DNA from: an uncultured Bacteroidales bacterium
GTDB lineage: Bacteria; Bacteroidota; Bacteroidia; Bacteroidales; Muribaculaceae
Length of the DNA stretch: 64,000 bases
Assembly (NCBI GenBank): GCA_902777835.1
Contig: CACYVC010000023.1
Location: 20,859-84,858 of the forward strand
Direction of reading: 5' to 3'
The translations under genes and the position numbers were made by a program. The first letter of the stretch is position 1. Each line of letters begins with the position of its first letter. Below the pieces are notes generated by a model. That model ran no database searches. It was given only the letters and a program-made list of their open reading frames with translations, and was not told the DNA's origin. Of this stretch, positions 1 through 64,000 are shown piece after piece.

Positions 1-1741
1 TAGACAAATTGCCAGCAGCATTACCGCGTGGAAATGCACCGCTAAAGAGTTCGCCAGTAGTTGCCGAGGTGTACGCATCACAGCTGGCGAGCAGCGCTTG
101 AGGCCTGATTTGCGAACCTATACCCCGCCGCAGCATGGCTATGTTTCCATTACGGGCTGCTGCTAGGTTCCATAGTGCCTGCACCATTGGTATCACAGCA
201 TTGTTGAACTCTGGCTTCACACTCATGTTGATCGGATAAATAAGCGGAATGCCATAATATGAAAGATGCATCTCATTAACAAGAGTCTCACCTCGATTGT
301 CCTCAGCAATATCCCAAAGGATACACAACGCCTGGCCCATATTGTCGGAACATGGCGACATCATGTTGAGGATACCACCATAAAGGTATTGTGAATAATA
401 TCCTTTATACTCGTACCAGAGGCGGTGGTTAATAGCGTCTTTAAGCGACTCGGCTGCGGGGCTATGGTAATTCAACTCAAACTCATCGCTCATCATTTCA
501 ACGATGCGGTAGGCGTGCTCCATGATAGCGTTGGCAATCAAGGGCGTTGTCTCAAAGACGTCGGCTATACTAGCCCATGGCGGGTAGTATTGGCTTAAGC
601 TGCTCACATGATAGGGGCAAGTTGCACGATAGAGGCCGATCTCGGTATTAAGGAGTCCAGAGTTCTCTATTATTTCTAAATTCTTGACAATGATGTTGTA
701 GGAATACTTAAGCCATTCTTTGTCGCCAGTTGCGCAATACACATCCCAAGCGGCTGCAGCCCAAATCATCTTGTTAGCAAGTGAGTTGTAAACCTCGATA
801 CTATCGCCAGTAGTAATAATGTTGTCGGTAACCATTGACTTCAGAGTTTGCATCGACTTCTGTGGCTCAAGGTAGGCTAGCGACAATGCTATGGCATAAC
901 ACTCTTGCGAGGCCATGAATTGGGGATCCGATTTCGGGGATTGCAGATCGGTGTCTGCAATTAACTGTGAACTCTGAACTGCAAACTCTGAACTGATAAC
1001 AGATATCGACATGTTGTGTATCACGTCCATCAACTCTTGATTTGATTTATAGATAGGATAGTTAACATTAGTTATACCCATCTTCCATTCTTTTTTGATG
1101 TCGAGCTGCTGAGGTGATAAGTTTATTGTGGCATTGTAAATGTCGCCAATGCAAGGCATTGCATCAACAAGCAGTTCGGAGTGACTTGGACACTGTGATG
1201 CTTCAATATCAAGCGGTGCAAAGTCGGCGGTCATCCACACCCCTTTGTAGTCATCAGCATAGATGGTGTCGTGAGTTGGTGTGACAAAAAAGCCCTTGTC
1301 GTTCAGAGCGCTCTTAATTGAACTCAAGTCGATTTTCAGCCTCAACTCTTTGGGACGCGCTATTTTTTGTGTCGAATAATTCTTTTCGTCGGCAACGCAA
1401 GCTATAATAATATTATTTTCGGTATCACCTGTCAGGTCAATATAATGATACTCGCCTGGTCGCAACTCATTGTCATGGCCATTGATGGCGAGTCGCAACT
1501 TAATGACTGCCGGTACCGAGTCGGGAAGAGGCTGCTGATAGTTGGTCACCAAATGCGTGCCGCTCTTAGCCTCGGCAACCCATTTTCCCTCAGTCACTTT
1601 GTCGGTTCCCACAGTGAACATCTCGTTCTGTGTAATCACATCCTTGGGAATAGAGTCGTGACGGCATGAAGCAAACGTTGTTGCCAGCAAAAAAATAGAC
1701 AACAACATCACCACAAAACCTATTTTCCCTGTCAAGCGCAT
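1..1741 (-). CDS. Secreted lipoprotein, probable six-hairpin glycosidase-like protein (3' end outside window)
   Basis: An open frame of 580 codons runs from ATG at 1741 to the window edge without a stop, so the C-terminus is missing. The first 24 residues form a lipoprotein signal ending in FASC. The N-terminal half (about residues 25-240) is beta-rich. The second half is helical and rich in Trp and Tyr (for example near TGDKEW and LWYEYKGYYSQ), as in alpha/alpha six-hairpin glycosidases of Bacteroidota. The family call is from overall pattern, not a diagnostic motif, and no catalytic residue could be assigned. A stretch near codons 244-260 is encoded by repeat sequence normally seen between genes (see findings). 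Confidence 0.6.
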   Translation of the reverse strand, partial: MRLTGKIGFVVMLLSIFLLATTFASCRHDSIPKDVITQNEMFTVGTDKVTEGKWVAEAKSGTHLVTNYQQPLPDSVPAVIKLRLAINGHDNELRPGEYHYIDLTGDTENNIIIACVADEKNYSTQKIARPKELRLKIDLSSIKSALNDKGFFVTPTHDTIYADDYKGVWMTADFAPLDIEASQCPSHSELLVDAMPCIGDIYNATINLSPQQLDIKKEWKMGITNVNYPIYKSNQELMDVIHNMSISVISSEFAVQSSQLIADTDLQSPKSDPQFMASQECYAIALSLAYLEPQKSMQTLKSMVTDNIITTGDSIEVYNSLANKMIWAAAAWDVYCATGDKEWLKYSYNIIVKNLEIIENSGLLNTEIGLYRATCPYHVSSLSQYYPPWASIADVFETTPLIANAIMEHAYRIVEMMSDEFELNYHSPAAESLKDAINHRLWYEYKGYYSQYLYGGILNMMSPCSDNMGQALCILWDIAEDNRGETLVNEMHLSYYGIPLIYPINMSVKPEFNNAVIPMVQALWNLAAARNGNIAMLRRGIGSQIRPQALLASCDAYTSATTGELFSGAFPRGNAAGNLS

Positions 1742-1883
1742 ATTCAACTGCAAATGTAGATAGAAATTTCCAATATCTTTATAATAATGTGCCAAAAAAG
1801 TTGTGAACAATCGCCACAAAAGATAGGATATTGCCTCTTTCACAAAAGAAATTGATTATTTTTCTTCAGTTTTAAGAAATATG

Positions 1884-1915
1884 TTTTGCAGTTCCAAAAA
1901 AAGTTCGTACCTTTG
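1884..1915 (+). promoter_or_regulatory. Promoter of rpmE2
   Basis: TTTTG at 1884-1888 and the -7 box TACCTTTG at 1908-1915 are separated by 19 bp, the standard Bacteroidota sigma-70-type arrangement. Transcription should start near 1920, giving a leader of about 65 nt before the L31 ATG. Confidence 0.75.
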
Positions 1916-1987
1916 CGCGCCATTACAATGTTAGGTGTCTTACCAACACCGTTATTGTATAACAAATTAATTAAATATATATTTAAA

Positions 1988-2242
1988 ATGAAACAAGGTA
2001 TTCATCCTGACAACTATCGCGAAGTTGCTTTCAAGGACATGTCTAACGAAGAGGTGTTCATCACTCGCTCTACAGTCAACACTAAGGAGACTATCGAGAT
2101 TGATGGCAAGACTTATCCACTGGTAAAACTTGAGATTACCAGCTCATCACACCCATTCTTCACCGGCAAGCAGAAGCTCGTCGATACCGCTGGTCGTGTT
2201 GATAAGTTCTTGAGCCGCTATGGCGATCGCAAGAAGAAATAA
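1988..2242 (+). CDS. rpmE2: 50S ribosomal protein L31 type B
   Basis: This 84-residue protein starts [10 protein letters not shown] and carries [11 protein letters not shown] and the [10 protein letters not shown] segment typical of L31. It has no cysteines, so it lacks the zinc-binding CxxC pairs of the type A form; this is the zinc-independent type B paralogue. The start at 1988 is chosen over the upstream in-frame codon at 1886 because the family begins with MK(x)GIHP and the promoter -7 box lies inside the longer reading. It stands alone, with its own promoter and a strong terminator directly downstream. Confidence 0.97.
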
Positions 2243-2272
2243 CCTCTTCAACAAGGTTAGTTAGTACTAATG

Positions 2273-2302
2273 AACCGTGGCAGTCGATGCCGCGGTTTTT
2301 TA
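2273..2302 (+). terminator. Rho-independent terminator after rpmE2
   Basis: A 10-bp stem (AACCGTGGCA with TGCCGCGGTT, one G-T pair) around a 5-nt loop is followed by a run of T. Confidence 0.85.
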
Positions 2303-2340
2303 TTGGACTTGTCGGACTAATTGGTTCTGCACGACAAGAT

Positions 2341-2381
2341 TGAAAACTTTTTTCTTCTGATAACTGATAACTGAAAACTTT
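2341..2381. repeat. Short-period spacer repeat (CTGATAA / CTGAAAACTT units)
   Basis: Repeated units CTGATAACTGATAACTG sit between flanking copies of TGAAAACTTTTT. Similar arrays of near-identical 7-10 bp words recur between many genes of this window. Confidence 0.7.
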
Positions 2382-2383
2382 TT

Positions 2384-2478
2384 GCTAATTTTGGATAAAT
2401 TAGGCTGCACCTCGGAAATAAAAATGAAATTCTTTTTGCTTTTCATTTTGTACTTCTCTCGGTTTGCACTAATTTTGC
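2384..2478 (+). repeat. Promoter-bearing palindromic element, copy A
   Basis: The element starts with CTAATTTTGGATAAATTAGGC and ends in CTCGGTTTGCACTAATTTTGC, with an internal inverted repeat (AAATAAAAATGAAA against TTTCATTTTGTACTT). It contains TTTG at 2447-2450 and TAATTTTG at 2470-2477, exactly 19 bp apart. Related copies lie in front of cdsA (44574-44655) and tgt (50544-50630, minus strand). Confidence 0.75.
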
Positions 2479-2481
2479 AGC

Positions 2482-3363
2482 ATGGAAGAACGCAAAAAAC
2501 TCATGGCAATCATCAACCCCTTCTCTGGCAACAGCAAGAAGGAGCATGTGCCACAACTTTTGGAAGACATTATTGATCACAATAAATTTGACCTGAAAAT
2601 AGAGTTGGTGACTCGTGAGATGCGAGTGAGCGACCTTGCGGCAAAGGCTGTCGAGGATGGCTATTATGGCGTGATAGCCATTGGCGGCGACGGCACTGTG
2701 AACGGCGCAGCTTCAGCGCTGACCGACAGCGATGTAGCATTAGCGATAATCCCTTGTGGATCAGGCAATGGTTTAGCCCGTCACTTGGAGATTCCCATGA
2801 ATATGAAGAAGGCCATTGAGATTATCAACCACGACCATGTAGAGGTGTGCGACTACTGCACGCTCAACGACAAGACCTTCGTGTGCACAGGTGGCATGGG
2901 CTTTGACGCCGAAATTGCCGACCGTTACGCCAAGCGCACCAAGCGCGGCTCGCTCAACTACATCAAGACGGCTTTCCAGGTCTATGCTCACTACAAACCA
3001 ATCCATTGCTCGTTTGAGATTGACGGTGAAATCATTGATGAAGATGTGTTCGTAATCACTTGCGCCAATGCGTCGCAATATGGCAATAACGCCTACATCG
3101 CCCCACATGCCAGCCTCCAAGACGGATTGCTCGACATCACCGTAATCAAGCCCTTCAAGCGCATCGAGTGTGGCATAGTTGGCTGCAGCCTCTACACCAA
3201 AACTGTAGATAAAAACCGCCATGTAGATACCTACAAGGCACGCGAGATAAAGATTCACACTTCTGAGCCTCACGTCTATCACATCGACGGCGAGCCAATG
3301 GAACAAATCACCGACATGACAGTGACTTGCCACCCTGGAGGCATCAAGTTTTTTGTGAAATAA
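2482..3363 (+). CDS. Diacylglycerol/lipid kinase family protein (YegS/DagK-like)
   Basis: The 293-residue protein is a soluble lipid kinase of the diacylglycerol kinase catalytic family, which phosphorylates a lipid hydroxyl at the inner membrane face using ATP. The nucleotide-binding GGDGTVN motif is at residues 68-74, and the PCGSGNGLARHL motif follows at about 91-102. The C-terminal beta domain ends with a DGEPME signature. The ATG at 2482 lies only 4 nt after the predicted -7 box, so the mRNA may be leaderless; the next Met (2503, start MAIINP) also fits the family. rlmH follows with a 2-nt gap and is probably co-transcribed. The exact lipid substrate cannot be told from sequence. Confidence 0.88.
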   Translation: MEERKKLMAIINPFSGNSKKEHVPQLLEDIIDHNKFDLKIELVTREMRVSDLAAKAVEDGYYGVIAIGGDGTVNGAASALTDSDVALAIIPCGSGNGLARHLEIPMNMKKAIEIINHDHVEVCDYCTLNDKTFVCTGGMGFDAEIADRYAKRTKRGSLNYIKTAFQVYAHYKPIHCSFEIDGEIIDEDVFVITCANASQYGNNAYIAPHASLQDGLLDITVIKPFKRIECGIVGCSLYTKTVDKNRHVDTYKAREIKIHTSEPHVYHIDGEPMEQITDMTVTCHPGGIKFFVK

Positions 3364-3365
3364 TT

Positions 3366-3839
3366 ATGAAAATCACTCTGGCAGTAGTGGGCAAGATGGC
3401 TGGTGGCTATCTGAGCAAGGGCATCGAGGAATACACCTCGAGGCTCAAGCACTATGTGCCGTTTGAGATTCTGTATATAGCCGATGCCAAGAACACCAAA
3501 AATCTCACCGAGGCGCAGCAGAAGGATGCCGAGGGCCGTAACATCCTCGCTGCCCTCGACAAGAGCGACCACGTGGTTTTGCTCGACGAGCACGGCAAGC
3601 AGTTCACCTCAGTTGAGTTCTCTCGTTATATCGAGAAGAAGATGACGACCGTGCAGCGCAGGCTCGTCTTTGTAGTTGGCGGACCCTATGGGTTCTCACC
3701 CGAAGTCTATTCCCGTGCCAGCGAGAAAATATCGCTCTCCACAATGACCTTCTCCCATGAGATGATACGCCTCATTTTCACAGAGCAGCTCTACCGCGCC
3801 ATGACCATCCTCCGAGGCGAGCCTTACCACCACGAATAG
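3366..3839 (+). CDS. rlmH: 23S rRNA (pseudouridine1915-N3)-methyltransferase RlmH
   Basis: RlmH methylates pseudouridine 1915 in helix 69 of 23S rRNA using SAM. The 157-residue length is normal. The SPOUT-fold hallmarks are all present: LDEHGKQF, FVVGGPYGF and the C-terminal knot segment TFSHEMIRLIFTEQLYRA followed by the terminal GEPYHHE. I start at 3366 (MKITLAVVGK) rather than at the longer reading from 3327, because the latter overlaps the end of the lipid kinase and adds residues not found in the family. It is the second gene of the pair with the lipid kinase. Confidence 0.96.
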   Translation: MKITLAVVGKMAGGYLSKGIEEYTSRLKHYVPFEILYIADAKNTKNLTEAQQKDAEGRNILAALDKSDHVVLLDEHGKQFTSVEFSRYIEKKMTTVQRRLVFVVGGPYGFSPEVYSRASEKISLSTMTFSHEMIRLIFTEQLYRAMTILRGEPYHHE

Positions 3840-4119
3840 AATTTTCTTAGCTTTTGTCAGTGATTACACTTATTAAGGAACAAAGTCTGCCTTGTCCCCT
3901 TACTAATGCATTGGTGATTTAATCCTAAAATATTGTTACTAATATATAATTAATATTAAGTATTGTGTGGCAACGCGAATTATTTGATTAATTTTACATT
4001 ATAGAAAAGCGACTTGCTTTGATACTGAAAGGAAAAATACTAAACGGTTATATAAATGAGCCTATTAGCTCATCAAAATAGCATATTGCCCTTAAATCTC
4101 ATATCTTTTTAAGACACAT

Positions 4120-4135
4120 TCCAGCCTAGGCTGGA
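4120..4135. promoter_or_regulatory. 16-bp perfect palindrome upstream of a secreted-protein gene
   Basis: TCCAGCCTAGGCTGGA is its own reverse complement. It lies 53 bp before the ATG at 4189, just after TATCTTTT (4102-4109), a near match to the -7 box, so it may be an operator or, with the following GCTGTTTTTATT, a small attenuator. The rest of the 349-bp gap 3840-4188 is AT-rich and shows no gene. Confidence 0.45.
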
Positions 4136-4188
4136 GCGTGCTGTTTTTATTGGAAAAAACCTATTTACTAACTAAAAATTTACAACTC

Positions 4189-5964
4189 ATGAAAAAAGTT
4201 TTACTAATTCTTGTTGCGTTGCTCACAACCGCCATGGTGTGGGCGAAAGACCCAATTATTCTCCAAATGGGAGAGAACGAAGAATTTGAAATCTCGGCAG
4301 GAGTTACCACGTTATCATTCACTCCCGAGGAAACCGACTACTATGTGTTCTCATCCGTCAGCACTGTGGCACATGGCTTTTGCATCAACGTGTGGACCGA
4401 CAGTCTTTACGAAATCTATTCAGAGCCTGCTCCAATACCAAACTTACACGGCTGCAATCTTGGTTATCCCAAAAAACTTATTGCAGGGCAGACTTACTTG
4501 CTAGGAATCTTTCCACAACAAAGTGATGTAACTGCACAAGCCTTTGTGATTGTAAGCAAAGGCTACCTTGTCAGCACCGATGCCGAGAGCGAGGGCCTTA
4601 ACCACCTGCTGGAGCCTCTGCCCGTTGCAGCTTACGAAGGCCAGGAAGTGAGACTCAACGCTATGCCAGGTACTGTAATCGACAACCTGACCGCGACTGC
4701 CAACGGCGAGCCCATTGATATCGAAACCAGCTTCAACACCCATGACGGTAGCTCAGCATTCACGCTCATCATGCCTGCTGCCGATGTCACTCTCAGCGGT
4801 TCAGGACATCTGGCTACTAACGAAGTCAACTATGTAGATGGTGACGGAACAGTTCACACCGCCAATGCACTCCCTCTCACTGGCAATGAATCCACTATTG
4901 GTATGGAAGGAGAGGAGAGATGGTATATTGCTGATGGCACACTCAACTACAATCAAACCCTCACCCTCAAAAGCGATGTCCACATCATCCTCGCCAATGG
5001 CGCAGTGATGAACATCGGCACCGAGACAGAACCCGTTAGCGGCCTTGGTATAGATGGCAGTTACACGGAATCATCTCTCACCATCTATGGTCAGACTCTT
5101 GATGACGACATAGCCGGACACCTGAACATAAACACCGACGACGACTGCATCTATATTGATGGCGATTACGCCCAGCACAGCGGCAACGTTACAATGAACT
5201 CAAGTGATGGCGCCGGTGCTTGTCCGTGGTACAACTTCACTTTCACTGGCGGCACTCTCTATATTGCCGTAGATAAGAATGCGATATATAATGGTGGAAA
5301 TGTTGACATTCTCGGTGGCAAACTCTCGGCCGTAAGTACGGGCTATTATTACGGCATCTACACCTATGATGGTAATGTCACCCTCGGTTGGAAAAACGCC
5401 GATGATGAAATTACCATTAGCAACTTGACTAACGGAGGGCCCATATGCACCATGAAGATTGTTGAAGGGCAGGCATTTACCGATGGACAGAACATCTACG
5501 ACAGCACTACCTCATCTGATGTCCTTTGGGCATTGACCAACGTCACACTACGCCCCGTTGTTCCTACATTTGCCATCAATTTGCCTGAGTCGTTTGAAAA
5601 CGGCATGGTAATTTGCGACAAGACGACTGCTGCTCAGGGCGAGACAGTGACACTGACCGTGACCCCAAATAAAGGCTATGAGTTGGAAACGCTCACCGTC
5701 GCCACTATTGATGCAACTTCGGGCGCGCCACTTCGCGCTAATATTGACCTCACTGAGGGCGACAATGGCACCTACACCTTTGCAATGCCCGCCGCTCCCG
5801 TTACCGTGAGCGCCACCTTCAAGAAGAGCACTCCAACAGGATTTGACTATCTCAACATCAACAATTCAAATAGCAACCAGCGCTATAATTTGATGGGTAT
5901 ACCTTTAGGCAAAGACTACCGCGGCATAGTCATTGAGAACGGCAAGAAAATTCTTGTAAAATAA
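4189..5964 (+). CDS. Secreted beta-helical protein with InlB-like repeat and C-terminal tail
   Basis: The 591-residue protein has a Sec signal peptide (cleavage near AMVWA-KD, residue 20). Residues of about 230-450 contain many short repeats around GGTLYI, GGNVDILGG and LTIYG, suggesting a beta-helix or carbohydrate-binding-like fold. About 465-560 resembles a divergent InlB B-repeat (GETVTLTVTPNKGYE, then TFAMPAAPVTVSATFKK). The final 40 residues (RYNLMG, then GIVIENGKKILVK) are a C-terminal tail common on secreted Bacteroidales proteins. I chose ATG 4189 because the upstream GTG at 4138 would precede the signal peptide with an odd extension. No enzyme motif was seen. Confidence 0.75.
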   Translation: MKKVLLILVALLTTAMVWAKDPIILQMGENEEFEISAGVTTLSFTPEETDYYVFSSVSTVAHGFCINVWTDSLYEIYSEPAPIPNLHGCNLGYPKKLIAGQTYLLGIFPQQSDVTAQAFVIVSKGYLVSTDAESEGLNHLLEPLPVAAYEGQEVRLNAMPGTVIDNLTATANGEPIDIETSFNTHDGSSAFTLIMPAADVTLSGSGHLATNEVNYVDGDGTVHTANALPLTGNESTIGMEGEERWYIADGTLNYNQTLTLKSDVHIILANGAVMNIGTETEPVSGLGIDGSYTESSLTIYGQTLDDDIAGHLNINTDDDCIYIDGDYAQHSGNVTMNSSDGAGACPWYNFTFTGGTLYIAVDKNAIYNGGNVDILGGKLSAVSTGYYYGIYTYDGNVTLGWKNADDEITISNLTNGGPICTMKIVEGQAFTDGQNIYDSTTSSDVLWALTNVTLRPVVPTFAINLPESFENGMVICDKTTAAQGETVTLTVTPNKGYELETLTVATIDATSGAPLRANIDLTEGDNGTYTFAMPAAPVTVSATFKKSTPTGFDYLNINNSNSNQRYNLMGIPLGKDYRGIVIENGKKILVK

Positions 5965-6007
5965 TAGAGTTTTTTAATAAAATCGCATAAATAATTCTAT
6001 TCAATAG

Positions 6008-6045
6008 AACACCGCAAGACAAGAATCTCTTGCGGTGTTTTTTTA
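6008..6045 (+). terminator. Rho-independent terminator
   Basis: A perfect 12-bp stem, AACACCGCAAGA with TCTTGCGGTGTT, is followed by a T run. It ends the preceding secreted-protein gene. Confidence 0.92.
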
Positions 6046-6149
6046 AATTTTACCTTACCTCTCTACCAATATAAATTGTTCCTAATAACCCAAGCTGAAT
6101 GACTACAAAACAGCCTTCTAATGAAATTGTTTGTAATTGTACTTAATTG

Positions 6150-6192
6150 TTTGAGAAAACAGAGTCAAGTTTGAGAAAATGTAGTAACTTTG
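6150..6192 (+). promoter_or_regulatory. Probable promoter of nadC
   Basis: A -7 box TAACTTTG is at 6185-6192. TTTG words occur at 6150 and 6170 but neither has the usual 19-20 bp spacing, so only the -7 box is firm. Confidence 0.5.
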
Positions 6193-6218
6193 TAGCAGAT
6201 TAATAAAACAATACAGAT

Positions 6219-7067
6219 ATGAAAACAAGAGACGAACTGATTGACGAGTTGATTGACTTGGCGTTTGCCGAGGATATTGGTGATGGCGATGCTACCACTT
6301 TGTGTAGCATTCCTGCCGACGAGATGGGGCGCTCGCGCCTGATAATCAAGGAAGAAGGCATCCTTGCTGGCGTAGAGATGGCAAAGAGGGTCTTTGAGAA
6401 GTTTGACCCTGAGTTGAAGATGACGACCTACATTGAGGATGGCGCCCACGTGAAACCTGGCGACATCGCCTTCATTGTAGAGGGCAAGGTGCAGTCGCTG
6501 CTGCAGACCGAACGCTTGATGCTCAACATCATGCAGCGCATGAGCGGTATTGCCACTATCACCGCCCGTTACCAGAAAGAGCTTGAAGGGCTGCACACTA
6601 AGGTGCTCGATACACGCAAGACCACTCCTGGCATGCGCCTAATGGAGAAGGATGCTGTAAAGATTGGTGGCGGCTGCAACCACCGCATTGGTCTCTTCGA
6701 TATGATTCTGCTCAAAGATAACCATGTAGATTTCGCTGGTGGCATCACAGCAGCCATTGAGGGCGCAAAACGCTGGTGCAAAGAGAATAACAAGGACCTC
6801 AAGATTGAGATTGAGGTTCGCAACCTTGACGAGTTGCGCGAGGCACTTGCCGCTGGCGGAGTAGATCGCGTGATGTTCGACAACTTCACTCCCGAACTCA
6901 CCCGTGAGGCAGTGAAAATTGTTGACGGCAAGGTTGAAACCGAGTCGAGCGGTGGCATCACCATCGACACTTTGCGAGCCTACGGCGAGTGTGGAGTAGA
7001 TTACATTTCAGTCGGAGCTCTCACTCACAGCGTGAAGTCGCTCGACATGAGTTTCAAAGCATTCTAA
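6219..7067 (+). CDS. nadC: Nicotinate-nucleotide pyrophosphorylase (quinolinate phosphoribosyltransferase)
   Basis: NadC converts quinolinate and PRPP to nicotinate mononucleotide, CO2 and pyrophosphate in de novo NAD synthesis, in the cytosol. The 282-residue length is typical. Visible signatures are the DTRKTTPGMR phosphoribosyl-binding stretch, KIGGGCNHRIGLFD, LLKDNH, EIEVRN and the C-terminal ESSGGI with ISVGALTHS. The next gene begins only 15 nt after the stop, so the secreted protein at 7083 may be co-transcribed although its function looks unrelated. nadA and nadB are not in this window. Confidence 0.96.
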   Translation: MKTRDELIDELIDLAFAEDIGDGDATTLCSIPADEMGRSRLIIKEEGILAGVEMAKRVFEKFDPELKMTTYIEDGAHVKPGDIAFIVEGKVQSLLQTERLMLNIMQRMSGIATITARYQKELEGLHTKVLDTRKTTPGMRLMEKDAVKIGGGCNHRIGLFDMILLKDNHVDFAGGITAAIEGAKRWCKENNKDLKIEIEVRNLDELREALAAGGVDRVMFDNFTPELTREAVKIVDGKVETESSGGITIDTLRAYGECGVDYISVGALTHSVKSLDMSFKAF

Positions 7068-7082
7068 TATTTCAACTAAATT

Positions 7083-9086
7083 ATGAGAAAATTTTTGTCT
7101 TTAGTGGCTATTGTCTTAGTGACGATGGCTGCTTGGGCCGATGAGGTGACTTTTGACTTCTCGTCGGAGGCCGGTCTGCAGGCTATGGGCATTATCGCTC
7201 CTGAGCAGAGCAATGGAGTTAACCTAACCGATGTGGGCACTATCACGGTAGATGGCGTTAGCCTCACAGCAGTGAATGGTTCTACCGAAACCCGCGTTTG
7301 GAACTCACAGGGCAGCTACACGCTGCGCATCTATGTGGGCGGAAGCATCACATTTGCAGTGGAGAGCGGCAGCATCACTAATGTCACAGTCAATGCCGCA
7401 AACACGTCAAACTTTGACCTGCTTGTTAATGTGGGCAGCTACAGCGTTAACGGTGCAATAGGCACATGGAGCGGCAGCACCTCGAGCGTGACTTTCACCC
7501 ATTCCACCACCAAGAACGCCCAAATTGCCAGCGTAATAGTCACCACAAGCGACGAGCCCCCCATCGATGATCCCAACGGTGAGGACCCCAATCCTGTTGA
7601 TCCAAACATAACTAAACTCGACTCGCTTGCTAATATCAACACCCTTGATGACGGCACCGAGTTCCAATTCACTACAGAGGCCTACGTGCAGTATCAATGG
7701 GGCAACTACCTGTGGCTTATGCAACTCGATGAGAATTATTATGCCTACGCCGCAATGGTCTATGGTGACGTGCGCCAATATCCTGTAGGTGCTGTTATTC
7801 CAGCAGGATGGACAGGCGTTAAGACCACCTATAAAGGTCTTGTAGAAATTACTGACCCCACCCATTTCAACGCTGCGACTCATCTTGTTGATGACATGTT
7901 CACCGAACCGTTCGACATGACGGGTTATGTTTCCTATATTGAGAGCGACCACTACGAGAATATGCGCGTGAAGATTAATGGCATAACCTTAAGCGAGATA
8001 GACTCTCAAGGCAATTTCACCATCACCAGCAACGAGGAAGACGCCGATGGCAACGCCACTACAGTCACTCTCGCTGGCTTCAACAAGTTTGGCATCGACT
8101 ATCCTACTATTGACCCCGCCGAGAAATACAATATCGATGGCATGGTCACAATCTACAATAACAACTATCAGCTCTACCCTATCACTATTGAAGAGGCACC
8201 TGGCACTCGCTTGTGGAAAGTGACCTACGAAGGGCTTGAGGGAAATATGAAAATTGCCGATTCGCTCTATGTGGTGATGCCGCTGACCGACAATCAGATT
8301 CTAGTAACCGACAATGCTACACAAATCCTAGTCGACACCTACGCCGAGTGGGGCTACACCTGGTATCAAGACTGGTATCCAACTTGGATCGCACTCGATT
8401 GTGGCGACAACACCGACCTTTACAGCAACATTTGCCAAATGCAAGTGCTGGCTCCTAACACAGTGAAAGGCGAGGTAGTTGATGTAGCCACCAACCCACG
8501 AATGATTCTCAGTTCGGTACCCACAGGAATTACCGACCCAGATTTCACTGATTATCAAACTTACACTTACAACTTGAGTTATGACAAGATTCAAGCACTT
8601 GGCAATGAGCTTGGTGTGGCGCGTGGCAAGTATAAACTCTTGGGGGGTGAACCTTATCTTTGCAGTGCTGAAGACACAGTGAAAGTGCGCCTTGACTTCA
8701 GCCTCAATCCCGAGCTGCAAAGCAACCTTGTTGAGGGTACCCGCTACGAAATGATGAGTGTATTTAAGGTTAACGAACCCTGGGAGGCCGAAGATTATAA
8801 CTCGGTGCCCAAACGCTCGTTCAAGAGCGCTGTCAGCAAAGTCATGAAGGCTCCAGCACTTAAGGTTCACTACAGCGACACCGATTATTACACTAACTAC
8901 ACTATCATGCCCGTAAGTGCCGATATTGTAACAGCAGTCGAAAACATAAATATCACTAAGCAAGTGGTCAAGATTAGTTATGTAAGCCCTACTGGCGTAA
9001 TAAGCAACAGGCCATTCACTGGCATGAATATAGTAATCACCGAGTTCAATGACGGAACAAGCGTTGTGACAAAAACTGTGAAGTAA
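7083..9086 (+). CDS. Large secreted protein of unknown function
   Basis: The 667-residue protein starts with a clear Sec signal (MRKFLSLVAIVLVTMAAWA). Residues of about 25-155 look like a beta-sandwich (GSYTLRIYVGGSITF, then a Thr/Ser-rich strand pattern), followed by an Asp/Pro-rich linker (EPPIDDPNGEDPNPVDPN). The central part, 180-370, contains QFTTEAYVQY and an NYQLYPITIEE segment, which loosely recall OB-fold domains of secreted Bacteroidales proteins. The last residues (GMNIVITEFNDGTSVVTKTVK read with gaps) resemble the C-terminal tail of the protein at 4189. No catalytic motif was recognised. Confidence 0.7.
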   Translation: MRKFLSLVAIVLVTMAAWADEVTFDFSSEAGLQAMGIIAPEQSNGVNLTDVGTITVDGVSLTAVNGSTETRVWNSQGSYTLRIYVGGSITFAVESGSITNVTVNAANTSNFDLLVNVGSYSVNGAIGTWSGSTSSVTFTHSTTKNAQIASVIVTTSDEPPIDDPNGEDPNPVDPNITKLDSLANINTLDDGTEFQFTTEAYVQYQWGNYLWLMQLDENYYAYAAMVYGDVRQYPVGAVIPAGWTGVKTTYKGLVEITDPTHFNAATHLVDDMFTEPFDMTGYVSYIESDHYENMRVKINGITLSEIDSQGNFTITSNEEDADGNATTVTLAGFNKFGIDYPTIDPAEKYNIDGMVTIYNNNYQLYPITIEEAPGTRLWKVTYEGLEGNMKIADSLYVVMPLTDNQILVTDNATQILVDTYAEWGYTWYQDWYPTWIALDCGDNTDLYSNICQMQVLAPNTVKGEVVDVATNPRMILSSVPTGITDPDFTDYQTYTYNLSYDKIQALGNELGVARGKYKLLGGEPYLCSAEDTVKVRLDFSLNPELQSNLVEGTRYEMMSVFKVNEPWEAEDYNSVPKRSFKSAVSKVMKAPALKVHYSDTDYYTNYTIMPVSADIVTAVENINITKQVVKISYVSPTGVISNRPFTGMNIVITEFNDGTSVVTKTVK

Positions 9087-9115
9087 TAGTTTTGATTATT
9101 GATTATTCCATAATT

Positions 9116-9160
9116 GACCAGTGAATCTTACTTTCTTAACGGTTCACTGGTCATTTTTTT
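9116..9160 (+). terminator. Rho-independent terminator
   Basis: A perfect 10-bp stem GACCAGTGAA / TTCACTGGTC with a 17-nt loop is followed by ATTTTTTT. Confidence 0.9.
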
Positions 9161-9191
9161 ATGTCATTAAAATTGTTTTTAATTGTTGGCA

Positions 9192-9218
9192 ATTGTTTGA
9201 TAAAAAAACATTACCTTT
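9192..9218 (+). promoter_or_regulatory. Promoter of rnpB
   Basis: The -7 box TACCTTTG is at 9211-9218, with TTG at 9192-9194 and TTTG at 9195-9198 upstream. The box is unambiguous; the upstream element is less so. Confidence 0.65.
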
Positions 9219-9241
9219 GCAGCCGCAAAACGCGATTTGAC

Positions 9242-9605
9242 ATCAAGCAGTGGAGTGGCTTGTCGCTCGCGCCACTGGAGCGCGAGAGGAAAGTCCGGGC
9301 AACACAGAGCATCGCATTTCTTAACGGGAAGCTGGGGGCGACCTCAGGGTTAAGGTGACAGAAAACAACCGCCGACACTTGTCGGTAAGGGTGAAAAGGC
9401 GGGGTAAGAGCCCACCGGGCGCCACGGCGACATGGCGCGCCGCACTACCTGCGAGTTGCAAGGTCAAGTACACCGTCAGGGCTGCTCGTCTATTGGCGGG
9501 GGGTAGACTGCTATACTGGCGTGGCAACACGTCCAGACAGATAAATGACAAGCGGCGTCACCTACGGGTGACGGCCACATAACCCGGCTTACAGCTCCAC
9601 TGCTT
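9242..9605 (+). ncRNA. rnpB: RNase P RNA, bacterial class A
   Basis: This RNA is the catalytic subunit of RNase P, which removes 5' leaders of tRNA precursors. Conserved core blocks appear in the right order: GAGGAAAGTCCGGGC at about 9285, ACAGAAAACAACCGCC, GGTAAGGGTGAAAAGG, GGTAAGAGCCCACC, AGATAAATGAC and AACCCGGCTTACAG near the 3' end. The first helix is formed by AGCAGTGGAG (9246-9255) and CTCCACTGCT (9595-9604); the T run just after it suggests this helix doubles as terminator. All reading frames across this stretch are therefore spurious. Ends are estimated from pairing and could be off by a few nucleotides. Confidence 0.96.
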
Positions 9606-9642
9606 TTTCTATAGTATGTTATACTGTAAAAGCTATAAAACA

Positions 9643-9671
9643 CAAGAGGACGCCAAATTGGCATCCTCTTG
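9643..9671. terminator. Hairpin between rnpB and a convergent lipoprotein gene
   Basis: CAAGAGGACGCCA and TGGCATCCTCTTG pair over 13 bp with one mismatch around a very short loop. It lies between two convergent transcription units and could end either, although T runs on both sides are weak. Confidence 0.6.
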
Positions 9672-9697
9672 CGCTATTTATAAAAACGTTAAACGTT

Positions 9698-10351
9698 TTA
9701 TTTCTCTTTCTTCTGTTGTGCGGCCTGCAAACTCTTGTTGAATTTCTCGCGCATCTTGGCATAGGCATTGTAATCTATCTCTTTGCACTTATTGAACTCT
9801 TTCTCATAGATGTCCTTGTGCTGCTCATTGTCGTAGATTATTTCAGCTTTATCCTTTACTTTCTCTTGGAACTCCTCAAAACTGATTTTCTTGTCAATAA
9901 AATCTTGCGCTACTTGGCGAGCACCCTTGTCGGTTATTCTATAGAGTTTGAAATTAGGTGTACTGTTTTTAGGGTCAAGAAGTTCAGGATAGTTATATTC
10001 TCCTGCCTCATCAGAATCGCCCGTAGGCAGCAATTCTCCTACACCATCGGTCTCGCTAACAGGTATTGCACCCTGATCGGCCTCGTCGCTCTCGCAAGCT
10101 TCGCTTCCACCTTCAAAAACCTCTTTAGTCTTTAATATCTCATAAAACACTTTATCGTGTTTATTGCTAGAGTATTCATCAAATGACTTATAGAATGCCG
10201 ACACATCGTCATCAGCCACCACCAATGATGGTTTTGGCTCAAGCTCGAGTGTCTCACAGTCGATATATACATACATAGGCTTCTCATTATTGCAGCTGCC
10301 TATGACTAGAATCATTATTGTCGTGAGAAGTAGAAAAGATGTCTTTTTCAT
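9698..10351 (-). CDS. Lipoprotein of unknown function
   Basis: The 217-residue product has a lipoprotein signal ending in VIGSC (Cys 20). The mature part is highly charged: an acidic central stretch (EGGSEACESDEADQGA) and a Lys/Glu-rich C-terminal third (about 140-217) with heptad-like spacing that suggests a helical or coiled-coil region. The segment RITDKGARQVAQDFIDKKIS is the only notable block and may be a small helical domain. No family was recognised. It stands alone, with an AT-rich gap of about 120 bp on the 3' side of its neighbour. Confidence 0.7.
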   Translation of the reverse strand: MKKTSFLLLTTIMILVIGSCNNEKPMYVYIDCETLELEPKPSLVVADDDVSAFYKSFDEYSSNKHDKVFYEILKTKEVFEGGSEACESDEADQGAIPVSETDGVGELLPTGDSDEAGEYNYPELLDPKNSTPNFKLYRITDKGARQVAQDFIDKKISFEEFQEKVKDKAEIIYDNEQHKDIYEKEFNKCKEIDYNAYAKMREKFNKSLQAAQQKKEK

Positions 10352-10470
10352 AATTGCATGGTTTTTATTATCTAAAGAAATTTCGAGTGCAAAGATATAA
10401 ATTAATTTTTATAATCAAAAAACTGACAGAATATTAAGCCAATAAAAAGGCCTTTTATAGTAAATAACGG

Positions 10471-11103
10471 TTATTTTTTATGAATATTTTGCAAGTTTTT
10501 ACTAGTTAAGGTCTTTACATAACGCTCGAAGATTATTGTAGAAGCAACAGTCCCACGATTGATGGCATCAACAGTGATGCGCTCTAGTGAGTCGGTAAGC
10601 ATACTGTCGCGGGAAAAGTACTGGCGCTCGAGCTTGACATCGATGGTAGAATCAGGGGCGACGTGGCCCAGATACTCCTGATGCAGCCTTTGCTTTTCGT
10701 TGGCAATAGCTTTTCGAGTTTTCAGGTAGGTCATATATTCGTGATTGGCATCTCCACCGCTAATCACCAGTCCGTTGGGAGAGATGTCGATCTGTGTCAA
10801 ACCTGGCTCAACAACAAAGAGCATGGGCACAGTGTCGTTGCTAAATTTAAGGTAGGCGATGGTAGGTGCCTCAACATTTCCCTCAAACACAAAGGCTTGA
10901 CTATCATTATCGCGAGCCACAGTCGCAACACGATACACACTGTTATAGTCGTCCATCACAAGCATTAGCGACACACTGTCGGTACCAAGCTCAGAGGCGA
11001 TTTTGCACTCCACCCTATAATGCGACTCGTCAAGGTTCTCAACACATCCTGCAAGCATCGTCACTGCAATTGCAGCCATTATCAGTCGTGAAATAAACTT
11101 CAT
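10471..11103 (-). CDS. DUF4369-like lipoprotein
   Basis: The 210-residue product has a lipoprotein signal ending in MLAGC. Residues of about 30-125 follow the pattern of the DUF4369 beta domain, found at the N-terminus of many Bacteroidota thiol-disulfide exchange proteins (here VSLMLVMDDY, then FEGNVEAPTIAYLKF, then VVEPG with an ISGG turn). The thioredoxin domain that often follows is absent; a helical tail of about 80 residues takes its place. I start at 11103 (MKFISRL) rather than seven codons upstream, to give a normal signal peptide. The mscS-like gene ends 35 bp upstream on the same strand. Confidence 0.65.
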   Translation of the reverse strand: MKFISRLIMAAIAVTMLAGCVENLDESHYRVECKIASELGTDSVSLMLVMDDYNSVYRVATVARDNDSQAFVFEGNVEAPTIAYLKFSNDTVPMLFVVEPGLTQIDISPNGLVISGGDANHEYMTYLKTRKAIANEKQRLHQEYLGHVAPDSTIDVKLERQYFSRDSMLTDSLERITVDAINRGTVASTIIFERYVKTLTSKNLQNIHKK

Positions 11104-11138
11104 AGTTCCTAATTTACTTAACACTTTACACTTAACAC

Positions 11139-12263
11139 TTATTTAAGATGCACATCGAGTTGTGGGAATGGGAATTGCACCCCATTTGCTGGCAACTGCT
11201 TATACACTGCCTCATTGATATCGTACAAAACAGCCCAATAGTCACCAAAAATGCACCATGCCCTTACCACTAACACGATAGAGCTTTCGTCAAGATTCTC
11301 AAGAGAGACATAAGGCGTGAAGTTAACTTTAGGCAACTTTGCATCTAGTTCTTGACGTTTCTCCTCACGCCATTCATCTAATTTCTCACGATGCTTCTTA
11401 TGCTTGTAAAACAATCGTTTATACCACGGCATCTTATTAATCTCGCTATCCGAAGGCAAATCGTCATGGCTGCTGTCATTGTTGCTGTTGGCATCCTCGC
11501 TACCTGGCTTAAGGATGCGGTCATCGGCCTCAAGAAGGTCGAGAATCACTTTACGGGCAACATCAACATCCGAGCCATAAGCCACCGACACACGCCATTC
11601 CACTCGGCGAAACTTCTCGCGTGAATAGTTGTTGATGGTGCCAGTCGAGAGCCCGCCATTGGGGATAATGATTGACTCGTTGTTGTAGGTGGTGATAATG
11701 GTGTGGAAAATTTGTATTTCCTTGACAAAACCCTTATACTTGTCATACTCGATATAGTCTCCCACCTTGTAGGGCTTGAGCAGTAATATCAGCACACCAC
11801 CAGCAAAGTTCTGCAAAGTGCCGCTGAATGCCATACCAATGGCGATACCTGCCGAGGCAAAGATGGCAATAAACGAACTGGTCTCAATTCCAACTATGCT
11901 AATGACAATTATAGTAAGGATAAAGAAGAATGTAATCTTAAAGAGGCTTAGCAAGAAGGTGGTGAGTGAGCGGTCAACATTGCGACTGAGCATAAGGGTT
12001 CGTAGCAGGTTGTGGATTTTTATTATTATGAATCTTCCTGCTAAGAATACTAAAATTGCCGCAAGCAGATGCAAAGCCAAGCTCACGCCTGTGTCAACAA
12101 GTTTTGATATCACGCTGTTCCACTCAAAGTTCTGAAGATTCTCTTGAAGCTTCTCGGGAGACACAGCGATTGAGTCGGTTAATGCTTTCAACTTCTCGGC
12201 ATGTTTAGGCAATGAGTCGGGATTGACCATTGGCACCTGAAGCATGAGTGATGATAATGACAT
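11139..12263 (-). CDS. MscS-family mechanosensitive ion channel
   Basis: This 374-residue inner-membrane protein should open under membrane tension to release solutes during osmotic downshock. Three hydrophobic segments (about 45-75, 95-120 and 125-160) are followed by the soluble vestibule. The pore helix reads ASAGIAIGMAFSGTLQNFAGG, split by the usual Gly/Ala pattern, and PYKVGDYIEYDKYKGFVKEI and IIIPNGGLSTG are typical of the family. A charged insert of about 70 residues (SNNDSSHDDL, then KHKKHREKLDEWREEK) interrupts the C-terminal domain. ATG 12263 is preferred because the longer reading begins with TTG inside a probable -7 box (TAATTTTG, 12288-12295). Confidence 0.9.
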   Translation of the reverse strand: MSLSSLMLQVPMVNPDSLPKHAEKLKALTDSIAVSPEKLQENLQNFEWNSVISKLVDTGVSLALHLLAAILVFLAGRFIIIKIHNLLRTLMLSRNVDRSLTTFLLSLFKITFFFILTIIVISIVGIETSSFIAIFASAGIAIGMAFSGTLQNFAGGVLILLLKPYKVGDYIEYDKYKGFVKEIQIFHTIITTYNNESIIIPNGGLSTGTINNYSREKFRRVEWRVSVAYGSDVDVARKVILDLLEADDRILKPGSEDANSNNDSSHDDLPSDSEINKMPWYKRLFYKHKKHREKLDEWREEKRQELDAKLPKVNFTPYVSLENLDESSIVLVVRAWCIFGDYWAVLYDINEAVYKQLPANGVQFPFPQLDVHLK

Positions 12264-12297
12264 TGTCTTTATTTTTGGTTTAAAATGCAAAATTACA

Positions 12298-12336
12298 AAA
12301 AAGTTTTCAGTTTTCGCTTTTCAGTTTTCAGTTTTT
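12298..12336. repeat. Short-period spacer repeat (TTTTCAGTTTTCAG units)
   Basis: Units of TTTTCAG are repeated about four times. The array lies between the divergent MscS and TPR genes and belongs to the same spacer class as 2341-2381. Confidence 0.6.
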
Positions 12337-12469
12337 TACTTATCGTTAGATTACATAATTAATAATTGCATCTATATGGATGTTCCCAAAATATAAACAT
12401 TTATAAAAATATTAAACAACCGGAAGTCATTATTGTGTGGAGTTTTATCTTTGCCAAAAATATAATGCA

Positions 12470-13393
12470 ATGAAACGCTTAATCAACATAACAATAATGC
12501 TTTCCTTAGCCATAGTGGCATGGGGGCAGGCGGGTGTGGCACTCAACCAGCAGAACATGAAGTTTGAGAAAGGCATGAAACCCGACCCAATCAAGGTGAA
12601 GCCAACGATTGACAACACCATTCCCATTGATACTAGCACCGTGTATTTCGCGCTGGTCGATTCGGCACAAAGATACATTAAAGCTGAACAATGGAAAAAA
12701 GCAGAGCATTTTTTACTTCAAGCAATCAAGAGTGAACCGTCCAACCCAAGCAATTCACTGCTTTTGTCTAATATAGCCACAATTCAGCGACGACAAGGAC
12801 GACTCAACGAGGCCATTCGCAACTACTCTATGGCAATCGATCTCACCCCTAATGCCGTGACATTGCTCCACAACCGCGCCGCAGCATATATCCTTCTCGA
12901 CAGCATTGCGCTGGCTCAGGCCGATTATGAGCGCATCATGATGATTGATGAGAGCGACGTGGAATCGCGCTACACACACGGGATGCTTGCCCTGAACTTG
13001 GGCGACACTAAGACTGCTCAGAAAGATTTTGACGACATTCTGCGCATAAATCCCAACTCTGGAATGGCAAAACAAGGACAAGGCTACCTGCACAAGCATG
13101 CTGGCGAATATGAGAAGGCGGCACAATGCTTTAGCGAGGTAATCAAGGTGAGACCCACAGCTACCCTACTCGCCAACCGTGCCGACTGCTATCTCACCAC
13201 AAAGAGATTAAACGACGCGTCACTCGACATAGCTAATGCACTTGAGCTTGACCCCGATGATCCCTACATCTATATCCTTCGCGCCAAGCTCAACAAACTG
13301 CGCTTCAACCGCGAGGACATGGAGCGCGACATTAAGCTTGCCATAGCCCACGGCCTTGACAAAGACGAAGCAAAGACCCTTATTGGGGAATAA
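12470..13393 (+). CDS. Exported TPR-repeat protein
   Basis: The 307-residue protein starts with a signal peptide (MKRLINITIMLSLAIVAWG). From about residue 57 to the end it is built of 34-residue tetratricopeptide repeats, about six in number, each with the W/L-G/A-Y/A-A-P pattern (for example GRLNEAIRNYSMAIDLTPNA and GEYEKAAQCFSEVIKVRPTA). Such proteins serve as scaffolds for periplasmic or outer-membrane assemblies. ATG 12470 is used; the longer GTG reading at 12437 overlaps the -7 box TATCTTTG (12446-12453), which leaves a leader of about 10 nt. The partner is unknown. Confidence 0.82.
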   Translation: MKRLINITIMLSLAIVAWGQAGVALNQQNMKFEKGMKPDPIKVKPTIDNTIPIDTSTVYFALVDSAQRYIKAEQWKKAEHFLLQAIKSEPSNPSNSLLLSNIATIQRRQGRLNEAIRNYSMAIDLTPNAVTLLHNRAAAYILLDSIALAQADYERIMMIDESDVESRYTHGMLALNLGDTKTAQKDFDDILRINPNSGMAKQGQGYLHKHAGEYEKAAQCFSEVIKVRPTATLLANRADCYLTTKRLNDASLDIANALELDPDDPYIYILRAKLNKLRFNREDMERDIKLAIAHGLDKDEAKTLIGE

Positions 13394-13401
13394 GGCTTTT
13401 T

Positions 13402-13498
13402 AAGTGATAAGTGATAAGTGATAAGTGATAAGTGATAAGTATTAAGTTTCAAATTCCTAGTATATCTAGTTCCACTAGAAAGTCTAGTTAATCTAGAT
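13402..13498. repeat. Tandem GTGATAA array followed by a CTAG-rich block
   Basis: Five to six copies of the 8-bp unit AAGTGATA run from 13402 to about 13442. A block with five CTAG tetranucleotides in about 40 bp follows (13456-13498). Nothing coding is seen here. The stretch separates the TPR gene from the HU/SPOR gene. Confidence 0.75.
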
Positions 13499-13574
13499 GC
13501 TCTTTACTATATAAAAGACTAAAAACTTATCAACACCCCTTGCATGAGTGGTTAGAAAGCAGTAATTTTGCACG

Positions 13575-14525
13575 ATGATTTCACTTACACAACATATAGA
13601 ATACCTAATGATGCAGAGCGACTGCGTGGTCGTTCCTGGATGGGGAGCACTGGTAGCAAGCCACGTGCCGTCAAGTAGCACTCAAAGCTACATCAACAGG
13701 CCGTCACGACTAATCGCATTCAATCCTAGCATCACGCACAACGATGGGTCGCTGGCAATGTCGGTGGCACGACGTCACAACATCAGCTATGATGAGGCAT
13801 GCAAGGTGATTGCCGACAATGTGACTGTTTTCCGCCGCCAGCTGGCAACGGGTTCCGAAGTTCCTTTTGGGCGCTTAGGATTCTTCAAAAATGATGACAA
13901 CAGCAAGTTGATCTTCACTCCGACCATTATCGACGAAGCAGGCGACGAGTTCTTCGGACTGCACAACTTCGATTTCCCCACGCTATCCTCTCTGTCTCAA
14001 GTCAGCGACAACGAGCGTGGCGAGGTGGCACCCAACATCTTCTCCGGCCGAGGTTGGAGGACCGCAGCTGCGATTGCCGCTCTCGTTGGTATCGGCGCAC
14101 TGCTTTCTACACCTGTCATTGTTGACAAGAGCATTGACACGGCGAGCCTAAACATAGCCGATGTCAAGACCAAGCCCACTGCAATTACAGTGAAGCCCGC
14201 TACTCAGGCAACAACTGCCGACAACCAGATTGCTGTCATCGAGAGTCCCTCTACAGAACCTGCTATAGCTAACGAGTCGGCTTTCAACGACGGTATGCCA
14301 AGCGATGAAAGTGGAGCTTATTACCTCGTCATAAACACCTGCAAGAAGCAGCATCAGGCACAGACGCTTGCCAAGCAGTATGCCAAGAAAGGCATAAAGT
14401 GCAAGATTATTGCACGAGGTGGATATCACCACATGGTAGTGGCTCAAAGCAACAACAAGCAAGAGCTAATAAAGGCCAAGAAGCTCCTACCCGAAAAATA
14501 CCGCAAAGCATGGGTTTGTAAATAG
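13575..14525 (+). CDS. HU-CCDC81 and SPOR domain membrane protein
   Basis: The 316-residue protein has three parts. Residues 1-135 match the paired HU-like domains of the bacterial CCDC81 type (start MISLTQHIEYLMM, then VVVPGWGALVA and GSEVPFGRLGFF). A single membrane helix lies at about 158-178 (TAAAIAALVGIGALLSTPVIV split across it). After a Thr/Ala-rich linker, residues 248-316 form a SPOR domain (YYLVINTC, QAQTLAKQYAKKGIKC, HHMVVAQS), which binds denuded peptidoglycan at division sites. The protein is thus probably inner-membrane anchored with a cytosolic HU part and a periplasmic SPOR part. It is widespread in Bacteroidales; its exact role is not settled. Confidence 0.9.
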   Translation: MISLTQHIEYLMMQSDCVVVPGWGALVASHVPSSSTQSYINRPSRLIAFNPSITHNDGSLAMSVARRHNISYDEACKVIADNVTVFRRQLATGSEVPFGRLGFFKNDDNSKLIFTPTIIDEAGDEFFGLHNFDFPTLSSLSQVSDNERGEVAPNIFSGRGWRTAAAIAALVGIGALLSTPVIVDKSIDTASLNIADVKTKPTAITVKPATQATTADNQIAVIESPSTEPAIANESAFNDGMPSDESGAYYLVINTCKKQHQAQTLAKQYAKKGIKCKIIARGGYHHMVVAQSNNKQELIKAKKLLPEKYRKAWVCK

Positions 14526-14546
14526 ATGTCAGAAATCTAAAATACA

Positions 14547-14585
14547 GAGTGGCGCAAGAAATTTCTTTCGCCACTCCCCTTTTTA
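14547..14585. terminator. Terminator hairpin, probably bidirectional
   Basis: GAGTGGCG pairs with CGCCACTC over 8 bp, with AAGAAATTTCTT extending the stem inwards; CCCCTTTTT follows on the plus strand. It lies between the convergent SPOR gene and the small lipoprotein gene. Confidence 0.75.
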
Positions 14586-14596
14586 ATCAATCATCA

Positions 14597-14812
14597 TTAA
14601 TAACCATGATGTCCGCCAGGATGATGTCCACCACCGGGATGGTGACCTGGATGGTGTCTAGGTGGCGGAGGAGGTGGTGGACCAGGACGTCCCCTATAGG
14701 GGTAGTCGTAATAATAACCATCGTCATACCAATATGGACTGCACGAAGTTACTGCTACCGATGCTATTATCGACAGCAGAACAGCCACAATCAATGCCTT
14801 CTTTCTTTTCAT
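14597..14812 (-). CDS. Small Pro/His/Gly-rich lipoprotein
   Basis: The 71-residue product has a lipoprotein signal ending in VTSC (Cys 24). The 47-residue mature part is extremely biased: Tyr/Asp first (YWYDDGYYYDYPY), then a run of seven Pro and a C-terminus of HHPG-type repeats with about ten His. Such tails can bind divalent metals, but this is inference. Reading frames on the opposite strand across it lack any family features. The signal peptide and lipobox make this a real gene despite its size. Confidence 0.75.
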   Translation of the reverse strand: MKRKKALIVAVLLSIIASVAVTSCSPYWYDDGYYYDYPYRGRPGPPPPPPPRHHPGHHPGGGHHPGGHHGY

Positions 14813-14941
14813 TTCTTAATCAATTAACCAATAAAAAAATCAAATCATTTGCTGATTTGACTTCTCTTGGCAATTAAAGTTTAACGCACCACTATCAATC
14901 GATATTTGTAATAGACTAAAGCCTGTTTTTTATCTACAAAT

Positions 14942-15409
14942 TCATGCAATTTTCTCCCTTACCATAACAACAAAGTGGCGCAATTCTTCCTCGCTTGAAA
15001 AAGCATCCAAAGGTATTGCGAGAAAGGTGTAACTGTTTTTCTTGAAGCGCAGCACATAGCAATGGTTCAAAACAGAGGTCGAAGCAATATCGTTCCACGC
15101 AATGAGATGCTGACGCATCTTATCGCTTGTGAAGTCGAGCCTCAGTCCCTCATCAGTAACTGTCACTGTCTTTTCCAATATTGACCACCGGGACTCCTGC
15201 GTCAAGGCAAAATAATAAAGCACAGGAAACGAGAGCATCACCATCGCCATTGCTACTATAAGCGCCACAAAGGCGAAACGAGTATCTAATGCAATCAGCC
15301 CCAAGCACACCACCACAGGCAGCAGCAACAACCACCACCATTGCACAAAGAACAGTCGATAGAGTATCGACATATAGGTGCCCGAAGTTATAGAATTTGC
15401 ATCAATCAA
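14942..15409 (-). CDS. Small membrane protein, YcxB-like
   Basis: The 155-residue protein has two adjacent membrane helices (about residues 23-45 and 46-68, rich in Val, Leu and Ala) and then a soluble C-terminal domain of about 85 residues (VTVTDEGLRLDF, then WNDIASTSVLNHCYVLRFKKNSY and IPLDAF). That layout, with the WNDI and FxIPxDAF signatures, is characteristic of YcxB-like proteins, whose function is unknown. It starts 5 bp downstream of the Ntn hydrolase stop, so the two genes form an operon. Confidence 0.75.
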   Translation of the reverse strand: MIDANSITSGTYMSILYRLFFVQWWWLLLLPVVVCLGLIALDTRFAFVALIVAMAMVMLSFPVLYYFALTQESRWSILEKTVTVTDEGLRLDFTSDKMRQHLIAWNDIASTSVLNHCYVLRFKKNSYTFLAIPLDAFSSEEELRHFVVMVREKIA

Positions 15410-15414
15410 CGAAA

Positions 15415-16554
15415 TTATTTAGGTGCCCGTTTCCTTATGAACCAGTCTTTCAATGCAGCACGAGTGTTGTATTCGCGTTCATACATCAACATATTACGCT
15501 TCACCATTTGCTGGCTATAACCTGTACCCTCCTCATTATAGAGTTTGCTCAGGTTGAGATAATGCTGGCCATTGCCACGCTTAATAGAGAACACCTCTGC
15601 CTGGCGGGCACGAACCATGTCGCATTGTGGGCTATGATGGTTCTCGCCAGTGCCATTAAGCACACTGGGCACGCCGCCTGCCGCATCCACATGTGCAGCA
15701 AAAGTCTCGGCGCAAGGAGGATAGCCAAGTGAAATCCACATCGTGGTCAGTGCTGGAGGCTCACCATGTTCTATCCCCTCAATGACAATCGATGCTGTGG
15801 AGATGCGACGAGGTATGAAGTCTTGATCTACAATCCATTCTTCTCCGCTATGTGTAAAGTCTTTGCCAAGAAGGCTATGATAGAATGTGCGGGAAATCTC
15901 TTCGGTAAACACTGCTGGAGTAAAGTCACCAGCAGCAATGTGTGGAGCTAGCAGATGATTCGCATTTTCATGACGCACATATCCCATACCCTCATCGGGG
16001 CGACCACTATAGGAGTAGTTAGTACGAATGAGCACACCTTCGGGAGCATCGGCAAGGTCATATTTCTTATATGTGTAATTACCTGTCTCGAAATAAGCAC
16101 CATGCCCTAAAGCATCAATAACACCGAAATTTGCCTCCACACCAAGCGGTTTGGGCATCGATTGCAACAATCGCTCAAAGTCATCTACAGTGACACAGTG
16201 CTCCAGTGCAAGCTTCATCACCACTCCCTCCTTGTCCATTTCGCTCTCGGGGACATTGTCATCATTAAGGTTATAGGATGCCGTGTTCATAATGGCAAAG
16301 CCTTTTTCGTTGAAACCCGTCCATGCTGCCGTATCGTTGGGGTCGGTAGCGTCAAATATCGCCACAAACTCATAGCAGTCATCATGAGCCTTTATTAGTT
16401 CCACACGATTATCAAGGCATCCGGTGTCACGGTGTTTCCATAGTAATGGCCTACCCGAAACAGTTTTTTTTCCTGAGATTATAGCCGAAGTGCAAGCCAT
16501 AGCAGCAAAGCCGCCCGCAAGCATCAGAAGGAGTATTAATACCTGTTTTTTCAT
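15415..16554 (-). CDS. Exported Ntn hydrolase, C45/choloylglycine hydrolase-like
   Basis: The 379-residue product begins with a signal peptide of 20 residues directly followed by Cys 21 in the context MACTSAIISG. In this superfamily an N-terminal Cys exposed by processing is the nucleophile for amide bond hydrolysis, so signal cleavage would also activate the enzyme. The LLWKHRD block after it, FNEKGFAIMNTASYN and EGVLIRTNYS are typical of the peptidase C45 / acyltransferase group. The Cys could instead be lipidated, but the residues before it (AMA) are a poor lipobox. The substrate is unknown. ATG 16554 is used; the longer reading starts upstream of the promoter. Confidence 0.75.
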   Translation of the reverse strand: MKKQVLILLLMLAGGFAAMACTSAIISGKKTVSGRPLLWKHRDTGCLDNRVELIKAHDDCYEFVAIFDATDPNDTAAWTGFNEKGFAIMNTASYNLNDDNVPESEMDKEGVVMKLALEHCVTVDDFERLLQSMPKPLGVEANFGVIDALGHGAYFETGNYTYKKYDLADAPEGVLIRTNYSYSGRPDEGMGYVRHENANHLLAPHIAAGDFTPAVFTEEISRTFYHSLLGKDFTHSGEEWIVDQDFIPRRISTASIVIEGIEHGEPPALTTMWISLGYPPCAETFAAHVDAAGGVPSVLNGTGENHHSPQCDMVRARQAEVFSIKRGNGQHYLNLSKLYNEEGTGYSQQMVKRNMLMYEREYNTRAALKDWFIRKRAPK

Positions 16555-16576
16555 GATTTCGTTGATTTTAATGCCC

Positions 16577-16643
16577 CAAAGGTAGTATAAAATCGCATTG
16601 TAGGCAAAAAAATTTGCCAATTAAAATAAAATTACTACCTTTG
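16577..16643. promoter_or_regulatory. Divergent promoters of the Ntn hydrolase and rho
   Basis: Plus strand: TTTG at 16613-16616 and TACCTTTG at 16636-16643, 19 bp apart, reading into rho. Minus strand: CAAA at 16605-16608 and CAAAGGTA at 16577-16584 (TTTG and TACCTTTG on that strand), 20 bp apart, reading into the hydrolase. The two upstream elements lie within 12 bp of each other. Confidence 0.8.
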
Positions 16644-16872
16644 CACCTGAATTAAGCACACCCAATCAAAACAAATCATTATAAATCACCTTATCTTTTT
16701 TATATGGTGTGCGATTTCCACATTTTCATTTATTTCTAAATTATCTCAATCTCATTGAGGGCATCTTCCATTTAATGCTAACAATAACGCACGTTATTTT
16801 TACTATTGCATGTGTAGGTACACTACACATTTTGCGCGATTGAGATTTTCACGATTATTCATTTTTATCATT
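16644..16872 (+). promoter_or_regulatory. Structured 5' leader of rho
   Basis: About 225 nt separate the promoter from the rho ATG. GCACACC (16656-16662) can pair with GGTGTGC (16706-16712). A perfect hairpin ATGTGTAG-GTACA-CTACACAT at 16810-16830 is followed by TTTTG. rho is autoregulated by termination in its leader in other bacteria, so these may be control structures; that is inference. Confidence 0.5.
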
Positions 16873-19161
16873 ATGTATAACATTAACGAACTAAGTTCAA
16901 TGACCAATGCCGAGTTAAAAGACTTGGCTAAATCTATGGGTATCAAGAAAGTCAATAGCACACCCAAAGAAGACCTGGTTTACCAAATCATCGACCAGCA
17001 AGCTATCGACGCCTCGATAAACGCTCCCGAAGAGCCCAAGAAGCGTAGAAGTCGTGCTAAGAAGAACGCAAATGATACCGGTGAGACACAATCCTCTAAC
17101 GAAAAAGACAACAAAAAGAAAAAACAGGCAAAGGCCGCTGATGAAAAGCCCAAAAATGTGAAGGATAAAGCCGATGAGACCGCACAAGTCGAAACTAACA
17201 TTGAGACTCCTGTGAAACTCCAAGTAGAGCCAAAAGACGCAACAACTGCCGATGGGGTAGCTACCGAGGCAACTGAAGCTGAGGCTCCCGCAAAGCGCAA
17301 GCGCGGCCGTCCACGCAAGAGCGAGCCCAAAGCCTCCCAGCAAGAGCAACTGCCAGGATTGGAGGTTGCTACTCCTGCGACCGAGGCCAAAGATGAAGCC
17401 ACCAACGATGAGGACATCTCAAAGAAAACCACTAAGCGTGCTCGCCGCGAGCGCATAGAGCGCAACGTCACAGCACAAGAGACCATCAACTATGGCGAGC
17501 AGGTGGCCAGCTCCGACGGCATGCCTCTTCCAGGCGATTTCAACCCCTATGAGGTACAGCCTATGCCCAACGACACCCTACCAGCAGCTTTGCAACCTTC
17601 GCTTGCGCCCATCGAGGAACAAGAGCAGCAAGATGAATTAATTTCCAACGAGAGACAAGATATGGAGCCAGAGCCCGAGTCACCAGTCTTCGACCCCAAG
17701 GAAGACGACTTCATGAGCCTGTTCAACACTAACCCAAATGCCACTATTGGCAAAAAGAACAAACGCGACAACAGGGGGGGCGAGCAACAGGGCAATTTCT
17801 TCGGTGCTGGCACAATGACCTTCAAACCACGTACTCCTGAGGAGCGTGAAGAAGCCGCTCGACGTGCCGAGCAACAGCGACGCATCGCCGCCGAAGAAGC
17901 AGCTAAAGCACCTATCCTCATTCAGGAGCCAAAGGCTGAGAAGGAACAACAAAACAAGCAACAGCAGAAGAAGAAAAAAGGCAAGAATCAGCAACAGCAG
18001 CAACCCGAATCGTCGCTACCCTACGCCGATATCTCTTACAACTTCGACGGTATCCTAAACGGCATGGGCGTACTAGAAGTAATGCCCGACGGATACGGAT
18101 TCCTGCGCTCAAGCGACTATAACTATCTTAACTCTCCCGACGACATTTACGTGCCACAGGCACAAATCAAGAATTATGGTCTCAAGACGGGTGACGTGGT
18201 GGAATGCACCATCAGGCCTCCAAAAGAGGGCGAAAAATACTTCCCACTTGTAGATGTAAGACTTATCAACGGCCGCACACCAGCGTTTGTACGCGACCGC
18301 ATACCATTTGAACATCTTGTGCCATTGTTCCCCAACGAGAAATTCAACCTCGTGAGCCCTACTCGTCCCAACATATCCACACGCATCGTGGATATGTTCT
18401 CGCCCATAGGCAAAGGACAACGCGGACTCATTGTGGCACCGCCTAAAACAGGTAAGACAGTACTGCTCAAGGACATCGCAAACGCCATCTCAGAGAATCA
18501 TCCCGACACTTATATGATTATCTTGCTCATTGATGAGCGCCCAGAGGAAGTTACCGACATGGCACGTAGCGTTAACGCCGAAGTAATCGCTTCGACATTT
18601 GACGAGCCCGCCGACCGCCACGTGAAAATCGCCGACCTCGTGCTCCAGAAAGCTAAACGCATGGTGGAATGCGGTCACGACGTGGTGATATTGCTCGACT
18701 CTATCACACGACTGGCTCGTGCCTATAACACCATTGCACCTGCAAGCGGAAAGATTCTGAGTGGTGGCGTTGACGCCAATGCCCTACAGCGTCCTAAACG
18801 CTTCTTTGGTGCAGCACGTAACATTGAGAATGGAGGTAGCCTCACCATCATTGCTACCGCACTCATTGAGACTGGAAGTAAGATGGACGAGGTAATCTTT
18901 GAGGAATTCAAGGGTACCGGTAACATGGAGCTGCAGCTCGACCGCAAGCTCTCCAACAAGCGCATATTCCCAGCGGTTGACATTATGGCATCAAGCACAC
19001 GCCGCGATGATCTGCTGCTCAAGCAAGACACACTCAACCGAATGTGGATACTGCGTCGATTCCTCAGCGACCGTAATTCCATTGATGCCATGGAGTTCAT
19101 CAAAGACCGCATGGAACGCACACGCAGCAATGAGGAGTTGTTGCTCACTATGAACGACTAA
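16873..19161 (+). CDS. rho: Transcription termination factor Rho with long disordered insert
   Basis: Rho is the hexameric RNA-dependent ATPase that ends transcription. This one has 762 residues against about 420 in E. coli. Residues 1-45 are the N-terminal helical domain ([21 protein letters not shown]). About 46-390 are low-complexity, rich in Lys, Glu, Gln, Ala and Pro, with an AT-hook-like KRKRGRPRK. The cold-shock RNA-binding domain follows ([15 protein letters not shown], about 398-470). The ATPase has Walker A PPKTGKT (Lys 528) and [16 protein letters not shown] 16873 is chosen as the family start MYNINEL; the earlier GTG is inside the leader hairpin. Long inserts of this kind are typical of Bacteroidota Rho. 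Confidence 0.98.
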
Positions 19162-19220
19162 GTAAAGCTCTATAGTTGTTTAGGGACTTTAGTCTCAGCT
19201 ACTAAACTGGCTTTATTTCT

Positions 19221-19283
19221 ACACGGAGTAGGTGGAGATTTGGAGTTTTTAACAACTCCATTTTTACCTACTCCGTGTTTTTG
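19221..19283 (+). terminator. Terminator after rho
   Basis: A perfect 13-bp stem ACACGGAGTAGGT / ACCTACTCCGTGT encloses a second hairpin (TGGAGTT / AACTCCA) and is followed by TTTTT. Confidence 0.92.
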
Positions 19284-19480
19284 TGACTCACAACTTTCAA
19301 ATATCAAAAAAACGCCCCCATTTAAGATTTTTTAAGAAATACTGCATTATACACCCAGACAAGCCATAACACTCTGCTTTTCAACAGTATTACATGTAAA
19401 TAATGCTACATTTCCCGCAATAACGTACTTTTCGGTTATTTCAAATAATTAATTTGTTGAAAAAAAACCAAAAAAATGCT

Positions 19481-19509
19481 TGCAGTTTCATACATTTTAA
19501 CTACATTTG
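19481..19509 (+). promoter_or_regulatory. Promoter of the small lipoprotein array
   Basis: TTG at 19481-19483 and the -7 box TACATTTG at 19502-19509 are 18 bp apart. The rest of the gap 19284-19599 is AT-rich with no gene seen. Confidence 0.7.
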
Positions 19510-19599
19510 CATTTAGTATTTAATATTTAGTCGCTAAATTAGTAAAAGAATAAACCTTGCGGCATATACTTAAATATAGTGTATGAAATTTGTTTTATT

Positions 19600-19962
19600 A
19601 TGAAAAAATTTTTATTGTTTGCTACCAGCGCACTTTTCTCGCTAACCATGATTACCTCATGTGGAGGTGGTCCTAGCGGTAACCCACAAAAAGATGCAGA
19701 AAATTTCAAAGACCTTTATAATGAGATTGAAGAAATCAAGCTTAAAATAGAGGAAAAGAAACTTGAGGTTCACCAGTATTATGCCGACAATAAAGATTCT
19801 ACAGAATACAACAAATTTGTAAGGGAAGTTGATGAAGTAGCGATTGATGTTCCTGTTGATTTCAAAAAAGAAAACAAGGAGAAATACGACAAAATAAACG
19901 AAGGCAATAAGATTGCCAACGAAAAGATCTCAGGAAAATCAGAATCCAAAAACGAAGAATAA
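19600..19962 (+). CDS. Small lipoprotein, array member 1
   Basis: The 120-residue product has a lipoprotein signal ending in MITSC (Cys 21). Right after the Cys comes GGGPSGNPQKDAENF, the motif (P-S/T-G-D/N-P-x-K-D-A) shared by the array. The remaining 85 residues are charged and helical, with Glu/Lys heptads (EIEEIKLKIEEKKLEV), and the tail is acidic. I start at 19600 (MKKFLLF) because upstream starts only add residues before the signal peptide. No function is known; the six genes are paralogues by signal, motif, size and composition. Confidence 0.8.
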   Translation: MKKFLLFATSALFSLTMITSCGGGPSGNPQKDAENFKDLYNEIEEIKLKIEEKKLEVHQYYADNKDSTEYNKFVREVDEVAIDVPVDFKKENKEKYDKINEGNKIANEKISGKSESKNEE

Positions 19963-19980
19963 AAACAAGACAAAGAAACC

Positions 19981-20006
19981 GCCGAACCGCTTGAAAGGGT
20001 GTAGGC
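19981..20006 (+). promoter_or_regulatory. 26-nt leader hairpin element, copy 1
   Basis: GCCGAACCGC-TTGAAAGGGT-GTAGGC. The outer GCC and GGC can pair, and CGCTT can pair with GGGTG across a GAAA loop. It ends 28 nt before the next start codon. Columns shared by the four copies are CCGAA, CGCT, GG, GTAGG. Confidence 0.7.
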
Positions 20007-20034
20007 AAAACAATTAAAACTCTAAGGCTTAATT

Positions 20035-20409
20035 ATGAAGAAATACTTATTAATTGTAGCAGCGGCGCTGCTGGCATTACCAGCTCTCAACTCCTGCAAC
20101 AAACCTAGCGGAGACCCTGAAAAAGACGCTGAGGCATTTCAGGGTTTAATTGAGGATCAACTTGAAATAGAGCTAGAAGCACAGCAAAAAATTGCTGACC
20201 TTGCCGAATACTATGCCGAGAATGAAGATTATGATGCTTACAAAGATCTTCAAGATGAGTTTTTTGAAATGAGCAAGGACTTGCAAGAGCAATATGAGGA
20301 TCAAATTAAAGACCTCAATAAAGCAATCTCAAAAGTTGAAAAGAAAATCAACAAAAAGAAGAACAAAAACAATGACGAGGATGAAAGCACTAACGAGGAT
20401 GAAGAGTAA
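20035..20409 (+). CDS. Small lipoprotein, array member 2
   Basis: The 124-residue product has a lipoprotein signal ending in LNSC (Cys 21), followed by NKPSGDPEKDAEAF, the array motif in its clearest form. The rest is strongly helical and acidic (EDQLEIELEAQQKIADLAEYYAENEDYD, read with breaks), probably a coiled coil, with a Lys-rich patch (KKINKKKNKN) before an acidic tail. It follows the 26-nt leader element. The segment around LAEYYAENEDYDAYK aligns with EFYAEDGDYKGYEK of the next gene, showing their common origin. Confidence 0.82.
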   Translation: MKKYLLIVAAALLALPALNSCNKPSGDPEKDAEAFQGLIEDQLEIELEAQQKIADLAEYYAENEDYDAYKDLQDEFFEMSKDLQEQYEDQIKDLNKAISKVEKKINKKKNKNNDEDESTNEDEE

Positions 20410-20464
20410 TTATCATTCACCTAACTCTTTATCATCCAAGTGACACATCATCATCAAGAGAAAA

Positions 20465-20490
20465 GCCGAATCGCTCTGAAGGAAGTAGGA
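20465..20490 (+). promoter_or_regulatory. 26-nt leader hairpin element, copy 2
   Basis: GCCGAATCGC-TCTGAAGGAA-GTAGGA, the most diverged copy: the outer pair is reduced to CC/GG. It ends 31 nt before the start codon at 20522. Confidence 0.62.
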
Positions 20491-20521
20491 ACAATTAATA
20501 ACTAATAGAGAAAAATATATT

Positions 20522-20884
20522 ATGAAAAAATACTTAATAATAGCAACGGTTGCAATCATCAGCTTACCATTGATCTCCTGTGACAAACCCACAGGAGACC
20601 CCAAAAAAGACATAGAGAATTTGAAAGGGTTGGCTGAAAAAGCTATGGATACCCAAATTAAACAGATGGAGCAACAACTGGAATTTGCCGAATTCTATGC
20701 CGAAGATGGCGATTATAAAGGATACGAAAAATTTGGGAAGAAATTAGACAAACTTGAAAGCGCAATTCGTAAAGATTTCAAGAAAGAACATAAGGCAGAG
20801 TTTAAAGATGCTGAAAAACGCATAGAAAAGGCCGAAAAGAAATTAAACAAAAGTAGAGACAAAGACGAAGAAAATGAAGAATAG
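20522..20884 (+). CDS. Small lipoprotein, array member 3
   Basis: The 120-residue product has a lipoprotein signal ending in LISC (Cys 20) and then DKPTGDPKKDIENL. The body is helical, with EFYAEDGDYKGYEKFGKKLDKLES matching member 2 in the middle of the protein and a Lys/Glu-rich C-terminus (KRIEKAEKKLNKSRDKDEENEE read in parts). It carries the leader element 31 nt upstream. Members 2 and 3 are the closest pair by sequence among the first three genes. No known family or catalytic residue was seen. Confidence 0.82.
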   Translation: MKKYLIIATVAIISLPLISCDKPTGDPKKDIENLKGLAEKAMDTQIKQMEQQLEFAEFYAEDGDYKGYEKFGKKLDKLESAIRKDFKKEHKAEFKDAEKRIEKAEKKLNKSRDKDEENEE

Positions 20885-21046
20885 CCGATAAACCGCCACC
20901 TGCTTTTTCTCAAGAAACATGACTTTTCATGAGCCCAGAGGAAAGAATATACAACCAACCTCTTAGCACTATTCAAGAAAACAGCAAGTCTGGCGATATC
21001 GACAAAACAAATCAATATTGTTTAACTAAAGAAACAACAAGAAAAA

Positions 21047-21072
21047 GCCGAAACGCTTTAAAGGGAGTAGGC
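21047..21072 (+). promoter_or_regulatory. 26-nt leader hairpin element, copy 3
   Basis: GCCGAAACGC-TTTAAAGGGA-GTAGGC, ending 29 nt before the start codon at 21102. Outer GCC/GGC pairing is complete. No promoter box is seen just upstream, so it probably lies inside a longer transcript. Confidence 0.72.
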
Positions 21073-21101
21073 ACAAATTTTTAAAACCATATTTTTTTAT
21101 T

Positions 21102-21419
21102 ATGAAGATTAAATTTTTATCAATCGCATTTGCACTTTTTATTGCTGTATTGTTCACTGCCTGCAGTAAAGGCCCTAGCGGCGATCCCGCAGCTGACGCT
21201 AAACAATGCGCCACTGAGATGATTGACCTCATGAAGAATGTTGACGTAAGCAACCTCAAGACTGCTGAAGACGCCGAGAAGTGGGAGAAAGAGTTCTCAA
21301 AACAAGTAGAAGATCTCCAGAAGAAATATGAGGACTTCTACAAAGAGAAAGGCGAGGATAAACTGAAAGAGTTCCAAAAAGCTGTTGAGGATCTGGAGAA
21401 TGACCCAGAGATCGGATAA
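21102..21419 (+). CDS. Small lipoprotein, array member 4
   Basis: The 105-residue product has a lipoprotein signal ending in FTAC (Cys 21) and the motif KGPSGDPAADAKQC. The remaining 75 residues (MIDLMKNVDVSNLKTAEDA, then a KYEDFYKEKGEDKLKEF block) form a predicted helical bundle. This part is nearly identical to member 5, at both protein and DNA level, and both genes share the same 3' terminator, so the two arose by a recent tandem duplication. The C-terminal ENDPEIG ends one residue later than its copy. Confidence 0.85.
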   Translation: MKIKFLSIAFALFIAVLFTACSKGPSGDPAADAKQCATEMIDLMKNVDVSNLKTAEDAEKWEKEFSKQVEDLQKKYEDFYKEKGEDKLKEFQKAVEDLENDPEIG

Positions 21420-21470
21420 TTTTTTATCTAAACTTTTCTTTTTGACTATCTCTAGATAATCATTTCACAT

Positions 21471-21530
21471 AGAGTGTTGCATTAGTGTATACGTTAATTT
21501 TTTAAACAGTAAATGCAACACTCTTTCTTT
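21471..21530 (+). terminator. Terminator after array member 4
   Basis: AGAGTGTTGCATTA pairs with TAAATGCAACACTCT over about 14 bp, with a long AT loop and TTCTTT after it. A near copy lies at 22047-22100. Confidence 0.85.
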
Positions 21531-21583
21531 AAAAAATACAATTAACCACAAAAATTTAACAAATAATTTTAGATCATCACATT

Positions 21584-21970
21584 ATGAAATTCAAATTTTT
21601 ATCTATCATCATGGCCGTTGCAGTAGCATTGGCATTCACCTCATGCGACACCAAGAAAGCTAGCGCAAGCGACAAGAGCGAGAGCGCAAGCACAAGCGAG
21701 CAAGTTGAAGAAGAAAAAGTTCTTGAGCCAACTGGCGATGCTTCTGCCGATGCAAAGCAATGCGCCACTGAGATGATTGACCTCATGAAGAATGTTGACG
21801 TAAGCAACCTCAAGACTGCAGAAGACGCCGATAAGTGGGAGAAGGAATTCTCAAATAAAGTAGATGAACTCCAGAAGAAATATGAGGACTTCTACAAAGA
21901 GAAAGGCGAGGATAAACTGAAAGAGTTCCAAAAAGCTGTTGAGGATCTGGAGAATGACCCAGAGATCTGA
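21584..21970 (+). CDS. Small lipoprotein, array member 5
   Basis: The 128-residue product has a lipoprotein signal ending in FTSC (Cys 21). Between the Cys and the array motif (EPTGDASADAKQC) there is a 27-residue linker rich in Ser, Lys and Glu that member 4 lacks. The last 75 residues differ from member 4 at only a few positions. The Ser-rich linker would give the helical domain more reach from the membrane; that is inference. It is not preceded by the 26-nt leader element. Confidence 0.85.
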   Translation: MKFKFLSIIMAVAVALAFTSCDTKKASASDKSESASTSEQVEEEKVLEPTGDASADAKQCATEMIDLMKNVDVSNLKTAEDADKWEKEFSNKVDELQKKYEDFYKEKGEDKLKEFQKAVEDLENDPEI

Positions 21971-22046
21971 AACTCATGGGTGAGACTAAGGAATAATTTA
22001 TTATCTTACTTTTCTTTTTGACTATCATTAGATAATCATTTTATAT

Positions 22047-22100
22047 AGAGTGTTGCATTAGTGTTTACTTTCTAAACAGTTAATGCAACACTCTTTTTTA
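22047..22100 (+). terminator. Terminator after array member 5
   Basis: AGAGTGTTGCATTA pairs with TAATGCAACACTCT, followed by TTTTTTA. It is a duplicated copy of the hairpin at 21471-21530, as is the sequence leading to it. Confidence 0.87.
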
Positions 22101-22146
22101 AAAAACTACGACAACCAATCAACAAACACCTAAGAATCATTACATT

Positions 22147-22596
22147 ATGAAGATTAAATTATTATCAATCCTTATGGCAATCGCCCTGGCGTTGGCTTTC
22201 ACTTCTTGCGATGAAAAGAAGAGTCGCTCACACGACGACAGCAGCAAAAGCGAGAAAGTAGATAAAGAAGATGTGGAAGATGAGGTGGAGTACGAAGTGA
22301 AAGAAATACACCCCACTGGCGACATCAACAAAGACGCAGAGGCGTTAACCCAAAACGTGATTGCTTTTTATAAAAAAATCAACACACAAGAAGATGCACT
22401 AAACATTCAAAAAGAATTTACCGAAATCCAAAAGGAATTTCAAGAGTTCTATAAGAAAAAAGGTCAAGATAAAGATTTCAACACGGCATACTTCAAGATG
22501 ATGCAAGATCCCAAATATGCCAAAGACATAAAAGAGGGCCAACAAAAAATAATGAAATTTGTCAGTGAGACCCTAAAGTCAGTTGATAACAAGTAA
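22147..22596 (+). CDS. Small lipoprotein, array member 6
   Basis: The 149-residue product has a lipoprotein signal ending in FTSC (Cys 21), a charged linker (KKSRSHDDSSKSEKVDKEDVED), the motif HPTGDINKDAEAL and a helical domain (EIQKEFQEFYKKKGQDKDF) that aligns with YEDFYKEKGEDKL of members 4 and 5 but is more diverged. It is the longest and last member of the array, and ends at a strong terminator. No function is known. Confidence 0.83.
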   Translation: MKIKLLSILMAIALALAFTSCDEKKSRSHDDSSKSEKVDKEDVEDEVEYEVKEIHPTGDINKDAEALTQNVIAFYKKINTQEDALNIQKEFTEIQKEFQEFYKKKGQDKDFNTAYFKMMQDPKYAKDIKEGQQKIMKFVSETLKSVDNK

Positions 22597-22597
22597 A

Positions 22598-22624
22598 AAA
22601 ATCCCCTCGCGAAGGGGATTTTTA
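22598..22624. terminator. Terminator closing the lipoprotein array
   Basis: AAATCCCC-TCGCGA-GGGGATTTTT is a short GC-rich stem followed by T. The mirror strand also has a run of T, so it can serve the convergent PH-domain gene. Confidence 0.88.
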
Positions 22625-22644
22625 CTTTATGACGAGAGGACTTT

Positions 22645-23100
22645 TCACTCCTCTTTTAAATGCGAAATCTGCTCGTGGATGTTGGTAGAGAACCTAAGCG
22701 GATGACTGATGTACTTATAACTATTGGTAACCTCACCAGTGGTAACTGTCACTGTTCCATAGTCAAATATTCGTCCGGGAATAGACTGATCCACCTGCAC
22801 ACCCTCACACTTCTTAAGCAGCAGCTCGTGAGAGTTCCTATTTATGATGCCACGCTTGAAAATCAAGCGGTTGTTAGTCACAACATATTGTCTACCGCCA
22901 TAGATTGATATGCCCCAAAAAAGAGCAATCAACAAAATCACAAGGCAGATGCAAGCATTTATCCACGCATCAGCGGGAATAAAAAACGCGCAAAACGACA
23001 AAAGTCCTAAAATAATAGGCCCTGTATAGATAATACCATGCTGCTTTGCCTCATAGGCGACAAACTCACCACTCATCAAGTTCTTTTGAATATAGCCCAT
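22645..23100 (-). CDS. Membrane protein with bacterial PH domain (bPH2, YdbT-like)
   Basis: The 151-residue protein has two hydrophobic segments (about 22-42 and 46-66) and then a bPH2 domain of about 75 residues: GGRQYVVTNNRLIFKRG, LLLKKCEGVQVDQSIPGRIFDYGTVTV and TGEVTNSYKYISHP are classic for the group. Such proteins sit in the inner membrane with the PH fold in the cytosol; the function is unknown. It is convergent with the lipoprotein array and is a single gene with its own AT-rich upstream region. Confidence 0.9.
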   Translation of the reverse strand: MGYIQKNLMSGEFVAYEAKQHGIIYTGPIILGLLSFCAFFIPADAWINACICLVILLIALFWGISIYGGRQYVVTNNRLIFKRGIINRNSHELLLKKCEGVQVDQSIPGRIFDYGTVTVTTGEVTNSYKYISHPLRFSTNIHEQISHLKEE

Positions 23101-23210
23101 AACTTTTATTTTTATTTATAATTATGATTTATCGTCGCAAAGTTAGATAAAAATCCCAATTATTATACAAATATTGAATGAAATAATGCATTATCGAGGG
23201 AATATTTGAA

Positions 23211-23792
23211 TTATGCGTCAATCTTGATGCCTCCTTGTTTACCGCAGATATAGTTGATGGGGTGATCGATGCCCTTATGCATCAGGCCGTTGATAGTCAG
23301 TGGTTGACCAGGGATGAAACCCTGGCATTTGAAGGTGTCGCCCTCGGTGAGTTTGGCGTTCAGGGATTCTATCACTACATACACGTTGCAGCCACGGTAC
23401 TCAATCGTCACCATGCGCTCTGGATGCCACCGCAGCGTGAGGCGTGTTCCAGGTTGTAGGGTGTCGCTGTCAATGTAGTGAGAGTCGAAGATTTGTGACG
23501 CAGCGGTGTTACTGAGGTTATGGCAGAAGTCATCCCAGTCGCGGCACCCAGCATAGCGTGCGAGCACATTAAGTGTGAAGCGGCGGCTAGTGCTATAGCT
23601 GTCTATATATCCCCACAGGCGCTTGAGAGTGTTGGTGGAGATATGTTCGCTGGTAGCGTCAGTGACGGCAATTGCAAGCATGTTGAAATCGCTGGGTAGC
23701 CGCATGGTGCGTCCTATCTTTTCTTCTACTTGCTTCTTCAGGGCATTAAGAGACTCCTGAACTTCGGCTATTATGATAGTTTCTTTTACCAT
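23211..23792 (-). CDS. Conserved hypothetical protein, possibly DNA-binding
   Basis: The 193-residue soluble protein has an N-terminal helical half with the block ISTNTLKRLWGYIDS followed by RFTLNVLARYAGCRDWDDF. This pair recurs in Bacteroidales proteins of unknown role and looks like a helix-turn-helix: a Ser/Thr-rich turn, then TLKRLWGY as recognition helix. The C-terminal half (about 105-193) is beta-rich (GTRLTLRWHPERMVTIEYRG, then FKCQGFIPGQPL), perhaps a ligand-binding barrel. No cysteine cluster or enzyme motif. I infer a regulator, without a known target. Confidence 0.55.
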   Translation of the reverse strand: MVKETIIIAEVQESLNALKKQVEEKIGRTMRLPSDFNMLAIAVTDATSEHISTNTLKRLWGYIDSYSTSRRFTLNVLARYAGCRDWDDFCHNLSNTAASQIFDSHYIDSDTLQPGTRLTLRWHPERMVTIEYRGCNVYVVIESLNAKLTEGDTFKCQGFIPGQPLTINGLMHKGIDHPINYICGKQGGIKIDA

Positions 23793-23965
23793 ATTAAGTT
23801 ATTTGACAAGTTAACAACACAATCGATATCGTCAGACGAGTCCGACCAGGCTGACTTAGTTTATCGCTTGCCATTCTCACCTGCAAATTTACAACTTTTT
23901 TCCCAATCCACGACCTATTCATAAATAAGGACTTGAAAGGATAAGGTTTTCTCGTGCAGAACGAT

Positions 23966-23973
23966 TATATTTG
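23966..23973 (+). promoter_or_regulatory. -7 promoter box upstream of the LRR gene
   Basis: TATATTTG fits TAnnTTTG. No well-spaced TTTG is seen upstream. If used, transcription starts near 23978, so the 26-nt leader element would lie at the extreme 5' end of the mRNA. The gap 23793-24038 holds nothing else that could be recognised. Confidence 0.55.
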
Positions 23974-23988
23974 CGAAACAAAGAGGCA

Positions 23989-24014
23989 ACCGAAACGCTC
24001 GAAAGGGAGTAGGC
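23989..24014 (+). promoter_or_regulatory. 26-nt leader hairpin element, copy 4
   Basis: ACCGAAACGC-TCGAAAGGGA-GTAGGC. ACGCTC can pair with GGGAGT across a GAAA tetraloop with one G-A mismatch, enclosed by CC/GG. It ends 24 nt before the ATG of the LRR gene and is 3 kb away from the lipoprotein array copies. Confidence 0.7.
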
Positions 24015-24038
24015 AAGAAAAATATATAAATTATTACT

Positions 24039-24935
24039 ATGACAATTGAAGATTATGACTTATTGTCAGGTGCAATCTCTTTTTTTGATATAGATGAGTT
24101 TCAGATGAAAAGAGAGGAAGAGATTCATGCTGGTATGGTGAGTATTGAGAAAGACAGCTTTAAGTTTGAACTTTTTGAAGATGAGGCTATTGTAAAAGAA
24201 GTCTCAGCTCGCATGGAGGATATCATTATCCCTGATTTTGTGGAACATAATGGAAAGAATTACAAAGTTACTTGTATTAATTGTGTCTTTAGTGGCGATG
24301 AATACAAGACTTTAGAGTTGGGGGCAAATGTCAAGTATATAAGACCCTACAGCTTTGCCGAATGCAAAAATCTTGAAAAAGTCAAACTAAATGATTGTCT
24401 TGAAGTTATTGGTGAAAATGCGTTCTATCGCACGCAAATCGATGAAGTGATTATCCCTCAAAGTATAAAACGACTTGACGATAATGCGTTTTTCGATTGC
24501 AGATATTTGACTGTTTACTTGCCAAAAAGATTACAGGCAGGTGCAAACGTCTCAATTGATGGAACAGAACCGCTTGTTCAAAGAGTTTTTAAAAATGTAG
24601 ATGTAGCGTTTATTCACTATTATGATGAATCTGATAACATGGAAATACTGCCTCTTAAGAGAATGCAGGATATATTTGATTCTTGTTCTTATTATGCTTT
24701 TGATACAATTCGTACTTATATGAATTTAAGTAACCAAAACTGGGACTCAAATCAATCTTATTATATGGGGCATCCTGACATGAGAGCTAAACGATATGTA
24801 ATTAGGAAATCTACAAACGAAGAAATTATTGATGACGAAAATGATCCTATAATTGCAACTTATAAATCCATGGAAGAAGTCTTGCGTGATGGTTGGAAAT
24901 TAGATTCAGTTATAAAACACACAAACTATTACTAA
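24039..24935 (+). CDS. BspA-type leucine-rich repeat protein, cytosolic
   Basis: The 298-residue product has no signal peptide. Residues of about 65-170 contain LRR_5 repeats (YKTLELGANVKYIRPYSFAECKNLEKVKLND, read in parts, then AFYRTQIDEVIIPQSIKRLDDNAFFDC), the type seen in BspA surface proteins, but only three or four units are present. The flanks (1-60 and 180-298) are unique; the C-terminal part ends with a DGWKLDSVIK segment. Base composition is more AT-rich than the neighbours, which hints at a different history. It leads a plus-strand run of genes towards the kinases. Confidence 0.7.
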   Translation: MTIEDYDLLSGAISFFDIDEFQMKREEEIHAGMVSIEKDSFKFELFEDEAIVKEVSARMEDIIIPDFVEHNGKNYKVTCINCVFSGDEYKTLELGANVKYIRPYSFAECKNLEKVKLNDCLEVIGENAFYRTQIDEVIIPQSIKRLDDNAFFDCRYLTVYLPKRLQAGANVSIDGTEPLVQRVFKNVDVAFIHYYDESDNMEILPLKRMQDIFDSCSYYAFDTIRTYMNLSNQNWDSNQSYYMGHPDMRAKRYVIRKSTNEEIIDDENDPIIATYKSMEEVLRDGWKLDSVIKHTNYY

Positions 24936-24944
24936 TTTTCCCTC

Positions 24945-25088
24945 ATGTTCTCGATAATTTTTTGGTTCATAGTAGGCTTTGTTGTCACCTTTGTAGTTGG
25001 TGGGATTGCTGTGCTTCTCATAGCGGGCATTGGCTACTTGTTGGTAAAGTTGCTAGAGTGGTTCTTCTTTGACTATCTTAATATCTGA
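24945..25088 (+). CDS. Tiny membrane protein (47 residues)
   Basis: ATG at 24945 opens a frame of 47 codons ending in TGA at 25086-25088. The product is almost one long membrane helix pair: MFSIIFWFIVGFVVTFVV, then GGIAVLLIAGIGYLLVKLL, then an aromatic end (EWFFFDYLNI). It starts 9 bp after the LRR stop and ends 22 bp before the next gene, so it fits an operon. Nothing in the sequence tells its role; a small regulator or anchor for a neighbour is possible. Confidence 0.6.
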   Translation: MFSIIFWFIVGFVVTFVVGGIAVLLIAGIGYLLVKLLEWFFFDYLNI

Positions 25089-25110
25089 AAACAGTCACAT
25101 AGAGAGACGT

Positions 25111-26046
25111 ATGACACTAAAAGTATTAAAAGAGTTAATTAAAGGTAAGCGCATTGACCGCGTTGCTGGATATTGTAATAGCTATGAGCAGATGATTGAC
25201 CGCTGCCGCTTGGATGTTCACAATGGCTCAGTCGAAATCGACACCAGTGATGATGGCGACAATGATGATCAGTTTGAGCCTGTGCCCAAAGTGATTGACC
25301 AACTGCTCGCTATGCCCAGCAAGTATGATGACTATCCTGTCTTGAAATCTGGTTTTGACAATAACTTTGACAACGAAATCCTTCTGCGTCAAGTGATTGG
25401 TATCAGGTTTGAGCACTCACAAAATGATAGTGTGGGACTTTGCCTGCTCGGTCGTGAGCCAATTAGGTTTGTTGATGATGAAGATTTCCTTGACTTAGGT
25501 GATATGTATCATGTTGAGATTGTCATAGAAGACCCCAGAGCAAAGAATCTGAATGAGAAATTCGATGATTTCATCCATGCCAGCTGCAATTGGTTCCGTC
25601 CTGATGAAAATTGCTACGACGAGGAAAATTGGAGCATCTACAGCAAGAAAAACTTCACAGTAATCACTTTCGTGACCGATGAGGTGTCAAGTTCAGCACT
25701 TATCGCTCTGATTGCAGGTGCTTTTGATGGCGTTTATTTTACCCGCACACTGTTAAACAAAGATGTTGATGAACGTCTAAGCAACGACAGTGAAGGCAAG
25801 TATTTCGGTCCTTGGCAAGCTGTTATTTTCCCTGCTTGTACTTATTTTTATGACAAAGACATCCCCCGTCTCAAGCCAGGATTGACAGCGATTGCCGGTT
25901 CTGGATGCTTTGTTAAAGAGTGCGCCAGCAAGGATGAGATGGAGCAATTCATCGCCAGCCACAACCCCGACGAGGCTGTGGGCGACATGGTGCTACGCAT
26001 CACCACACGCTATATTGATGACCCACTTACCCTTATCCTTGAATAA
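25111..26046 (+). CDS. Protein of unknown function
   Basis: The 311-residue soluble protein has no signal peptide, membrane helix or family motif that I recognise. It is acidic (SDDGDNDDQFEP near residue 50), with alternating strands and helices after 100, and a small residue-rich stretch VSSSALIALIAGAFDGVYFTR at about 200-220 that may be a buried helix. Start 25111 (MTLKVLKELIKG) is used because the longer reading begins with TTG inside the preceding tiny gene. It lies between the small membrane protein and the terminator at 26067. Confidence 0.65.
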   Translation: MTLKVLKELIKGKRIDRVAGYCNSYEQMIDRCRLDVHNGSVEIDTSDDGDNDDQFEPVPKVIDQLLAMPSKYDDYPVLKSGFDNNFDNEILLRQVIGIRFEHSQNDSVGLCLLGREPIRFVDDEDFLDLGDMYHVEIVIEDPRAKNLNEKFDDFIHASCNWFRPDENCYDEENWSIYSKKNFTVITFVTDEVSSSALIALIAGAFDGVYFTRTLLNKDVDERLSNDSEGKYFGPWQAVIFPACTYFYDKDIPRLKPGLTAIAGSGCFVKECASKDEMEQFIASHNPDEAVGDMVLRITTRYIDDPLTLILE

Positions 26047-26066
26047 GGATTTTTTAAAAACAACAT

Positions 26067-26110
26067 CTCAAGCACCGCATTGGTATTACCTGTTGCGGTG
26101 CTTGAGTTTT
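26067..26110 (+). terminator. Rho-independent terminator
   Basis: CTCAAGCACCGCA pairs with TGCGGTGCTTGAG over 13 bp, followed by TTTT. The rest of the gap up to 26348 is non-coding. Confidence 0.88.
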
Positions 26111-26348
26111 GTGTGGGAGACCTATGGCAATGTAGTTGCTAACACAGACGAAAGGACCTTGTGATGATTATTTTTTGGCAATTAAGAATATGATGAGATC
26201 CGCAAGAAAAATGCTCAGAAAAGTTTGTCGTTAGGAGTATTTTTCTTATTTTTGGGAGTTGGTTTTGATTGAAAATCACAAGTACCACTTTAGTTTATTT
26301 TGGGAAACCCAAAGTGAGAAACGACAAAGTGTTTGTTTACAGCCAATT

Positions 26349-27785
26349 ATGCAAAACAGCAACATATATAACTCGTCGAGTTTTTTTGAGACTGAGGAGG
26401 GGGCAATAGATGCCCATTTCACTGATTTCTCGAATATCACGTGCCAGCGGTCGTGGCTGTGCCTCAAGCGTGTGAAGCGTTTTGGGCAGTGGTGGATTGT
26501 CAAGGGCGTGAACCCACAGTTTGAGCCACGAGCAAAGGCACAGAAAATGCTCGACAAGGAGTTTGAACGTTGCATGACGCTATGGCATCCGAGCATTGTG
26601 CGCATGATAGCGCAGCAAGAGGTTCCCACTATGGAAGGGCGCTGCATCATCGAGGAGTGGGTCGATGGCATGAGCCTCGATGCCTTTCTCGCCACAGAAC
26701 CATCAGTGGAAGTGCGGCAGGACATTGCCTCACAGCTTGTTGAGGCGGTGCGTTACTACATGAGCAAGGGTGCGACTCACGGCAATCTCAAGGCAAGCAA
26801 TGTGCTTATTACCCACAATGGCTCAAGGGTGAAAATTATTGATTTTGAACCAGAAAGCACCGACCGTCAAGCCGATTTTGCCGCTCTCGCCACGCTGTTG
26901 CGAGGGTTAAGGCTACCTCGCAAGTTTGGCAAGGTAATAAAGCGTTGCAAGCGAGGGGAATATCCCTCGGCCGAAGTATTGCATCACGATTTTGTTGATG
27001 TGGTAAAGAGCAACCATCGCCGTTGGCTACTGCCCACTTTTGTGGCTGTGGTAGCTATTGGTGCAATTGCTGCCACTTTCCTGTGGGGAAGGCAGCGTCA
27101 GCAGACCGACGAGAAGAAGTTGCCAGCGGGTTATCTGGTCGATAGCATCGCTCCAGCCGGGGCTTCAACGATTTTCTCCACTGTCTCTAATGCCGACATC
27201 TATTGGATGTCGTTCGACTCTATCACTCCTGGCAATATCCCCGATAATATTGCAGTTGACTTGGGACTTAGCGTGAAGTGGAGCAAGATGAATATGGGTG
27301 CCAATCATCCGTCGGTGAACTTTGTGGGAAGCTACTATGCCTGGGGCGACACTACTGACAGGGGTCAGTGGGGCGGACTTGACAAATATTGGCCTGAGAA
27401 CAAGGCGATGCCCACAAAACCTATTAGCGGCACAGACATCGACTATGCACGACGGCGCTGGGGAGGCAAGTGGCGACTACCCACCCAGGAGGAGTGGCGC
27501 GAACTCATTGACCATTGCGACTGGAAATACCGCAACGCGGGCGACGGAGCGGCAGGATATGTGGTGACGGGTCCTAACGGAAATAGCATTTTCCTGCCTT
27601 TTGCAGGCTGGAGCGATGACGGCATCAACATGACGGATGTGGGGCGATTTGGCTACTACTGGACTGCAAAACCAGTCGCCAACGGCAAACGCATGGCGTA
27701 TTATGTGCTTCTCGACGAGGGAAAAATCCTCGCCGACCAAGCCCAGACCGTAGACCGCATGATGGCTATAAGGCCAGTTCAGTAA
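26349..27785 (+). CDS. Membrane pseudokinase with FISUMP sensor-like domain
   Basis: The 478-residue protein has an N-terminal Hanks-type kinase fold, a single membrane helix (about 236-256) and a C-terminal FISUMP domain (about 300-478; DLGLSVKWSKMNMG, WRLPTQEEW, GPNGNSIFLPFAG, GYYWTA). The ATP-site Lys (52, in IVKG), the hinge EEWVDG and the LKASN strand are kept, but the catalytic HRD is HGN (144-146, the Asp replaced by Asn) and DFG is DFE. It has no APE motif. So it is predicted not to transfer phosphate. Expected topology is kinase inside, FISUMP outside. Start 26349 is the first ATG; the longer reading begins with TTG. The active homologue follows. Confidence 0.85.
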   Translation: MQNSNIYNSSSFFETEEGAIDAHFTDFSNITCQRSWLCLKRVKRFGQWWIVKGVNPQFEPRAKAQKMLDKEFERCMTLWHPSIVRMIAQQEVPTMEGRCIIEEWVDGMSLDAFLATEPSVEVRQDIASQLVEAVRYYMSKGATHGNLKASNVLITHNGSRVKIIDFEPESTDRQADFAALATLLRGLRLPRKFGKVIKRCKRGEYPSAEVLHHDFVDVVKSNHRRWLLPTFVAVVAIGAIAATFLWGRQRQQTDEKKLPAGYLVDSIAPAGASTIFSTVSNADIYWMSFDSITPGNIPDNIAVDLGLSVKWSKMNMGANHPSVNFVGSYYAWGDTTDRGQWGGLDKYWPENKAMPTKPISGTDIDYARRRWGGKWRLPTQEEWRELIDHCDWKYRNAGDGAAGYVVTGPNGNSIFLPFAGWSDDGINMTDVGRFGYYWTAKPVANGKRMAYYVLLDEGKILADQAQTVDRMMAIRPVQ

Positions 27786-27866
27786 TTTTCAATGCAGAAT
27801 TCACTATCATAATGCACAATCCTTAATTACTTATATTTTCTGTCACAGCGATTTCAAAATATTGTT

Positions 27867-29369
27867 TTGCTTGAGCATCAGGGGGCGTTTAACCTGCTGG
27901 CTAGAGGAGAGCGTTACGGGCAACAGTGGTTATTGAAAGGATTGAAACCTGAGTTTGCTCAGAGAAAACTCTATATTGACCTGCTTCGAAAGGAGTTTGA
28001 TATTGCTATGCTGCTTCATCACCCAAACATTGTGGGTGTGGTGAGTCTAGAAAGAGTAAAGACTCTTGGCTCACTGTGCATAGTGGAGGAATGGATAGAT
28101 GGCGTTATGTTGCAGCAGTGGCTTGCTGGCAAGCACTCACTTGACGAGAAACTGCATGTTTTGCGACAACTGCTCACCGCTATTAAGCACTGCCACAGCA
28201 TGCAAGTGATTCACCGTGACCTAAAGCCTTCTAATATAATGATAACACGTGAAGGCAATCAGGTGAGAATAATCGACTTCGGTCTTAGCGACACCGACAG
28301 CTACTCATCGCTCAAAGCTGCGGCAGGCACTGTCCATTATGTAGCACCCGAAATTCTCGAAACAGATGGTGAGATTACCGCCCAAGCCGATATCTACTCG
28401 CTGGGCATGATAATGAAGGACATGGATTTGCCAAGGCGTTATAACAATGTGATTGACAAAGCTGTGGCGGTTGACCGTGAGGCTCGGTTCAGCAATATCG
28501 CACAAGTACAGGAAGCGATAGAAAGCGCAAGAAATAGAAACACACAAAAGAAATGGCTTGTTACAGCAATTGTCGCAGTTGTGATGCTATGCTTGGCAGC
28601 ATTTTGGGGTGGTTATCACTTCAGCACCAAGCTTTTCAGAGGGCAGACGGACTCAACAGCCCGCAGTGATTTTGACTCCGAGCAACATCGTGCCGACAGC
28701 CTTGCGCTTGCCTCTGATACTACACTCACAACAATGACGGTTGCCGAGAAGGGATTGACAGTTTTTTACCCCAAGCCAGTTGTTGCCGTGGCAGTGTCAC
28801 CTATTGCTGAAAGCGATGCCGTGGACTTAGGTCTCAGCGTTGACTGGGCACCATGCAACATAGGTGCCGAGCACACTATGGGAAGGCTCATGCCTGGGGC
28901 ATTCCTGCGCACAATGCCCAATCCGTATCAAGTCCTTTTCTATGGAAGAGATTACCCCGATAGCATTTTTGTGAGAAATCAACCAAGTCTTGAAGGCAGT
29001 CGGAATGATGTGGCTATGCGACTGTGGCACGGACGATGGCGCTTGCCGCTAAATAGCGATTTCTACGAGCTTACTGAGCGTTGTCAATGGCAATATTTAG
29101 AGCCGCCAGGCGACCTGCCTGGGTATCTTGTTACAGGTCCCAACGGCAATAGCATCTTCTTGCCGCTGGGGGGATTTCTCTATGACACGCACTATTTCTC
29201 AATAGCTGAGAGAGGTTATTACTGGAGCTCATCATTGTCACCTGCTGGCATAAACGACCCCAAGGAGTGGGCACTTGTTCTTGACCGATATATGGTTCAG
29301 ATAGAGCCTCATAGCCGTCTCAACGGCTTCCTTGTGAGACCAGTCATCGACAAAAGACCGCAAAAATAA
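27867..29369 (+). CDS. Membrane Ser/Thr protein kinase with FISUMP domain
   Basis: The 500-residue protein is a homologue of its neighbour with intact catalytic features: Lys 24 (LLKG), VIHRDLKPSN (His 116 to Asn 123), DFGLSD (137-142) and APE (160-162). A membrane helix lies at about 231-249; a linker of 80 residues leads to a FISUMP domain (DLGLSVDWAPCNIG, WRLPLNSDF, GPNGNSIFLPLGG, GYYWSS). It should phosphorylate Ser or Thr in the cytosol in response to something outside. There is no ATG: the frame is open from 27813 and the first usual start is this TTG. The Gly-rich loop is not clear, so a few upstream residues may be missing. Confidence 0.82.
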   Translation: MLEHQGAFNLLARGERYGQQWLLKGLKPEFAQRKLYIDLLRKEFDIAMLLHHPNIVGVVSLERVKTLGSLCIVEEWIDGVMLQQWLAGKHSLDEKLHVLRQLLTAIKHCHSMQVIHRDLKPSNIMITREGNQVRIIDFGLSDTDSYSSLKAAAGTVHYVAPEILETDGEITAQADIYSLGMIMKDMDLPRRYNNVIDKAVAVDREARFSNIAQVQEAIESARNRNTQKKWLVTAIVAVVMLCLAAFWGGYHFSTKLFRGQTDSTARSDFDSEQHRADSLALASDTTLTTMTVAEKGLTVFYPKPVVAVAVSPIAESDAVDLGLSVDWAPCNIGAEHTMGRLMPGAFLRTMPNPYQVLFYGRDYPDSIFVRNQPSLEGSRNDVAMRLWHGRWRLPLNSDFYELTERCQWQYLEPPGDLPGYLVTGPNGNSIFLPLGGFLYDTHYFSIAERGYYWSSSLSPAGINDPKEWALVLDRYMVQIEPHSRLNGFLVRPVIDKRPQK

Positions 29370-29428
29370 TGAGACTTACAAGCATCCTCCAGAGTAAAAT
29401 TATCGTCACTTTCAACGAAAAAATCAAA

Positions 29429-29459
29429 GGGTGATCCAAATATCACTTGGACCACCCTC
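29429..29459. terminator. Bidirectional terminator between kinase and etfA
   Basis: AGGGTGATCCAA and TTGGACCACCCT pair over 12 bp with one mismatch. On the minus strand the hairpin is followed by TTTGATTTTTT, so it closes the lysine operon; on the plus strand it can serve the kinase gene. Confidence 0.82.
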
Positions 29460-29488
29460 TTCAATATGAAACATTCAACTATTTGTTG

Positions 29489-30505
29489 TTATTTCTCCAG
29501 CTCTTTCTTTATGCGCTCGGTGAGCATGGGCACGATCTTGTGAAGATCGCCCACGATGCCCAGGTCAGCAACGCTAAAGATGGGAGCAAACTTGTCCTTG
29601 TTGACGGCGATGATGAAATCGCTCTCCTCCATACCGGCAAGGTGCTGGATTGCACCGCTGATACCGCATGCCATATAGAGACCTGGACGCACGGTCTTAC
29701 CGGTCTGACCTACTTGGCACTCATGAGGCATCACGCCATTGTCAACCATAGCACGCGACGAAGAAACTTGTCCACCAAGCACGTCGGCAAGAGCCTGAAG
29801 CTTGTTGAAGCCTTCCTTGTCGTGCACGCCACGTCCACCCGAAACGAGAATCTTAGCCTCTGAAATGTCGGCTACACTCTTGTCGGCCTTGATGGTCTCA
29901 ACAACCTTCACTTTAAATTTAGAGGTGTCAAACTTAGGCTCAAACACGGTGATAGTTCCCTTGCGGTTAGCGTCACGCTGCATCTTCTGCATCACACCTG
30001 GACGCACTGTTGACATCTGTGGACGGTTATCGGGACAAACGATGGTTGCCATGAGGTTTCCACCAAATGCGGGACGAGTCATGCAGAACTCTTTCTCTTC
30101 GTCCTTAACGGGCTGAATCTCGAGCTTAGTGCAGTCGGCAGTAAGACCAGTCTTGAGGCGTGATGCCAAGCGTGGAGCCAAGTCACGGCCAATGGTGGTA
30201 GCGCCGTAAAGCACAATATGAGGCTTGCGGTCGAGAATAATCTGCGACACAGCCTGTGAATACTGCTCCGAGAGGAAATCCTTGAGTTCTGGAGTGTCAA
30301 CAACGATTACCTCGTCGGCACCAAACTCAATGAGTTCCTGAGCCTTATCTTTGATGCCACATCCCAAGAACATGGCAACAACTTTCTCCTCAAGCACATC
30401 GGCGAGGTCGCGAGCCTTGCCCAAAAGTTCAAAAGCAACGGGCTGGATTACACCTTCGCGTTGTTCAGCAAAAACGAATACGTTCTTATAATCTTTCTTT
30501 TCCAT
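29489..30505 (-). CDS. etfA: Electron transfer flavoprotein, alpha subunit
   Basis: EtfA binds FAD and, with EtfB, carries electrons to or from butyryl-CoA dehydrogenase. The 338-residue length is typical. The C-terminal FAD domain shows GGRGVH, the VSSSRAMVDNG stretch, QVGQTGKTVRP, GISGAIQH and APIFSVADLGIVGD. In clostridial butyrate pathways the complex can bifurcate electrons between NADH, crotonyl-CoA and ferredoxin; whether this one does cannot be read from sequence. It is the last gene of the lysine operon, 11 bp after etfB. Confidence 0.96.
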   Translation of the reverse strand: MEKKDYKNVFVFAEQREGVIQPVAFELLGKARDLADVLEEKVVAMFLGCGIKDKAQELIEFGADEVIVVDTPELKDFLSEQYSQAVSQIILDRKPHIVLYGATTIGRDLAPRLASRLKTGLTADCTKLEIQPVKDEEKEFCMTRPAFGGNLMATIVCPDNRPQMSTVRPGVMQKMQRDANRKGTITVFEPKFDTSKFKVKVVETIKADKSVADISEAKILVSGGRGVHDKEGFNKLQALADVLGGQVSSSRAMVDNGVMPHECQVGQTGKTVRPGLYMACGISGAIQHLAGMEESDFIIAVNKDKFAPIFSVADLGIVGDLHKIVPMLTERIKKELEK

Positions 30506-30516
30506 AGCTTTTACTT

Positions 30517-31299
30517 TTAGATGATGTGTTTCTCTTTCAGTTTATTAATGATAAGCTCTACAGCCTCTTCCTCGCTCACTTCGTGAACCTCTCCAGGCTC
30601 TTTCATGGGCTTGGGGAACGAGCGGAACACCTTTGTAGGTGAGCCTGCGAGACCCAACTTGCCTTCTTCAACGTCGATCTTGTCGGCGCCCCACACTTCC
30701 ACTTCCTTGTCGTAGGCAGCAACGATGCCGCTCACGCTCATGTAGCGTGGCTCAAAAGCCGAAGCGAGCACTGTCAAGAGGCACTTGCCCTCAACTTCCA
30801 GCACTTGCACGCTGTCCTCGTTCTCTTTGTGAACGAGCAGATTGCCATTGTCGAGGCGCTTAGCGTCGGCAACATAAGTAATCTGTGGCAAGTCAAGGTG
30901 CTCAGCGAGCTCGGGACCAACCTGAGCAGTATCGCCATCGATAGCCTGGCGGCCAGCGATAATCAGGTCATAGTCGAGAGTGCGGCACAGGCCTGAGAGA
31001 GCATAGCTGGTAGCCAATGTGTCGGCACCAGCAAACTTGCGGTCACTCAGCAGGATGGCACGGTCGGCACCCATAGCGAAAGCTTCGCGCAGGATAACAT
31101 CGGCCTGAGGAGGACCCATCGAGATTACAGTCACATGAGCACCGCACTCGTCCTTGAGACGAAGAGCGAGTTCGAGACCGCCCTTGTCATCAGGGTTCAT
31201 AATGCTTGGCACTCCATCACGAATCAAAGTGCCCTTTACGGGGTCAATCTTGATTTCAGTGGTATCGGGAACTTGTTTTACGCAAACTATAATATTCAT
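30517..31299 (-). CDS. etfB: Electron transfer flavoprotein, beta subunit
   Basis: The 260-residue partner of EtfA starts MNIIVCVKQVPDT, and has the AMP/FAD-binding region EAFAMGADRAILLSD and the YDLIIAGRQAIDGDTAQVGP block. Its C-terminal region carries KAKP-like FPKPMKEPGEV. It lies 18 bp after the acyl-CoA dehydrogenase and 11 bp before etfA, so the bcd-etfB-etfA trio is expressed together as in clostridial butyrate loci. Confidence 0.96.
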   Translation of the reverse strand: MNIIVCVKQVPDTTEIKIDPVKGTLIRDGVPSIMNPDDKGGLELALRLKDECGAHVTVISMGPPQADVILREAFAMGADRAILLSDRKFAGADTLATSYALSGLCRTLDYDLIIAGRQAIDGDTAQVGPELAEHLDLPQITYVADAKRLDNGNLLVHKENEDSVQVLEVEGKCLLTVLASAFEPRYMSVSGIVAAYDKEVEVWGADKIDVEEGKLGLAGSPTKVFRSFPKPMKEPGEVHEVSEEEAVELIINKLKEKHII

Positions 31300-31317
31300 A
31301 TCTTATGTCCTCCTTGA

Positions 31318-32457
31318 TTATTTAAATAAATGACCAGCAATCACCATGCGCTGAACCTCTGATGTACCTTCATAAATCTCGGTAATCTTGGCGTCGCGCA
31401 TCATGCGCTCTACAGGATACTCACGAGTGTAGCCATAGCCGCCATGGAACTGAACGGCCTTGGTTGTCACCTCCATAGCAGTCTCGGCAGCAAAGAGCTT
31501 GGCCATAGCGGCATCGGCACTGTAAGGAATGCCGTTGTCCTTCTTCCAAGCAGCGCTGCGCACGAGCAAGCGGGCTGCCTCAACCTTAGTCTTGAGGTCG
31601 GCCATTTGGAACTGGGTGTTCTGGAACTTGGCGATAGCACGACCAAATTGCTTGCGCTCTTTGGTATATTTAACAGTCTCGTCCATAGCACCTTGCGCAA
31701 TACCAAGTGCTTGCGAAGCAATACCAATGCGACCACCATCAAGAGTCTTCATTGCAATGCTGAAGCCCTTGCCGAGTTGACCGAGCAGGTTCTCTTTAGG
31801 CACTTCACAATTCTCGAAAATGAGCTCACAGGTAGCACTACCGCGAATACCCATCTTCAACTCTTTCTTGCCGATAGAGAAACCAGGCATACCCTTCTCA
31901 ACGATGAACGCCGAGATGCCCTTTGTACCTTTTGACTTGTCGGTCATCGCCATTACGATGAACACGTTAGCGTAAGAAGCATTGGTGATGAAAATCTTCG
32001 AGCCATTGAGAATCCACTTATCGCCAGCATCAACGGCTGTAGTCTGCTGCATAGCAGCATCGGTACCTGCATTAGGCTCAGTGAGACCGAAGGCACCAAT
32101 CCATTCACCCGATGCAAGTTTAGGCAAATATTTCATCTTCTGCTCCTCGGTGCCATGCTCCATGATTGGAGCCATGCACAATGAGGTGTGGGCCGAAAGC
32201 ACAACGCCTGTAGTGGCGCAAACTCTAGAAAGCTCCTCAACAGCCATGATGTACATTTGCACAGTGCCACCAGCACCGCCATATTCTTTGGGCACGGGAA
32301 TTCCCATGATGCCCAGCTTACCCATCTTCTCTACTGTCTCGAGAGGGAAGCGCTCCTGCTCATCAACCTCAGCTGCCAGAGGCTTTACCTCTTTCTCGGC
32401 AAACTCCCGAATCATCTGCAGGAAAAGTTGTTCTGTCTTTGAATAGCTAAAATCCAT
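31318..32457 (-). CDS. bcd: Butyryl-CoA dehydrogenase (short-chain acyl-CoA dehydrogenase)
   Basis: This flavoprotein reduces crotonyl-CoA to butyryl-CoA in fermentation, using electrons supplied through EtfAB. The 379-residue length is typical. Signatures include MEELSRVCATTG, the GAFGLTEPNAGTDAA block, ITNASYANVFIV, and the C-terminal QFHGGYGYTREYPVERMMRD then IYEGTSEVQR, in which Glu of YEGT is the expected catalytic base. Context (hbd and crt upstream, etf genes downstream) supports the short-chain butyryl function over longer-chain substrates. Confidence 0.94.
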   Translation of the reverse strand: MDFSYSKTEQLFLQMIREFAEKEVKPLAAEVDEQERFPLETVEKMGKLGIMGIPVPKEYGGAGGTVQMYIMAVEELSRVCATTGVVLSAHTSLCMAPIMEHGTEEQKMKYLPKLASGEWIGAFGLTEPNAGTDAAMQQTTAVDAGDKWILNGSKIFITNASYANVFIVMAMTDKSKGTKGISAFIVEKGMPGFSIGKKELKMGIRGSATCELIFENCEVPKENLLGQLGKGFSIAMKTLDGGRIGIASQALGIAQGAMDETVKYTKERKQFGRAIAKFQNTQFQMADLKTKVEAARLLVRSAAWKKDNGIPYSADAAMAKLFAAETAMEVTTKAVQFHGGYGYTREYPVERMMRDAKITEIYEGTSEVQRMVIAGHLFK

Positions 32458-32459
32458 AT

Positions 32460-32523
32460 ATGTTTTTAGTTTTAGTTTTTAGTTATCAGTTCTAAGTTTT
32501 TAGTTATTAGTTTTCTAATCACT
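32460..32523. repeat. Short-period spacer repeat (TTTTTAGTTAT units)
   Basis: Words such as TTTTAGTTTTTAGTTATCAG are repeated between the hbd stop and bcd start. It belongs to the same spacer class as other arrays of the window. Confidence 0.6.
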
Positions 32524-32525
32524 AA

Positions 32526-33362
32526 TCAATATTTATAGAAACCTTCACCAGTCTTGCGACCGAGCAAGCCAGCGCGAACCATCTTTCTCAGCAATGGGTG
32601 AGGACGATATTTGGGATCGCCAAACTCGTTGTAAAGAACCTCCATGATAGCGAGGTTTACATCGTTACCGATGAGGTCGGCAAGAGCCAAGGGACCCATT
32701 GGATGGTTAGCGCCAAGCATCATGCACTTATCGATGTCCTCAGCACTGGCAATGCCATCGGCTAGGATACCTACTGCCTCGTTGATCATTGGGATGAGGA
32801 TGCGGTTAACCACAAAGCCGGGAGCCTCGTTCACTGGCACTGGAGTTTTGCCAATCTCTGTAGCGAGGTCGATGATGCACTTTGCAGTCTCATCGCTGGT
32901 AAGCTGACCACGGATAACCTCAACGAGCGCCATGCGGTCGGCAGGGTTGAAGAAGTGGCAGCCAATGAACTGTGCGGGACGGCTGGTGCATGCTGCAATC
33001 TCAGTGATCGACAGCGACGATGAGTTGGTAGCGAAAATTGTTTCGGGCTTGCAGATCTTGTCAAGCTCCATAAACACGTCTTTCTTCAACTGCATGTTCT
33101 CAACGGCAGCCTCAATTACGAGGTCGGCGTCGGCAAATGTAGCATAATCAGTAGTTGTAGTGATGTTTGCAAGGATTGCATCTACCTTGTCTTGAGTCAT
33201 TTTACCTTTCTCCACGAGTTTGTTGTAACCCTTAGAGATTGAAGCTATAGCCTTCTCAAGGCTAGCATCGGTGCGGCTCTTCATGACAACAGGCATCTTA
33301 GCGGCAAACGCCTTGACGATACCTTTAGCCATTGTTCCGGTTCCAATTACACAAATTTTCAT
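32526..33362 (-). CDS. hbd: 3-hydroxybutyryl-CoA dehydrogenase
   Basis: Hbd interconverts acetoacetyl-CoA and 3-hydroxybutyryl-CoA with NAD(P)H. The 278-residue protein begins with a Rossmann motif ([12 protein letters not shown]) and has [14 protein letters not shown], the catalytic-domain signature [30 protein letters not shown] and [13 protein letters not shown]. In the operon it feeds crotonyl-CoA formation, 29 bp downstream of crt. Confidence 0.96.
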
Positions 33363-33391
33363 AGTGTTTTGTTATTTAATGATTATTGAAC

Positions 33392-34171
33392 TTATTTTCC
33401 TGTAAATTTGGCTGGACGTTTATTCAAGAACGCGTCCATGCCCTCTTTTTGGTCGGCAGTGGCGAAGCACTTGCCAAAGAGTTTGCTCTCAAGCTCGAGA
33501 GCTTCGGGAGCATTGAGATCGTAATTCTCGTTGATGCTCAACTTGGCGAGGCAGATAGCCACAGGAGCGCAGGCAAGCATCTTCTTTGCCATCTCAACGG
33601 CTGCGGGCATCAGTTCCTCAGGCTCATGGATTGAGTTAACCAAGCCTATGCGCAGCGCCTCATCAGCACGTATCACCTTGCCTGTATATATCATCTCCTT
33701 GGCATAGCCCTGGCCAATAAGCTTGGGAAGACGATAGGTGCCCGAGAAACCTGGGATAATACCCAAGCCAACTTCGGGTTGACCAAACTTCGCCTTTACC
33801 GAAGCGATGCGAATGTCGCATGCCATAGCGAGCTCGCAGCCACCACCCAGTGCAAAGCCATTGACAGCGGCAATCACGGGAATTGGCAACACCTCAATCT
33901 TGCGGAACACTGCAGCTCCAAGTTTGCCAAACTCGTATCCCTCTTGTTCATCGAGATGCGCCATCTCGCTGATATCGGCACCAGCAACAAACGATTTCTC
34001 GCCATCGCCAGTGATAATAAGCACGCGAGTGGCAGGGTCAATACTGTCAACAAAGCAGTCAAGCTCTTTCAAGATGTTAGAGTTGAGTGCGTTAAGCGAC
34101 TTAGGTGCCGAGATTTTAAGGATGGTGATACCACCATCAATATTCTCAATCTTCAGGAAATTGTAATCCAT
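33392..34171 (-). CDS. crt: 3-hydroxybutyryl-CoA dehydratase (crotonase)
   Basis: Crt dehydrates 3-hydroxybutyryl-CoA to crotonyl-CoA. The 259-residue length is typical of the enoyl-CoA hydratase family. The oxyanion-hole stretches FVAGADISEM and NGFALGGGCELAMACD are present, as is the GQPEVGLGIIPGFSG block that carries the second catalytic Glu. In the lysine route crotonyl-CoA is also made directly by Kal, so Crt here handles the acetoacetyl-CoA branch. Confidence 0.95.
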   Translation of the reverse strand: MDYNFLKIENIDGGITILKISAPKSLNALNSNILKELDCFVDSIDPATRVLIITGDGEKSFVAGADISEMAHLDEQEGYEFGKLGAAVFRKIEVLPIPVIAAVNGFALGGGCELAMACDIRIASVKAKFGQPEVGLGIIPGFSGTYRLPKLIGQGYAKEMIYTGKVIRADEALRIGLVNSIHEPEELMPAAVEMAKKMLACAPVAICLAKLSINENYDLNAPEALELESKLFGKCFATADQKEGMDAFLNKRPAKFTGK

Positions 34172-34177
34172 AATAAT

Positions 34178-34279
34178 GTTAGGTGTTAAGTGTCAATTGC
34201 TAAGAGTTAAGTATTTACGAATCTCAATTTTTCGAAGAAAAATAAACTTAAAACTTAGCACTTACAACTTAAAACTGAA
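34178..34279. repeat. Short-period spacer repeat (TTAAGTGTC / CTTAAAAC units)
   Basis: Variants of GTTAAGTGT, AGAGTTAAGT, AACTTAAAAC and AACTTAAAAC-T fill the gap between atoA and crt. No gene was seen. Confidence 0.55.
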
Positions 34280-34939
34280 TTAAACATCCATTGGTTTGAG
34301 ATTTGGGTCGATAATGAGAGTGGCACCAGTAGCCTCTTGCACTTGCTCTACGGTGAACTCAGGATGCAGCTCACGCAGCACGATGCCCTCGGGAGTGATG
34401 TCCATAACACCCATCTCGGTGATAATCATGTTGACCTGACCAGCAGCGGTAAGTGGCAGAGTGCACTCTTTCAAGATCTTGTGGTTGCCCTTCTGAGTAT
34501 GCTCCATAGTGAGGATTACACGCTTGGCACCTACAACGAGGTCCATAGCGCCACCCATACCGGGAGCCATCTTGCCGGGGATAATCCAGTTAGCAAGGTT
34601 ACCCTTCTCGTCAACCTGCAGCGCACCGAGGAACGACACGTTCACGTGTCCACCACGGATGATGGCAAACGAAGTTGCTGAGTCAAAAGTGCAAGCACCG
34701 GGTTCCAATGTGATGAAACCTCCACCTGCGTTAATCAAGTTCTTGTCTTCCTCGCCTTCGGCAGGTGTTGGGCCCATGCCCATAGCGCCGTTCTCAGTCT
34801 GCAGAGTAACCTCTACACCCTCAGGCAAGTAGTTAGGAATTAATGTTGGGATACCAATACCCAAATTCACTACGTCACCGTCGTGCAACTCTTTAGCTGC
34901 ACGCTTAGCGATGACCTCTCTCATTTGATACTTATCCAT
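34280..34939 (-). CDS. atoA: Acetate/butyrate-acetoacetate CoA-transferase, beta subunit
   Basis: AtoA is the catalytic subunit of a CoA-transferase; here it probably moves CoA from butyryl-CoA to acetoacetate, releasing butyrate. The 219-residue protein has the family stretch VNLGIGIPTLIPNYLP and QTENGAMGMGP, in which Glu is the nucleophile that forms the CoA thioester. The C-terminal ELHPEFTVEQVQEATGA is typical. Its partner AtoD is not adjacent but is the first gene of the operon, more than 8 kb upstream. Confidence 0.93.
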   Translation of the reverse strand: MDKYQMREVIAKRAAKELHDGDVVNLGIGIPTLIPNYLPEGVEVTLQTENGAMGMGPTPAEGEEDKNLINAGGGFITLEPGACTFDSATSFAIIRGGHVNVSFLGALQVDEKGNLANWIIPGKMAPGMGGAMDLVVGAKRVILTMEHTQKGNHKILKECTLPLTAAGQVNMIITEMGVMDITPEGIVLRELHPEFTVEQVQEATGATLIIDPNLKPMDV

Positions 34940-35081
34940 AGTTAATTACGGTTTATGATATTAATATTATTTTGTTTAAATATTCTCTTAGCGAACAAGC
35001 TGACAAGAAGAAGAGCAAAAAGTCAATTGTCATTGCTTCTGATTTCTGAAATCAGACTTCTCAACTCTCCCCTCTCAACCA

Positions 35082-35870
35082 TTATTTCATCCCGCGTTTC
35101 ACCATTTCTTGAACGATGAACGATGCCACATCGTCGGCATAGGTGTTCATGCCAAAGCCTGCGTCAAAGCCAAGTTCCTTGGCAAGCTCGTGGGTAACAC
35201 GTGCGCCGCCGCAGCAGCAAATCATCTTGTCACGCAAGCCTTCGGCCTCCATCAGCTCGATGAAATTAGTCATGTTCTGGATGTGCACGTCTTTCTGTGT
35301 CACGGTCTGCGACACGAGCAATGCATCGGCATGAAGCTCGATGCCACGGGCAATGAATTCCTCGTTAGGCACTTGCGAGCCCAAGTTATAGGCTTCGATC
35401 ATCTCGTAACGCTCCAGTCCGTAGTGTCCGGCATAACCTTTCATGTTCATGATTGCGTCGATGCCCACAGTGTGAGCATCAGTGCCAGTCGAGGCTCCCA
35501 CTACCACAATCTTGCGACCGATGTTCTCCTTGATGTACTCATCGGTCTCATACATGTCCATTGTGTTTGACTCAACTTTAGGGACATAGATATTGGTGTA
35601 ATCCACCGTGTGGGTGCAACTACCATAGCAGTTGAAGAAGGTGAAGCCAGGTGTAAGCTCCTGATAGAACACCACGCTGGGGTTCTCAAGACCCATTTTA
35701 CGTAGCATCTGCTTGGCGGCCTCTACAGCCTCGGCACCACATGGCACTGGTAGGGTGAAACTAAGCTGCACCTTGCCATCGTTCATGGTGTCGCCATAGG
35801 GTTTAATCTTCGATAAGTCTAAGGTTTTGTCAAAATCCTTAGCTTCCATTGAATATAGTCCTTCGCTCAT
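35082..35870 (-). CDS. kamE: Lysine 5,6-aminomutase, beta subunit (B12-binding)
   Basis: KamE carries the adenosylcobalamin- and PLP-binding domain of lysine 5,6-aminomutase. The 262-residue protein has the base-off B12 motif DAHTVG (DxHxxG) in VVGASTGTDAHTVGID and the AYNLGSQV helix. With KamD it converts beta-lysine to 3,5-diaminohexanoate. The gene follows kamD by 21 bp. After it there is a gap of 142 bp to atoA, the widest in the operon, in which no terminator was found. Confidence 0.96.
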   Translation of the reverse strand: MSEGLYSMEAKDFDKTLDLSKIKPYGDTMNDGKVQLSFTLPVPCGAEAVEAAKQMLRKMGLENPSVVFYQELTPGFTFFNCYGSCTHTVDYTNIYVPKVESNTMDMYETDEYIKENIGRKIVVVGASTGTDAHTVGIDAIMNMKGYAGHYGLERYEMIEAYNLGSQVPNEEFIARGIELHADALLVSQTVTQKDVHIQNMTNFIELMEAEGLRDKMICCCGGARVTHELAKELGFDAGFGMNTYADDVASFIVQEMVKRGMK

Positions 35871-35891
35871 ATCTATTTCTGACTTCTTAAT

Positions 35892-37448
35892 TTAACGTTT
35901 GCCTTTCATTAACTCAATAAACGGATTCAGGTAGTTGGCGCCCTTCATGGTCACGCCCGACAAACCTTTACCTCCGTTCTTTGGACGCTTAACGTCGCCA
36001 AAGATACCTTTCTCAAGTGCTGTGAAGAGTCCTTCTTTAGTAATGTCCTCAAGCAACTTGATAGTGTTGCCGAGCACTTCTTTCACACGGTTGCGGCAGA
36101 TGCCATCCTCTTTAAACTCCATCTCGTCGCCAATGCTCTTCATATTATTGAAGATGTACTTAGCGTTCTCTATCGAGAGGTAGCGGTCACTCATGAATGG
36201 TGTGTGGATGGCCTCGGTGGGCATACCAAGCAACTGAATTCCCTGATGAGTCCAGATGCCAATCATGTTGAACAAAGCATCCTGGATGTGACCACGGAAT
36301 ATGTTACCAGTCATGAACTTTGTGGGTGGCATATATTTGAGCGTTGCCTTAGGGAAGATTTCGCGGGTCATCTGTGCCTGAGCAAGCTCCAGCAGGAATC
36401 CGTTCTCAAGCATGGGGTCCATCTCAAAGGCGTGACCCAGGCCCATCTGCTCCTCGGGCAGACCAGCCATCAATGCCAACTGCTCGTTGATGAGGTCGCT
36501 GGCAAGCACGGTGTGGGCTGCCTCAACTGCATCGGCAGTAGTGAGATAGTTGTCCTCGCCAGTATTGATGATAACGCCTGCAAAGCCGTTGATAATACGG
36601 CTCATATACTGGTCAATGAGCGTGCGCTGCATGTTGATGTCGCGGAACAAGATACCATAAAGCGCATCGTTGAGCATCACATCCAGACCCTCGAAGGCGC
36701 CCATGATGGCAATCTCGGGCATACATAAACCAGAACAGTAGTTACACAGGCGAATGTAGCGGCCTTGCTCCTCTCCTACTTCGTCGAGCGCCTTGCGCAT
36801 GATGCGGAAATTCTCCTGGGTAGCGAAGGTGCCGCCAAAACCCTCGGTGGTAGCGCCGTATGGCACATAGTCGAGAAGACTCTGACCTGTGGTGCGAATC
36901 ACAGCAATCACGTCGGCACCCTGACGGGCACCAGCCTGTGCTTGCACCACATCCTCATAGATGTTACCAGTGGCAACGATGATGTAGAGATAGGGCTTGG
37001 GGCCCTCGCCTATTGTCTCGAGGTAATGCTCGCGGCGAGAACGGCGGGCACGAATGCGTGACATGCTCTCGTCTATTACTGGCTGAAGCACGTCGGCAAT
37101 GGCTTTGGGATCGGTAGTTACCACTTTGGTGATATCCAACTCGTCTTTAGCCACTTTCTCGGCAATCTGCTGCGGATTCAAGCCAGTCTGTATCATTGCG
37201 TTGGCAATAAAGAACAAAGCACCCTCGTTGAGCACGCCTTTGTCCTTTAGAGCCTCAACTACCACATTTGGCAGTGGCACATCGTTGTCGTCAACACCAT
37301 CAATGCCCATCAAGCGGCATAGGGTGCGTTCCACAGCGACAGTGGTGTACTGCTCTACAAAGGTCTGCACATCTTGTGCAATGCCTTTGGCCAAACCTCT
37401 GGCATATTCCACCTTTTCGAAATCTAATCCTAATTTACTTTTCTGCAT
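35892..37448 (-). CDS. kamD: Lysine 5,6-aminomutase, alpha subunit
   Basis: KamD is the large subunit that binds substrate in a TIM barrel and completes the B12/PLP site with KamE. The 518 residues match the usual length. Features consistent with the family are the N-terminal KLGLDFEKVEYARGLAK, the RRSRREHYLETIGEGPKPY block and the C-terminal GGKGLSGVTMKGANYLNPF. It uses the KamA product (beta-lysine), so a lysine racemase is not required. Confidence 0.96.
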   Translation of the reverse strand: MQKSKLGLDFEKVEYARGLAKGIAQDVQTFVEQYTTVAVERTLCRLMGIDGVDDNDVPLPNVVVEALKDKGVLNEGALFFIANAMIQTGLNPQQIAEKVAKDELDITKVVTTDPKAIADVLQPVIDESMSRIRARRSRREHYLETIGEGPKPYLYIIVATGNIYEDVVQAQAGARQGADVIAVIRTTGQSLLDYVPYGATTEGFGGTFATQENFRIMRKALDEVGEEQGRYIRLCNYCSGLCMPEIAIMGAFEGLDVMLNDALYGILFRDINMQRTLIDQYMSRIINGFAGVIINTGEDNYLTTADAVEAAHTVLASDLINEQLALMAGLPEEQMGLGHAFEMDPMLENGFLLELAQAQMTREIFPKATLKYMPPTKFMTGNIFRGHIQDALFNMIGIWTHQGIQLLGMPTEAIHTPFMSDRYLSIENAKYIFNNMKSIGDEMEFKEDGICRNRVKEVLGNTIKLLEDITKEGLFTALEKGIFGDVKRPKNGGKGLSGVTMKGANYLNPFIELMKGKR

Positions 37449-37469
37449 ATTACATTATTTATATAGTAG

Positions 37470-38813
37470 TTATTCTGATTTTTCCAATTCTTGTCTTGCC
37501 AAGTCAATCCACTCGGGGTCGATGCCGAGGCTCTGAGCGATGTTGAGTGCCTCATGAGGCACCTCGCCATCTTCTACCTCAACAAGTGAGTAGTTCATCA
37601 AGCCATTGTCAAAGCCTTTAACTCGCAGGCAATGAGCAGTGCCTGGTTCTATATCGTAGTGCGTTGTCATGACGAGACTCATCTGCTTGGTGGCAAGCAC
37701 CTTAAGCAATGCCTGCACAAGTGCCGTGCCCTCGGTGGGGTTGGTAGTGCGGGCTGGCTCGTCGATCAACGCCAATAGTTTTCTATTTTCGCGTGATGCC
37801 TTGATAACGGCATCGATGTTCTTCATCTCGGCGGCAAATGATGACAGTCCTTTCTCTATCGACTGCTCGTCGCCAATGCAGAACATTATATCATCTTTTA
37901 TCGCAATGCAAGCTTCGCTTGCGGGAATACCAAAGCCAAACTGGAACAGGTACTGGCATAACGTGAGGGTCTTAAGAACCACAGTCTTGCCACCCATATT
38001 GGCTCCAGTGATAAGTGTTGGTCGATAAGCAAAGCCAATGTTCACTGGCTGGAACTGCTTGCCGGCACGACCTAGAGCATCTTTCACTTGTGGATGGAAC
38101 ATTGCAGAGTAACAGCTTGAGCCATCGATGGAGATTGCAGGGAAACATAGTCCCTGCTCTACTACCTGACGCGCTTTGGCTACGCCAATATCAACTTTTG
38201 CAAGTGCCACAAGAGCACGCTCTATGTCATCAACATGAGAATGTAGCTGGCGTGTGAGGTCTTGTCTCACGCCCTCCTCAATATCGGCAGCCTCTACAAG
38301 CAAATCTTCTTGCTTCTCGGGATTCTTGCGCATCTGCACTCGCAAGTCCTTGAGTTGCTCGCAGTAGCTGTCATAAATATAAAATGTGGCAATCTTCATC
38401 CCATCGGGGTCGAGGATGGTAATCACCTCATTGAGCGATGGAATATCGACTACCTCATCAAGATTGTGCTCTTTGAGCAACTTCACCACCTCGGTAGAGA
38501 GGATGGCAAGATGCTTCACTTCAAAGAGCTCTATGTCGTCGAGTGTTGACGACTGACGTAAGTTCTTAATTGTAGTGCGTATATCCTTCACTCCCTGTAG
38601 TCTAAAAAGTAACGTGTTGAGGAATGAAGGCTCGATAGAACGCACAAAATCAACAAAATGTTGCAACACGCCATAGCAAGCAGCTATTTCTTCCGCGTTG
38701 GTCATCATCTCGGTGTCAAGCAGCCAGCGGCGAGCAAAACCCGACTGTAGGTCAAGCCCATCGAGCATGAACCTCAATCCGCAAGGTGATTCTATGACGT
38801 TCTTAAGTTGCAT
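37470..38813 (-). CDS. kamC: MutS-like ATPase of lysine-fermentation clusters
   Basis: The 447-residue protein has the clamp and ATPase parts of MutS but no mismatch-recognition domain. Walker A is TGANMGGKT (about residues 268-276) and the B/D-loop region reads LALIDEPARTTNPTEGTALV. It overlaps the kamB stop by 1 nt, and lies before kamD, so it belongs to the mutase module. In other lysine fermenters the same pair sits in this place, and is thought to maintain or reactivate the B12 mutase; that role is inferred from context. Confidence 0.88.
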   Translation of the reverse strand: MQLKNVIESPCGLRFMLDGLDLQSGFARRWLLDTEMMTNAEEIAACYGVLQHFVDFVRSIEPSFLNTLLFRLQGVKDIRTTIKNLRQSSTLDDIELFEVKHLAILSTEVVKLLKEHNLDEVVDIPSLNEVITILDPDGMKIATFYIYDSYCEQLKDLRVQMRKNPEKQEDLLVEAADIEEGVRQDLTRQLHSHVDDIERALVALAKVDIGVAKARQVVEQGLCFPAISIDGSSCYSAMFHPQVKDALGRAGKQFQPVNIGFAYRPTLITGANMGGKTVVLKTLTLCQYLFQFGFGIPASEACIAIKDDIMFCIGDEQSIEKGLSSFAAEMKNIDAVIKASRENRKLLALIDEPARTTNPTEGTALVQALLKVLATKQMSLVMTTHYDIEPGTAHCLRVKGFDNGLMNYSLVEVEDGEVPHEALNIAQSLGIDPEWIDLARQELEKSE

Positions 38814-39832
38814 TAGTTTTTTAATAAATCATATACAGGCAGGTTTATAGCCTGTGAGAGTTTGTCGCAAAGCACGTCTGAGTCAAGCACATATCCACTG
38901 GGAGATGTTGGGTTTACAGTAACGGCTATGAGTTTGCTCTTTTGCAGTACTCTTATTGTGCCGCCCATTTTCTCAAACAATCTCAACTGCTGTGGAGTGA
39001 CAAAAATCTTTGTAAAGTCGCGCACCACAAGTTCCACATGCTTAAGGTTCTTGTTTTTACGCACCTTTTCAAGAAAGGCATCGACTAATGCGCCTGCTAC
39101 ATAAAGGGTGGAACAGTTCTCCATTCCCTGAAACTCCACCTGCTGTGATAGCGAGGTCACCATCGGCATCTCGTGCAGCTGCCCATCAGTGTCAATCCAC
39201 CACATGCCGCTCTCTAAGGGGGTGAGAAGCGCAATATTGCTGTCACTGGTCAAATCTAAATTAATGAGATCGACCACAAATGCAGTGCGTTGTATAAGCT
39301 GACTCATGTTAATTGAGTAAGCTGCTCCAGTAGCAAGTATCATCGACTGGCTAACAGCAGGAGAGGCTAAGCTCAACCTCGATAAAGCGCCATCAACAAT
39401 CGCAAGGTCTATCTTGTGGCGTCGCATGTCATGCATCCAACGCTGCAATCCCAAGGTTGACGAAGGACCAGAGAGCAAAATTTTACCCTGAGTCAATGCG
39501 CGTGCAGTAACCACACGTCCCAAACTAGTGCTCTCGTCGCTCACGTCAATGAGTTCTGAGACTAACCGACGCTGGCGGTAGTGCGCCTCGCTGGTGCCGA
39601 AGTACATGCCCTCGCGCAACACTATTTCGGGTTTCTGCGTGCGAGTCACCTGGTCGGTGGTCTCTCCATCAATGCCAATCGAAGTCACTGCCACTCGCTT
39701 TTGCTCCAACGGAAGTCGAGCGAGAACATACTTCAAACACTCGGTCTTACCTGTGTTCTTTTGCAGTCCCACAATCGAGAGGCTGTTGTAATTCAATATG
39801 TCATCGATGAAGGTCAACGCCAGCGCAATCAT
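38813..39832 (-). CDS. kamB: P-loop protein of lysine-fermentation clusters
   Basis: The 339-residue protein has a P-loop GLQKNTGKTE near residues 22-31 and otherwise only weak resemblance to known GTPases or ATPases. The segment KILLSGPSSTLGLQRWMHDM and IDLAIVDGALSR probably lie at the nucleotide site (the latter as Walker B). Position and coupling with kamC suggest a joint role in mutase maintenance. Its ATG follows the kamA stop by 61 bp. Confidence 0.85.
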   Translation of the reverse strand: MIALALTFIDDILNYNSLSIVGLQKNTGKTECLKYVLARLPLEQKRVAVTSIGIDGETTDQVTRTQKPEIVLREGMYFGTSEAHYRQRRLVSELIDVSDESTSLGRVVTARALTQGKILLSGPSSTLGLQRWMHDMRRHKIDLAIVDGALSRLSLASPAVSQSMILATGAAYSINMSQLIQRTAFVVDLINLDLTSDSNIALLTPLESGMWWIDTDGQLHEMPMVTSLSQQVEFQGMENCSTLYVAGALVDAFLEKVRKNKNLKHVELVVRDFTKIFVTPQQLRLFEKMGGTIRVLQKSKLIAVTVNPTSPSGYVLDSDVLCDKLSQAINLPVYDLLKN

Positions 39833-39893
39833 CCGTCGCAGGATGGTGATGGCGGCTATTTGCCATCACCATCGCTGAACGGAATACTAATTA

Positions 39894-41174
<1,281 letters not shown>

Positions 41175-41242
41175 GATAAATTTCATGTATTTTTAAGCTA
41201 TAGAGACGCACATGAGGCACGCCTCTACAGCATAATGACTAA

Positions 41243-42316
41243 TTAAGCATAAAGTTCCTCAAAAATCTTGCGCAGTGCAGGGCACTCACGGAGCTCTTGC
41301 AGAGTGAACTCAGCGTGGCCCTTAGTGTAACCGTTACCAATAATCATATTGGTGTCGGCACCTATACCTTCAGCGCCAAGAGCAGCCTTGGTGAAGCTGG
41401 TAGCCATCGAGAAGAAGTAAACAACACCGTCGTCACGGGTGCAGAGCACAGCTGTCATCTCGCAATCGGGAACGTTTACGCAGTTAATGGTAACGTCGGC
41501 CATCTTGCCATCGGTGAGCTTGTTAACGAGCTCATAAACTTGAACTGGAGTCATACCGGCAACGCTCTCTACAACATCGCAGAAACCCAGGTCTTTAATG
41601 CGCTGAGTTGATTTGGGGCTATTGGCAAGACCAATCACCTTACCGGTAACACCAACACGCTTCTTAGCCTCATAGCAGCACAGCATACCACTCTTGCCAC
41701 CAGCGCCAAGAACTACTACGTTCTGGCCATACTGGCACAACTTAGCGGTCTGAGCAGGAGCACCTGCTACGTCGAGTGCGCTCAAAGCAAGCTTCTCGGG
41801 CATGTCATCGGGAATTTTGGCATAGATACCACTTTCGAAGAGGATAGCCTTACCCTTGATGTCAACCTGGTCAACATCGGCCTTGATGTTAAGAATCTCG
41901 TCGATGCGCAGTGGGGTGAGCGACAACGACACGAGAGTAGCGATGCGGTCGCCCTCTTTCAGGTCGATTTTGCCTTTCAAAGCGTCACCAATCTTCTCTA
42001 CAGTACCAAGGAGCATACCACCAGAACCAGTGCGGCGGTTACGGTGCTTGCCCTGGAGCTCAACGTTAAGGAACATCTCCTTCTTGATCTCCTCCATTAC
42101 CTCGGACTCATCATCAGGATTCTTGGCCTGGCTCTTGGCGTAGTTGTGGATGTCGGTAAACGAAGCAGAGTCGATGTTAAGGGTTTGAACGTCGATCAAG
42201 ATCTCGTTGTCGTAGATCTCGTCCATGTTGTTGTCAAGCTTGTTGGCTGGTTGTGGCAGTACGCCTACTGGTTCAATCACTCGGTGTGTACCGAATCTAT
42301 TTCCATGTTTTTGCAT
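41243..42316 (-). CDS. kdd: L-erythro-3,5-diaminohexanoate dehydrogenase
   Basis: Kdd oxidatively deaminates 3,5-diaminohexanoate to 5-amino-3-oxohexanoate with NAD(P)+. The 357-residue protein has the family start GNRFGTHRVIEPVGVLPQ and a Rossmann segment VVVLGAGGKSGMLCCYEAKKR. It is a distant member of the alcohol dehydrogenase superfamily. In the operon it lies between kce and kamA. Confidence 0.96.
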   Translation of the reverse strand: MQKHGNRFGTHRVIEPVGVLPQPANKLDNNMDEIYDNEILIDVQTLNIDSASFTDIHNYAKSQAKNPDDESEVMEEIKKEMFLNVELQGKHRNRRTGSGGMLLGTVEKIGDALKGKIDLKEGDRIATLVSLSLTPLRIDEILNIKADVDQVDIKGKAILFESGIYAKIPDDMPEKLALSALDVAGAPAQTAKLCQYGQNVVVLGAGGKSGMLCCYEAKKRVGVTGKVIGLANSPKSTQRIKDLGFCDVVESVAGMTPVQVYELVNKLTDGKMADVTINCVNVPDCEMTAVLCTRDDGVVYFFSMATSFTKAALGAEGIGADTNMIIGNGYTKGHAEFTLQELRECPALRKIFEELYA

Positions 42317-42378
42317 TGTTTCTTTAGTTTTTGTTTATTGTTAATATTCTTTTTATTTGCTTGCAATAGTGTTGAGGC

Positions 42379-43212
42379 CTATTTTCTTGGGGGAAGACCA
42401 AGTATTTCGCGGGCCTCGTCGCTGGTTGCGACAGGACGGCCAAGTTCCTTAGCGATGCGAACTACTTTCTCAACGAGTTCGCCGTTAGACTTGGCAAGAA
42501 CGCCTTTCTCAAGGTAGAGGTTATCCTCAAAGCCCACGCGCACGTTTCCACCCATAGCGATGGCAGCGGCTGCCATTGGGAAGGCATGACGTCCAACACC
42601 GGTAACGGTCCAAGTAGAACCAGCAGGGATGCCATTCACGAGCCAGCACAAGTTAGCAACAGTGGCTGGTGTACATCCAGGCACGCCAAGCACAAAGTTG
42701 AACTGCATTGGTGCTCCAGGAGCCTCGCCCTTCTTCGCCATCTTTAGGATGGTGTCGAGGTGGCCCATCTCAAAACACTCATACTCGGGCTTGATGCCAC
42801 GCTCCATCATGCGCTTGCCAAAGGCACGCATTGTGGGCATTGTATTGTCGAAAATCTCATCGCCAAAGTTGCAGGTTCCACAGTCGAGAGTTGCCATCTC
42901 GGGAAGAGGAGTGGTATCGGTCGATTGCAGACGCTCATCGGGGCTCATGCCCACAGCACCACCAGTCGATGGAATCAATATCACATCGGGGCAAACTTTG
43001 AGGATTGCCTCTTCGCACTCCTGGAAACGGGCACGGTCCTGAGTTGGAGTGCCATCATCCCAGCGCACATGCAGGTGAACAATAGCAGCACCAGCGTCAA
43101 CTGCGCTCTTGGCTTCGCGAACTATCTCCTCAACGGTATAAGGCACATTTGGATTCTGCTCCTTAGTAACCTCGGCACCGCAAATTGCGGCTGTAATTAT
43201 CAGTTTATCCAT
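42379..43212 (-). CDS. kce: 3-keto-5-aminohexanoate cleavage enzyme
   Basis: Kce condenses 5-amino-3-oxohexanoate with acetyl-CoA to give acetoacetate and 3-aminobutyryl-CoA. The 277-residue protein is a BKACE-family TIM barrel; the zinc site is visible as HLHVR (His 46 and His 48). The context TLDCGTCNFGDEIFDN and FVLGVPGCTPATV agree with the lysine-specific members. It starts 5 bp after kal, consistent with tight coupling of the next two steps. Confidence 0.96.
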   Translation of the reverse strand: MDKLIITAAICGAEVTKEQNPNVPYTVEEIVREAKSAVDAGAAIVHLHVRWDDGTPTQDRARFQECEEAILKVCPDVILIPSTGGAVGMSPDERLQSTDTTPLPEMATLDCGTCNFGDEIFDNTMPTMRAFGKRMMERGIKPEYECFEMGHLDTILKMAKKGEAPGAPMQFNFVLGVPGCTPATVANLCWLVNGIPAGSTWTVTGVGRHAFPMAAAAIAMGGNVRVGFEDNLYLEKGVLAKSNGELVEKVVRIAKELGRPVATSDEAREILGLPPRK

Positions 43213-43217
43213 AGTCT

Positions 43218-43604
43218 TTATTTTCTTTGGCAGTCCTTAGGTGTTACACAAGTTCCGCTGGCACGGCACACTACGATTGGCTCATCAAGCTCATCAGCAG
43301 CCGAAGCCGAGATGTCGGGGCGAGAAATAGCCACCTTTCGGGCCTCAAACTGCATGTGGCGCGAGGTGTTGCCTTCCTTGTCAATCCAGCCTTCGGCCTC
43401 AATGAAGTCGCCAGCATATACTGGTGCGAGAAAATCGATGCTGTCGTAGGCGCGGAAAAGGCCCTCATCGCCGTCACGCATAATCAAGAGTTCGGTAGCC
43501 ACGTCACCAAAGAGGTGAACCATGTGTGCTCCATCTACCAAGTTGCCTCCATAGTGGGCATCCTTTGCGCTCATGCGCAGTCTAATCTTTGTTCTGTATT
43601 CCAT
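43218..43604 (-). CDS. kal: 3-aminobutyryl-CoA ammonia lyase
   Basis: Kal removes ammonia from 3-aminobutyryl-CoA to give crotonyl-CoA, the link to butyrate formation. The 128-residue protein is a short hot-dog-fold enzyme: [20 protein letters not shown] and [20 protein letters not shown] match the characterised family. It lies between atoD (16 bp) and kce (5 bp). Confidence 0.94.
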
Positions 43605-43620
43605 AAGGGTTATTAGTAAA

Positions 43621-44271
43621 TTATTTTTCTACATAAATGCCATCAACATAGATTCCCGATGCGTGTACGCACTCAGGCTTGATCTCGCCAACCTTCACCA
43701 ACTTCTCGGCCTCAACCACTACATAGTCGGCAGCGGTAGCCATCAAGGGGTTAAAATTATTAGTAGTACCCAAGAACACCATGTTGCCAAATTCGTCAAC
43801 GATGTTGGCGCGCAAGAAAGCGATATCAGCCTTCAATGGTTTCTCAAGCAAATAGTCCTTGCCGTCAACGGTAACAACGTCTTTGCCATCGGCCATGATA
43901 GTGCCCATGCCAGTTGGGGTGAGCACGCCACCCAAGCCAGCACCTGCCGCACGGATGCGTTCAGCAAGCGTTCCCTGTGGCACATACTCCACGATGAGTG
44001 TGCCCTCATTCTTCTGCAAAGCGGTCTGCTTGTTGGTACCAGTGTGCGATACGATAGCCTTCTTCACTTGATGGTTAGTCACTAACTTGCCGTGAGCCAC
44101 CTCGTCATAAGCGGTGTCGTTGGCAATGATTGTTAAGTCCTTAACGCCCTTCTCTACAATGGCGTCGATAATTTGTGTGGCACTACCCACACCGAGGAAG
44201 CCGCCGAACATGATGGTCATTCCATCTTGTACCTTCTCGACAGCTTGCTCAAGAGTGATTTGTTTGTTCAT
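43621..44271 (-). CDS. atoD: Butyrate-acetoacetate CoA-transferase, alpha subunit
   Basis: AtoD is the glycine-rich subunit of the CoA-transferase. The 216-residue protein has [12 protein letters not shown] near the start, [12 protein letters not shown] and the TPTGMGT loop. It pairs with AtoA, which lies eight genes downstream. As the first gene of the operon it follows the promoter at 44330-44337 with a leader of about 50 nt. Confidence 0.94.
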
Positions 44272-44314
44272 AATAGATGTTTATGTTTTAGATATTGTAA
44301 TGTTTATGTTATAT

Positions 44315-44328
44315 AGTCTAATTAGACT
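44315..44328. promoter_or_regulatory. 14-bp perfect palindrome, operator candidate of the lysine operon
   Basis: AGTCTAATTAGACT is its own reverse complement and begins one base after the -7 box on the minus strand, so it covers the expected transcription start. A repressor bound here would block initiation. The regulator is not evident in the window. Confidence 0.6.
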
Positions 44329-44329
44329 G

Positions 44330-44337
44330 CAAATATA
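44330..44337 (-). promoter_or_regulatory. -7 promoter box of the lysine operon
   Basis: The minus strand reads TATATTTG, a match to TAnnTTTG, with ATTGCGG about 17 bp upstream as a possible -33 element. Start of transcription near 44322. Confidence 0.65.
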
Positions 44338-44573
44338 GTGATTTTTCCGCAATTATCAGCCCATTTCACCACTTTTTTTATCCACATTTTAACCCACTTT
44401 CTATAACAACAATAATAACAGAGGGTTGCGACAAAAATAACATATAACTATTGTGTTTAATAAAGCTGTTTCCTTCGCAAAATATGATTGTTTCTAAACG
44501 TCTTATCCACTTGCGCTAATCAAAAAATCATCTAATCGGCAAGTATATTTCCAAAAAATGCTGTATTTTTTTG

Positions 44574-44655
44574 AGAAATTAGGCCGTGCCTCGCAAATAA
44601 AAATGAAAAACTTTGTTTTTCATTTTGTATTTCTCTCGCCTTGCACTAATTTTGC
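44574..44655 (+). repeat. Promoter-bearing palindromic element, copy B
   Basis: GAAATTAGGCCGTGCCTCG at one end and CTCGCCTTGCACTAATTTTGC at the other, with AAATAAAAATGAAA and TTTTTCATTTTGTATTT pairing inside. TTTG (44624-44627) and TAATTTTG (44647-44654) are exactly 19 bp apart, as in copy A. The rest of the gap 44338-44573 is AT-rich with no gene. Confidence 0.75.
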
Positions 44656-44678
44656 CAAAAATTTCTAAAACGCCTATT

Positions 44679-45530
44679 ATGAATATAGTAAAACGCGCCA
44701 TCTTTGGTGGCATATATGTTGCACTAATCGTTGCTTCACTTTTGTTGTGGGATAGTTGCAAATGGGTATTCGTGGTGCTCTTTTCCGCTTTTATCATCTT
44801 AGGAATGAACGAGGCGTCAAAGCTTCTCAACCACAATGGCCAAAAGGCATCGCCGCTCATTAAAGGTATTGACATGGCAGGCGCAGTTCTCACGTTCCTA
44901 GCAGTGTTTGCCCACTTCAACCTGCCCTCACTGGCTGGGTTATTCCTGATACCTATTGCTGGATATCTGTTAGTGCGCTTCACAGCACAACTCTATATGC
45001 CCTCACGAAACGCTTTAATTGATGTGCCTCAGTCGTTAGGCACACTGGCCTATGTAGCATTGCCAATCATAATCCTAAACATCATCGCCAGCGTCTTCTC
45101 TCCTCGCATCGTTCTGGCCATGTTTGTATTCATCTGGCTTAACGACACTGGAGCGTTCCTCGTGGGATGTGCCATTGGCAAGCACCGTCTATTTGAGCGA
45201 ATCAGTCCTAAGAAATCTTGGGAAGGCGTGTTTGGTGGTGCTGCTTTTGTAATTGCCGCTGCAATAGCATTTGCCTGCGTTCCATGTCTGAAAGACGTGT
45301 TCAACCCCATCAACCTGAGCGTGGCAACATGGATAGCACTTGGAGTAGTGACAGTGATAGCCTCCACGCTTGGCGACCTCTTTGAATCGCTCCTAAAGCG
45401 CACCGCTGGCGTTAAAGATTCGGGCAACATCATCCCTGGTCATGGAGGCATACTCGACCGCATCGACAGTCTGCTCTTCGTAGCACTTGCCACAATCATC
45501 ATTCTACAAATTGTAACTGCCATACAATAA
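44679..45530 (+). CDS. cdsA: Phosphatidate cytidylyltransferase
   Basis: CdsA makes CDP-diacylglycerol from phosphatidate and CTP at the inner membrane, the branch point of phospholipid synthesis. The 283-residue protein has about eight hydrophobic segments and the C-terminal family signature LLKRTAGVKDSGNIIPGHGG then DRIDSLLF, with both Asp residues in place. ATG 44679 is used because the longer reading begins inside the promoter element. Confidence 0.96.
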   Translation: MNIVKRAIFGGIYVALIVASLLLWDSCKWVFVVLFSAFIILGMNEASKLLNHNGQKASPLIKGIDMAGAVLTFLAVFAHFNLPSLAGLFLIPIAGYLLVRFTAQLYMPSRNALIDVPQSLGTLAYVALPIIILNIIASVFSPRIVLAMFVFIWLNDTGAFLVGCAIGKHRLFERISPKKSWEGVFGGAAFVIAAAIAFACVPCLKDVFNPINLSVATWIALGVVTVIASTLGDLFESLLKRTAGVKDSGNIIPGHGGILDRIDSLLFVALATIIILQIVTAIQ

Positions 45531-45560
45531 AACCCTTTCGGGCGTGTTTATTAATCAGTT

Positions 45561-47042
45561 ATGCAATCAAGTCGATATTTCATATTATCATTTATACTCC
45601 TATGTTTGCTGACAGCTGCTTGTCACAACAAAGATGATAAGAGCAAATCGGTCTCAACCGACACCATGCCTACCATAGTCGTAGAGAATAAACTCCCCGA
45701 CACGCTAGTAGTGGGTACCATCTACAGCCCCGCAAGTTTCTTCATACTTAGGGGAGACACTCTAGGTTATGACTATGAGCGTATCTGTGCCTTTGCCCGC
45801 GACAACGGCATCGCCATTAGGTTCCACGTCGCCACAAGCATGAAAGAACTCATCTCACTCGTTGAGAACAACAAGGTACACGTTGCAGCCTATGAGATTC
45901 CCATGACTGCCGAATTTAAGGAGCACGTGATACACTGCGGTGAACAAAACATCACTTATCAAGTGCTTGTGCAACGCGCCACAAAAGACACACTTACCGA
46001 TGTTACTCAACTCGTTGGCAAAGAAGTATATGTGATACATGGCTCAAGCTACGAGGCACGCCTTAAGAACCTCGACAATGAGCTGGGAGGAGGTATCAAG
46101 ATTCACGCTATCGACAACGACTCGCTAATCAGCGAAGACCTTATCGATATGGTGGCTAGCGGACGACTGCCCTACACCGTAGCAGAGAGCGACATAGCGC
46201 AAATCAACAAGACCTATAACGACAGCATTAGCATCAGTCTGAAAATAGGGTTCCCACAACGAGCATCGTGGGCAACTGGTAAAGACCGTCAATGGCTTGC
46301 TAACGCAATAAACAACTGGGCCAGCAACAATGCTACCATTACCAATGCACACACCATAAAGCAGCGCTACTTCGAGATGAACAAGCATCACATCGACTCG
46401 ATGAGAGCGATGAGCGACTCGCTGAACTTCATCAAGCAAGCCAGGACCGAGAGTGGCGAAATCGACTACTCAAAGATTTATAAGCGTCGCGAAGGTGACA
46501 TTTCGGGATATGACCGACTATTCAAGAAATATGCCGCTACAGCTGGAGTGGAGTGGACTGTGCTGGCGGCGATTGCATACGTGGAATCAGACTTCAATCC
46601 CAATGCGGTGTCATGGGCAGGAGCTGTGGGACTAATGCAGGTGATGCCCAGCACGGCAAAGAGTTATGGCTTCTCAGAAGAAGACCTACGTGATCCTGAG
46701 AAGAGCGTTTACATTGCCAGTCTCATTCTCTCCAAGACCGACAAGTTCTTGCAAAGCTACATATCCAACCGTGCCGAACGACTAAGGTTTAATCTCGGAG
46801 CTTACAATGCTGGCGTGGGGCACGTTATCGATGCCATGAAGCTAGCACAGAAGTACAACAAGAACCCTCACATCTGGTACTCCAACGTCGAGGCAGCTGT
46901 GCTTTGGAAGACTCACCCTGAGTTCTACAACGACCCTGTTTGCAGCTACGGCTACTGCCGAGGAACAGAGACCGTCAACTATGTGCGACAAGTCGAGAAC
47001 GCTTACCGTGTGTTCCGAAACTATGTCAACAAAAAGAAGTAA
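45561..47042 (+). CDS. MltF-like membrane-bound lytic transglycosylase
   Basis: The 493-residue lipoprotein (signal ending in LTAAC, Cys 21) has an amino-acid-binding-like periplasmic domain (about 48-275) followed by a lytic transglycosylase SLT domain (about 320-455). The catalytic Glu is expected at 342 in AYVESDFNP, and GLMQVMPSTAKSYGF and NLGAYNAGVGHV complete the signature. This is the MltF layout; MltF cleaves peptidoglycan strands with formation of anhydromuramic ends. It lies 30 bp after cdsA and may share its transcript. Confidence 0.92.
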   Translation: MQSSRYFILSFILLCLLTAACHNKDDKSKSVSTDTMPTIVVENKLPDTLVVGTIYSPASFFILRGDTLGYDYERICAFARDNGIAIRFHVATSMKELISLVENNKVHVAAYEIPMTAEFKEHVIHCGEQNITYQVLVQRATKDTLTDVTQLVGKEVYVIHGSSYEARLKNLDNELGGGIKIHAIDNDSLISEDLIDMVASGRLPYTVAESDIAQINKTYNDSISISLKIGFPQRASWATGKDRQWLANAINNWASNNATITNAHTIKQRYFEMNKHHIDSMRAMSDSLNFIKQARTESGEIDYSKIYKRREGDISGYDRLFKKYAATAGVEWTVLAAIAYVESDFNPNAVSWAGAVGLMQVMPSTAKSYGFSEEDLRDPEKSVYIASLILSKTDKFLQSYISNRAERLRFNLGAYNAGVGHVIDAMKLAQKYNKNPHIWYSNVEAAVLWKTHPEFYNDPVCSYGYCRGTETVNYVRQVENAYRVFRNYVNKKK

Positions 47043-47059
47043 CGTTCTAACTATATTCA

Positions 47060-47155
47060 AGTTTCTAAAACTCTATAAACTTGAAGTTTAGAGGTTAGAG
47101 CTCAGTGTTTAGAGAAGACACTTATTACTTAACACTTTACACTTAACACTTAAAA
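47060..47155. repeat. Short-period spacer repeat (TTTAGAGGTTAGAG, ACACTTTACACTTAACACTT)
   Basis: Imperfect repeats of CTTAACACTT and AGAGTTTAGAG fill the gap before deoD, and CAAGTTT/AAACTTG can pair. No gene was seen. Confidence 0.6.
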
Positions 47156-47157
47156 AA

Positions 47158-47874
47158 ATGGCAACACCACACATCAACGCCCACGAAGGCGATTTCGCAA
47201 AAACTATTCTTATGCCCGGCGACCCTTTGAGGGCACAGTTTATCGCAGAGAATTTCATCGACAATCCTAAACTTGTCACTTCGGTAAGGAACGTGCTCGG
47301 ATTTACTGGCACCTACAATGGCAAACCCATCTCAGTGATGGCAAGTGGCATGGGAATGCCCAGCATTGGCATCTACAGCTATGAACTGTTCCAATTTTAT
47401 GGTGTTGAGAACATCATCCGCATCGGTTCGGCTGGAAGTTACACTAAGCAGCTTAAGGTGAAAGATGTAGTGCTTGCCAACTCGGCTTACAGCACATCAT
47501 CCTACGCACAAGTGCACAACGGCGAGACAAGTCACGAACTCCTCCCAAGCCAACACATCAATGAGGTAATATTAGCAAAAGCCCAAGAACTCGACATAAA
47601 ATGCACTCCTTGCAAGGTATATTCCAGCGACGTGTTCTATGGAGGTCCCAACAGTGAGCCCTGGCAACAGCTACGAGAGCGCACTGGTGTTGATTGCGTA
47701 GAGATGGAAAGTTTCGCGCTATTCCAGAATGCAAGAGTGATGGGCAAAAATGCTGCTTGCCTGCTTACCATCAGCGACTCACTGGTAGAGTTTACCGCCA
47801 TGAGTGCCGAAGAACGCCAAACCAGCTTTCGCACCATGATGCACCTGGCATTGGAGTCGGCAATAGCACTCTAA
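47158..47874 (+). CDS. deoD: Purine nucleoside phosphorylase DeoD-type
   Basis: DeoD phosphorolyses purine nucleosides to base and ribose-1-phosphate for salvage. The 238-residue length matches the hexameric class. The start MATPHINAHEGDFA with MPGDPLRAQFIAE, IRIGSAGSY, DCVEMESFALF and ISDSL are all family signatures; the Met-Glu-Ser triplet binds ribose and Asp of ISDS protonates the base. It is convergent with the lptG-like gene, and only 57 bp separate them. Confidence 0.97.
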   Translation: MATPHINAHEGDFAKTILMPGDPLRAQFIAENFIDNPKLVTSVRNVLGFTGTYNGKPISVMASGMGMPSIGIYSYELFQFYGVENIIRIGSAGSYTKQLKVKDVVLANSAYSTSSYAQVHNGETSHELLPSQHINEVILAKAQELDIKCTPCKVYSSDVFYGGPNSEPWQQLRERTGVDCVEMESFALFQNARVMGKNAACLLTISDSLVEFTAMSAEERQTSFRTMMHLALESAIAL

Positions 47875-47931
47875 TCAGAGAACAAGAAACCGACCCTATA
47901 ACATTCAGTATCAAATACACGCCTCTAAGGA

Positions 47932-49245
47932 TCATTGGGCGGCGCGGCGATACAGGAAAATAGCAATAATGGTATAAACGATGTTTGGAATCCACATTGC
48001 TAGACGTGGCGATGTGTAGCCGCTTAGTGCAAAGGTTTGGGTAACAGTCATAAACAGGATGTAGGAGAAACTCAGCAACAGACCAATTCCTATGTTCACA
48101 CCCATACCTCCACGTACCTTTCGCGACGAGAGGGACAGACCAATCACCGTGAGGATAAATGCTGCAGCGGTCATAGCAAAGCGTTTCTCATATTCCAGCT
48201 CAAACTGCTGCAGGTTAGCCACTCCCCTAGCCTTTTGCTTGTTGATGTAATGCCTCAGCTCGGGCGAAGTGAGCATCTCTTGGTCATTCTTCGAGATAAG
48301 GAAGTCGCGCGGCTCCACGTCAAGCATTGTGTCGATTGATGAACCACGACGAAGGGTCTCCTTCAGTCCGTCAAACTTCCTGATGCTGTATTCATTGAGT
48401 TTCCATCGTCCCAAAGTATCGTAGGTCACACTATTAGCAGTGATACGCGATACTAAAGTGTTGCCTTTGAACTCCTCCATCGTGAACTGGTAACCACGTT
48501 TGGTGGTGTTGTCATATCTAGCGATATATGCCATTACACCTGGTTTCACCTGGAGCTGAATGTTGTCGCCAAAGTCCACACGCTTGTTCTTAACCCATTG
48601 ATTGGTGTATTCTATTCGCTTCACATTGGCGGGAGGGATAATATAAAGTGCCAATACTAGAGTGCCAGCAGCGATTATTGCAGCACTCACAATATAGGGC
48701 ACCATAAGTCGCTTGAAGCTTATGCCACTCGACATCATAGCGATAATCTCGCTGTGGTCGGCAAGTTTGGAGGTAAAGAAAATTACCGTGATGAAAACAA
48801 ATAGTGGCGCAAATTGGTTGGCAAAATAAGGCAAGAAGTTCAAGAAATACTTGAACACCGTTTCTTTGAGCGGTGCTGTTAGCATCGCATCGAGTTTCTC
48901 GTTGATGTCAAACACAATCACGATTGCCAGAAGCACCAAGATGGCAAATAAGAAAGTGCCAAGGAATTTCTTCATGATATAAGCGTCAAAGCGCTTTATC
49001 CATGGTTTACGAATCTTCTTAGGAGTACTTTCTTCTTCTTTTGTCGATACTTTAATATCTCCTTCGTTGGGAACCATCTCATCGGCAGTCTCTTGTAGGT
49101 TCTCGGGGGCGATTTTAGGCACTTCCATCTGGGTAAAATCGATGTCGGAGCGCACAGACTGTCCGCTCTCGTTAATCAGTTCCCATTTCTCAGAGTTCTG
49201 CAAAATGGTGTCACTACCCTTCTTATTTCGCCTTATCAATCCCAT
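47932..49245 (-). CDS. LptF/LptG (YjgP/YjgQ) family permease
   Basis: The 437-residue protein is one of the inner-membrane permease subunits that extract lipopolysaccharide and pass it to the LptA bridge. It has three membrane helices near the N-terminus (FLFAILVLLAIVIVFDI and two more to about 200), a periplasmic beta domain (about 210-345) and three helices at the C-terminus. Residues of about 1-80, charged and acidic, precede the first helix and are longer than usual. It follows tgt on the same strand, a common pairing in Bacteroidota. Whether it acts as LptF or LptG is not clear. Confidence 0.88.
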   Translation of the reverse strand: MGLIRRNKKGSDTILQNSEKWELINESGQSVRSDIDFTQMEVPKIAPENLQETADEMVPNEGDIKVSTKEEESTPKKIRKPWIKRFDAYIMKKFLGTFLFAILVLLAIVIVFDINEKLDAMLTAPLKETVFKYFLNFLPYFANQFAPLFVFITVIFFTSKLADHSEIIAMMSSGISFKRLMVPYIVSAAIIAAGTLVLALYIIPPANVKRIEYTNQWVKNKRVDFGDNIQLQVKPGVMAYIARYDNTTKRGYQFTMEEFKGNTLVSRITANSVTYDTLGRWKLNEYSIRKFDGLKETLRRGSSIDTMLDVEPRDFLISKNDQEMLTSPELRHYINKQKARGVANLQQFELEYEKRFAMTAAAFILTVIGLSLSSRKVRGGMGVNIGIGLLLSFSYILFMTVTQTFALSGYTSPRLAMWIPNIVYTIIAIFLYRRAAQ

Positions 49246-49345
49246 TAATAATAGTTCAGAGTTTAGAGTTTTCAGTTATCAGTCATCTGTTGTCCTCTCG
49301 TTAGCTCATTATCTATATCTATTGTCTAGTCAGCTTGTTAGCTAA
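49246..49345. repeat. Short-period spacer repeat (GTTCAGAGTTTAGAG units)
   Basis: Units like AGTTCAGAGTTTAGAGTTTTCAGTT repeat, in broken form, between tgt and the lptG-like gene. No coding feature. Confidence 0.55.
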
Positions 49346-49348
49346 CAC

Positions 49349-50479
49349 CTACAATCTGCGAGTAACATTATCAACCATAGCAGTTTTCCAAGTCTTGAAG
49401 TCGCCAGCAATGATGTGGCGGCGAGCCTCACCCACCAGCCACAGATAAAACGCTAAGTTGTGGATGCTGGCAATCTGCATCGCTAGTAGTTCGTTGGCGA
49501 TGAAAAGGTGGCGCACATAGGCTTTGCTATAGATGCGATCAACTGCCGATGCGCCATCTTCTTGAAGCGGAGAGAAGTCATCGGCCCACTTCTTGTTGCG
49601 CATGTTCATGATGCCGTGCTGAGTGAACAACATGCCGTTGCGGCCGTTGCGCGTGGGCATCACGCAGTCCATCATGTCAACACCACGATCTATCGCCTCG
49701 AGAATATTGGCAGGCGTGCCCACACCCATCAAGTAGCGCGGGCGGTCTTCGGGCAGAATCTCGTTCACAACCTCTATCATCTCATACATCACCTCCACTG
49801 GCTCACCCACAGCCAAGCCACCAATGGCATTGCCCTCGGCGCCAAGGTCAGCAACGTGCTTGGCGGCGTCTTGACGCAGGTCGGTATAGGTGCATCCTTG
49901 AACTATAGGGAAAAACGCCTGACTATGACCATATAGTGGCTGCGTCTCATTGAAATGCTTCCATCCACGCTCCAGCCATTGCTGGGTGAGGCGCAGCGAC
50001 TTCTCTGAATAACGGTAATCGCTGGTACCCGGCGGACACTCGTCAAGCGCCATCATAATGTCGCTACCAATGCTGCGCTGAATATCAACGACTTTCTCGG
50101 GAGTGAATAGATGCTTTGAACCATCGATGTGGCTGCGGAAGGTCACACCTTCCTCTTTGAGTTTGCGGTTCTCGCTCAGGGAGAACACCTGGAAACCGCC
50201 ACTATCAGTCAAAATTGGTCGGTCCCAGCTGTTGAACTTGTGAAGGCCACCAGCCTTCTCTATTATATCCATGCCAGGACGCAGATAAAGGTGATAGGTG
50301 TTGCCTAGGATAATCTGAGCCTTTATGTCATCGCGCAACTCACTCATGTGCACTGCCTTGACACTGCCCACTGTGCCCACAGGCATAAAGATGGGAGTCT
50401 CAATGTCGCCATGGTCAGTGCTTATCAAGCCCGCACGAGCCTTGGTATCTTTATTTGTAGCTACTACTTTGTAGTCCAT
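49349..50479 (-). CDS. tgt: tRNA-guanine transglycosylase
   Basis: Tgt exchanges guanine 34 of GUN tRNAs for preQ1, on the way to queuosine. The 376-residue length is typical. Signatures include the start with DTKARAG, TPIFMPVGT, LTDSGGFQVFS with the catalytic Asp, the FAxQ-like FRSHIDGSKH and GGLAVGEP; the RPRYLMGVGTP block is complete. The zinc ligands are less obvious: the usual C-terminal CxCxxC appears only as DCVMPTRNGRNG with later Asn and His, so the metal site was not confirmed. The gene is preceded by copy C of the promoter element. Confidence 0.96.
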   Translation of the reverse strand: MDYKVVATNKDTKARAGLISTDHGDIETPIFMPVGTVGSVKAVHMSELRDDIKAQIILGNTYHLYLRPGMDIIEKAGGLHKFNSWDRPILTDSGGFQVFSLSENRKLKEEGVTFRSHIDGSKHLFTPEKVVDIQRSIGSDIMMALDECPPGTSDYRYSEKSLRLTQQWLERGWKHFNETQPLYGHSQAFFPIVQGCTYTDLRQDAAKHVADLGAEGNAIGGLAVGEPVEVMYEMIEVVNEILPEDRPRYLMGVGTPANILEAIDRGVDMMDCVMPTRNGRNGMLFTQHGIMNMRNKKWADDFSPLQEDGASAVDRIYSKAYVRHLFIANELLAMQIASIHNLAFYLWLVGEARRHIIAGDFKTWKTAMVDNVTRRL

Positions 50480-50543
50480 AACGTTTTAGTTCATAGTTCA
50501 AAGTTTCCACAATAAACTCTAAACATCGGCAATGCCAAATAAT

Positions 50544-50630
50544 TGTGCAAAATTAGTGCAAGTTGAGAGCAGAACAAAATAATAAACGAAGTTTTTTATT
50601 TTTTATGCCGAAACGCCGCCTAATTTATCG
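50544..50630 (-). repeat. Promoter-bearing palindromic element, copy C
   Basis: On the minus strand it reads CGATAAATTAGGCGGCG at the start and ends in CAACTTGCACTAATTTTGC. TTTG (50575-50578) and TAATTTTG (50548-50555) are again 19 bp apart and point into tgt. A partial extra end (GGTTTGCACTAATTTT on the same strand) adjoins at 50631-50648. Confidence 0.7.
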
Positions 50631-50732
50631 AAAATTAGTGCAAACCGAGGGAACTGCCAAATTTATTTCACAATTTACATTTTCTGATGATTGGACTTGA
50701 CCCATCATATCGAAACTGTATCAAAAATAAAA

Positions 50733-50912
50733 AACAACTGATTATTCTGATAAATCTGATTATTTACAACTTTTTTAAAACTTGCTAGTCAATAAGTTGA
50801 AAATTCAGAACTTTCAGATTATTCAGTTGTTTATAATAAAATCTGAGTTTTGACACAACCTCTACAACGGAAACACAACTGCGATATAGTTCGTCTCCGA
50901 CGCTCGGGCAAG
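50733..50912. repeat. 3'-flank repeat of SUMF1-domain genes, copy 1
   Basis: About 156 bp (50757-50912) match 53972-54130 nearly base for base, from CTGATTATTTACAAC to GACGCTCGGGCAAG; a weaker match extends to 50733. No open reading frame of note is seen in it. It lies just beyond the hairpin at the 3' end of the gene at 50939. Confidence 0.88.
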
Positions 50913-50938
50913 ATTATGTATCGCCTCACGAAATCGCA

Positions 50939-53803
50939 TTAACATGATTTTGCCTTTTTAGGCACGGCTTCGCACGAGCCATATTTTGGCAAAATCATGG
51001 CAAGCCGCATTCCGAGGGCGTAGTTGCAGTTGACGGGGTTGCCGTAGTTCCGATTCGACACGCGACAGTTCCTGGCGATGCTGTACCAGCTGCCACCACG
51101 ACGCACGCAGTAAGAGCCCGATGCGGGACCAGTGGGGTTAGTCTGTGCATCTGCACTGTAGTTACCATACCAGTCCTGGCACCACTCCAACATGTTGCCG
51201 CTCATGTCATAGATGCCAAGCTCATTGGGCTGCTTGGTCGCTACAGTCTGTGTGCCATAGCCAGCAGTGCCTTCCGATTGAGAAGGGATGTTGTCCCAGT
51301 ACCACGCCACATCATCAATATTGTTGCTGCCACTGTACTTGTAACCCTGGCTGCGGTTGCCGCCACGGGCAGCATACTCCCACTCAGCCTCGGTGGGCAG
51401 GCGGAAATTCTTTCCCGTCATCTGGTTCAGCTTCGCGATAAACTGCTGACAGTCGTTCCAACTAACTTGCTCCACTGGCCGCTGAAGGTTGCCACTGAAA
51501 TAGCTTGGGTTGGTGCCCATCACAGCCTGCCACAGCTCCTGAGTCACCTCGGTCTGACCTATGCTGAAACTGCTCAATGTCACTTGATGGGTGGGACTTT
51601 CATCACTATAAGCATCGCTGCCCTGCTCGGCGGTAGCACCCATGGTGAACGAGCCGCCCTCAACTGTCACCATCTTGAACGTGACGCCATTAACGGTATA
51701 TTCTGTCTCGTTGTTGAGTTGTGAGTTGTCATTCAACAGTATGTTGTAAACGGCTGTCACATCTGCGGCGGTGACGATGCCGTCGCCAGTCTGGTCGCCA
51801 TAGACAGCATGTGAGTAGTCGTTGTTGAGCAAGATATCATAGAGCGTGGTTATGTCGGCGGCAGTCACAAGGCCGTCACCATTCACGTCGCCAGGCAAAC
51901 CGACTGGAATATAAGTTATGCACACATCGGCAGCGTAATTTAGCTCGTCATTATAAATGCCACCATAACTATTGAAGCCAGAATCATTAACATTCTCAGA
52001 ATTAGCTTTATTCCAAACCACATTGCGACGTCCTCCGTTATACTCGGTGCTATGGAAATAACACCATCCTCTAGAAGTACCAGGCGTAGTGTTTCTTATA
52101 TCAATTATTATGTTCTCACCTTCATATACAAAAGGCTCACTGAAGACAAAATCTATCCACGTGCCTCCTCCGTATGGGCTTAATGTAACATTACAATTTA
52201 CAATGTCATTGCAATCCAACTCGATAACCGATGTATCAAAAACGTCATCAGAATACTTAAATGAGTTAATTGCTGTATTTTTCATTCTTACATTGAAATT
52301 TCCGCCAGCAGCATTTCCACTTTCAAGGTAATATGACAATGAATATATTTTATCACCTTTTTTCATGCCCACCAAATCATCTTTGAGGTAAAGGCACTCA
52401 CTCCCTGTATATCCTCCCATCACCCAATTGCAGATTGGAAGTCTCTCATTCAAAAATGTATTGCTGCCTATGTTAATTGTTCGAGTTGTTGTTTCATTAT
52501 TTGTAACAATGACATTGCAGGTTGCAGTGAGGTTGGTGCCGTCAGTAGTCATTGCTGTAATCACAGCATTTCCAGTGGATTTAGCTGTAACCAAGCCGTT
52601 CTGATCAACGATGGCGATGTTTGTATTACTTGAATTCCAAGTGACTTCTCCGTTTGATACATTGCTAGGCTCAACAGTAGCAACTAAAGTCTCAATATCG
52701 CCAACTTTAAGGTTAAGATTAGATTTATTCAACAAAATGCTGGTTGCAAGAACAACAGAAGGTGTTTGTTTAGAAATGGGCCTAATGGGCAAGCTTGCCA
52801 TAGTGTTTTGAGACCCATACCACACACTAGAGGCTGTGGAAAGTAATATATAAGTCATGCTGCTTGATTCTGGCGTTGATGACCAGTAATAGCACCATTC
52901 TCCAACTTTCATAACAGACCCCATCTTTATACCAGCAGCAGGAAGGAAAATCGTGTTGCCATTATTTCCCCTAACGAGATATCCATTAGTCCCATTTTGG
53001 GTGGTCCATGTCCATTGGCAATTGTTGATGAGCTCTTTTATGTCATTAATGGTTGGTGTGCACCACTCATTGCCCCAAGAACTGGCTACAACATCGTTGC
53101 TGCTCCATTCTACATAACTTCCATAGCCATAGGGTGATGTGGCACCATAGTTGGTTGTGGCCCATAGATTACCAGAAGGCAATTGAAGGTCAACATATTC
53201 ATGACCGTTTATTGAAGGAGTCATTTCTTGGAAATTAGGGAAATCTTTCCACCCATAGGCGTTCTGATAAGCCGACAAGCAACCATGAGGAACATATAGT
53301 GTTGCATTGTTGTAAGCCATATAAGAGAACACGTTGGAGCCTGTGCATGTTGGTGGCGTAATTGCATAGGAATAGACTCTAATCAAGTCAGGACACATCC
53401 AGAAACAACTGGTTCCAATCTGTGTGACACTAGCAGGAATGGATAGCTCTTCCAATTCAAAACATGTGCTGAAAGCTTCCTTCTTTATATATTGTAATGT
53501 CTCAGGAAGTTTTAATGAACTAATAAAACTGTTCTTGAAAGCAGATTCGCCTATACCAACAACTGTGTAATTTGTTCCAGAATAGTAAACAGATTCATTA
53601 ATAACAACATTTCCGCTATAATTTGTTGACCCGTCACTTCCTGCTGATGAGGATGTTTTTGGTGCTACCTCAACAGTTTTGTTGGCCGACGAGACAATAT
53701 TGTAAGCAATATTATTGACTTTGAAGTCATAAGCACTTACCAGCGATGGCAACTGTAAACATAAAAGTAGCAATAAGAACTTTAATAGATTAATACTTTT
53801 CAT
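50939..53803 (-). CDS. Secreted multidomain protein: LRR, FISUMP, Ig-like, dockerin-like, SUMF1-like
   Basis: The 954-residue protein has a signal peptide (about 1-24), BspA-type LRR (30-190), a FISUMP domain (195-350; YVDLQLPSGNLWATTNYG), a Big_2-type Ig domain (352-437; VTWNSSNTNIAIVDQNG), an unknown beta region (440-630), two dockerin-like repeats (GDVNGDGLVTAADIT, then GDQTGDGIVTAADVT; 633-695) and a SUMF1-type domain (704-935; GGSFTMGAT, RLPTEAEWEYAARGG, RRGGSW). A 19-residue tail (end SCEAVPKKAKSC) is encoded by an inverted repeat. Only one Cys of the catalytic pair of true formylglycine enzymes is seen, so the last domain is probably a binding fold. Confidence 0.86.
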   Translation of the reverse strand: MKSINLLKFLLLLLCLQLPSLVSAYDFKVNNIAYNIVSSANKTVEVAPKTSSSAGSDGSTNYSGNVVINESVYYSGTNYTVVGIGESAFKNSFISSLKLPETLQYIKKEAFSTCFELEELSIPASVTQIGTSCFWMCPDLIRVYSYAITPPTCTGSNVFSYMAYNNATLYVPHGCLSAYQNAYGWKDFPNFQEMTPSINGHEYVDLQLPSGNLWATTNYGATSPYGYGSYVEWSSNDVVASSWGNEWCTPTINDIKELINNCQWTWTTQNGTNGYLVRGNNGNTIFLPAAGIKMGSVMKVGEWCYYWSSTPESSSMTYILLSTASSVWYGSQNTMASLPIRPISKQTPSVVLATSILLNKSNLNLKVGDIETLVATVEPSNVSNGEVTWNSSNTNIAIVDQNGLVTAKSTGNAVITAMTTDGTNLTATCNVIVTNNETTTRTINIGSNTFLNERLPICNWVMGGYTGSECLYLKDDLVGMKKGDKIYSLSYYLESGNAAGGNFNVRMKNTAINSFKYSDDVFDTSVIELDCNDIVNCNVTLSPYGGGTWIDFVFSEPFVYEGENIIIDIRNTTPGTSRGWCYFHSTEYNGGRRNVVWNKANSENVNDSGFNSYGGIYNDELNYAADVCITYIPVGLPGDVNGDGLVTAADITTLYDILLNNDYSHAVYGDQTGDGIVTAADVTAVYNILLNDNSQLNNETEYTVNGVTFKMVTVEGGSFTMGATAEQGSDAYSDESPTHQVTLSSFSIGQTEVTQELWQAVMGTNPSYFSGNLQRPVEQVSWNDCQQFIAKLNQMTGKNFRLPTEAEWEYAARGGNRSQGYKYSGSNNIDDVAWYWDNIPSQSEGTAGYGTQTVATKQPNELGIYDMSGNMLEWCQDWYGNYSADAQTNPTGPASGSYCVRRGGSWYSIARNCRVSNRNYGNPVNCNYALGMRLAMILPKYGSCEAVPKKAKSC
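50943..50999. repeat. Inverted repeat overlapping the 3' end of the gene
   Basis: CATGATTTTGCC (50943-50954) and GGCAAAATCATG (50988-50999) are perfect 12-bp arms with GGCACGGCTTCGCACGAGCC between them. It looks like a terminator hairpin, but lies inside the coding region, before the stop. Confidence 0.85.
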
Positions 53804-53947
53804 ATCGATTATAATTTTAACGTGAGTTTGATGAATATTAATTGATTGGAAATTAGGAAAATATTGGTTTTTTTTAGTAATTTTGTAGTGCTAAAAAAAT
53901 AACTCTGAAAATAACCGCTATGTTTCCTGAAGACAAAATTATAGAAA

Positions 53948-54130
53948 AAACAACCGTTCTTTCTGATTAAACTGATTATTTACAACTTTTTTTTAAAACT
54001 TGCTAGTCAATAAGTTGAAAATTCAGAACTTTCAGATTATTCAGTTGTTTATAATAAAATCTGAGTTTTGACACAATCTCTGCAACGGAAACACAACTGC
54101 GATATAGTTCGTCTTCGACGCTCGGGCAAG
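53948..54130. repeat. 3'-flank repeat of SUMF1-domain genes, copy 2
   Basis: The near-identical partner of 50757-50912; differences are mainly in T-run length and single bases (CTACAACGG against CTGCAACGG). The remaining part of the gap 53804-53947 is AT-rich with no gene. Confidence 0.88.
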
Positions 54131-54152
54131 GTAATTTATCGCCTTTTGACTC

Positions 54153-54228
54153 GCTATAAAGAGATTTTGCCCCTTTGGGGCTCGGGCTATCGCACCTCGC
54201 TACTTTTCTGACAAAACCTCTTTATAGC
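54153..54228. terminator. Long inverted repeat, probable terminator of the gene at 54248
   Basis: GCTATAAAGAGATTTTG (54153-54169) and CAAAACCTCTTTATAGC (54212-54228) pair over 17 bp with one mismatch, enclosing CCCC-TTT-GGGG. It occupies the same place as the inverted repeat at 50943. Confidence 0.75.
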
Positions 54229-54247
54229 TCGCATTTTACAGGGGAAA

Positions 54248-55132
54248 CTATAGAGCGAGGCGAAGACCGACGCCCATGCCGCGTGAGTCGGGGTTACCGG
54301 CGATGCGACTCGACACGCGACAGCGCTTAGCGTCGAAGCCCCAGCTACCACCACGGTCCACGCGGTAAGAGCCCGACACAGGACCAGTGGGGTTGGTCTT
54401 TGGCGCACTGCTGTAACTGCCATACCAATCGCTGCACCACTCACACACGTTGCCGCTCATGTCATAGATGCCAAGCTCATTGGGCTGCTTGGTGGCGACA
54501 GTCTGTGTCCCATAGCCAGTAGTCCCACTCGATTGAGAAGGGATATTGTCCCAGTACCACGCCACATCATCAATATTGTTGCTGCCACTGTACTTGTAGC
54601 CCTGGCTGAGGTTGCCGCCACGGGCAGCATACTCCCACTCAGCCTCGGTGGGCAGGCGGAACTGCTTGCCGGTCATCTGGTTCAGCTTAGAGATAAACTG
54701 CTGGCAGTCGTCCCAACTCACCTTTTCCACTGGACGCTGGAGATTGGTGCCGTAAGAGCCCCCGTTGAAATGGCTTGGATTGCTGCCCATCACCGCTTGC
54801 CACAGTTCCTGAGTCACCTCGGTCTCACCTATTGAGAAAGTACTAAGAGTCACTTGATGAACAGGGGACTCATCATCAGAAGCATCATATCCCTGTTCAG
54901 TGGTCGCGCCCATAGTGAACTTGCCGCCCTCAACTGTCACCATCTTGAACTTCACACCATAGAGATCAAACTCTGTTGTCTGAGCAACATTGCCTAAAAG
55001 ATAGTCATAAAGCGCTGTCACATCGGCTGCTGTGACAATGCCATCACCATTCACATCATAATGATAGGTCTGTGAATAACTTGCCACACTAAATGTGGCT
55101 GCAACAAATAATAAGATAAATAATTTCTTCAT
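54248..55132 (-). CDS. Secreted dockerin-like/SUMF1-like protein
   Basis: The 294-residue protein has a signal peptide (about 1-20), one dockerin-like repeat (YDVNGDGIVTAADVTALY, 24-48) and a SUMF1-type domain (55-294) with GGKFTMGAT, FSIGETEVTQELWQAV, RLPTEAEWEYAARGGN, ELGIYDMSGNVCEWCSD and DRGGSW followed by CRVSSR. It is a close paralogue of the C-terminal third of the gene at 50939; the two share long identical stretches. It stops right after GLRLAL, whereas its copy reads on. Confidence 0.9.
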   Translation of the reverse strand: MKKLFILLFVAATFSVASYSQTYHYDVNGDGIVTAADVTALYDYLLGNVAQTTEFDLYGVKFKMVTVEGGKFTMGATTEQGYDASDDESPVHQVTLSTFSIGETEVTQELWQAVMGSNPSHFNGGSYGTNLQRPVEKVSWDDCQQFISKLNQMTGKQFRLPTEAEWEYAARGGNLSQGYKYSGSNNIDDVAWYWDNIPSQSSGTTGYGTQTVATKQPNELGIYDMSGNVCEWCSDWYGSYSSAPKTNPTGPVSGSYRVDRGGSWGFDAKRCRVSSRIAGNPDSRGMGVGLRLAL

Positions 55133-55215
55133 AATTTTTTGTGTTTATATTTCAATTCGCAAAAATAAAGAATTGCAATGAATTATCAAAATTTATAATA
55201 TGGAATAGCTTATGG

Positions 55216-55371
55216 AATATTAAGGTATTAAGGTATTAAGGTATTAAGGTAGTCACAACTGAAAACTGATGACTGATGACTGATGACTGACAACTGATAA
55301 CTGACAACTGATAACTGACAACTGATGACTGACAACTGATGACTGACAACTGATGACTGACAACTGATAAT
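55216..55371. repeat. Tandem minisatellite-like array
   Basis: GGTATTAA is repeated about four times (55221-55247); then a run of about 110 bp follows built of the 10-bp words CTGATGA, CTGACAA and CTGATAA in many copies. The remaining gap 55372-55640 has no gene that I can support. Confidence 0.9.
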
Positions 55372-55640
55372 TTTCCACTATCTTTCCTCTATAAAAAAAG
55401 CTACTACCCTCGTTGAAGCCGTAACTAGGCATGATAGTATATTTAAGGCAAAAATAAGCCTATCAGTTTCATATTAGAAACCAATTGAGTTAAAGATAAA
55501 ATTGGTACTTTCCTCTTCTAGCTCAATAGTAATTATCAATAGTTATTATTTACATTCTCGCCAATGGTCTCTTATAGCGGTCATAACTTCCTACAATAAG
55601 GTGCTAGCAAGTAAGATATTATACTAGGGAAAAAAGTGTG

Positions 55641-57593
55641 CTATTTCAGGGGGACACGCACCGCGCGAACACTAAAACCATATTGGCGTGGGCATATACC
55701 AAAGGCCAAGTAATCTGATTTGAAAGTCATGTAGAAGGCGTAGTCTGGGCTGCTAGTGTTAAGCATGCGTGACCAATAGTTGCCATACACTTCTCCTCCT
55801 ATGAGATCGCTTCCATAGTAGTAGCCAGCAGCAGGAAAGAATAATGTCACACCGTTGTGGTTGCTAGTTAAAAGCCTTCCGTAAACACCATTCCTTGTTG
55901 TCCATTCACTGGAACAGTTATCTTTCAACTCTTGCATTTGCTCAATCGTCGGCATACGCCACTCTGGGCCCCAGTTTACAGTAGCTGCATCGTCTTCAGG
56001 GTCAAGCTCGGTCTTATTATCGACGAAGCCATTATAGCCGTAGCTAATCTTGGTGCAGTACTTAGTTATCGTTTTAGTAGTGCCATTGCACCACTGGTAG
56101 GTGCTCAAATCGTAGGATTCTTTAGGCTGTGTCTCTCCCCAGGCAAAATAGTAGCCATTGTCCTCAGGACTGCTTGCTCCAATGTTCATTGTAGCCCACA
56201 GTGTGCCGCTGGGCAGGCCCAAATCAACATAATCATATTCGATGTCGCTTGATGGGTTGTTCATCAATATATCATACAAAATGGTGATATCGGTACTGGT
56301 TATAAAGCCATCGCCATTAACGTCGCTAGTAGCCAAGTAAGTATCGTCGTCATTGAGCAAGTAGTTGTAGATGCAGGTGACATCGGATGTAGTCACGCGG
56401 CCATCAACATTCACGTCACCAAATGGTCGATTCACGGTCACCTCGCATATAGCTGGCACAGCATTGCCATCACTGGAGCTTACTGTGATAACCGCAATGC
56501 CAGGTTTTGTGGCAAGCAGTTTTATCACGCCATCTTCCCATTCGGCTAAAACAACATCGCTGTCACTACAAGTGAATGTATAATCTAATGGAATAGTCGA
56601 GGGGGTGTGTGAAGGTGTGATTATTGCTGTTTCATCCATGTTGAGTGTGAGCGAAGTGTAGTCAAGCTCTATGGTTACTATTTCATCTTCAACTGTGACA
56701 TGACAGATCGCAAAATGCTCACCACACACTGCAACAACATCGGCTTCACCAACCGCTTTTGCGGTCAACACGCCATCGGTAACCTCAACAACACTAGAGT
56801 TGGTTGAGAACCACTTTGTCGTCATTCCTGTGGGGGCTGTATCTAATGAGGCTGTCAGTTGGGCTGTATCACCAATCATCAAGGAGACAGAGTCCTCGCT
56901 TAAGGTAATGGCCACATTATCGGCACACACAGCATCGTCATTGATTGAGTTGAAGTTTCCCCAATAATCATCTGCCAAATAAGGGGCGAGGCCTTGATTT
57001 GGCACATGCAGGGTGCCTGAGTAGCTATTGAATGTTATGTCATCACACACTGGTGGTACTGCGCCATAACTATACACCTGAGAGGGCGACACACCCAAGC
57101 CTTTTATGCTGGTGACACTTGGAGCAAGAAACAGGTTTTGCACACTCGACGCTCCTGATGTGAAATAATCGCAATTTGTGCCTAACAACAATATTGACTG
57201 CAAACTAGAACAACCATAGAAAACATCATTACCCATTGCAGTCACTGAGCTTGGGATAGCAACGGATGTCAAGCCACTACAATTCATGAAGGCTGAATCT
57301 CCTATTGAAACCACAGTGTTGGGGATAATAACCGCTGTCAAACCAACGCAATCGTTGAAAGCCTTATTGTCAATCGCTGTAACAGTGTAAGTGGTGTCAC
57401 CACATGTCACATCACTAGGTATGATTACAGCGTCAGTGTAATTGCCACCACTGGTTAATGTCACATTAGTGCTGTCGGTATTGAAGTTATAGCACAAGCC
57501 ATTTGCCATAAAGTCGTAGGCACTAGCCAACTGCGGCAGCAACACCACTATCAATGCAAGAATGAAGGATTTGAAGGTATTATTTTTATTCAT
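55641..57593 (-). CDS. Secreted multidomain protein: LRR, Ig-like, dockerin-like, FISUMP
   Basis: The 650-residue protein has a signal peptide (about 1-28), BspA-type LRR (35-225; NKAFNDCVGLTAVIIPN, DSAFMNCSGLTSVAIPS), two Big_2-like Ig domains (about 232-300 and 303-385), two dockerin-like repeats (GDVNVDGRVTTSDVT and SDVNGDGFITSTDIT) and a C-terminal FISUMP domain (450-650; YVDLGLPSGTLWATMNIG, EWRMPTIEQMQEL, NHNGVTLFFPAAGYY). It is the same set of modules as the protein at 50939 in another order. I start at 57593 (MNKNNTF), since the longer reading has an odd extension before the signal. Confidence 0.88.
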   Translation of the reverse strand: MNKNNTFKSFILALIVVLLPQLASAYDFMANGLCYNFNTDSTNVTLTSGGNYTDAVIIPSDVTCGDTTYTVTAIDNKAFNDCVGLTAVIIPNTVVSIGDSAFMNCSGLTSVAIPSSVTAMGNDVFYGCSSLQSILLLGTNCDYFTSGASSVQNLFLAPSVTSIKGLGVSPSQVYSYGAVPPVCDDITFNSYSGTLHVPNQGLAPYLADDYWGNFNSINDDAVCADNVAITLSEDSVSLMIGDTAQLTASLDTAPTGMTTKWFSTNSSVVEVTDGVLTAKAVGEADVVAVCGEHFAICHVTVEDEIVTIELDYTSLTLNMDETAIITPSHTPSTIPLDYTFTCSDSDVVLAEWEDGVIKLLATKPGIAVITVSSSDGNAVPAICEVTVNRPFGDVNVDGRVTTSDVTCIYNYLLNDDDTYLATSDVNGDGFITSTDITILYDILMNNPSSDIEYDYVDLGLPSGTLWATMNIGASSPEDNGYYFAWGETQPKESYDLSTYQWCNGTTKTITKYCTKISYGYNGFVDNKTELDPEDDAATVNWGPEWRMPTIEQMQELKDNCSSEWTTRNGVYGRLLTSNHNGVTLFFPAAGYYYGSDLIGGEVYGNYWSRMLNTSSPDYAFYMTFKSDYLAFGICPRQYGFSVRAVRVPLK

Positions 57594-57951
57594 TATTTCT
57601 TTATAAATCAAACAATCATATAAATAAACTGGGATAATAGGCAATGAACTTGTTTACTAATCAACTAGTTTCCAATTTTTCCAGTAGGTTTTATTTTTGC
57701 GTTGCAAAAATAGTGAAAATACTATAAAACACAAAAATAAATATCACAAGAGTGAATGTTTTTTCTATAATCATTGTAGAATTATTTATCCCGAATGACA
57801 AAAAAACAATTCAATTATAATTGCAACATCCACTATGTAGTAAGATGAACACATATTCACTCAAAAGTTACTCAAATTAGAATCAAATAATTAGAAAAGG
57901 TAGGAAAATTGGTTAATAAAACTGAATTGTTAATAACTATTGGCATTTTTG

Positions 57952-57983
57952 TTTGCGTAATGTTGGAAAAGTGAGTAATTTTG
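57952..57983 (+). promoter_or_regulatory. Promoter of greA
   Basis: TTTG at 57952-57955 and TAATTTTG at 57976-57983 are 20 bp apart. The rest of the gap 57594-57951 is AT-rich with no gene seen. Confidence 0.78.
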
Positions 57984-58013
57984 CAGCGGAAATAAAAAAG
58001 AATGACACGCGGA

Positions 58014-58048
58014 GAGTCTCACATCAACTGAGATTCTTCGGTTTTTAA
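58014..58048 (+). promoter_or_regulatory. Hairpin in the greA leader, attenuator candidate
   Basis: GAGTCTCA (58014-58021) pairs with TGAGATTC (58029-58036) with one G-T pair, then CTTCGGTTTTTAA follows. It lies between promoter and start codon, so it may act as an attenuator. Confidence 0.5.
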
Positions 58049-58086
58049 TCTATGTTTTAACTATAAAATTTAAAAATTACTTTACC

Positions 58087-58557
58087 ATGGCTATTAGTTA
58101 TATGACCAAGGCTGGTTATGACAAGAAAATGCAGGAACTTGCTCACTTAGAGAATGTTGAACGTCCAGCAGTTGTGCAAGCAATCGTTGAGGCACGCGAG
58201 AAGGGCGACCTGAGCGAGAATGCTGAGTATGATGCCGCACGTGAGCGCCAAGGCATGCTTGAGACAAAGATTGCCGAGCTTAAGCACCTGATTGCTGGCG
58301 CACGCATCATCGACGAGAGCAAAATCAACACCGACGAAGTGCAACTCCTCACAAAAGTCACTATAAAAAATCTTGGTAACAATATCAAGATGACCTACAC
58401 CATCGTTACCGAGACCGAGTCAAACCTCAAAGAGGGCAAGATCTCGATCACCACACCCATCGCCAAGGGTCTCGTTGGCCACAAAGTGGGCGACGTTGTA
58501 GAAATCCAGGCACCTGCCGGAACTATGAAATTTGAGATTCTTGACATCGCAGTGTAA
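58087..58557 (+). CDS. greA: Transcription elongation factor GreA
   Basis: GreA rescues backtracked RNA polymerase by stimulating transcript cleavage. The 156-residue length is typical. The N-terminal coiled coil shows the tip motif EKGDLSENAEYDAARERQG with the two acidic residues for the active site (Asp and Glu of DLSENAEY), and the C-terminal FKBP-like domain carries GLVGHKVGDVVEI. It is a single gene with its own promoter and a short hairpin in the leader. Confidence 0.97.
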   Translation: MAISYMTKAGYDKKMQELAHLENVERPAVVQAIVEAREKGDLSENAEYDAARERQGMLETKIAELKHLIAGARIIDESKINTDEVQLLTKVTIKNLGNNIKMTYTIVTETESNLKEGKISITTPIAKGLVGHKVGDVVEIQAPAGTMKFEILDIAV

Positions 58558-58567
58558 AGCACTTCGT

Positions 58568-58680
58568 GCAGATTAAGGATTAGAGATTAAGGATTAAGAA
58601 TTAGGGATTCGGAATTAGGAATGAACTATGAACTATGAACTCTTAACTATGAACTCTTAACTGTGAACTCTTAACTATAA
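58568..58680. repeat. Short-period spacer repeat (GATTAAGGATTAGAG, TGAACTCTTAACTA units)
   Basis: GATTAAGGATTA units are followed by three or more copies of a 14-bp unit AACTATGAACTCTT between greA and the HIT gene. No gene was seen. Confidence 0.8.
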
Positions 58681-58689
58681 ACTGATAAT

Positions 58690-59085
58690 ATGGCTTCTAT
58701 ATTCAGCAGAATCGTTGCTGGCGAAATTCCCAGCTATAAGATTGCCGAGGACAAGCATTACTATGCATTTCTCGACATCAACCCCGTGGCTCCTGGCCAC
58801 ACCCTCGTGATTCCAAAGCACGAAGTAGATTACATCTTTGACCTCGATGATGAGGAGTATGCCGGACTCATGGCATTTGCCAAACGTGTGGCAGCTGCCA
58901 TCAAGGAGGCCATGCCTTGCGTGAAAGTGGGTGTTACCGTGCTCGGTCTTGAAGTGCCTCACGCTCACGTGCACCTCGTGCCACTGCAGAAGGAGAGCGA
59001 CATGAACTTCTTCCGCCAGAAGCTCACCCTCCCTGCCGAGGAGATGCAGGAAATATGCCAGAAGATCAGCGCTCAGTTTAAATAA
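58690..59085 (+). CDS. HIT-family nucleotide-binding protein
   Basis: The 131-residue protein belongs to the histidine-triad hydrolases of the Hint type, which act on adenosine phosphoramidates. The active-site triad is visible as HAHVHLVPL near residue 92, and SRIVAGEIPSYKIAEDKHYYAFLDINPVAPGHTL is the classic N-terminal region (read in parts). It lies downstream of greA and is followed by its own terminator. Confidence 0.95.
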   Translation: MASIFSRIVAGEIPSYKIAEDKHYYAFLDINPVAPGHTLVIPKHEVDYIFDLDDEEYAGLMAFAKRVAAAIKEAMPCVKVGVTVLGLEVPHAHVHLVPLQKESDMNFFRQKLTLPAEEMQEICQKISAQFK

Positions 59086-59109
59086 AGCGCAATTCTTACT
59101 AGGGCAAAA

Positions 59110-59147
59110 AACAACCAGGTTCTCAACAGAGAATCTGGTTGTTTTTT
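59110..59147 (+). terminator. Rho-independent terminator
   Basis: AACAACCAGGTTCTC and GAGAATCTGGTTGTT pair over 15 bp with one mismatch, followed by TTTTT. Confidence 0.92.
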
Positions 59148-59167
59148 ATACCACTATAAATGCCTGC

Positions 59168-59776
59168 CTAGTATCCATTATTATCACGGCAGTTTTCGCG
59201 TTCATTAAGTTCACTCTTCATCAACTGCATATTTGTGTCCTCAATCACTGTGCGGTTTTTCTTGCGGGCAAACTTCTTGACATACTGCTTCATGTCTTCA
59301 GTGTTAAGGCAAACTGTTGTCTCTTCATGAAACAAGACTTTTGACGCAATGCTCGAGAGCGGGAGCTCCTTAATATCTTCAAATTGCGCTTGGCAATTTG
59401 TGATGTTGTCGGGAGTCAGAACCAAAGTCTCGACTATAAGATTGGCGTCGGCATTACGCACTGCTAGGAAATACATGCCGTTTTTCCTGACATACGTCAC
59501 TCGGCTGTTCCATGGGCAGCGGAATGGAGAATCGTCGGCTTGACGACTTGGAATAAGCTTGTAATTTCCCGCCTTCTTGCCCACTTTCTCAAGAGTGAGT
59601 TCGTAGTCATTGCCCGAAGCGTCAACTCCCTGCATATACACTATCTTGCCCATTCTAATCTCGGTAACAGTATATAGAACCTTGCCGTTCCAGAACGCGT
59701 CACCTTTCTTAATTACCTGAGCCTGCACTGCCATTACAGCACATAGGCACAACAAAATTGATATAATCTTCTTCAT
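59168..59776 (-). CDS. Exported protein of unknown function
   Basis: The 202-residue product has a signal peptide cut near VQAQ (residue 20). The N-terminal half after it is beta-rich (VIKKGDAFWNGKVLYTVTEI, read with its DASGNDYELTL strand), then a WNSRVTYVRKNG stretch; the C-terminal third is helical and Lys/Arg-rich. Family not recognised. Only three or four Cys are present, without a motif. Confidence 0.65.
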   Translation of the reverse strand: MKKIISILLCLCAVMAVQAQVIKKGDAFWNGKVLYTVTEIRMGKIVYMQGVDASGNDYELTLEKVGKKAGNYKLIPSRQADDSPFRCPWNSRVTYVRKNGMYFLAVRNADANLIVETLVLTPDNITNCQAQFEDIKELPLSSIASKVLFHEETTVCLNTEDMKQYVKKFARKKNRTVIEDTNMQLMKSELNERENCRDNNGY

Positions 59777-59869
59777 AACGCTAGAGTTTTTTATTTGCTA
59801 ATCAAGCAAAAACAAATAATATATCTCTTTTTACAAATATCGTAAAAAATATGACTAAACAATAAATTC

Positions 59870-59918
59870 AACTTGCCCATCAACTGCGTCCATTACAGCC
59901 TGGAAATCTCATGCGATT
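59870..59918 (-). pseudogene. Short relic of M6 protease gene
   Basis: On the minus strand AAATCGCATGAGATTTCCAG and GGACGCAGTTGATGG match an internal stretch of the protease gene at about 62053-62101 (codons for KSREIFQAAIDAVDSQ), with one base missing and a few substitutions. It lies a few bases beyond the protease stop codon, so it looks like the remnant of a duplicate. Confidence 0.65.
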
Positions 59919-59920
59919 TG

Positions 59921-62746
59921 TCAGCTTCCCAAAAGGATGTTATAAACGAATGTGATGTCGCTTGCTGTGATGTCACCGTCACTATTCTGATCGCCATTGA
60001 CGATAGAACTGCTGTCGCTATTAAGCAGCCAATTGTAGAGCGCAGTGACATCGGCACTGGTCACCGTGCCATCTCCGTTAACATCGCCAGCAACCACTTG
60101 CTGCGCGCGTAGTATTTTAAACGGTCCATGATGCTCATTGCCTTCGGCATCACACAACTGGCCACGGTCAAAATAACCTCCTTCGGGAAGAGCCACGTAG
60201 CAGTCAACGAGCTGAACATCGGGAATGACGTAAAAATCACTCCATGGACCATCTGCTATGATATTTGAATTCTCAACAGTAAGACATTCGTCCCAATTTT
60301 CTGAACCTATATAGGCAGTACCAGTCATGTGAATGTCGATATCCTTGATGAACGCGCGATGTTCATCGTTTCCATAATAGCTAATGTAGTAAATAACCGG
60401 CGTCGTATTGTTTCCAGCTGGCACATTGATGTTTAGTTTTGCATATTCATCCCCTGATGAAACGCCTTGCACGATAGCGTCATCGCTATTGTTGAAAATA
60501 ATGGCTGGACGGCCGACTCGGGTGGTGTTCAGTGTCACCTCGCCTTGAACCTGAATATTCAGACCTGAAAGCGTTGCGCCTGCATTTACGCATCCCTCAC
60601 CAGTGATTGTGGCGTTACCTATTTTGAGGATGTTGCTGATGGGCAGGTACTGCACTAGTCCTGCCACGCCATCAATTTGAGCAAGGTTGCCTATGGTAGC
60701 ACCGTTGACCTGTGTATCTGCAATTTTCAGGTCATAAGTTGGTGCTTCGGTATATGTGATAGTGATATCGTCGATGAGGAGCAACTTGTTCTTGGCACCT
60801 GAAGTCTGCATAATCTTGAATCTCACAGGCTGATTGATGTCGTTAAGTAGCCATTGCAGCTGCTCAGAGCTCGATGCCGCCACATTCTCGGTGCTAATGG
60901 TGGTCCAAGTAGATCCTTCATCAAATGAATATTGCAGCTGCACTTTAGATGTAGTAGTAGATTGGTTTGTAGCCTGCATAGTGAGCTTCACCATCTTAAC
61001 GTTGATGTCGCTGGTCATGAAAATACCACCAGGTGACTGAAGACCTGCGGCTTTGCCGCCATTTGCTGCCACTACCGATGCCTTGGGGAAGGTCCATGTG
61101 GCGAAGTTTCCAAGCACATTGGCTGGATTCTCGACAGTCGAAACAGGCATCGCCTCAAAGTCCTCAACGATTGTGCTGGGCTCAACCTCGGCAACCACAT
61201 TGAAAGTGATGTTGCCACCTGTCTCGGTAATTCCCGATAGGCCAAAGTTACACGATTGCCCGTCCCATGTGAGGAGAGCTGGTTCCGTCATAGAGTTGAG
61301 TTCGGTAACGTTGCTGTTGCCTGGGAATGGCACTTGGCTGTCGCTGGTTCCTGACGCCCTGACAAGCTCATAGTAATTGCGCTGAGGGTTGCAGTTGACA
61401 TCGTTCTGGTCCCAGACCGACTGGTTGCTGCGATCTACTCGGGTCACAAGTAGTCCATGACCAGGAAGAGCCGAGTCCCATTTGTTTGCCTGTCGGTCCT
61501 CAAAGAGGAAATATTCCTGAGGATTAGGCGATGTCATCATCAAACCAGTGTTGCTCGAATTCACAGGGCTCAGAGTCTTAGTACCAGCCGTAAGTTCTTG
61601 GGGCTTAGAAGTGAAGCCAAGCTCCCAGCGTTCCCACAGGCTATAACCTACTGGTGTGCGGCCGTAGTTGTTGTGGCTTCCTCCAGCCATCACATCCCAG
61701 CCATCGGGGTGGATACTCTGACCTCCGCTTTGACCATAGTCGGTATCATAGAGGTCGGGCAAGCCAAGCACATGCCCAAACTCATGGCAAATTGTGCCAA
61801 TGGCGATAGGCATGGTGTATCCGTAACTCTCCCAACCATAAATCTCGCACGACGAGGCATAGCGCCCCATGTACTTACCGTCATATTGCAGATAGTAATA
61901 GCTGCTGCCGTTGTAACCGTAGAGGTAGCTCATGTGAGGCCATAGGTAACCGCTATTGTTGCCGCTGTAGCTCGATGAGTAGCCTGCCACTATGAAAAAC
62001 ACCATGTCAATCTCACCATCATTGTCGGCATCGTATTGTGAAAAATCGACCTGGCTATCAACTGCGTCTATTGCAGCCTGGAAAATCTCGCGCGATTTTT
62101 CTTGACCCTCATAGCACGAATAGTTGAGGCTGACGGGACCCACAACGTCAAAATCGGGGTCGAACTGGCCCATGGAGTTGTCGTAGTAATAGTCGCGCAC
62201 GCTGCCTGTACACTGTTGAAATTGTCCCTGATGATAGAAACCCGTGTAGTTATGAGTATTGCACAACTCGTTGTAAAAACTGTTGGCATTACTCATCTGG
62301 AACTGCTTATCATTATAGTTTATAAGAATGATAAGCCCACGGAAGGTACTGTAATCGACCACAGGTTCATTGCTTTGGTTCTTTGTGTCACGGTCTAGAC
62401 GAGCCTTATGAGCGTGGGTTGTCTCCTGCTTATCTACAAGACACTTTGGTGTTGACTCCAGCAACTGTAACTCTTGCACAGTGCGGGCTTCGGGGTCGTG
62501 GGCCATGACGCCTGTTGCCGACAGTCGCTCACCGTTTTTCATGGCATATTCCCAGCGACCATTCACATTGAGGATGGTATAGCCGTCGCTGGTGGTATTA
62601 AAATGGTAAAACTCATCTCCCACGAGACACAGCTGTAGCGTCTCTCCGCTTGGTTGTGTCACATTGATGGGTGTGGGGTTGGCAGGCTCGGCGCTCGCCA
62701 CGATGGCAACAATGAGAGCCACCAATGATAGGAATAATTTTTTCAT
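59921..62746 (-). CDS. Secreted M6-family metalloprotease with dockerin-like repeats
   Basis: The 941-residue protein has a signal peptide (MKKLFLSLVALIVAIVASA) and an M6 (immune inhibitor A-like) catalytic domain with the zinc motif HEFGHVLGLPD (His 321, Glu 322, His 325) and the Met-turn-like WDVMAGG. Residues of about 530-670 look like a jelly-roll binding domain (VEDFEAMPVSTVENP), those of 690-860 a further beta region. The C-terminus has two dockerin-like repeats (GDVNGDGTVTSADVT and GDQNSDGDITASDIT). M6 enzymes degrade host or microbial proteins outside the cell. The catalytic site is complete. Confidence 0.93.
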   Translation of the reverse strand: MKKLFLSLVALIVAIVASAEPANPTPINVTQPSGETLQLCLVGDEFYHFNTTSDGYTILNVNGRWEYAMKNGERLSATGVMAHDPEARTVQELQLLESTPKCLVDKQETTHAHKARLDRDTKNQSNEPVVDYSTFRGLIILINYNDKQFQMSNANSFYNELCNTHNYTGFYHQGQFQQCTGSVRDYYYDNSMGQFDPDFDVVGPVSLNYSCYEGQEKSREIFQAAIDAVDSQVDFSQYDADNDGEIDMVFFIVAGYSSSYSGNNSGYLWPHMSYLYGYNGSSYYYLQYDGKYMGRYASSCEIYGWESYGYTMPIAIGTICHEFGHVLGLPDLYDTDYGQSGGQSIHPDGWDVMAGGSHNNYGRTPVGYSLWERWELGFTSKPQELTAGTKTLSPVNSSNTGLMMTSPNPQEYFLFEDRQANKWDSALPGHGLLVTRVDRSNQSVWDQNDVNCNPQRNYYELVRASGTSDSQVPFPGNSNVTELNSMTEPALLTWDGQSCNFGLSGITETGGNITFNVVAEVEPSTIVEDFEAMPVSTVENPANVLGNFATWTFPKASVVAANGGKAAGLQSPGGIFMTSDINVKMVKLTMQATNQSTTTSKVQLQYSFDEGSTWTTISTENVAASSSEQLQWLLNDINQPVRFKIMQTSGAKNKLLLIDDITITYTEAPTYDLKIADTQVNGATIGNLAQIDGVAGLVQYLPISNILKIGNATITGEGCVNAGATLSGLNIQVQGEVTLNTTRVGRPAIIFNNSDDAIVQGVSSGDEYAKLNINVPAGNNTTPVIYYISYYGNDEHRAFIKDIDIHMTGTAYIGSENWDECLTVENSNIIADGPWSDFYVIPDVQLVDCYVALPEGGYFDRGQLCDAEGNEHHGPFKILRAQQVVAGDVNGDGTVTSADVTALYNWLLNSDSSSIVNGDQNSDGDITASDITFVYNILLGS

Positions 62747-62790
62747 TATTTATATTTAATTAGTTATTACAAGCAATTTTAAAAAATCTA

Positions 62791-64000
62791 TTAGTCACTC
62801 AATAGCATACCATAAACCGCTGTAATGTCGGCAGCGGTAATTAGACCGTCGCCAGTTTGGTCTCCATTGATTATGTGTGAGGTATCGTTGTTAAGCAAGA
62901 AATCATATAGAGCAGTGATATCGGCACTTGTCACAAGACCGTCACCATTCACATCTCCTGGTAAAACAGGAGGAATATCGCTCATCTCTTCCCATCCATA
63001 GTTAACGCGTTGATAGAAATGGATGTTCTTGGCTTTAGCTTGAGCCACTTGCTCATAGGTGGGAGGGTCGTTTTGCTCGGCACTACTTGGGTAATAGCAA
63101 TACACATCGAGCCTGGTGCTGAATGTGGGTGCACTTGCAATAAACTGGTCCCAACCCTCGCTCTTTATCTTATTCCAGTAGCAATAGAGCAAAGTCAATT
63201 TAGTGTTTTGCGATAGATTCAGGGTCGTGAGTTTGTTTTGATAGACATAAAGATGTGTGATATTAGTAAATCCCTCAATACCTGTGAGGTCTGCTATTTT
63301 CATGTTTTTTAGGTCAAAGCTATGTATATTGACATTTTCGCTATCATAGACCACGGCATCAAAGCCTTGGGCTGTGCCAAAAAGATAGGTGCGAAAAGCA
63401 TCGTCTGGGAAATGAGCGTAATCTATGGGCCAATAGTCCTGGAGGGCATTTAGAGAATAGCTCTGGTTGCCATTCTTCACAATAAAATCAAAACCATTAC
63501 TTTTTATGACTCCTAACTGGGAGCGGGTTGGGAGCGGGTTGCGCTCGGCAGCAGTGGCGTTGAATGCTTCAATCAAGCCCTCTTTGCCACTTGGCACAGG
63601 GTTAAGAGTAGATGCCAGTCCAGCCCATGTAATGCCGCCTTGATCCCACAATCGACGGAAGCAAAAGAAATAATTAATGCCTGTCCAGTCCTCCACATTC
63701 TTCAAGACTTCATTGCCTGATGTCTCAATATTGATTGTGCGCCTCTCAAAAATCTCGTAGGTTTCCAGGTTTGAGCCATATTTCCCAATAACCCATGAAC
63801 GGAAGGTCGCGTCAGGGAAGTTTGACTCGTTAACGGGTATTCGCTGTGAAATGATGATATCCCTGCCTGGCAGCACATCATTACCTGCGTTGACAAATGT
63901 CTTTTGGCTGCTGCTGAAGGTCGCTGTGCCAAAGTAGGAGTAGTTTGTGAAACTATTAATTGGGTTGATGCCATAACCAATCGTCATCGTTGAATAGGTG
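62791..64000 (-). CDS. Secreted LRR protein with dockerin-like repeats (5' end outside window)
   Basis: The frame stays open from the stop at 62791 to the window edge, so the true start lies outside; the first Met inside (63987) is not a signal peptide. The visible 400 residues contain NFPDATFRSWVIGKYGSN and FPDDAFRTYLFG segments of a kind found in LRR proteins, a short LRR (LTTLNLSQNTKLTLLYCYWNK), and two dockerin-like repeats (GDVNGDGLVTSADIT and GDQTGDGLITAADIT) at the end. It is followed by the M6 protease gene after 44 bp, which suggests a shared transcript. Confidence 0.8.
   Translation of the reverse strand, partial: TYSTMTIGYGINPINSFTNYSYFGTATFSSSQKTFVNAGNDVLPGRDIIISQRIPVNESNFPDATFRSWVIGKYGSNLETYEIFERRTINIETSGNEVLKNVEDWTGINYFFCFRRLWDQGGITWAGLASTLNPVPSGKEGLIEAFNATAAERNPLPTRSQLGVIKSNGFDFIVKNGNQSYSLNALQDYWPIDYAHFPDDAFRTYLFGTAQGFDAVVYDSENVNIHSFDLKNMKIADLTGIEGFTNITHLYVYQNKLTTLNLSQNTKLTLLYCYWNKIKSEGWDQFIASAPTFSTRLDVYCYYPSSAEQNDPPTYEQVAQAKAKNIHFYQRVNYGWEEMSDIPPVLPGDVNGDGLVTSADITALYDFLLNNDTSHIINGDQTGDGLITAADITAVYGMLLSD

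What the first reader, a model, noticed from the sequence alone, without database searches (positions are those of the whole stretch)
26349..29369. Paired membrane pseudokinase and kinase, each with an outside FISUMP domain
Two adjacent homologues have the layout kinase fold, membrane helix, FISUMP. The first has lost the catalytic Asp (HGN for HRD) and DFG (DFE); the second keeps all catalytic residues. This recalls PASTA-kinase sensors of Gram-positives and pseudokinase-kinase pairs in eukaryotes. FISUMP domains occur otherwise on secreted Bacteroidota proteins, two of them in this window, so a kinase could sense the same ligands. I know of no described system of this kind.
Basis: partly seen in the sequence, partly recalled or inferred. 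Interest (0 to 1): 0.8.

Follow-up and report, generated by a model that had tools for sequence, protein, structure and literature searches.

The report
Dead and live receptor kinase pair
A gut bacterium carries two neighbouring genes for membrane sensors that share one build, but only one still looks able to work as a kinase; related species keep both side by side, and a third, unnamed protein gene usually sits close to kinases of this family.

Summary
Gene A (26349-27785) and gene B (27840 or 27867-29369) both read kinase, one membrane helix, FISUMP-like outer domain. A has lost the catalytic Asp (HGN) and a 27-residue activation segment but keeps Lys52, Glu71, Asn151 and the Asp of "DFE"; B is canonical. 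The pair occurs in 16 of 101 genomes held of its genus, with no full-length match in the other genera sampled. A is dead in 13, canonical in 2, cut in 1. Trees fit a duplication before A died. A's kinase half is under purifying selection (dN/dS 0.12-0.27). Of 89 family kinases aligned, only A-lineage sequences are degenerate.

Outside the given coordinates: a 193-residue protein of no named family (23211-23792, minus) lies beside 45 of 60 non-pair kinases of this family. It is the only copy found in this genome, 2.6 kb from A. I infer that A and B form one envelope receptor in which A regulates B, and that this protein is the output. None of this is tested biochemically.

The parts
26349..27785 (+). 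Gene A: membrane pseudokinase with FISUMP-like outer domain, 478 aa
   Evidence: 13 dead/live pairs in the genus (the start of G028's A is masked)
26436..27014 (+). A: kinase-fold domain (Lys52, Glu71, HGN 144-146, Asn151, Asp165; activation segment deleted)
   Evidence: model, residues 21-220 block means 75-94 pLDDT; Foldseek: PknB, Rv3910 kinase-homology domain
27021..27092 (+). A: membrane helix (residues 225-248)
   Evidence: hydropathy; model helix 223-250
27252..27782 (+). A: FISUMP-like outer domain (residues 302-478)
   Evidence: (below cut-offs)
27840..29369 (+). Gene B: membrane Ser/Thr kinase with FISUMP-like outer domain, 509 aa from the CTG at 27840 (500 aa from the TTG at 27867)
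27840..28547 (+). B: kinase domain, canonical K33, E52, HRD 125-127, N132, DFG 146-148, APE 169-171
28545..28625 (+). B: membrane helix (residues 236-262)
28818..29366 (+). B: FISUMP-like outer domain, more diverged than A's in this form
23211..23792 (-). Linked 193-aa protein of no named family (here 'TF193'): helical N-domain with a STxTLKRLWGY signature and a beta-rich C-domain, both by inference from sequence; proposed output partner of the kinases
   Evidence: only copy found in the genome at E<=0.01; next to 45 of 60 non-pair kinases of the family; no Pfam/NCBIfam hit over a cut-off

Best explanation
A and B are the two subunits of one envelope receptor, made from one operon-like gene pair. 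Both span the inner membrane once, kinase fold inside and FISUMP-like domain outside. The outer domains bind a surface or matrix ligand; in the window's form A keeps the better-preserved FISUMP domain and may be the main sensor. Inside, the pseudokinase A does not phosphorylate. It pairs with B and shifts B between off and on, with nucleotide bound in the window's form (Lys, Glu, Asn and the DFG Asp kept). B autophosphorylates and phosphorylates a cytoplasmic partner, most likely TF193, which changes gene expression or another output. Shown here: anatomy, residue losses, conservation of the pair, purifying selection on A, genetic linkage of TF193 with the kinase family. Inferred: topology, physical A-B complex, allosteric control, ligand, TF193 as substrate and any DNA binding by it.
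For: Pair: all 16 genomes of the genus in which B was found have A, whole or partial, directly upstream on the same strand; gaps of -4 to 57 nt in 13 of the 15 pairs measured. A dead in 13 of 16. Of 89 aligned kinases the 13 degenerate ones are 12 A genes and the A remnant of G034. A kinase dN/dS 0.12-0.27 in 8 comparisons. Trees: dead A one clade (SH-aLRT 92), with the active form I A on the same side of a branch (92); A and B branch largely in parallel. G034, the one genome with A on a long contig but no B beside it, has A cut inside the membrane helix. Outer domain of A scores higher than B's on the FISUMP profile in 10 of 10 form I/II pairs. TF193 linkage: 45 of 60 non-pair kinases; 41 of the 42 genus genomes listed with a kinase at E<=1e-60 hold TF193, against 56 of 101 overall; a TF193 relative overlaps the end of a PP2C phosphatase gene in G001 and G099 (the same stretch in both).
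Against: No interaction, phosphorylation or ligand data. In the five form III pairs B, not A, scores slightly higher on the FISUMP profile, so 'A is the sensor' is not general. Form III A has lost the Lys and DFG too, so nucleotide binding cannot be essential. Form I pairs (both canonical) have no TF193 within the stretch held, and G100 shows none in its genome at E<=1e-15; that genome is 88% complete. In the window TF193 is 2.6 kb away, divergent, with two other genes between. 15 of 60 non-pair kinases show no TF193 in the flank held, and 17 of 50 full-length TF193 loci show no family kinase within 1.5 kb. No random-gene control of the linkage was run. G071 shows that a single active kinase-FISUMP gene can do without an A.
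Confidence: 0.42

Rival explanations
1. A is a decoy or brake: it binds the ligand and/or hetero-dimerises with B but only to dampen it, like a dominant-negative receptor. No allosteric activation.
For: Same pair conservation and purifying selection; A's FISUMP domain is better kept in forms I/II, as a decoy would need. Form III A has lost Lys, HRD Asp and DFG, so mainly binding is left.
Against: Form II A keeps the nucleotide-binding set (Lys, Glu, Asn, DFG Asp) in 8 of 8 sequences, more than a decoy needs; this does not decide the sign of the effect.
Confidence: 0.22
2. A is not dead but does another ATP-dependent reaction (such as AMPylation) or a non-canonical phosphotransfer.
For: Lys, Glu, Asn and the DFG Asp kept in form II; bacterial kinase-fold proteins with other chemistry are known (review PMC12599244, passages and section 14 seen).
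Against: Catalytic Asp lost and the activation segment, which positions substrates, deleted in all dead A; form III lacks Lys and DFG as well, so the activity could not be shared.
Confidence: 0.08
3. A is a gene in decay, kept by chance beside B.
For: Catalytic residues lost in steps; G091's A has an internal stop and G034's A is cut.
Against: dN/dS of A's kinase half 0.12-0.27; open reading frame kept in the dead-A genomes, apart from masked bases in G028 and the cut copies; dead A forms one clade.
Confidence: 0.04
4. A and B are two separate receptors for different ligands that happen to share an operon; TF193 is the common output.
For: Outer domains of A and B form separate groups and differ in the YYxWGDT region.
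Against: A should not be able to signal by phosphorylation alone, so it would need another partner; B was not found without A (16 of 16).
Confidence: 0.14
5. The locus is an anti-phage or other conflict system with a kinase trigger.
For: B's kinase domain hits PADLOC kinase models, best PD-T4-6 1.9e-39; TF193's N-domain also heads long NTPases with weak NACHT-like matches.
Against: The PADLOC hits listed cover the kinase domain and are what a Hanks kinase would be expected to give; TF193 and the two genes between it and A have no PADLOC hit at E<=0.01; TF193 has no match in the phage collection; the outer FISUMP-like domain points to surface sensing.
Confidence: 0.05

Closest known systems
PASTA-domain Ser/Thr kinases (PknB of Mycobacterium, Stk1)
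   Different: no PASTA domain listed; NF033483 score 127.2 against a cut-off of 450; no PP2C gene found on its contig; paired with a dead paralogue
MviN (Rv3910) pseudokinase / ActPs3 family
   Same: bacterial membrane pseudokinase with deleted activation loop and lost VAIK/HRD/DFG (review PMC12599244, passages); Foldseek lists 3uqc_D and 3otv_A at ranks 24 and 33 for A
   Different: MviN's kinase fold is part of a peptidoglycan-synthesis protein (a flippase, recalled) and is a PknB substrate, not a tandem copy of its kinase; A keeps Lys, Glu, Asn and DFG Asp in form II
EssB/YukC pseudokinases of type VII secretion
   Same: membrane pseudokinase with an attenuated activation loop (review PMC12599244, passages)
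   Different: part of a secretion machine; no sister kinase mentioned in the passages seen; outer parts not compared here
HER3/HER2 receptor pair of animals (recalled, not tested)
   Same: two membrane receptors of one family, one with the catalytic Asp changed to Asn and ligand binding, the other active
   Different: unrelated outer domains and origin; tyrosine kinases; no evidence here of an asymmetric dimer
Stand-alone kinases of the same family in the same order (TF193-linked)
   Same: same kinase domain family; TF193 next door in 45 of 60 non-pair kinases
   Different: other outer parts (BspA-type LRR_5 in 2 of the 8 scanned, one just under the cut-off; no named outer domain in the other 6); single gene; all 57 in the census keep the catalytic residues

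Membership tests
Hanks-type (eukaryotic-like) Ser/Thr kinase: B | Pkinase match over cut-off and K/E/HRD/N/DFG/APE | tested here: met
   125.8 bits, cut-off 31.7; all motifs kept in 16 of 16 B
Hanks-type (eukaryotic-like) Ser/Thr kinase: B | phosphorylates Ser/Thr | not testable with these tools
   needs an assay
Pseudokinase: A | kinase fold with one or more of VAIK Lys, HRD Asp, DFG Asp lost | tested here: met
   HRD Asp lost; Lys and DFG Asp kept
Pseudokinase: A | no phosphotransfer | not testable with these tools
   needs an assay
PASTA kinase (PknB/Stk1) | PASTA repeats in the outer part | tested here: not met
   no PASTA domain in the Pfam scans of A and B up to E 1 nor among the NCBIfam rows shown (all 16 for A, 25 of 26 for B); NF033483 127.2 of 450 bits, kinase part only
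PASTA kinase (PknB/Stk1) | linked PP2C phosphatase gene | tested here: not met
   PF13672 matches of this genome are on contigs C2, C4 and C44, not on C23; only this PP2C model was searched
FISUMP domain family (PF09603/TIGR02145) | score over the curated cut-off | tested here: not met
   A 16.3 of 33.9 and 20.0 of 41.65 bits; B has no PF09603 row, and no TIGR02145 among the 25 of 26 rows shown
FISUMP domain family (PF09603/TIGR02145) | homology to FISUMP-like domains of this genome and a relative | tested here: met
   129.9 and 90.7 bits with a profile of 15 such domains, 12 of this genome and 3 of G067; those 15 were themselves found with the A/B profile
ActPs3 / MviN pseudokinases | Lys, HRD and DFG motifs all lost and activation loop deleted | tested here: not met
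   loop deleted but Lys and DFG Asp kept in the window's form; form III A comes closer
Known anti-phage kinases (PADLOC) | full-length match and system partners | tested here: inconclusive
   kinase-domain hits in the rows shown; three neighbouring genes without hits

The most novel reading that the evidence does not exclude
This is a bacterial receptor kinase:pseudokinase heteromer comparable in logic to HER2:HER3, with ligand sensing and catalysis divided between two duplicated subunits, signalling through a so far unnamed protein family (TF193) that serves membrane Ser/Thr kinases throughout Bacteroidales. Living relatives preserve the stages: active-active, nucleotide-binding dead-active, fully degenerate dead-active.
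Probability: 0.33. Interest if true: 0.85.

Novelty: new variant of a known kind. Interest (0 to 1): 0.63.

Why it matters
Kinase-pseudokinase regulation is studied mostly in eukaryotes; the 2025 review of bacterial pseudokinases calls the bacterial ones largely unexplored (PMC12599244, abstract seen), and its main text has no occurrence of 'bacteroid' or 'active kinase'. Here a type with both partners apparently active and two stages of catalytic loss exist in one genus, so the question of what a pseudokinase gains when it dies beside its partner becomes directly testable. The linked 193-aa family gives a concrete candidate output for membrane Ser/Thr kinases of this order.

Tried and rejected
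Literature search with a slash in a term: error; a different wording was searched (0 papers). A first script for the outer-domain tree failed on a wrong pattern and was rerun. PF09603 search of the own genome found nothing at E<=0.001 although FISUMP-like proteins are present, so the Pfam model seems too strict for this branch. PDB sequence search with the outer-domain alignment found nothing at E<=10; with TF193, best E 0.034, read as chance. Foldseek and VIA-align with the full models were filled by the kinase domain, so the fold of the outer domain stays untested. The model of A is poor outside the kinase domain (mean pLDDT 59.3). Promoter and terminator scan: 7 and 4 sites against shuffle means 3.9 and 3.4, not informative. 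Plasmids: 596 records match, none with a place covering 80% of B. A search with the single gene of G071 in 9 genomes gave no other full-length match. Considered and rejected: A as a pseudogene (dN/dS); a classical kinase-PP2C operon (that one is on contig C2 of this genome). The AU tests do not reject all B, or A plus B, as one clade (p 0.27 and 0.175; groups named after the tree was seen); this allows but does not prove one duplication. In the kinase tree form I B falls apart from the other B with weak support. Rows dropped before the census and kinase tree: G028's A (masked start), L005 and L147 (short or partial kinases) and duplicates.
Full report
WHAT IS THERE. The window is part of a 2.89 Mb assembly of 52 contigs. 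Named relatives with the same genes are MAGs deposited as Muribaculaceae, Prevotellaceae or Bacteroidales, three of the eight titled from the forestomach of buffalo or goat. Gene A runs 26349-27785 and gene B ends at 29369. They share 30% identity over 455 columns. Both match Pkinase over its cut-off (45.4 and 125.8 bits, cut-off 31.7). Each has one hydrophobic segment just after the kinase domain and a FISUMP-like C-terminal domain. That label rests on homology, not on curated cut-offs, which the window's two proteins miss. A profile of 15 other FISUMP-like domains (12 of this genome, 3 of one relative) gives 129.9 bits for A and 90.7 for B; those 15 had been collected with an A/B outer-domain profile. 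Across relatives 9 of 13 A and 3 of 16 B match Pfam Lcl_C at E<=0.01.

WHAT A HAS LOST AND KEPT. By alignment A has HGN for HRD. From the Asp of DFG to the Asp of the F helix (name recalled) it is 11 residues in A and 38 in B, so 27 residues including APE are gone. A keeps Lys52, Glu71, Asn151 and Asp165. B keeps K33, E52, HRD, N132, DFG and APE.

RELATIVES. A profile of A was run against the 101 genomes held of the genus. B occurs in 16 (G000, G001, G042, G093, G066, G098, G099, G030, G015, G089, G088, G077, G028, G100, G091, G040). In all 16 A lies directly upstream on the same strand, whole or partial. In the 15 pairs measured, with inferred B starts, the gap is -4 to 57 nt in 13 and 180 nt in G028; the figure printed for G091 (855) counts from the interrupted first part of A and is not a gap. 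In G040 only the last 129 residues of A lie on the contig. G050 has A cut by a contig end. G034 has an A remnant cut inside the membrane helix with no B beside it. A match spanning kinase and outer domain at E<=1e-60 was seen in no other genus among 397 genomes of the family and 393 of the order; only the best three candidates per genome were scored there.

THREE FORMS. Form I (G100, G091; G040's A kinase is not on the contig): A canonical with HCD, DFG, APE, so both partners look active. G091's A is interrupted by a stop. Form II (8 genomes, the window included): HGN, activation segment deleted, Lys/Glu/Asn/Asp kept. Form III (G015, G089, G088, G077, G028, and the G034 remnant): activation segment deleted, HRD Asp and DFG lost, and Lys changed to Thr in the five sequences in the census (G015, G089, G088, G077, G034; the start of G028's A is masked and it was not in the census). 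In the census of 89 kinase-family sequences the 13 degenerate ones are all of the A lineage. All 57 stand-alone kinases, 16 B, 2 form I A and the single gene of G071 keep Lys, catalytic Asp and DFG Asp. The stand-alone set was gathered with strict profile hits, so more diverged dead members could have been missed.

ORDER OF EVENTS. Kinase tree (quick method, SH-aLRT only): dead A one clade (92), with form I A on the same side of a branch (92); B of forms II/III one clade (93); form I B elsewhere, weakly. AU tests do not reject all B as one clade (p 0.27) or A plus B as one clade (p 0.175). Outer-domain tree: A including form I one side of a branch (84), B including form I likewise (67), both together apart from 15 other domains (90). 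This fits one duplication of a kinase-FISUMP gene before A died, but support is moderate. G071's single active kinase-FISUMP gene groups with the other FISUMP domains and looks like an independent fusion; its branch is long.

A IS NOT DECAYING. Nei-Gojobori dN/dS of A's kinase half is 0.12-0.27 in 8 species comparisons, against 0.09-0.22 for B's. In three of the eight comparisons B's outer domain changes at least twice as fast in amino acids as A's: dN 0.328 against 0.129 (G000/G066), 0.272 against 0.071 (G066/G093), 0.135 against 0.057 (G098/G099). In four it is about equal (G000 with G001, G042 and G093, and G001/G093) and in G015/G089 lower (0.009 against 0.034).

DIVISION OF LABOUR, PARTLY. 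On the FISUMP profile A's outer domain beats B's in 10 of 15 pairs (all 10 of forms I/II, by about 18-39 bits); in the 5 form III pairs B is ahead by about 3-9 bits. The pairs are related, so the Wilcoxon p of 0.008 overstates the case. The reading that A senses and B catalyses is a hypothesis for forms I/II only.

THE MISSING THIRD GENE. A 193-aa protein at 23211-23792 (minus), here TF193, belongs to no named family that I could find: no Pfam or NCBIfam hit over a cut-off and no convincing PDB hit for its 17-member alignment. One copy was found in this genome, 2.6 kb from A. The same family lies near the pairs in forms II and III (for G093): convergent and directly behind B in form III, in most form II genomes a few kb upstream and divergent, in G030 downstream. 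Among 60 distinct non-pair kinases of the family, collected by kinase hits, 45 have it as neighbour at ORF-to-ORF distances of -191 to 180 nt, in all four orientations (24 upstream same strand, 9 downstream same strand, 8 upstream opposite, 4 downstream opposite). Six of the 45 loci had also supplied sequences to the TF193 profile. The other 15 had 0.1-1.5 kb of flank on each side. Starting from TF193, looked at 59 loci: of the 50 with a TF193-sized protein, 33 have a family kinase within the 1.5 kb flank; nine more (L167-L175) are form II genomes, G050 among them, whose kinase domains lie beyond the flank; 8 have none in view; the other 9 loci are the long proteins below, without a kinase. 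Of the 42 genus genomes listed with a kinase at E<=1e-60 (a sample of the family; how many of the 101 it drew is not printed), 41 hold TF193, against 56 of 101 overall; the exception is G100, form I. In G001 and G099 the same stretch carries a distant TF193 relative overlapping the end of a PP2C phosphatase gene, without a family kinase in view. TF193's N-domain also heads longer proteins in other genomes of the order; two of nine were scanned and gave weak NACHT-like matches under the cut-offs. No random-gene control of the linkage was run. I infer that TF193 works with Ser/Thr phosphorylation and is the likely output; its name here implies no shown DNA binding.

MECHANISM. Best reading: A and B are subunits of one envelope receptor, A regulates B, B passes the signal to TF193 or another cytoplasmic target (confidence 0.42). 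Rivals: A as decoy or brake, A and B as separate receptors, A with other chemistry, decay, defence; see the fields.

KNOWN OR NEW. Searches for FISUMP with kinase, 'fibrobacter succinogenes major' with kinase, 'bacterial pseudokinase' with serine threonine kinase and 'eukaryotic-like serine threonine kinase' with Bacteroides returned 0 papers. Searches with pseudokinase plus Bacteroides or FISUMP (20 of 51 listed), MviN and PknB (12 of 19), prokaryotic, bacterial, evolution (15 of 39) and Bacteroidetes (10 of 42) listed none that, by title and start of abstract, describes such a pair. In the review PMC12599244 I read the abstract, section 14 and passages: families ActPs1-3, GLW, CP1, DYD, DLHK, and EssB/YukC and SidJ; no occurrence of 'bacteroid' or 'active kinase'. 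Only open-licence papers were searched. I class it as a new variant of a known kind: Hanks receptor kinase plus paralogous pseudokinase in bacteria.

Noticed in passing
window 27840 (B start); L050, L052, L053, L054: B has no ATG at its start in form II except in G066: the codon aligned with ATG of other forms is TTG in G093, G098, G099, G030 and CTG in G000, G001, G042. Weak starts might keep B scarcer than A.
   Followed up: partly
L050 (G093), A and B genes: Mosaic history: A kinase half of G093 is close to G000 (dS 0.215) while its A outer domain and B kinase half are close to G066 (dS 0.40 and 0.23). Suggests recombination inside the pair.
   Followed up: no
L227:857-2124, L228:1447-2714: A distant TF193 relative (E 1.5e-27) overlaps the end of a PP2C phosphatase gene on the same strand in G001 and G099 (the same protein sequences in both), with no family kinase in the stretch.
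   Followed up: partly
L217-L225: The N-domain of TF193 heads proteins with open frames of 533-895 aa in other genomes of the order; two scanned, weak NACHT/STAND-like matches.
   Followed up: partly
G000:C2, locus L230:497-3473: A separate kinase (313 aa), PP2C (437 aa) and a protein with an FHA-like start (my reading, no family scan) lie head to tail on another contig.
   Followed up: no
L067, L166: Stand-alone kinases of the family carry BspA-type LRR_5 repeats as outer part (117.0 bits in L067; 27.2 bits in L166, just under the cut-off of 27.7); an LRR_5 gene (24039-24935) also stands between TF193 and the pair in the window.
   Followed up: partly
window 50939-53803 (-) and 54248-55132 (-): Secreted-looking proteins: the first combines FISUMP-like, dockerin-like (NGDGxVTAAD) and sulfatase-modifying-factor-like stretches, the second the last two; dockerin and sulfatase-modifying labels are from recall of motifs, not scanned.
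   Followed up: no
window 19579-22596 (+): Six small lipoprotein-like genes in a row that look related (my reading).
   Followed up: no
L061, L062: Two of the three form I pairs lie behind the same divergent 307-aa gene, which looks like a CorA-type transporter (recalled); the third is cut by its contig end.
   Followed up: no
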